Positions 1 to 8,008 of a DNA stretch of 8,008 bases are shown here, piece by piece. Origin of the DNA: a bacterium TMED198 (GTDB lineage: Bacteria; Fidelibacterota; Marinisomatia; SCGC-AAA003-L08; D37C17); contig NHIV01000071.1 of assembly GCA_002170735.1 (NCBI GenBank), positions 1 through 8,008 of the forward strand, written 5' to 3'. Made by a program: the position numbers and the translations under genes. Under the pieces are notes generated by a model. The model searched no databases and was not told where the DNA came from. It worked only from the letters and a program-made list of their open reading frames with translations. Numbering within the stretch: position 1 is the stretch's first letter; each line of letters begins with the position of its first letter.

Positions 1-56
1 CCGTCTTCCTTGAAAGCAACGTGACAATCTATACATCTAACTATATTTTTTGTCAT
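1..56 (-). CDS. Start of a CxxCH-containing protein, cut by the left edge
   Basis: Only the first 18 codons are present: MTKNIVRCIDCHVAFKED, then a Gly codon begins at the edge. I do not recognise the family. The visible feature is C8-I-D-C11-H12, which fits either a c-type haem attachment site or half of a zinc site. The ATG lies two bases after the tgt stop and is preceded by GAAGGT at a good distance. The same frame has a TAA at 65-63, so translation cannot start further upstream and there is no room for a secretion signal. That argues against a periplasmic cytochrome and for a cytoplasmic metal (zinc-ribbon-like) site, but without the rest of the gene this is inference. It is the fourth gene of the minus-strand cluster, translationally coupled to tgt. 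Confidence is good that it is a gene and low for any function. Confidence 0.6.
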   Translation of the reverse strand, partial: MTKNIVRCIDCHVAFKED

Positions 57-58
57 AT

Positions 59-1192
59 CTATTTACCTTCATAGTTGGAAATAAATTCTTTTGACCAATA
101 GCTGAATGTTCCATTGTTTATTTGAGATCTTATTTTTGACATTAAGTCCAGATAGAAACTTAAGTTGTGAAGGGTTGCAATTGTATATCCTAGCATCTCC
201 TCTATCTTAAACAAATGATGTAGATAGCCTTTGGAGTAGTTAAGAGAAAGATCAGATTTAGATTCAATGTCTATTGGGTTTGTATCATTTTTATATTTAG
301 AGTTTCTTATGTTTACTTTTCCATTTCGAGTAAAAAGCTGTCCATTTCTAGCATTCCTTGATGGCATTACGCAGTCAAACATGTCAACTCCTCTTGCAAC
401 AGCTTGAACAAGATCTGTTGGAGTCCCAACGCCCATTAAATATCTAGGTTTTTCTTTTGGAATTATGTCATTAACCACTTCAATTGAATTAAGCATTTCT
501 TCTTTAGGCTCTCCGACCGCTAATCCTCCAATTGCATATAGTGGAGAATCAAGGGCCAGAAGTTCATTAGCAGATTTTATTCTAAGGTCTTTGTTTGTGC
601 CACCTTGAATTATTGGAACAAGTACTTGACTGTGACCATACAGATCTTTAGTTTTATTAAAATGATCCATTCCCCTTTTTGCCCAACGTGTAGTAATGTT
701 AAGTGCTTTCTCCCATGTTTTGAAGTCTGCATCTCCAGGAGGGCATACATCTAGCATCATCATAAAGTCCGATCCTAAAATTCTTTGTGTTTCTACAACA
801 CTTTCAGGGGTAAAAAGATGGCTACTACCATCTAGATGAGATTGGAATGTAACCCCTTCCTCACTAATCTTCCTTTTTCCTCTTAAGCTAAATACTTGAA
901 ATCCACCTGAATCTGTAAGTATCGGTTTTTTCCAATTTATAAATTTATGAAGTCCTCCGTGCTTTGCAATTATTTCATTACCGGGCCTAATATATAGATG
1001 ATACGTATTACCTAAAATTATAGATGATGAGATTTGTTCAAGATTTTTATATGATAAGGTTTTTACAGCACCATATGTTCCAACAGGCATAAATACAGGA
1101 GTATGAATATCTCCGTTGTCAGTTTTAACAACTCCTTCTCTTGCTGATGTATTGCTACATTTTGATAAAATTGTAAAGATAGATTGTTTCAT
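59..1192 (-). CDS. tgt: tRNA-guanine(34) transglycosylase (queuosine synthesis), zinc-site variant
   Basis: This cytoplasmic enzyme swaps guanine-34 of tRNAs with GUN anticodons (Asp, Asn, His, Tyr) for preQ1 during queuosine synthesis. At 377 residues it is normal length for a bacterial Tgt. Visible landmarks, numbered here with Zymomonas mobilis equivalents, are D94 in LTDSGGFQVFSL (D102), D148 and C150 in MMLDVCPP (D156, C158), Q196 in PIIQGG, G222-G-L-A-V226-G (the bacterial preQ1 pocket with V233), and nucleophile D273 in FDCVMPSRNARNG (D280). The oddity is the zinc site. The usual C-x-C-x2-C is S311-K-S313-D-L-S316, while the fourth ligand H342 (H349) remains. All three serines are TCT codons in an otherwise intact frame, so three independent sequencing errors are unlikely. 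Known cysteine-to-serine changes in the E. coli enzyme damage zinc binding and activity. Either this lineage has a zinc-free Tgt or function is impaired. It starts two bases after the amidohydrolase stop, with no clear Shine-Dalgarno, so it is probably coupled. The family call is very secure; full activity is uncertain. Confidence 0.97.
   Translation of the reverse strand: MKQSIFTILSKCSNTSAREGVVKTDNGDIHTPVFMPVGTYGAVKTLSYKNLEQISSSIILGNTYHLYIRPGNEIIAKHGGLHKFINWKKPILTDSGGFQVFSLRGKRKISEEGVTFQSHLDGSSHLFTPESVVETQRILGSDFMMMLDVCPPGDADFKTWEKALNITTRWAKRGMDHFNKTKDLYGHSQVLVPIIQGGTNKDLRIKSANELLALDSPLYAIGGLAVGEPKEEMLNSIEVVNDIIPKEKPRYLMGVGTPTDLVQAVARGVDMFDCVMPSRNARNGQLFTRNGKVNIRNSKYKNDTNPIDIESKSDLSLNYSKGYLHHLFKIEEMLGYTIATLHNLSFYLDLMSKIRSQINNGTFSYWSKEFISNYEGK
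65..70 (-). promoter_or_regulatory. Ribosome binding site for the CxxCH gene, inside the end of tgt
   Basis: On the minus strand GAAGGT lies within the last codons of tgt, eight bases before the ATG at 56-54. It supports that ATG as the start and shows that the downstream gene is translated from within the tgt coding sequence. Confidence 0.45.
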
Positions 1193-1194
1193 AT

Positions 1195-2367
1195 CTAGTT
1201 AACAATTAATAGATCTTCAATTAGCTGAACAAAGGCAGAGCTCCCAATAGCAAGAGCATCTTCATCAATATTGAAGTGTGAGCAGTGATGAGGCACTTCA
1301 AGTGGTTTAGTACCTTTTGGTGCACTGCCAATAAAGAAGAAACATCCTGGAATTTCATTGGCAAAGTAGCTAAAATCTTCTCCACCCATTGTAAGATAAG
1401 GCTCACCTGCTTGGCTCACAACTTTAGAAGCCGAATGAAGCAAGTTCTTAGAACATATATCATCATTAATAACAGGTGGATAGCCATCTTCATAATCGAG
1501 TTCTATCTCTGCCCCAGTAATTTTTTCTATTCCAAGAATGATGTTTTTCATTTTTTGTTTAATCATCTCTCTATTTTTTTCTGTATATGCTCTAGTTGTT
1601 CCCTCAAGTTTAACATGGTCAGCTATAACATTAAAGTTGTGCCCTCCATTAATTTTTCCAACTGTTAAGACAGCGCTTTCTAAAGGGTTTGTACTTCTAC
1701 TAATAATAGTTTGAAGAGAGTTGATAAGCTGAGATGCTGCAAGTATGGTATCATTAGTTCCCTGTGGCATTGCTCCATGGCCACCCTTACCTCTAATATT
1801 AATTTTAAACATATCTGCAGCAGCCATTACAGGCCCAGCTTTAGTGCTAATAGTTCCACACTGCTGGTAGTTCCAGAGATGGGCACCATAAATTTGATTC
1901 ATACCATCTAGAGCATTATCTTTTATCATATATCTGGCGCCACCCTTGCCCTCTTCAGCAGGCTGAAATATGAATCTTACTCTTCCTTTAATCTTTTTCT
2001 TATAATTTGATAAAACCCTTGCTGCTCCTAGAAGCATTGCCGTATGGCCATCATGACCACATGCATGCATAACACCATCGTTGATTGATTTAAATTCAAG
2101 ATTGCTTGTTTCTTGAATTGGGAGCGCATCCATATCTGCCCTTAGTGCAATAGAAGATCCAGATTCATTTCCAACTAGATCAGCTGTCACACCAGTTTTT
2201 CCTACACCAGTTTTAACCTCTAGCCCATAGGATTTAAGCTTATTGGCAACAATTTTTGAAGTTCTAAATTCTTTGAAGCTTAATTCAGGATGTTTGTGGA
2301 AGTCTCTACGATTTTCAATTATATTGCTTTTAATTTTATCTACTTCAGGGTGTATTTTAATAGTCAA
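1195..2367 (-). CDS. M20D-family metal-dependent amidohydrolase (aminoacylase type)
   Basis: This is a predicted cytoplasmic dinuclear-metal hydrolase that cleaves an N-acyl amide bond, releasing an amino acid. The subfamily includes hippurate hydrolase, IAA-amino acid hydrolases and N-acetyldiaminopimelate deacetylase. The 390 residues are standard length. Metal ligands are visible as C103 and H105 in MHACGHDGH, E138-E139 in FQPAEEGKGG, H163 in GAHLW and H361 in PHHCSHFNIDEDAL. The inserted dimerisation or lid domain begins near residue 186 with KINIRGKGGHGAMP and ends near 300. No signal peptide is seen. The start is TTG, two bases after the stop of the upstream gene; no in-frame ATG occurs before residue 79, which lies inside the catalytic domain, so TTG is the sensible choice. 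The substrate cannot be read from sequence. The neighbours (a secreted oxidase and tgt) do not form a known pathway with it, although peptide amidation or acyl-peptide turnover is a speculative link to the PHM-like gene upstream. Confidence 0.93.
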   Translation of the reverse strand: MTIKIHPEVDKIKSNIIENRRDFHKHPELSFKEFRTSKIVANKLKSYGLEVKTGVGKTGVTADLVGNESGSSIALRADMDALPIQETSNLEFKSINDGVMHACGHDGHTAMLLGAARVLSNYKKKIKGRVRFIFQPAEEGKGGARYMIKDNALDGMNQIYGAHLWNYQQCGTISTKAGPVMAAADMFKINIRGKGGHGAMPQGTNDTILAASQLINSLQTIISRSTNPLESAVLTVGKINGGHNFNVIADHVKLEGTTRAYTEKNREMIKQKMKNIILGIEKITGAEIELDYEDGYPPVINDDICSKNLLHSASKVVSQAGEPYLTMGGEDFSYFANEIPGCFFFIGSAPKGTKPLEVPHHCSHFNIDEDALAIGSSAFVQLIEDLLIVN

Positions 2368-2369
2368 AG

Positions 2370-4088
2370 CTACATTCCATATATATATCCAAATACAATC
2401 ATCATTTCATCTTCACTTAAAAATCCAAAATAAAGGTTGTCATTGGTTTCATTGAAGTAAGTTGCGATTGCTCTTAGCTTATGTCCAGGTTCAATAACAA
2501 TAGGGCTGTCATTAAGCTGTAGAATTGGTGGATGCTCCCAGTCAAGAGCAGTGTAAATCAGCTCAGAGGTGCCATCTGGATAAACATGCTCAACATCAAA
2601 GCGAGTCATTCTTCTATGGGCATGGGTAAAGAGTTGAAATATTGCAGCCTTAGAAAAGCCTTGATCAGTTAGATTGCTATTTGCAACTATTTCATTAAAC
2701 GAAAAATCTTTTGTAATTATATGCTCTCCAGGAGGAATTTCAAAGTCTGTATTACCTAGTTGCATTATCTCAGCAACATGGTCTACTTCATCCTCAAGTA
2801 CGGTATGAAGATTTACATATACTTCTCCTTCAATTTGATTGTCAGTGTAGTTTAAGTAATGAGAGTTCATATCAATTCCAAAAGTATTTGGAAGTTTTAA
2901 GGCTACACCTTCAGGCATTGTATAATCCATGTAGGGCCATTGGGTTCCTGTAATAAAAACTTGATAGTTCATCTGAATTAATGTGCTCATATTTGTATTT
3001 CCAAACCCATCGTGTAAATCCCTAAATTCATATGAATTTGGTATTATAACGCTTGGCGTTTGATTTGAGTAGGTATGAAGAATAAAGTGGTGCGATCCCT
3101 CTCTCATGCTAATTTCTACTCTTCTAATATATATGTCATCATCTAGTGGAGGAATATAATAAAATATTTCTCTTTCTTGAAATGTTTCAACATTGAAGGG
3201 GCCCATATGAAGCTGAATACCTTGAGAAGGAGGTTCTAAAATTTCAAAATCAATATATTCGTAAGTATTTATATCTGCTAGAAGGGAAGGGTCCGCTACT
3301 TTTCCAGTTTCAGGAGCACCTTCCCAAATCCATTTTTCAATAAAGTTTAGTTCACCATTTGTTAGGTAAGGTCCTCCCATTGGCATTATTTCTCCATAGT
3401 ATGGGTGTTCAGCTGAAAAGTGTGATTCATTTCTTATATTAATCTTTTCCCAGAAAAAACTTCTAAGAAGTCCAAGTAAACCTCCCTCGTTACTAATTAA
3501 AACCAATCCATCGGCATTAGCAGCATTGTTTGATGGAATTGAATTCAGCATATTATTATATGCCTGACCATCTGTAAGTATTAGACCTGAAAGTTGTGCA
3601 AAATATTCACCAGATACATGGCAACTTGAGCCACATTTTGGAGATAAAATATCGCTGCTAATAATTTCCCAGGTATCTCTGTTATCTTGAGCTTGAAGTA
3701 TTATAGAGACTGTTCCAACAATATCTAAAATATCTATTGTCTGATCAAGGTTAAAGTCAGCGGCTTCAATCTGTTGATCAAGGTAATTAATATTTCCTAA
3801 AACATACTGAACTAATGAAACCACATCTAAAATATTTATTTCTTGATCAAAATTAGTATCACCGATAATAATATTTAGTTCGCAGGTAATTTGACATTCT
3901 TCGTAAAAATTAAATAAACTATCGCCATTGCTGTTACAGCCGGAAATCTGAACGCACACTGATCCGTTCCATCCGTAGCCTAAAGTTGTGGTGCAGTCTC
4001 CATATGAACTTGAATCTACAGCATCACAGTCTTGTGCTAGCATAACTCCAAAGAATAGAGTTAGAATGATGGAAAATTTATTTTTCAT
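2370..4088 (-). CDS. Secreted cytochrome-type / copper type II monooxygenase (PHM/DBH-like) fusion with dockerin-like and Kunitz-like modules
   Basis: Predicted exported copper monooxygenase, 572 residues. Residues 1-18 are a signal peptide (MKNKF, hydrophobic stretch, cleavage probably at MLA|QD). Residues 21-69 hold six cysteines (21, 32, 45, 51, 65, 69) spaced roughly like a Kunitz domain. Residues 76-132 hold two dockerin/EF-hand-like loops, D77-x-N-x-D-x3-N-x2-D88 and D111-x-N-x-D-x3-D-x2-D122. Residues 141-262 resemble c-type cytochrome domains of this lineage: ILSPK-CGSSCH at 152-157, MPMGG at 235-239 as the usual axial-Met region, and WIWEGAPETG at the end. The spacing between cysteines is three, not two. 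Residues about 279-572 match the peptidylglycine/dopamine monooxygenase fold by ligands: H333-H334 (GSHHFILH) and H410 (MNSHYLN) for copper H, H489-x-H491 (FTHAHRRM) and M562 (SEDEMMIVFGYIY) for copper M. Such enzymes hydroxylate C-H bonds with O2 and two electrons; the haem domain could supply them. The substrate is unknown. The protein ends at the fold, with no sorting domain. It is the first gene of the minus-strand cluster, with no strong Shine-Dalgarno. Confidence 0.88.
   Translation of the reverse strand: MKNKFSIILTLFFGVMLAQDCDAVDSSSYGDCTTTLGYGWNGSVCVQISGCNSNGDSLFNFYEECQITCELNIIIGDTNFDQEINILDVVSLVQYVLGNINYLDQQIEAADFNLDQTIDILDIVGTVSIILQAQDNRDTWEIISSDILSPKCGSSCHVSGEYFAQLSGLILTDGQAYNNMLNSIPSNNAANADGLVLISNEGGLLGLLRSFFWEKINIRNESHFSAEHPYYGEIMPMGGPYLTNGELNFIEKWIWEGAPETGKVADPSLLADINTYEYIDFEILEPPSQGIQLHMGPFNVETFQEREIFYYIPPLDDDIYIRRVEISMREGSHHFILHTYSNQTPSVIIPNSYEFRDLHDGFGNTNMSTLIQMNYQVFITGTQWPYMDYTMPEGVALKLPNTFGIDMNSHYLNYTDNQIEGEVYVNLHTVLEDEVDHVAEIMQLGNTDFEIPPGEHIITKDFSFNEIVANSNLTDQGFSKAAIFQLFTHAHRRMTRFDVEHVYPDGTSELIYTALDWEHPPILQLNDSPIVIEPGHKLRAIATYFNETNDNLYFGFLSEDEMMIVFGYIYGM
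3721..3758 (-). repeat. Dockerin-loop repeat, copy 2 (degenerate direct repeat)
   Basis: This encodes the second calcium-loop-like segment, D111-FNLDQTIDILD-I. By my own alignment it matches the copy at 3823-3860 at 28 of 38 bases without gaps, including shared runs ATCTAAAATAT and TGATCAA. It looks like an old internal duplication that produced the paired loops. Confidence 0.7.
3823..3860 (-). repeat. Dockerin-loop repeat, copy 1 (degenerate direct repeat)
   Basis: This encodes the first calcium-loop-like segment, D77-TNFDQEINILD-V, and pairs with the copy at 3721-3758. Acidic or amide residues at loop positions 1, 3, 5, 9 and 12 are kept in both copies, as expected for calcium binding. Confidence 0.7.
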
Positions 4089-4165
4089 GATGTTTTAATA
4101 TATAGTTCTTGTTACTAAATTTACTATAATTTTTAAATTGTTTTATTCTAATTAGGAGAGACAAC
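4089..4165. promoter_or_regulatory. Divergent promoter region between the two clusters
   Basis: This is the only gap of any size in the window (77 bp) and must hold the starts for both clusters if neither has an outside promoter. On the plus strand TATAAT at 4125-4130 is a perfect -10 hexamer and would give a leader of about 30 nt before menB. On the minus strand TATAGT, the complement of 4123-4128, overlaps it by four bases and would give a leader of similar length for the monooxygenase gene. A second minus-strand candidate is TATATT at 4102-4097, which would be nearly leaderless. No convincing -35 TTGACA accompanies any of them, and the whole region is AT-rich, so chance matches are possible. 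No operator palindrome or riboswitch was seen. Confidence 0.4.
4154..4160 (+). promoter_or_regulatory. Shine-Dalgarno of menB
   Basis: AGGAGAG sits five bases before the ATG at 4166 and is the strongest ribosome binding site in the window. It fixes the menB start, which also gives the expected MenB N-terminus ([13 protein letters not shown]). The downstream menA and menC starts lack such a site and probably rely on coupling. Confidence 0.75.
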
Positions 4166-4996
4166 ATGCACATTGCTTGGAAATCAATAAAAAGTTTTAC
4201 TGATATTATGTACGAACAAGGTCTTGATGCAGCTGAAGGCGTTGCTAAAATTACAATTAATAGACCTAAGGTTAGAAATGCGTTTAGGCCTCAGACAGTT
4301 TTTGAGCTCAAGGAGGCATTTGAAGATGCTAGAGAAAGGTCGGATATAGGGGTCGTTATTTTGACTGGTAAGGGAGAAGAGGCATTCTGCTCTGGAGGTG
4401 ATCAAAAAGTTCGTGGAGATGCAGGCTATGTTGGTGAGGATGGAATACCAAGGCTAAATATTCTTGACGTTCAAAAACAAATAAGGAATCTTCCTAAGCC
4501 TGTAATTGCAATGGTTGCAGGGTATGCTGTTGGCGGAGGCCATGTACTTCATATGCTTTGTGACCTAACCATTGCTTCAGATAATGCTCAATTCGGTCAA
4601 ACTGGACCAAAAGTTGGATCTTTTGATGGTGGTTGGGGCTCATCCTATATGGCTAGAATCATAGGACAGAAGAGAGCTAGAGAAATTTGGTACCTATGTA
4701 GGTTCTATAGTGCAAAACAGGCTCTTGAATGGGGATTAATAAATGCAGTTGTTCCATATAAAGATTTAGAAAAAGAAACCATTACGTGGTCAAGAGAGAT
4801 TCTAGAAAAATCACCAACAGCTATCAGACTACTTAAGGCTGCAATGAATGCTGATTGTGATGGGCAGTCTGGTCTACAACAGCTTGCTGGAGATGCCACC
4901 ATGCTATTCTATATGACAGAAGAAGCTAAAGAGGGAAGAGAGGCATTTAAAGAAAAAAGGTCTCCAAACTTTAAGAAGTTTAAAAGACTCCCGTAG
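4166..4996 (+). CDS. menB: 1,4-dihydroxy-2-naphthoyl-CoA synthase
   Basis: MenB is a crotonase-fold enzyme that closes the second ring of the naphthoquinone nucleus, converting o-succinylbenzoyl-CoA to 1,4-dihydroxy-2-naphthoyl-CoA in the cytoplasm. The 276 residues match the family closely from end to end: [12 protein letters not shown] at 31-42, [10 protein letters not shown] at 75-84, the oxyanion-hole glycines GGG at 123-125, [13 protein letters not shown] at 144-156, and the C-terminal [14 protein letters not shown]. Catalytic S152, D154 and Y249 correspond to S161, D163 and Y258 of E. coli MenB. G147 corresponds to G156, the mark of the bicarbonate-dependent type. It has a strong ribosome binding site, is first in the plus-strand men cluster, and its TAG stop abuts the menA ATG. 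The assignment is not in doubt; ordinary enoyl-CoA hydratases lack these MenB signatures. Confidence 0.98.
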
Positions 4997-5866
4997 ATGT
5001 TGGTTTGGATTCAAGCTGCAAGAATTAAAACTCTTTATGCTTCTTTATCTCCGGTAATGGTAGGTGTTGCATTAGCTGCCAACCAAGGATCTATAAACGT
5101 TTTAGTTTTTATCTGTACTTTGATTGCGGCTGTATTCATTCAAGTTGGCACAAACCTAGCAAATGATTATTATGATTACAAAAATGGTGTAGATAATAAA
5201 AATAGACTTGGCCCTGACAGGGTAACCCAAAAAGGACTATTGCAACCTAATCAAGTAAAAAATGGAATGATTTTTTCGTTTATCATAGCTCTAATTTTTG
5301 GATTTTATCTATCTTTTGTTGGGGGATGGCCAATTGTATTAATTGGGATTGTGTCAATCTTATCTGGAGTACTTTATACAGGTGGAAGTAAGCCATATGG
5401 ATATATAGGTTTAGGAGATATTTTTGTTTTTATTTTTTTTGGTGTAATAGCAGTTCCAGGCACTTACTATCTTCAAACAAACTTAATTTCAATTCCTTCA
5501 ATACTTTGCGGATTATCTTGTGGAGCATTGTCAACATCATTAATTGTTGTTAATAATTTAAGAGATATGGATAATGATAGAGAATCTGGGAAAATGACCT
5601 TAGCCGTTAAGTTAGGATCAAGATTTGCATGCTGGGAATATGCTATAATGAATGCAATAGCATATATTATTATTTTAGTTTTAATTTTAATTTTTGATTT
5701 TGGAATGGGCTTGTATTTAGTACTTTTATTGATGCCACTTTCATATAATTTATCAAGAACAATATTTTCTAAAAGAGGTTCAGACTTAAATCAGTTTATA
5801 GGCCTTACAGCAAGACATTCTATTCTTCATTTCACATTGCTCTCTTTGATGCTTATCATTCAATGA
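4997..5866 (+). CDS. menA: 1,4-dihydroxy-2-naphthoate polyprenyltransferase
   Basis: MenA is an inner-membrane UbiA-family enzyme that joins a polyprenyl diphosphate tail to 1,4-dihydroxy-2-naphthoate, giving demethylmenaquinone. The 289 residues are typical. The two aspartate-rich, Mg-diphosphate-binding motifs are present: N56-D-YYD60-YKNGVD66 and N187-LRDMDND194-RESGKMTLAVKLG. GPDRVTQKGLLQP at 72-84 is also characteristic of MenA. About eight or nine hydrophobic spans can be picked out, for example near 33-50, 92-108, 112-128, 141-157, 168-185, 218-233 and 237-252. The ATG immediately follows the menB stop with no spacing and no good Shine-Dalgarno, so translation is probably coupled. The end overlaps menC by four bases (ATGA). 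The men context separates it from other UbiA prenyltransferases. Confidence 0.96.
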   Translation: MLVWIQAARIKTLYASLSPVMVGVALAANQGSINVLVFICTLIAAVFIQVGTNLANDYYDYKNGVDNKNRLGPDRVTQKGLLQPNQVKNGMIFSFIIALIFGFYLSFVGGWPIVLIGIVSILSGVLYTGGSKPYGYIGLGDIFVFIFFGVIAVPGTYYLQTNLISIPSILCGLSCGALSTSLIVVNNLRDMDNDRESGKMTLAVKLGSRFACWEYAIMNAIAYIIILVLILIFDFGMGLYLVLLLMPLSYNLSRTIFSKRGSDLNQFIGLTARHSILHFTLLSLMLIIQ

Positions 5867-6909
5867 ATATTAAAATTTTTAGATTTTCAATTCCATTTAG
5901 GAGTAATTTAATTATAAATAACATTGATCTTGAAAATAGACAAGGAATTATTGTTTCAGTTTCATGTATGGGGCAAACTGGTTTTGGAGAAGCTTCTCCT
6001 TTAGAATCATTTAGTAAAGAAACATTGTCTGATGTACTCTGGGCGCTTGAAGGCCTGATTGTGGCTGTAGATAATTGCTCAATTGGTGAGGCAAGAGAGC
6101 TGGCGAAGCTACATCTTAGTAGTGCTCCATCAGCAGCGTTTGCATTTGACACTGCTCTTTATGATCTAGAAGCAAAAATTAATAATAAGGCCTTGCGTTA
6201 TTTTATTAATGCTGAAGCTTTAGAGTATATAAGCGTAAATGCACTGATTGATGAAGATCTGTCATTATCAAATAAAACATTCAAAGTTAAATTATCTGAA
6301 AAGAACATTTTTTCTCTTGTTGAAAAGATTGAAGTAATGTGCGGAAAAATAAAAAATGATAGCAAGCTACGAATTGATTTCAATGGAGGTTTAGATCTTT
6401 CTAGATCAATTAGGCTCGTAAAAGAGATTAAGCATCTCAAAGATAAAATAGAATATCTTGAACAACCCCTTTTTAACGATCAGTTTTGTATTGAAGACAC
6501 TTCTGAGCTTAGGCTTCACTCAGATATACCCATAGCTCTTGATGAGACTGCTTCTAGCTTTGAATCAATTCAAAAGATCGTTAATTACAATGCTGCTGAT
6601 GCAGTAATTATAAAACCTATGCAGTGTGGCTTTTTTTCAGAAATATTTAGTATAAAAAGGTTGTTGGATGATTCAGGAATTAAAATTATTTTTTCAAGTA
6701 TGTATGATGGTCCAGTTGCCTTTCAAGCATCTCTTAACTTAGCTAGTGCACTGCAAATAGATAGTTGCTGTGGATATGATACAATCAAATTATTTAAAGA
6801 TAAAAATCTGTTTGCTGTAAAAATTAATAATGGATTAATTGAGATGAATTCTGACATTGGTCTAGGGATAGATTTGAATTATATCAAGGAGTATGTATTT
6901 CATGATTAA
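5863..6909 (+). CDS. menC: o-Succinylbenzoate synthase
   Basis: MenC is a cytoplasmic enolase-superfamily enzyme that dehydrates SHCHC to o-succinylbenzoate, the substrate of the next gene's product. The 348 residues carry a capping domain (about 1-115) and a barrel. The catalytic set is complete: K141-V-K143 (FKVKLS), metal ligands D172 (RIDFNG), E200 (EYLEQP) and D227 (ALDET), and the opposite-face base K251 (IIKP). E. coli equivalents are K131, K133, D161, E190, D213 and K235. Sequence outside these motifs is diverged, as is usual for MenC, so some tools may label it only as a mandelate racemase or muconate lactonizing enzyme family member, but its position between menA and menE settles the role. 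The start ATG overlaps the menA TGA as ATGA. The 3' end overlaps menE by eight bases and contains the menE ribosome binding site. Confidence 0.95.
   Translation: MNIKIFRFSIPFRSNLIINNIDLENRQGIIVSVSCMGQTGFGEASPLESFSKETLSDVLWALEGLIVAVDNCSIGEARELAKLHLSSAPSAAFAFDTALYDLEAKINNKALRYFINAEALEYISVNALIDEDLSLSNKTFKVKLSEKNIFSLVEKIEVMCGKIKNDSKLRIDFNGGLDLSRSIRLVKEIKHLKDKIEYLEQPLFNDQFCIEDTSELRLHSDIPIALDETASSFESIQKIVNYNAADAVIIKPMQCGFFSEIFSIKRLLDDSGIKIIFSSMYDGPVAFQASLNLASALQIDSCCGYDTIKLFKDKNLFAVKINNGLIEMNSDIGLGIDLNYIKEYVFHD
6886..6891 (+). promoter_or_regulatory. Shine-Dalgarno of menE, inside menC
   Basis: AAGGAG lies ten bases before the ATG at 6902. A second in-frame ATG at 6893 is only one base away from this site, too close for ribosome binding, so 6902 is the preferred start. 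Confidence 0.55.
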
Positions 6910-8008
6910 AAATTGGCTGTATTATCAATATAGAAATAATCCAAAATCATACTTTTTAATTGAAAATAATAATAAGTTTTCCTTTGAAAGCTTTTACTTT
7001 TTAGTCGTTGATTTAGCAAAGTCATTAGATTATAATGGCTTAAGAAAAAATCAAATAGTTCTAATTCTTTTAACTGATCCAGTATCTTCATTGCAATGTT
7101 TTTTTAGTTGCCAACAACTGGGGGCTATACCTGTTCTTGTAGATTCTGGTAAGTCATCTTTGGAGTTAGATGGAGTAATAGAATCTTTATCTCCAGATTT
7201 AATTATAACTTCATGGAGCAATAAAATCAATAGTAAAGAGGTAGTTTTTTTTGAAGAAATAATGAGTGTCAAATCAGGCTGTAGGGCGTTGAAAATAATT
7301 GAAAAATATAGTGTCGATGATGTTTGTTGCATTTTATGTACTACAGGAACTACAGGTATTGCAAAGTTAGTTAGATTGAGCTATGGAAATTTCTATAGCA
7401 GCTTTATTAGTTGGAATAATGAAATAAATTTTAAGTCTGAAGATAGATATTTGTGTTGTATTCCCCTTTATCATATTGGAGGAATATCTATAGTTATGAG
7501 GTCACTGTTTGCTGGTTTTAGTGTAGACTTGTGTCTGCCTTTTAAAGCTAAAGGAGTTCTTAATAAATTAAATAAATCAGTTAACTACATTTCGTTAGTT
7601 CCAACAATGCTTAGTAAACTATTAGATGAAGGAGACATTAGTAGCCATAGTCTCAATGCCATAATAGTTGGAGGCTCCAATATTCCTAATGAGCTTTTAA
7701 AAAAAATTATAGATTATAAATTACCAGTATTTAAAACCTATGGAATGACGGAATCTTCATCAGGCATTGCTGGATTTTTTATAAATAAATTTTTGGAAAA
7801 AAAAGACTCTTCAGGTAAGATATTTAAAAATGTAGAAGTTAAGGTGAAGGGTGGCACAATCTCTATATCTGGCCCAATGGTAATGAGGGGTTATTTTAAT
7901 CAAAATTTATCTAAAGCAATTTTTCATACAGATGATATTGGTAGCATAGATTCAGATGGTTACATTACTGTAAATGGTCGTAAAGATAGAACTATTTTAT
8001 CTGGAGGT
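6902..8008 (+). CDS. menE: o-Succinylbenzoate-CoA ligase, 3' end cut by the window
   Basis: MenE activates o-succinylbenzoate with ATP and CoA, giving the substrate of MenB. The frame stays open for 369 codons to the right edge and shows the ANL adenylating-enzyme motifs in order: the phosphate loop T147-TGTTGIAK155, PLYHIGG at 188-194 (typical of MenE), Y280-GMTE, H342-TDD and the hinge G359-RKDRTILSGG. The small C-terminal domain with the second catalytic lysine lies beyond the edge. The proline common in the phosphate loop (TTGxPKG) is A154, the following glycine is leucine (K155-L), and the usual TGD is TDD, so the enzyme is somewhat diverged although the lysine and key acidic residues remain. 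The start at 6902 overlaps menC by eight bases and is chosen from the ribosome binding site spacing; ATG 6893 would add three residues. Context makes MenE far more likely than another acyl-CoA ligase. Confidence 0.93.
   Translation, partial: MIKNWLYYQYRNNPKSYFLIENNNKFSFESFYFLVVDLAKSLDYNGLRKNQIVLILLTDPVSSLQCFFSCQQLGAIPVLVDSGKSSLELDGVIESLSPDLIITSWSNKINSKEVVFFEEIMSVKSGCRALKIIEKYSVDDVCCILCTTGTTGIAKLVRLSYGNFYSSFISWNNEINFKSEDRYLCCIPLYHIGGISIVMRSLFAGFSVDLCLPFKAKGVLNKLNKSVNYISLVPTMLSKLLDEGDISSHSLNAIIVGGSNIPNELLKKIIDYKLPVFKTYGMTESSSGIAGFFINKFLEKKDSSGKIFKNVEVKVKGGTISISGPMVMRGYFNQNLSKAIFHTDDIGSIDSDGYITVNGRKDRTILSGG

What the first reader, a model, noticed from the sequence alone, without database searches (positions are those of the whole stretch)
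227..262. Tgt in which all three zinc-binding cysteines are serine
Seen: after the DNPID-like segment the protein reads S311-K-S-D-L-S316 where bacterial Tgt has C-x-C-x2-C, while the fourth ligand (H342) and every catalytic residue (D94, D148, C150, D273) remain. Counting from the nucleophile gives exactly the Zymomonas spacing to C318, C320, C323 and H349, so the alignment is unambiguous. All three codons are TCT, one base from TGT. Known: this zinc site is considered structural, and cysteine-to-serine changes in E. coli Tgt harm it. Inference: either a lineage-specific zinc-free Tgt, perhaps an adaptation to zinc-poor seawater, or an enzyme losing activity.
Basis: partly seen in the sequence, partly recalled or inferred. 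Interest (0 to 1): 0.75.

Follow-up and report, generated by a model that had tools for sequence, protein, structure and literature searches.

The report
Queuosine enzyme without its zinc
An enzyme that puts a queuosine precursor into tRNA is described as needing a zinc atom, but in this bacterium all three cysteines that would hold the zinc are serine, and in three other groups of bacteria at least two of the three are missing while the catalytic residues stay, so these enzymes likely work without the metal.

Summary
The 377-residue Tgt at 59-1192 (-) reads S311-K-S-D-L-S316 where zinc Tgts have CxCxxC; the codons are TCT, and H342 and the catalytic D94, D148, C150, D273 are kept. It is no error: of the 120 best-scoring homologs, 116 lack all three cysteines and 4 keep only the second; all 120 keep the catalytic residues. 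A tree needs at least four changes of state.

The enzyme is not decaying: dN/dS is 0.036-0.087 in ten zinc-less pairs, and the genome holds QueA and QueF. Published S. meliloti genetics puts tgt downstream of preQ1. Most likely this is a working, zinc-free Tgt; how the empty site is held is inferred. Seawater is not a general cause (gut, rumen and soil bacteria share the loss). Zinc-free ribosomal protein L31 goes with it in 59 of 71 genomes against 2 of 35, but on too few independent contrasts to prove zinc saving. Activity and metal content were not measured. Ten searches of open-access papers showed no account of zinc-free Tgt.

The parts
59..1192 (-). tgt, 377 aa, tRNA-guanine(34) transglycosylase without the zinc cysteines
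   Evidence: TIGR00430 485.3 bits over cut-off; PF01702; AlphaFold2 model pLDDT 91.3
245..262 (-). S311-K-S313-D-L-S316 in place of CxCxxC; three TCT codons
   Evidence: sequence; alignment to PDB chain 10fb and to relatives
167..169 (-). H342, position of the fourth zinc ligand, kept here
   Evidence: H in 94, Q 18, Y 7, N 1 of 120 near homologs
179..181 (-). I338, one helical turn before H342; Leu or Met in the zinc-bearing Tgts of the phylum that were read
230..232 (-). K321; Arg in 39 of 46 zinc-bearing Tgts of the phylum that were read
215..238 (-). Y319, Y323 and H326, the positions of the Z. mobilis dimer-interface residues Trp326, Tyr330 and His333
   Evidence: +7 offset; interface role from passages of PMC5395182; conservation
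911..913 (-). D94, catalytic residue kept
743..751 (-). D148 (749-751) and C150 (743-745), substrate pocket, kept
374..376 (-). D273, nucleophile position, kept

Best explanation
The window encodes a bacterial tRNA-guanine transglycosylase (Tgt) whose three zinc-binding cysteines are all serine, and it likely folds, dimerises and exchanges preQ1 for guanine 34 without any zinc. Shown here: the loss of the ligands, its spread through the clade, kept catalytic and interface residues, purifying selection, and QueA and QueF in the same genome. Inferred: the former metal site is held by direct contact between the loop with the third ligand position (S316) and the helix with the fourth (H342), perhaps helped by I338 one helical turn away. 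Inferred from a tree: the zinc site broke at least four times, so zinc is a replaceable support in this family and not part of its chemistry. Untested: activity and metal content of any of these proteins.
Against: No activity or metal content was measured. AlphaFold2 does not see metal. The S. meliloti paper is genetic (HPLC 0 occurrences; no tRNA analysis seen in the passages), used strain 1021, whose sequence I did not pick out by name, and its Tgt keeps one cysteine and is a different loss. QueG was not found in the window's own 66%-complete draft. The literature states that TGT requires zinc for activity (PMC9508795, passage). The support for repacking is modest: column 338 scores best of all columns and splits (0.83), but column 257 scores 0.81 for a split that has nothing to do with zinc, and rhizobia keep Leu at 338.
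Confidence: 0.8

Rival explanations
1. The zinc-less Tgts belong to a zinc-saving programme: lineages short of zinc dropped it from dispensable sites, Tgt first and ribosomal L31 later. This is a cause and can hold together with the best explanation.
For: Zinc-free L31 in 30 of 42 zinc-less and 1 of 34 zinc-bearing genomes of the phylum (76 of 85 L31 genomes had both data), the window's own L31 among them (L240); 29 of 29 Bacteroidota/Balneolota genomes tested. L33 zinc-free in 14 of 15 zinc-less genomes against 5 of 11, G006 set aside because its Tgt site was not read.
Against: Only two independent contrasts on the tree, sign test p 0.5 at best. The zinc-bearing Calditrichota genome L083 also has zinc-free L31. 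RecR zinc finger present in 30 of 30 loci matched by pattern; of five more, three clear, one with an unread base, one with the first Cys replaced. L36 zinc-type in 27 of 30 loci, one not, two only partly read.
Confidence: 0.35
2. The site still binds a metal through other ligands, such as H342 with acidic or His residues nearby (Asp-His in Bacteroidota, H325-H342 here).
For: H342 kept in 94 of 120 near homologs and in 79 of 79 Bacteroidota/Balneolota loci, where the third position is Asp in 71; His at 325 is commoner in the window's clade (27 of 28) than in zinc Tgts (8%).
Against: The fourth position is Q, Y or N in 26 of 120 near homologs, L, I or T in all 20 C3 rows, and N or S in 120 of 120 rhizobial ones. 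No column gains a conserved Cys in any of three zinc-less groups.
Confidence: 0.08
3. The enzyme is losing function or has become a partner or binding protein.
For: Loss of a site described as required; 4 of 60 relatives show no Tgt match, some of them with QueA.
Against: Catalytic residues 120 of 120, dN/dS under 0.09, QueA and QueF kept. The four genomes without a match are 58-91% complete drafts.
Confidence: 0.06

Closest known systems
Bacterial tRNA-guanine transglycosylase (Tgt, TIGR00430; Zymomonas mobilis and E. coli enzymes)
   Same: Full-length profile and predicted fold, catalytic residues, interface positions Y323 and H326, QueA and QueF in the genome
   Different: Zinc ligands C-C-C-H are S-S-S-H here; other near homologs have lost the His too
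Human QTRT1 (catalytic eukaryotic TGT subunit, chain 7nq4_A)
   Different: QTRT1 has the zinc domain (passages of PMC6165067) and takes queuine
Zinc-free versions of zinc proteins: L31 without CxxC; FolE2 and Zur-controlled QueD2 in queuosine synthesis
   Same: A zinc protein replaced by, or turned into, a form without the usual zinc site (L31; FolE2 and QueD2: passages)
   Different: FolE2 and QueD2 are described as second genes tied to low zinc; here the only Tgt match in the draft genome is the zinc-less one

Membership tests
Bacterial Tgt (TIGR00430 equivalog) | Profile score over the curated cut-off | tested here: met
   485.3 bits against 306.75
Bacterial Tgt (TIGR00430 equivalog) | Catalytic residues (D94, D148, C150, D273 here) | tested here: met
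Bacterial Tgt (TIGR00430 equivalog) | TGT barrel fold | tested here: met
Bacterial Tgt (TIGR00430 equivalog) | preQ1 exchange at G34 | not testable with these tools
   only indirect: QueA and QueF in the genome
Zinc-bearing TGTs (zinc domain called a hallmark in PMC6165067) | Cys-Cys-Cys-His ligand set | tested here: not met
   S311, S313, S316, H342
Zinc-bearing TGTs (zinc domain called a hallmark in PMC6165067) | One bound zinc per chain | not testable with these tools
   needs purified protein
Archaeal TgtA (TIGR00432) | Profile score over the curated cut-off (350 bits) | tested here: not met
   135.1 bits

The most novel reading that the evidence does not exclude
Zinc in Tgt is an ancestral prop and not a requirement. 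It was lost at least four times, across the Bacteroidota and the rhizobia among others, each time with a different lock between loop and helix (Asp-His, Ser-His/Gln, Gly-Leu, Thr-Asn), and the loss was an early step of zinc saving later followed by ribosomal L31. Queuosine synthesis in a large share of bacteria would then run on a metal-free transglycosylase.
Probability: 0.28. Interest if true: 0.7.

Novelty: new variant of a known kind. Interest (0 to 1): 0.58.

Why it matters
The zinc domain is called one of two hallmarks of TGTs (PMC6165067, passages) and TGT is said to require zinc for activity (PMC9508795, passage). If the Tgts of whole groups lack it, zinc is a replaceable support, and statements on the metal need of queuosine synthesis do not hold for them. 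Tgt would then be a natural experiment on how a protein sheds a structural metal: several independent losses, zinc-bearing controls in the same order (family f4), and a host with published tgt mutants (S. meliloti).

Tried and rejected
Sequencing error or single-strain oddity: rejected by 87-88% identical proteins from other sources and 120 of 120 listed homologs. A second, zinc-bearing Tgt in the genome: one match only (draft 66% complete). Replacement ligands: no conserved Cys gained; only His at 325 is commoner in the window's clade. Seawater as the general cause: rejected. One common origin: rejected, and for the two clades of the phylum p 0.0115 (those two were named after seeing the tree, so this p is optimistic). 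L160 of family f30 sits among Bacteroidota in the tree, which I read as a gene transfer. Of the phylum's 219 genomes with a match I read 91 Tgts, chosen by me to cover families; f16, f22, f24, f25 and f31 were not read. The second tree left out 15 near-duplicate rows of the first and did not take L399 and L400. Convergence: column 338 is best but narrowly (0.83 against 0.81 for an unrelated split); with a majority rule at 0.5 or 0.6 only column 321 appears and at 0.7 none. Bartonella henselae TGT partially complements an E. coli queDF tgt mutant (PMC11570991, passages), but I did not see its sequence and do not count it. PMC10570037 predicts Bacteroidetes to be mainly Q salvagers (passage); that still needs Tgt. 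PMC13416341 has no zinc passage; PMC10197588 had none of the terms.

Full report
WHAT IS THERE. The minus-strand ORF 59-1192 encodes a 377-residue Tgt, over the TIGR00430 cut-off and the only TGT-family match in its 1.14 Mb, 66%-complete draft genome. Where solved Tgts read CxCxxC it reads S311-K-S-D-L-S316, three TCT codons within 245-262. H342, D94, D148, C150 and D273 are present.

HOW FAR IT GOES. Of the 120 best-scoring homologs listed (7,999 scored), none has the first or third cysteine and 4 keep the second; the third position is Ser in 115 and Tyr in 5, the fourth H 94, Q 18, Y 7, N 1. Of 60 near genomes (own included) 56 have a Tgt match. A search of 245 genomes of the phylum gave 219 with a match; I read 91 Tgts from it: 46 are C-C-C-H and 45 are not. 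Zinc-less are the rows read from families f1, f2, f3 and f5 (clade C2, the window's), from f6, f13, f14 and f20 (clade C3, where the His is lost too), and one f30 Tgt. Family f4, in the window's own order, keeps all four ligands in 11 of 11. From the plasmid collection I fetched 12 of 70 matching records: 8 are C-C-C-H (Bacillota 2, Fusobacteriota 1, Pseudomonadota 4, Actinomycetota 1) and 4 are not (Prevotella, Bacteroides finegoldii, Methylobacterium bullatum, Sinorhizobium meliloti). A search with the S. meliloti protein listed 120 Tgts at 86-99% identity, mainly Sinorhizobium, Ensifer and Shinella where named: 120 of 120 keep only the second cysteine and have Asn or Ser for the His; catalytic residues are kept in all 120.

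HOW OFTEN IT HAPPENED. On a tree of 119 Tgts built without the zinc columns the state changes at least 3 times; with rhizobia and further phyla added, 116 rows, at least 4. Holding all zinc-less rows of the first tree in one clade is rejected (p 0.0004); for C2 and C3 together p is 0.0115. Both are quick trees. That the changes are losses and not gains is inferred: the sampled Tgts of other phyla, and the solved E. coli chain, have the cysteines.

IS IT ALIVE. Ten of ten zinc-less pairs give dN/dS 0.036-0.087; two zinc-bearing control pairs give 0.146 and 0.476, the latter on dS 0.04 only. The window's genome holds QueA, whose substrate only Tgt makes (established pathway knowledge), and QueF; QueG was not found in the draft, while 48 of 60 genomes have it. 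Work of others bears on the question: in S. [quoted passage not shown] Zinc is not mentioned there (0 occurrences). No tRNA analysis appeared in the passages I saw.

WHY. Seawater does not explain it. Zinc saving is possible: L31 is zinc-free in 30 of 42 zinc-less and 1 of 34 zinc-bearing genomes of the phylum (76 of 85 L31 genomes had both data), and in 29 of 29 zinc-less and 1 of 1 zinc-bearing other genomes. But the tree offers only two independent contrasts. L36 is zinc-type in 27 of 30 loci, with one zinc-free (f6) and two partly read. RecR keeps its finger in 30 of 30 loci matched by pattern; of five further loci three are clear, one has an unread base and one lacks the first Cys. L33 is zinc-free in 14 of 15 zinc-less genomes against 5 of 11 (G006 set aside, its Tgt site unread).

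WHAT IS KNOWN. One paper calls the zinc domain one of two hallmarks of TGTs (PMC6165067, passages); another says that TGT requires zinc for activity (PMC9508795, passage). Ten searches of the held open-access library listed no paper that I could recognise as describing zinc-less Tgt; I saw listings and passages, not whole texts, and subscription papers and database annotation rules were not seen. No zinc-less Tgt turned up among solved structures that I could identify: the sequence search listed 55 distinct chains, of which I read the alignments of two.

Noticed in passing
window 4166-8008 (+): Menaquinone genes menB, menA, menC and menE (open at the window's end) in a row.
   Followed up: no
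window 2370-4088 (-): 572-aa ORF with a dockerin type I domain and a sub-threshold match to a copper type II monooxygenase C-terminal domain.
   Followed up: no
window 1-58 (-): Start of an ORF reading MTKNIVRCIDCHVAFKED, with a CxxCH heme-binding motif, just downstream of tgt (read).
   Followed up: no
window 1195-2367 (-): M20 amidohydrolase, itself of a metallopeptidase family, two bases upstream of tgt.
   Followed up: no
f6 genomes G041, G045, G047, G051, G055: Small genomes (0.8-1.0 Mb) that keep QueA (5 of 5) but have no QueG match (0 of 5); QueH was not tested.
   Followed up: no
f30 and f31 genomes: Most have two or three Tgt matches; the one f30 Tgt read (L160) groups with Bacteroidota.
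   Followed up: partly
plasmid records H30-H36, H38, H39: Enterobacterial plasmids carry Tgt-like genes at 30-34% identity to the window; zinc site not read.
   Followed up: no
G123 (f8) and L083 (Calditrichota): Zinc-free L31 beside a zinc-bearing Tgt, the only two such genomes of 35.
   Followed up: partly
L249 (RecR of G003): First cysteine of the RecR zinc finger is missing.
   Followed up: no
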